Shown here: in pieces, positions 1 to 8,072 of the stretch
Layout of the letters: every line of letters begins with the position of its first letter
Numbering within the stretch: the first letter of the stretch is position 1
Assembly (NCBI GenBank): GCA_003696125.1
Contig: RFHZ01000348.1
Coordinates: forward strand, 1 to 8,072
DNA: 8,072 nt
Direction: 5' to 3'
Source of the DNA: Nitrospinota bacterium
GTDB lineage: Bacteria > Tectomicrobia > Entotheonellia > J063
Translations under genes and position numbers: made by a program
Notes under the pieces: generated by a model
Database searches by the model: none
What the model saw: only the letters and a program-made list of their open reading frames with translations
Told to the model about the DNA's origin: nothing

Positions 1-1
1 C

Positions 2-787
2 GACCGTACCCTGCATATTCTGGCCGATTACCTGGAAAAGGAGGCGGAGATTCGGCAGAAGGTGCGACGGGCCTTGATGTACCCCATTATCAGCGTTGGG
101 GTCAGCATCGCCGTGCTGATCCTGGTGATCTCTTTCATCATCCCCACCTTTGCCGCCCTCTTTACCGAAGCCGACGTGATTCTCCCCCTGCCCACCCGCA
201 TCGTGGTGGGGATCGGAACTTTTCTGCGGGCCTACTGGTGGCTCTGTCTCCTCCTCCTTCTCCTGGTGCTCCTCGGCCTGTTCAGCCTGGGTCGTCTCCC
301 GGCCGGCCGCCTGTTTCTCGACCGCTGGAAGCTGAGGCTCCCCCTTTTCGGCTCCCTGATCACCAAGGCGGTGGTGGCCGAGTTTTGCCAGACCTTTGGC
401 ACCCTCTTGCAGGGAGGAGTCCCTATTCTCAAGGCCCTCCGTATCGCTGAGGAGACCGCTTCCAACCGTCTCCTCGCCCATGCCCTGCAGGAGACGGCGG
501 CGGCGGTAGAGCGGGGAGACAAGGTAGAGGCCTCGCTACGACGGTTTGAGGTCCTGCCCCCCTTTGCCATGGACCTGCTGGCCATCGGGGAGGAGGCTGG
601 CCAGCTCGATACCATGCTCTTGAAGGTGGCCGAGGTGTACAAGGAAGAGGTGGATCACATGATCAGTAACTTCAGCACCCTGATCGAGCCCCTCCTGTTG
701 CTGATCGTCGGCCTGATTACGGCGCTGATTGCCTACTCGGTTTTTATCCCCTACTTCTCCCTGGGCGACATCGTCCTCAAGATGTAG
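2..787 (+). CDS. Type II secretion system F / PilC-family inner-membrane platform protein (5' partial)
   Basis: This is the C-terminal part of a GspF/PilC protein, the polytopic inner-membrane platform that couples the cytoplasmic assembly ATPase to pseudopilus or type IV pilus growth. The reading frame is open from base 2 to the TAG at 785-787, giving about 261 residues of a family usually near 400, so the true start lies to the left. It opens inside the first T2SSF domain (LADYLEKEAEIRQKVRRALMYP, broken here as LADYLEKEAE then IRQKVRRALMYP), followed by a hydrophobic segment (IISVGVSIAVLILVISF), a second one (WWLCLLLLLLVLLGLF), then the second T2SSF domain with TLLQGGVPILKAL, PPFAMDLL and the GEEAGQLD signature. 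A last membrane helix (LLLLIVGLITALIAYSVFIP) ends the chain in the typical YFSLGDIV manner. Family assignment is firm; pilus versus secretion use cannot be decided without the neighbours to the left. Confidence 0.93.
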   Translation, partial: DRTLHILADYLEKEAEIRQKVRRALMYPIISVGVSIAVLILVISFIIPTFAALFTEADVILPLPTRIVVGIGTFLRAYWWLCLLLLLLVLLGLFSLGRLPAGRLFLDRWKLRLPLFGSLITKAVVAEFCQTFGTLLQGGVPILKALRIAEETASNRLLAHALQETAAAVERGDKVEASLRRFEVLPPFAMDLLAIGEEAGQLDTMLLKVAEVYKEEVDHMISNFSTLIEPLLLLIVGLITALIAYSVFIPYFSLGDIVLKM

Positions 788-812
788 GGACCGGCCTGGG
801 ACGGGAGAGGGA

Positions 813-1046
813 TCAGCGGCGGTGAGGCCTCCTGTGCCGGGCCTGGTCTGGCTGCTGGAGACGCCCTTTGCTGCGACGCTCTCGCAGGGCCTGGCCCAGC
901 GAGTAGAGCAGCCAGACTTCCACGAGCAGGGCGATCACGATGAAGCTGATGGCGGCCGGGCTGTGCAGGAGCTCCTGGGGACTGTTGTTGCGCACGAAGA
1001 ACAGGAGAAAGAACAGAATGGCCAGAAAGAGAATGCCGCCTCCCAT
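813..1046 (-). CDS. Small two-helix membrane protein, function unknown
   Basis: This is a 77-residue protein that I do not recognise as a named family. Two hydrophobic stretches are visible, about residues 4-18 (GILFLAILFFLLFFV) and 31-50 (ISFIVIALLVEVWLLYSL), with a short polar loop between. The C-terminal tail is strongly basic (RERRSKGR, then RHRRPHRR), which would place it in the cytoplasm by the positive-inside rule. It follows the aminotransferase stop by only 7 to 16 bases. Two ATGs are possible, at 1055 and 1046. I prefer 1046 because the AAAGG element abuts the first ATG directly but sits about nine bases from the second. It ends 25 bases from the convergent GspF/PilC gene. Likely the last gene of the minus-strand unit; function cannot be inferred. 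Confidence 0.6.
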   Translation of the reverse strand: MGGGILFLAILFFLLFFVRNNSPQELLHSPAAISFIVIALLVEVWLLYSLGQALRERRSKGRLQQPDQARHRRPHRR

Positions 1047-1062
1047 GCTCCCCATCCTTTCT

Positions 1063-2229
1063 TTATAAGGTCGCCAGCGCTTTCTCCAGCCGCTCTAACC
1101 CCTTCTGGATGTTCTCTTCCGAGTTGGCGTACGAGAAGCGGAGAAAGCCCTCTCCATACTTTCCAAAGGCGGTGCCGGATAGACAGGCGATTCCCGCCTT
1201 TTCCAGGAGATAGTTGGCGATGAACTCGCTCTTCTTCCCGAACGATTCCACGTTGGGGAAGGCGTAGAATGCCCCCTGGGGCATGGCACAGCGCACACCG
1301 TTGATGGCGTTCAACCCGTTCACGATCAGGTCGCGTCGACGCTGGAAGATCCGTACCATCTCCTGCGAGGCTTCTTGAGGACCGGTCAGGGCTTCCACCC
1401 CGGCCTTCTGGATGAAGGTGGCGGTGCAGGAGTTCGAGTTGACGATGAGCTTGGTGATATGGGGGGCCAGGGCTTTGTCCATGATCCCGTATCCCAGCCG
1501 CCAGCCGGTCATGGCATAGAGCTTGGAGAAACCGTCCAGGATAATCGTCTGCGCTTTCATCTCCGGGAGAGAGGCGATGCTGAGCGGGGTCCCGCTGTAC
1601 TGCATCCCCTGGTAGATCTCGTCGGAGAGGACAAAGATCGGTTTGCCGCGGATCAGTTCGGCCACCTTGCGGATATCCTCCGGAGGGATGATCCCGCCGG
1701 TGGGATTGTTGGGGGAGTTGAGGATGATGAGCTTGGTCTTGTCCGAGAGGCTGTCGGCAAAGCGGTTGAGGTCAAAGCTGAAGTTGTGCTTCTCCAGCAG
1801 GGGGATGGGGACCGGTTTTCCCCCCACGAAGTTGATCATCGATTCGTAGATCGGAAAGCCGGGGTTGGGGTAGATCACCTCGTCCCCCTCGTTCACCAGG
1901 GCCAGGATGGTGAAGAACATGATCGGTTTGGCCCCTGGCGTCACCACCACCTCTTCCGGGTCCACCGGGATGTTACGGGTCCGGCTGATGTGCGCGGCGA
2001 TCGCCTCCCGCAGTTCAGGAATGCCGGGGGCCGGGCAGTAGTGGGTGTACCCATCGCGCAGGGCCTTCATTGCCGCCTCTTTGATGTTTTGCGGGGTGTC
2101 GAAATCCGGTTCCCCGATTTCAAAATGGAGAATCTCGCGTCCCTGTGCCTCCAGGGCCTTGGCCTTGGCCAGCATGTCAAAAGCGGTTTCCGTTCCCAGA
2201 CGGGCCATTCTTGCTGCCAAATGCTCCAT
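1063..2229 (-). CDS. Class I/II PLP-dependent aminotransferase (aspartate-aminotransferase-like)
   Basis: A 388-residue fold-type I aminotransferase, the normal length for the AspB-like subgroup. It would move an amino group between an amino acid and a 2-oxo acid in the cytoplasm. Visible landmarks (numbered from the chosen start): the N-terminal substrate loop GEPDFDTP at 39-46; SPNNPTGG at 172-179, with the Asn that contacts the cofactor ring oxygen; SDEIY at 202-206, carrying the Asp that pairs with the pyridine nitrogen and the Tyr that contacts its hydroxyl; the Schiff-base lysine in DGFSKLYAMTGWR, at K236; and the carboxylate-binding Arg in FLRFSYAN, at R364. All catalytic positions are intact. 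The frame extends ten codons upstream to 2259, but the ATG at 2229 is chosen because AAGGAGGG lies five bases before it. Substrate specificity (Asp, Ala, aromatic) is not readable from sequence alone. Confidence 0.95.
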   Translation of the reverse strand: MEHLAARMARLGTETAFDMLAKAKALEAQGREILHFEIGEPDFDTPQNIKEAAMKALRDGYTHYCPAPGIPELREAIAAHISRTRNIPVDPEEVVVTPGAKPIMFFTILALVNEGDEVIYPNPGFPIYESMINFVGGKPVPIPLLEKHNFSFDLNRFADSLSDKTKLIILNSPNNPTGGIIPPEDIRKVAELIRGKPIFVLSDEIYQGMQYSGTPLSIASLPEMKAQTIILDGFSKLYAMTGWRLGYGIMDKALAPHITKLIVNSNSCTATFIQKAGVEALTGPQEASQEMVRIFQRRRDLIVNGLNAINGVRCAMPQGAFYAFPNVESFGKKSEFIANYLLEKAGIACLSGTAFGKYGEGFLRFSYANSEENIQKGLERLEKALATL

Positions 2230-2234
2230 GGTAT

Positions 2235-2242
2235 CCCTCCTT
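2235..2242 (-). promoter_or_regulatory. Ribosome binding site that fixes the aminotransferase start
   Basis: On the minus strand this reads AAGGAGGG, a near-perfect anti-16S match, five bases before the ATG at 2229. It argues against the longer start at 2259. The whole 69-base gap to the upstream coiled-coil gene shows no terminator-like stem with a U tract, so co-transcription with the upstream genes is plausible. Confidence 0.75.
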
Positions 2243-2298
2243 ATCTCTGCGTCACACATCCTACAGATGATCCCCTCTCTCCCTTCCGAGAAGCGGTG

Positions 2299-2979
2299 CT
2301 ACTCCTCGTACCCCGGTTGCACCTGGGGCGCCTTGGGTAGTCGATCCAGCTCCAGGGCGTAGTAAGCCTCCAGGGCCCGGGCATCGGAGAGTCGCTGGCC
2401 ATTCCAATCCACCGCGTCAGAGAAGTAGCGGGCGTACTCCATCCACTCCTCCACCACCCACTCCGCCACCCGTAACCAGTCCTCGGGCGGGAGGCTCTGT
2501 CCCTGATCGGCGAACCACTCTGCTTTGGGGCCGTAGAGCTTCATCTCCTCTTCCAGCCGGGCGATTTCGGCCTGCAGGAGAGCGATCCGCTCCTGCTTGC
2601 TGGCCTGGGAGCTCCCTTCGGGCAGGTGGTCGATGGCGGCAAAGAGCTCTTCCTTCATCAACTCAGGGATGGCAAGCGCGTTGTAGAGCTGGTTGGTACC
2701 CAGGAAGGGACCGTTAAAGGTTCCCTGCTGCAGTTCGGTCAGGAGCGCATAGACGATCTGCTCGCGTTCCAGGCGATTCCGTTCCAGTTCCTCGCACAAC
2801 CGTGCTCTGAGTTCTGCCCGGGACATCGGCTCTGCCTGGATGGCCTGGATTTCTGCCCGCAGTCTCTCCACCTGCTGGCGACGTTTCCGCAGTTCAGCCA
2901 CATCTTTGGCCCAGCAATAGGCATGCTCGCCGCTGATGGCCAGGTTCTGAATGTACAGGTTTCTTCGTGGTACCTCCAT
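2299..2979 (-). CDS. Hypothetical coiled-coil protein encoded directly after cdc48
   Basis: A 226-residue protein whose family I do not recognise. It has no signal peptide or membrane helix, so it is probably cytoplasmic. Charged heptad-like stretches suggest coiled coils at about residues 26-49 (VAELRKRRQQVERLRAEIQ) and 124-148 (ERIALLQAEIARLEEEMK), with a long charged helical segment around 53-85 as well. Between them is a less charged region (TFNGPFLGTNQLYNALAIP), and the C-terminal third is rich in Trp, Tyr and acidic residues (AEWVVEEWMEYARYF). The ATG lies two bases past the Cdc48 TAA stop, and its ribosome site (GGGGAG) overlaps the end of the cdc48 coding sequence, so translation is probably coupled. 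That arrangement makes it a candidate adaptor or substrate-recruiting partner of the ATPase, but this is inference from position only. Confidence 0.82.
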   Translation of the reverse strand: MEVPRRNLYIQNLAISGEHAYCWAKDVAELRKRRQQVERLRAEIQAIQAEPMSRAELRARLCEELERNRLEREQIVYALLTELQQGTFNGPFLGTNQLYNALAIPELMKEELFAAIDHLPEGSSQASKQERIALLQAEIARLEEEMKLYGPKAEWFADQGQSLPPEDWLRVAEWVVEEWMEYARYFSDAVDWNGQRLSDARALEAYYALELDRLPKAPQVQPGYEE

Positions 2980-2981
2980 CC

Positions 2982-5126
2982 TTAACTCCCCTGCCCCAGA
3001 GCACGTTCAAAGTGCTTCTGCGTGATAACGATCTTCTCCAGCACCGACCGTTCCATCGGCTGCTCCTGGGCCAGAAATTCTCGCATGGCGATCCTGGCCG
3101 CTTTCCGGCAGACCGCTTCGATATCGGCCCCCACACAGCCCTCCATGCGGGCGGCCAGCGAGGTAAAATCGACATCTGCGGCCAGCGGCTTCCCTCGTGT
3201 ATGGATGGTAAAGATCTCTATCCGCTCTTCCAGGGAGGGACGGGGCACTTCCAGCAGCAGCTCAAAGCGTCCCGGGGTGAGGAGAGCCGGGTCAATGGCC
3301 TCGATACGGTTGGTGGCGGCCAGCACGATTACTCCTCGCAGGTCTTCGATGCCATCGAGTTCGGTGAGGAGCTGGCTGATCACCCGTTCGGTCACGTGAG
3401 AATCCCCTTCCCTCGACCCGCGAATCGGGGCCACGGCATCGATCTCATCGAAGAAGATGATGCAGGGGGAAGCCTGTTTGGCCTTGCGGAAGAGTTCCCG
3501 CACGGCCCGTTCCGATTCTCCGACGTATTTGGAGAGGAGGGCCGGTCCTTTTACCGAGATGAAGTTGGCCTGGCTCTCCGTGGCCACGGCCTTGGCCAGC
3601 AGCGTTTTTCCTGTTCCTGAAGGGCCGTACAACAGGATGCCCTTGGCCGGCTGGATGCGAAGATGCTCGAACATCTCCGGGTAGCGCAGGGGCCACTCAA
3701 TGGCCTCGATGAGCTCTTGCTTGACCCGGCCAAGACCGCCCACTTTCTCCCAGCCCACTTCGGGCAGCTCCACATAGAGCTCCCGGATGGCAGAGGGGTC
3801 GATCTCTTTGAAGGCTTCCATGAAGTCATCCATGGTGACCTGGAGCTGGAGCAGGGTTTCGTAGGGGATGGAGTCGGTTTCAAACTCGATTTGCGGCAGG
3901 GCTTTGCGCAGGCAGAGCATGGCCGCTTCACGGCAGAGGGCTTCCAGATCGGCTCCTACAAAGCCGTGGGTGATGTTAGCCAGCTCCTCCAGCTTGACGT
4001 CAGGGGCCAGGGGCATTCCTCGGGTGTGGATCTCCAGGATCTCCAGGCGTCCCCGTTTATCCGGGATGCCGATGGCGATCTCCCGGTCAAAGCGTCCCGG
4101 CCTGCGCAGGGCCGGGTCGATGGCGTTGGGGATGTTGGTGGCGCCGATGACCACGATCTGGCCGCGTGCTTCCAGTCCGTCCATCAGCGCGAGCAGTTGG
4201 GCCACCACGCGTTTTTCCACGTCTCCCTGCACGGTTTCACGTCGGGGAGAGATGGCATCGATCTCGTCGATAAAGATGATGCTGGGAGCCTTCTTCTTGG
4301 CCTCTTCAAAGATCTCCCGCAGCCGGGCCTCGCTTTCCCCGTAAAATTTGTGGATCACCTCGGGCCCGTTGATGGCGATGAAGTGGGCTTCGGTTTCGTT
4401 GGCCACTGCCCGGGCGATGAGCGTCTTTCCCGTGCCGGGTGGGCCGTGCAGGAGCAGGCCCTTGGGGGCCCCGATCCCCAGGCGATCGAACACCTGCGGG
4501 TATTTGAGCGGGAGCTCGATCATCTCCCGGACCCGCTGGATCTCCTTGTTGAGTCCTCCGATATCCTCGTAAGAGACCTTCTGGCCGGGACGGCGGAGCT
4601 GGGTGCCTCCCAGCTTGATCCGGATAGAGGTATAGGGCTGGGCGGTGACCTCACCTCCCGGAATCGTCTCCACCACGGAGAAGTCGTGGTATCCGGCCCC
4701 AAAGAGGTTGATACGGATGCGATCACCCTGGACGAGGGGCAGGCCTTCTATCAGCTTGCCGATATATTGATCCTCCCGCTTTTTGGGTACACCACGGAGT
4801 TCGGTTAAGGGGGCGAGTACAATCTGGCTGGCAGGTTTGGGAAAGGCCCGTTCTATGGTCACCCGCTCATCGATCCCCACTCCACTGTTCTCGCGTGTGA
4901 TTCCATCGATCTGGATGAACTTTTTGCCGGCAAATTCGTCGTCGATGGCCATGACCTTGGCCACGGTCGTCTTCTTTCCGGTGATACGAATGACATCTCC
5001 AGGCTGTACACCGAGCGCCTGCATATCGTGGAAATCGATGCGGGCGATCCCTCGCCCTACGTCCTTAGAAAGGGACTCTATCACTCGCAGGCTGATCTGC
5101 ACGCCGTTCGGAGGAGTTTGTGACAT
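2982..5126 (-). CDS. Cdc48/VAT-family double-ring AAA+ ATPase
   Basis: A 714-residue homologue of archaeal VAT and eukaryotic p97/Cdc48, a hexameric unfoldase that threads proteins through two stacked ATPase rings. Domain order: an N domain with double-psi barrel at about 10-95 and its second lobe at about 100-175; the D1 ring with Walker A GPPGTGKT (228-235), pore loop KFYGESE, Walker B FIDEID (285-290), sensor ATN (329-331) and both arginine fingers in RRPGR (R342, R345); then D2 with Walker A GPSGTGKT (501-508), pore loop KYVGESE and Walker B FFDEID (E561). In D2 the first arginine-finger position is Thr (LLTPGR, T617), while the second Arg (R620) remains. The C-terminus (ALGQGS) has no HbYX proteasome-docking motif. 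A TTG at 5135 is in frame, but AAAGGAG is only two bases from it and eleven from the ATG at 5126, so ATG is preferred. First gene of the minus-strand unit. Confidence 0.95.
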
Positions 5127-5151
5127 AGGCGACAAGACTCCTTTCTATACG

Positions 5152-5183
5152 TTATCTAATAGTAACTCCTTATCTATTAACTA
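5152..5183. repeat. Imperfect direct repeat in the cdc48 leader
   Basis: Two copies of TTATCTA, one to four bases, then TAACT start 18 bases apart (5152-5167 and 5170-5182) on the plus strand. They lie over the predicted transcription start and early leader of the cdc48 unit, a place where a repressor could bind. The tract is AT-rich, so the similarity may be partly compositional. Confidence 0.35.
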
Positions 5184-5211
5184 CCTTAGCTAAAATAGAC
5201 AGTGGTGTCAA
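5183..5211 (-). promoter_or_regulatory. Sigma-70-type promoter for the cdc48 unit
   Basis: Read on the minus strand, a perfect TTGACA -35 box (5206-5211) is followed by a 17-base spacer and TAAGGT (5183-5188), a moderate -10 box that keeps the key first, second and last bases. Transcription would start near 5176 and give a leader of about 50 bases before the ATG at 5126. The surrounding DNA (5140-5215) is clearly more AT-rich than the genes on either side. Predicted only from consensus and position. Confidence 0.6.
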
Positions 5212-5238
5212 CTGTTTCTTGGGAGGAAAGGACTAAAC

Positions 5239-5257
5239 GCCGGCCGGCCTGTACAGG
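5239..5257. repeat. Two abutting palindromes, possible operator or activator site
   Basis: GCCGGCCGGC and CCTGTACAGG are each perfectly self-complementary and share one base (5248). They lie about 150 bases upstream of the -24/-12 promoter match, which is a usual distance for an enhancer-binding activator of RpoN promoters, and about 65 bases upstream of the predicted cdc48 start. The palindromes are seen directly; any regulatory role is inferred. Confidence 0.35.
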
Positions 5258-5392
5258 TTTCCACTCCTGCATAAGAAATGGACACCCCTGTCCCTTGCCT
5301 GTTCATATTCTGGACATCTCTCCTCCTCTTGCTTCCCTCACCAGAACCCTAAAACGGGGACCAGGACATTGTTCGCCTGCCGTCCCTCCGGG

Positions 5393-5408
5393 TGGCATTC
5401 TTTTTGCT
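5393..5408 (+). promoter_or_regulatory. Sigma-54-like (-24/-12) promoter for the ATP-grasp/PqqD cassette
   Basis: The 16 bases TGGCATTCTTTTTGCT match the RpoN consensus TGGCAYRNNNNTTGCW at every informative position except the R. The invariant GG (5394-5395) and GC (5406-5407) are exactly ten bases apart. Transcription would begin near 5419, about 84 bases before the GTG start at 5503. No good sigma-70 promoter facing right was found in the same region. It needs a host with RpoN; that gene is not in this window. Confidence 0.5.
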
Positions 5409-5490
5409 TAAAGCCGACTCAAGGAAAAGAGGTTCCTGGGTGTGCTGTTCTGGACAGCCAGGCAACAGAGCCGGTACCCGGTCGGCCAGA

Positions 5491-5497
5491 GAAGGAG
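5491..5497 (+). promoter_or_regulatory. Ribosome binding site that decides the GTG start of the first ATP-grasp gene
   Basis: GAAGGAG sits five bases before GTG 5503. The reading frame is open further upstream to 5392, but that part encodes an Arg/Ser/Cys-rich stretch without similarity to the paralogue, whereas translation from 5503 gives a start (VVIFGPQNDP) that lines up with the first residues of the second ATP-grasp protein (ILLLGRLDDP). Confidence 0.75.
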
Positions 5498-5502
5498 ACC
5501 AG

Positions 5503-6492
5503 GTGGTTGTGATCTTTGGTCCGCAGAATGACCCGTGTGTTCACCACACCTCGCGCTACCTCCGCCAGCAAGGAGAAGAGGTCCTCCTCGTCGAGGATGC
5601 CTCGCGGCTGGCTTCTGGCGGTTTGTGCTGGGCACTCGACCGTCCCCACAACGAGAGCTACTTCCTTGTTGACTCCCAACCCATCCCCTTTGCCTCCCTC
5701 TCCGGCATTCTCCTCCGTACCCTCCCGGAGAACCAAAGCCAGCCAGAGATGAGCTTACCGGACCAGCAGTATATCGCCTCTGAACTTCAGGCGACCCTGG
5801 TCGGCGTCTTCCATGCCCTGCCCTGCCCGGTCATCAACCGTCCCCTCCCCTGGCGATTCCACCGCTCGCTCATGGCCGGCTGGGAACAGGTCAACCTCAT
5901 TACCGGTTGCGGCCTACAGCTCCCCCCTACCCTGATCACCTCCCGGTATGAGGAGGCGGCCTGCTTCTATGCCCACCACGGGCAGGCCATCGTAAATACA
6001 CCGGCCAAGCCAGACCACCGGCAGTCGATCCGGGGAAAGGAGGGGACAGAAGAGCTTAAACGCCTTTTTGCCCAACAGTCGCTTGCCCTCCAGGCCGTGC
6101 CGTCTGGACAATGGCTACAGGTGTTTGTCGTGGGACAGCAGGTCTTCGGCGCAACACCGCAGAGTGCTCTGCTGGAGGAGGGGATCGGGGAACCTCTCCT
6201 CCAGCCTGTCGAGCTCTCCCCTACCCTGCAGCAACGGTGCTGCCGGCTGGTACAGGGACTCCAAATCGACTTTGCCCAGCTCTGCCTGCTCCAGGCAGAG
6301 CGAGAGGTGTACTGCTTTGACATCCATCTCCTTCCCCAATACGAACAGTGTGATTCCCGGCTTCAGGAGCGGATTGCAGCGGCACTGGCCACCCTCCTGA
6401 GCCCGGGAGAAAAGGAGCTTAGAGATGATTCTCCTCCTGGGCAGGCTGGACGATCCGATGATCGCCTATGTCTGCACCTGCCTGCTGGCTAG
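5503..6492 (+). CDS. Degenerate ATP-grasp-fold protein, paralogue of the next gene (probable pseudoenzyme)
   Basis: A 329-residue protein that aligns along its length with the following ATP-grasp gene: MVVIFGPQNDP with MILLLGRLDDP, VINRPLPW with VVNRPSAV, a strand ending RLVQGLQIDF with HLARGLDLMM, and VYCFDIHLLP with YYCFEVNPAP. The residues that bind nucleotide and metal in the family are changed: the strand lysine of IYKS becomes Asn (IVNT, N165), the IDIR Asp/Arg pair is absent in the matching QWLQV region, and the E-x-N metal ligands become D-x-H (D273, H275). It is therefore probably non-catalytic, perhaps a structural or peptide-binding partner. GTG 5503 is the chosen start. The last 23 residues (from about 307) come from a 68-base overlap with the next gene, are not seen in the paralogue, and may result from loss of an earlier stop. 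Fold assignment rests on the paralogue and is moderately sure. Confidence 0.8.
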   Translation: MVVIFGPQNDPCVHHTSRYLRQQGEEVLLVEDASRLASGGLCWALDRPHNESYFLVDSQPIPFASLSGILLRTLPENQSQPEMSLPDQQYIASELQATLVGVFHALPCPVINRPLPWRFHRSLMAGWEQVNLITGCGLQLPPTLITSRYEEAACFYAHHGQAIVNTPAKPDHRQSIRGKEGTEELKRLFAQQSLALQAVPSGQWLQVFVVGQQVFGATPQSALLEEGIGEPLLQPVELSPTLQQRCCRLVQGLQIDFAQLCLLQAEREVYCFDIHLLPQYEQCDSRLQERIAAALATLLSPGEKELRDDSPPGQAGRSDDRLCLHLPAG

Positions 6493-7372
6493 AAAGGTCG
6501 ATTTTCTGGTGATCGATCCCCGTCATTCCCCGCACCAGTGTGCCCTGACCTGGACCATGGAGCAGGGGAGGATGCACGGTTCGCTCTGCTACGGACGGCA
6601 GGAAGTGGCCCTGGCCGATATCGGGTCGATCTATATCCGCCAGTTGAGAAGACCACCCCGGTCCCAACAGACCCCTCCCCCCGGCCAGGACCAGACGCCA
6701 CAGCCTTTTCCTCTCTCCCGCTGGCTGGCCACCTTCAGCGAAAACGTGCCGGCTCTGGTGGTGAATCGACCCTCTGCGGTCAGCTCTAATCTCTCTAAAC
6801 CCTACCAGCAGCAACTCATCGCCAGACATGGTTTTCGTGTACCGCGCACGCGGGTCACCACCCTTCCCGCGGCGGTGACCCGCTTTTACGAGGAGTGCCA
6901 GGGACGGGTGATCTACAAGTCGATCAGCCATCAACGCTCCATTGTCCGGCGCATGACACCCGGAGATCTCTCCCGGCTCGCCCAGGTGCGGTACTGTCCC
7001 ACCCAGTTTCAGGAGTACATCGCCGGCATAGACATACGCGTGCATACGGTGGGAGAGCGGGTCTTCGCCACCGAGATCCTCTCCGAGGCGACCGATTACC
7101 GGTACGCAGGCCGTGAGGGGGCACGACGGGCGATACGGGGCATAGAGCTGCCGGCAGAGGTGGCAACACGCTGCCTCCACCTGGCCAGGGGCCTGGACCT
7201 GATGATGAGCGGCATCGATCTGCGCCGGAGTCCTGACGGGGACTACTATTGCTTCGAGGTGAATCCGGCGCCTGCCTTTATCTTTTACCAGACTTACACC
7301 GGACAGCGGATCGGCGATGCCCTGGCCGATCTGCTCTGTCAGGGGATGGCATGCAGGAAAGGAGACCGATGA
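6425..7372 (+). CDS. RimK-like ATP-grasp ligase of a putative RiPP cluster
   Basis: A 315-residue ATP-grasp enzyme. Members join a carboxylate to an amine, hydroxyl or thiol through an acyl-phosphate made with ATP. An N-terminal pre-ATP-grasp region (1-115; MILLLGRLDDP, VDFLVIDPR) is followed by the ATP-grasp core: VVNRPSAV (112-119), the ATP-contacting K165 in VIYKSIS, the adenine-hinge stretch QFQEYIAG (194-201), D203 and R205 in IDIRVHTVG, IDLRRSPDG (264-272) and the metal-ligand motif FEVNPAPAF (277-285, E278 and N280). All expected catalytic residues are present. A good AAAGGAG (6411-6417) sits seven bases before ATG 6425. It overlaps the preceding gene by 68 bases and its TGA overlaps the next ATG (ATGA, 7369-7372), so expression is coupled to the PqqD gene. 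Substrate is unknown; the downstream small peptide is the obvious candidate. Confidence 0.92.
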   Translation: MILLLGRLDDPMIAYVCTCLLARKVDFLVIDPRHSPHQCALTWTMEQGRMHGSLCYGRQEVALADIGSIYIRQLRRPPRSQQTPPPGQDQTPQPFPLSRWLATFSENVPALVVNRPSAVSSNLSKPYQQQLIARHGFRVPRTRVTTLPAAVTRFYEECQGRVIYKSISHQRSIVRRMTPGDLSRLAQVRYCPTQFQEYIAGIDIRVHTVGERVFATEILSEATDYRYAGREGARRAIRGIELPAEVATRCLHLARGLDLMMSGIDLRRSPDGDYYCFEVNPAPAFIFYQTYTGQRIGDALADLLCQGMACRKGDR

Positions 7373-7842
7373 TGGCAGAGGAAAGACAGGGACCTCCACC
7401 AGGTCCTTTTATCCCCACCGAGTTGAGACCGTCTATGGAAGCAGACGAAGCCACACCTCCCCTGGCGCCGGACGCTTCCCTGGAAGAGATGGGGAGACAC
7501 GCCCGGGAGGTGGTAGGGGAGGCGCAATGTGTACCGGTTGACATCACTGGCCGCGACGAACAGGCAGCAATCTGGCAGACCAGGTTCATGCAGAACCCGG
7601 AGGTGCAGTGGACGGCCCTGGACGGGGAAGCGGTGCTGCTCGATGTCGAGACCGGCAGGTACTATACCCTGAACCGGGTCGGTTCGGTGATCTGGGAGCT
7701 TTTCACGGGTGACCGGTCCCTGGCCGAGATCCTCTCTGCCGTGTGCGAGCGGTTCTCTGTCTCCACCGGGATTGCCCGGCAGGATCTCCTGGCACTGGTA
7801 ACACAACTGCGCCAGGAGGGATTACTCCAGGAAAGGAGGTGA
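7369..7842 (+). CDS. PqqD-family RiPP recognition element protein with N-terminal extension
   Basis: A 157-residue protein whose C-terminal half (about 76-157) is a PqqD domain, the small winged-helix fold that binds RiPP leader peptides and presents them to the modifying enzymes (as PqqD or lasso B1 do). Signature pieces: VQWTALDGEAVLLDVETGRYY for the beta-strands (given here as VQWTALDG, AVLLDVETGRYY), LNRVGSVIWELF (101-112), LAEILSAVCERF, and DLLALVTQLRQEGLL (139-153). The first 75 residues are not part of the domain: Pro/Gly-rich at first (GPPPGPFIP), then probably helical (LEEMGRHAREVVGEA), with one Cys. Stand-alone PqqD proteins are generally about 90 residues, so the extension is unusual. 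Its ATG shares bases with the upstream TGA, and AAAGGAG lies four bases before it. A second ATG at 7372 is equally usable. Confidence 0.88.
   Translation: MMAEERQGPPPGPFIPTELRPSMEADEATPPLAPDASLEEMGRHAREVVGEAQCVPVDITGRDEQAAIWQTRFMQNPEVQWTALDGEAVLLDVETGRYYTLNRVGSVIWELFTGDRSLAEILSAVCERFSVSTGIARQDLLALVTQLRQEGLLQERR
7832..7839 (+). promoter_or_regulatory. Ribosome binding site for the peptide gene
   Basis: AAAGGAGG lies inside the last codons of the PqqD gene, eight bases before GTG 7848. This is the strongest ribosome site of the cassette and supports the short 46-codon gene as real and highly translated. Confidence 0.75.
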
Positions 7843-7847
7843 AGCCT

Positions 7848-7988
7848 GTGGAGAAGGAAGTGAAGAAGGAGGTCTACCAGACCCCGCTTCTCACCCGGCA
7901 TGCCCGGTTGCAGGATCTGACCGGCAGCCCCTCGAAGTACGGTGAGGTGGATGAGAAGGTAGTTCTGAATGCGGAAGTTTTCGAATAG
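7848..7988 (+). CDS. Putative RiPP precursor peptide with lasso-type leader
   Basis: A 46-residue peptide starting at GTG 7848, five bases after the PqqD stop, with AAAGGAGG at ideal spacing. The charged N-terminus (MEKEVKKEV) is followed by YQTPLLTRHARLQDLTG at 10-26. This fits the lasso leader pattern Y-x-x-P-x-L-x-x-x-G-x5-T with Y10, P13, L15 and T25, but has Ala (A19) where Gly is usual. In known lasso peptides the conserved Thr is the penultimate leader residue, which would put cleavage after G26 and give a 20-residue core SPSKYGEVDEKVVLNAEVFE (S27-E46). E33 or D35 would then be core position 7 or 9, both normal ring-closing sites. Cleavage before G26 would instead place E33 at position 8. 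The core also has Ser/Lys donors and many Glu/Asp acceptors for ATP-grasp crosslinking. Precursor identity is inferred from motif and context. Confidence 0.75.
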   Translation: MEKEVKKEVYQTPLLTRHARLQDLTGSPSKYGEVDEKVVLNAEVFE

Positions 7989-8012
7989 GTTAGACGCTTC
8001 TGCCTACACCAC

Positions 8013-8052
8013 CAGGGGATCGGCGGTCTCGACCAGGATGGCTGATCCCCTG
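8013..8052 (+). repeat. 9-bp stem inverted repeat downstream of the peptide gene
   Basis: CAGGGGATC (8013-8021) and GATCCCCTG (8044-8052) are perfect reverse complements around a 22-base loop, which itself contains GGTC-TC-GACC (8025-8034). It starts 24 bases after the peptide stop. There is no run of T after the stem, so it is not a standard Rho-independent terminator. It could protect or end the upstream message, or reduce read-through so that the peptide is made in excess of later enzymes. Confidence 0.5.
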
Positions 8053-8072
8053 AGCGGCAGGAGGGCCTACTC

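Follow-up and report, generated by a model that had tools for sequence, protein, structure and literature searches.

What does a locus make in which a degenerate and an intact ATP-grasp gene stand beside a PqqD protein and a small peptide with a lasso-type leader? Graspetides and lasso peptides come from pathways thought to be separate, and graspetide synthetases bind a leader motif within the substrate itself. We analyzed such a locus at the right-hand end of an 8,072-nucleotide stretch of bacterial DNA (hereafter the window). A cross-linked peptide is apparently made there by an ATP-grasp enzyme that seems to reach its substrate via a tagged adaptor and not by a tag on the substrate, which joins the graspetide and lasso pathways.

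Gene content and extent of the cluster

The four plus-strand genes reported by an earlier, sequence-only reading of the window (degenerate ATP-grasp, intact ATP-grasp, PqqD, and peptide with a lasso-type leader) were confirmed, as was the spacing it had given: the dead and active ATP-grasp genes overlap by 68 bases (5503-6492 and 6425-7372), the ATGA overlap of the ATP-grasp and PqqD genes lies at 7369-7372, and 5 bases separate PqqD from the peptide. The features are:

5503..6492, plus strand: pseudo-ATP-grasp partner, starting with GTG at 5503, that has the graspetide-synthetase fold without the catalytic residues
6425..7372, plus strand: active graspetide-synthetase-type ATP-grasp ligase (TIGR04187, Pfam RimK, key residues)
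7369..7842, plus strand: PqqD/lasso-B1-type RRE protein with an 86-residue N-terminal extension
7405..7437, plus strand: recognition tag PFIPTELRPSM (F[IV]xxxxRP) within the PqqD extension
7627..7827, plus strand: PqqD (RRE) domain (hmmscan)
7848..7988, plus strand: precursor peptide 1, MEKEVKKEVYQTPLLTRHARLQDLTG/SPSKYGEVDEKVVLNAEVFE (GTG start)
7875..7925, plus strand: lasso-type leader, YxxP motif through Thr at -2 (YQTPLLTRHARLQDLTG), read from the sequence
7926..7985, plus strand: predicted core SPSKYGEVDEKVVLNAEVFE (inferred)
8013..8052, plus strand: strong RNA hairpin 3' of peptide 1 (z = -4.5 for a 58-nt segment)

The second gene matched TIGR04187 at 141 bits (E = 3.7e-41) and Pfam RimK at 28 bits (cutoff 21), and its nearest solved structures are PsnB and CdnC. 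The first gene matched TIGR04187 weakly (38 bits, E = 1e-9), and its AF2 model (pLDDT 80) returned CdnC, PruB, PsnB, and MdnC as best PDB matches (E about 1e-18). It has no equivalent of any of the seven residues tested (K125, K165, R205, R226, D265, E278, and N280), which are mostly absent too from the partners at 17 relatives. That one member of the pair is degenerate, as had been claimed, was borne out at 18 of 18 loci for the active enzyme, which retains all seven key residues, and at 18 of 18 for the partner, which keeps none or almost none. The locus therefore has what a graspetide pathway needs in its enzyme, a synthetase-type ATP-grasp with an intact active site. It does not have the two catalytically active ATP-grasps of a microviridin-type pathway, all seven tested residues being gone from the first; in microviridin, two paralogous ATP-grasps make the links (PMC8939145). 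A microviridin-like pair of active ligases was ruled out because one member is dead by residue loss. The pair probably works as a hetero-oligomer, although the oligomer itself is inferred.

Contig C637 (locus L004) begins within the tandem peptide repeat of the window, with a match of 91% over 69 bp. It also encodes another copy of the peptide, a kinase resembling HprK, and a protein in which lasso B2 is fused to a nucleotidyltransferase (Transglut_core3: 56 bits to Pfam, 55 bits to NF033537, cutoff 33). It is almost certainly the continuation of the window cluster, judging from the repeat and the gene content, with no sequence spanning the gap. The first 11 core residues of the second copy are the same as those of the first and the second half is variable; the hairpin recurs after the peptide units on C637, where a variant copy has a paired G-C to U-A change. 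The HprK of C637 shares 50% identity over 325 aa with the one adjoining the peptide of L131, a locus from another phylum.

The source genome is a MAG of 990 contigs (95%-complete, 8% contamination), the window and C637 each terminate in the repeat, and one relative locus (L140) is decayed, which leaves room for a fortuitous association of genes in a decayed or mosaic locus or through an assembly artefact. We give this almost no weight, given that the window frames are intact, overlaps are conserved (the 68-nt one is identical in L131), G+C is 0.61 in both the cluster and C637, and the order is found again in another phylum. The association is more than chance, because L131 keeps the full order, from the dead ATP-grasp through ATP-grasp, N-extended PqqD, and YxxP-leader peptide to HprK, and a further locus, L122, keeps most of it. 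The earlier reading would have been refuted had no homologous locus kept the peptide, had the peptide frame not been conserved, or had the right-hand genes been unrelated, and none of these was the case: L131 and L122 keep the peptide, the frame is kept in the second tandem copy, and HprK and the B2-nucleotidyltransferase are RiPP genes.

Two features of lasso clusters are present, a YxxP leader with a penultimate Thr and the B1 (PqqD) and B2 (Transglut_core3) proteins, B2 being on the linked contig. The check that had been proposed to the right of position 8072 thus succeeded for Transglut_core3, and failed for the lasso cyclase and the transporter, neither of which was found on C637. No lasso cyclase was found when the 95%-complete genome was searched with PF00733 (Asn_synthase; the inter-contig gap is not covered): the two hits were partial, scored 21.2 and 20.2 bits against a cutoff of 21, and lay away from the cluster. 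A lasso peptide cluster proper was ruled out because no cyclase was found in the assembled genome, and on the best reading the window pathway is not a lasso pathway.

The F[IV]xxxxRP tag and its carriers

The third gene matched PF05402 (PqqD) at 70 bits (cutoff 23.4) over residues 87-153, and lasso B1 models at 56 bits, under their cutoffs of 70-80. Its extension is conserved in L131 and L122; plasmid PqqD relatives align only from about residue 57-86 onward. A single-sequence AF2 model of the protein was of low quality (pLDDT 57), with no secondary structure predicted for the first 36 residues.

A catalytically dead partner precedes an intact ATP-grasp in 19 loci (five named phyla and the window), and F[IV]xxxxRP is present in one neighbor of the pair at 19 of 19 intact loci. 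A scan of 585,001 aa of ORFs gave 15 occurrences of F[IV]x4RP.[VLMI], of which 14 belonged to neighbors of the ATP-grasp pair. At the 16 loci without the PqqD form, the tag lies in cis, within the protein that is the likely substrate; this is mostly a Lys/Glu/Asp-rich repeat and in many cases the tail of a secreted protease. A Lys/Glu/Asp-rich stretch is found in 15 of these 16 tag proteins, and carboxylate and amine are placed side by side in them. The PqqD form rests on three loci only (the window, L131, and L122), where the tag stands 7 to 14 residues from the PqqD start and the YxxP-leader peptide gene comes after the tagged PqqD. The ATP-grasp-binding leader motif that a graspetide carries in cis is thus missing: the window peptide has no F[IV]x4RP, and PqqD has it. 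With no cyclase found and no cis tag, the ATP-grasp pair with a lasso-type leader fits neither the lasso nor the graspetide standard, as had been proposed from the sequence. The wider family of pairs on Lys/Glu-rich substrates and the substrate tag on PqqD had escaped that reading.

The window, L131, and L122 form one clade (support 99), the sister of which is L025 + L133 (support 100 for all five); in L025 and L133, a gene with an N-terminal tag and a Lys/Glu-rich core occupies the same position downstream of the ATP-grasp. The leader motif has apparently been relocated to the RRE adaptor in the window clade, and therefore one enzyme family would serve both cis-tagged and RRE-delivered substrates. 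L131 links the two arrangements through its peptide, which is homologous to that of the window and in the same place: the leader YEQPLLLEHGALRDVTG passes the lasso_leader_L3 cutoff (19.8, cutoff 19; window peptide 1 is slightly below at 17.2 bits) and is followed by the Lys/Glu-rich core TGVKYLKEKLEKDIKDVKEKLESDKVLF. Core specificity may not be uniform, since Lys/Glu are scarcer in the two window cores than in the other substrates, and only a few residues of the L122 core could be cross-linked.

PqqD carries the tag, and the tagged protein is the likely substrate at all other loci, which would fit the N-terminal extension being itself the modified substrate, with the small peptide handled by other enzymes. 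This is very unlikely indeed: the extensions of the window and L122 are unlike the substrates because they lack Lys, they are not charge-rich, and in L131 it is the peptide to which the Lys/Glu-rich core belongs.

A proposed pathway with an adaptor

We consider it probable that the locus encodes a graspetide-type RiPP pathway with substrate recognition shifted to an adaptor, comprising the tagged PqqD, the YxxP peptide, the ATP-grasp pair, and tailoring enzymes. At related loci, the pair would recognize F[IV]xxxxRP in the Lys/Glu/Asp-rich-repeat substrate; in the window clade, the tag would have been fused to PqqD (B1), which is inferred to bind the small peptide by its YxxP leader and to dock it on the ligase pair via the tag. 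The ligase would use ATP to activate Glu/Asp side chains, and these would most likely be joined to core Lys (or Ser/Thr) side chains; the cross-links are proposed to form at Lys and Glu/Asp side chains of the core, a chemistry that is inferred. Tailoring by HprK and the nucleotidyltransferase domain may follow, and the B2 domain may cleave after the Thr-Gly that ends the leader; the order of steps is likewise an inference. Directly shown are which genes are present and in what order, which catalytic residues are kept or lost, where the tag sits, the clade, and that no lasso cyclase was found. That a PqqD-dependent pair acts on a lasso-type leader, as first claimed, is supported; the need for PqqD remains a sequence-level inference.

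The active enzyme also matched the RimK/LysX family, more weakly, and a charged-residue repeat could equally serve as a scaffold for side-chain ligation, so that the ATP-grasp might act as RimK does, attaching another small molecule or an amino acid to Glu/Asp or Lys side chains of the PqqD-delivered peptide without intramolecular cross-links. We regard this as unlikely, given that the nearest solved enzymes are the macrocyclases PsnB, CdnC, and MdnC (140 bits, against 58 for RimK) and that carboxylate and amine adjoin in the substrates. The pair might also substitute for the lasso cyclase, closing an N-terminal macrolactam between Ser1 and Glu7 or Asp9 after B2 has acted; the product would be a lasso or branched-cyclic peptide. 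In favor are the presence of B1, B2, and a leader of lasso type whose Thr stands at -2, the spacing of Glu7 and Asp9 from core Ser1, which suits a lasso ring, and the failure to find an Asn_synthase-type cyclase. This is very unlikely, however, since related pairs adjoin long Lys/Glu-rich proteins for which an N-terminal ring is implausible, and since the L131 core is Lys/Glu-rich with no B2 close by.

For the adaptor pathway we lean, by a little, toward an origin in a split precursor, the tagged leader having been fused to the RRE to become an adaptor and the core having moved into a gene of its own, preceded by a lasso-type leader. It would then be the first graspetide pathway to depend on an RRE, and its machinery a natural hybrid of the lasso and graspetide types; the Lys/Glu-rich tails of secreted proteases in the dead-plus-active ATP-grasp family would provide an orphan ATP-grasp branch with the substrates it has lacked. 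If true, a lasso-graspetide combination hitherto only engineered (PMC13003496) would have a natural counterpart, a portable tag to direct an ATP-grasp cross-linker would be at hand, and an ATP-grasp branch previously without any substrates (PMC8939145) would have likely ones.

Relation to known systems

Known graspetide systems (PsnB/plesiocin, MdnB-MdnC/microviridin, CdnC/chryseoviridin, and ThfB/fuscimiditide) share their fold with both the active enzyme and the dead partner, and their cores, like that of the window, have Asp/Glu with Lys or Ser/Thr. The window differs from them in that the peptide is untagged and a separate RRE protein is tagged, that a dead paralogue is conserved by the enzyme, and that lasso B1/B2 and a kinase are present. 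Lasso clusters with a kinase or nucleotidyltransferase (paeninodin and pseudomycoidin; PMC8498205) have, as here, a YxxP leader with Thr at -2, PqqD/B1, B2 fused to a nucleotidyltransferase, and an HprK-type kinase; in the window, however, an ATP-grasp pair stands where the Asn-synthetase-like cyclase is expected (none was found in the cluster or genome), and the peptide has no C-terminal Ser for the kinase.

HPr-rel-A (TIGR04352) and GAK (TIGR04355/TIGR04356) systems also have an HprK-related kinase, and HPr-rel-A a PqqD protein as well. Both were rejected because scores were too low: the models fell far under their cutoffs (HprK: 72 of 200 and 37 of 200; PqqD: 21 of 35), and the active ATP-grasp did not match grasp_GAK.

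In Makarova et al. 2022 (PMC8939145), members of ATP-grasp branch 8 typically pair an active ATP-grasp with a truncated, inactive one, a pattern that the window meets with a partner that is degenerate, not short. The same study links branches 7 and 8 to peptidases of unrelated families, resembling the Lys/Glu-tail loci of the ATP-grasp-pair family, and gives no predicted precursors for either branch. The dead-plus-active family is likely to be branch 7/8; the main text contains no description of the PqqD form.

A tblastn search of plasmids returned, as first homologues, only distant MvdC/MvdD-type enzymes in other contexts; no homologues were found in viral contigs, no member of the ATP-grasp-pair family in Planctomycetota, and no additional PqqD form in the order of G794. 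A genome of the same class (G004) has a 33% homologue without the cluster.

Engineered lasso-graspetide chimeras (PMC13003496) combine, like the window, a graspetide synthetase and lasso machinery on one peptide, and tolerate the leader at either core end. They carry two leaders in cis, whereas recognition in the window is proposed to act in trans through PqqD. Their products were described as unseen in nature (PMC13003496), and we found no published natural lasso-graspetide example of the window's kind.

In partner-dependent graspetides (rosaritide MirB/MirC and corallotide; PMC13097080), the synthetase requires a partner protein, a need that is inferred for the window. The rosaritide partner is a PpiC-like chaperone, unlike the dead ATP-grasp or the substrate-tagged PqqD of the window, and a MirC domain is weakly RRE-like (PMC13097080). 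New groups 33 and 39 of that study (transglutaminase fold) might contain related clusters. In corallotide, Lys isopeptides occur together with a 2OG oxygenase (PMC13097080), a combination that the L122 gene set may resemble.

The ATP-grasp pair and its relatives

The window is one entire contig (G000:C674) of a 4.18-Mb MAG (95% complete, 8% contaminated). The sequence-only reading had claimed a set of four consecutive, translationally coupled genes, and the sequence and gene coordinates bear this out in full, overlaps and gap included. Profile searches gave only a very weak ATP-grasp match for the first gene, a clear ATP-grasp of graspetide type for the second, a PqqD carrying an 86-residue extension for the third, and a 46-residue peptide with a lasso-type leader for the fourth. 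Separately, the minus strand at 2982-5135 encodes an AAA ATPase of CDC48/p97 type, in a bacterium from a phylum with only five genomes in the collection searched.

A scan of genome contigs for the ATP-grasp returned four relatives at 40-46% identity (Acidobacteria, two Sphingopyxis, and Mycobacterium), the next lying at ~30%. Searches of ~1,990 genomes, confined to the phyla or classes of chosen centre genomes, added family members from Myxococcota, Acidobacteriota, Chloroflexota, Alphaproteobacteria, and Actinomycetota. Seven key residues are kept in all 18 aligned loci (the window among them), and directly upstream in each stands a second, degenerate ATP-grasp gene, mostly overlapping by 4 nt, that retains none, or almost none, of the seven. 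The pair is also held by a nineteenth locus outside the alignment (L141). At L140 (7700-8106) the ATP-grasp is intact, only a C-terminal remnant of the partner is left, and no tagged neighbour (see below) is present; judged by its sequence, this locus is apparently decayed. As modelled by AF2 (pLDDT 80), the window partner finds its best matches in CdnC, PruB, PsnB, and MdnC and is therefore a pseudoenzyme of graspetide-synthetase fold.

The myxobacterium Hyalangium versicolor has nine homologues of this broad type, including two adjacent pairs. On a Rickettsiales endosymbiont plasmid (Candidatus Megaera; L015, 5710-6558) a related ATP-grasp precedes a hypothetical protein and a further two genes with isopenicillin-N-synthase-type dioxygenase annotations.

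A tag on charged neighbours and on PqqD

A Lys/Glu/Asp-rich repeat adjoins the dead/active pair in the relatives, either as a stand-alone protein or as the C-terminal tail of a larger one, be it a peptidase of family M6, M43, or S8 or a kelch protein. These charged neighbours share a tag, F[IV]xxxxRP[x][VLM] (e.g., PFISKEERPSV and HFIQQSQRPDV). The pattern F[IV]x4RP.[VLMI] occurs 15 times in 585,001 residues of ORFs, 14 of them in neighbours of the pair. A charged stretch is found in 15 of the 16 tag proteins without PqqD (weaker in L124). Five tailed proteins, among them peptidases of families M6, S8, and M43 as well as a kelch protein, are listed here.

Tagged proteins with a Lys/Glu-rich C-terminal tail, beside the dead/active pair
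L027, 5106-7214
L028, 5279-7240
L123, 9893-11320, minus strand
L124, 1666-3630
L141, 6024-7451

The exception, a subtilase-like protein (L135, 1769-3109 in reverse-complement coordinates), has the tag without the charged repeat that its close relative in L028 carries; assembly collapse may account for the missing repeat. Likely substrates at L119 (7707-8525) and L120 (6889-7680) have long regular (xKD)n triplet repeats. Makarova et al. (PMC8939145) describe an ATP-grasp branch in which an inactive, truncated ATP-grasp occurs along with genes for peptidases from unrelated families, and give no precursors for it; the charged tails are good candidates for its substrates, the identity of the two branches being unconfirmed.

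In the window the tag (PFIPTELRPSM, 7405-7437) lies near the start of the PqqD protein, and two relatives share this arrangement. L131, from the Chloroflexota search, encodes the dead partner (with a 68-nt overlap, as in the window), the ATP-grasp, PqqD with LFISSALRPPV, the peptide MKYEQPLLLEHGALRDVTGTGVKYLKEKLEKDIKDVKEKLESDKVLF, and HprK. L122, from the Myxococcota search, encodes the dead partner, the ATP-grasp, PqqD with PFIGAGLRPLY, and a YVPP-leader peptide, followed by:

L122, 10740-13189 (reverse-complement coordinates), 2OG-Fe(II) oxygenase and ABC transporter (the latter by inspection) after the YxxP peptide

The oxygenase brings to mind corallotide, whose cross-linked Lys is hydroxylated by a 2OG enzyme. 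The PqqD extensions of the window and L122 contain no Lys. The L131 peptide combines a lasso-type leader, scoring above the NCBIfam cutoff, with a Lys/Glu-rich core, and thus ties the tagged-substrate form to the tagged-PqqD form. It aligns with the window peptide at TGxxxKY, and with a second copy of the latter also at the C-terminal VLF.

The three PqqD-linked ATP-grasps make up one clade (support 99) in a maximum-likelihood tree, with L025 plus L133 as its sister (support 100 for the five). In these sister loci the gene immediately downstream of the ATP-grasp encodes a charged protein with the tag in its N-terminal part. All five N-termini can be aligned across the tag and, loosely, across a helix-like stretch after it. 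The simplest reading, an inference, is that a PqqD domain took the place of the charged core while the leader tag was retained, the core passing to a small gene of its own, behind a PqqD-bindable leader.

Inferred continuation on a second contig and inferred pathway

At its right-hand end the window matches the beginning of contig C637 of the same genome (reverse strand; 91% over 69 bp), within the repeat that holds the peptide gene. C637 encodes a second peptide copy, an HprK-like kinase (HprK_rel_A, 72 bits, below cutoff), and a fusion of NTP_transf_5 with a lasso B2 domain that scores above its cutoff; genes reading as mdh, sucC, and sucD (named by inspection only) lie beyond the fusion. 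The link is independently supported by L131, whose HprK, directly after the peptide, is 50% identical to that of C637. Because the repeat copies are not identical, we infer that at least one further unit probably lies between the contigs.

Lasso clusters that pair a B2-nucleotidyltransferase fusion with an HprK-type kinase are known (PMC8498205); the present cluster differs in that no lasso cyclase was found in it or in its own genome (a 95%-complete MAG). What the data show directly is the gene sets, the kept and lost residues, the position of the tag, the phylogeny, and the failure to find a cyclase. From these we infer that PqqD would bridge the peptide and the ligase pair, that the ligase would cross-link Glu/Asp to Lys or Ser/Thr, that HprK and the nucleotidyltransferase would decorate the peptide, and that B2 would cut after Thr-Gly. 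The dead partner likely serves in a heteromeric complex or in tag binding, its role not being established.

The graspetide and PqqD combination is not reported in the accessible part of PMC8939145, and engineered lasso-graspetide chimeras have been described as giving modifications unseen in nature (PMC13003496). Groups 33 and 39 of PMC13097080, with synthetases near a transglutaminase fold, could overlap with this cluster type; for this reason, and because subscription literature is incompletely covered, our claim of novelty is kept modest.

Peptide copies and hairpin

A strong RNA hairpin follows each peptide unit (L004 is the locus on C637):

Window, 8013-8052
L004, 5528-5600, minus strand
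L004, 5749-5825, minus strand

Where one copy has a G-C pair another has U-A, which leaves the stem intact, and the hairpin possibly sets expression of the peptide versus the downstream genes. Between the tandem copies (window 7809-8072; L004 5538-5773, minus strand), which have the hairpin in common, the leader and first core half are near-identical (the leader and first 11 core residues differ only by a leader Leu to Phe change), whereas the second core half is abruptly different, a pattern that, on sequence comparison alone, resembles diversification at the end of the core.
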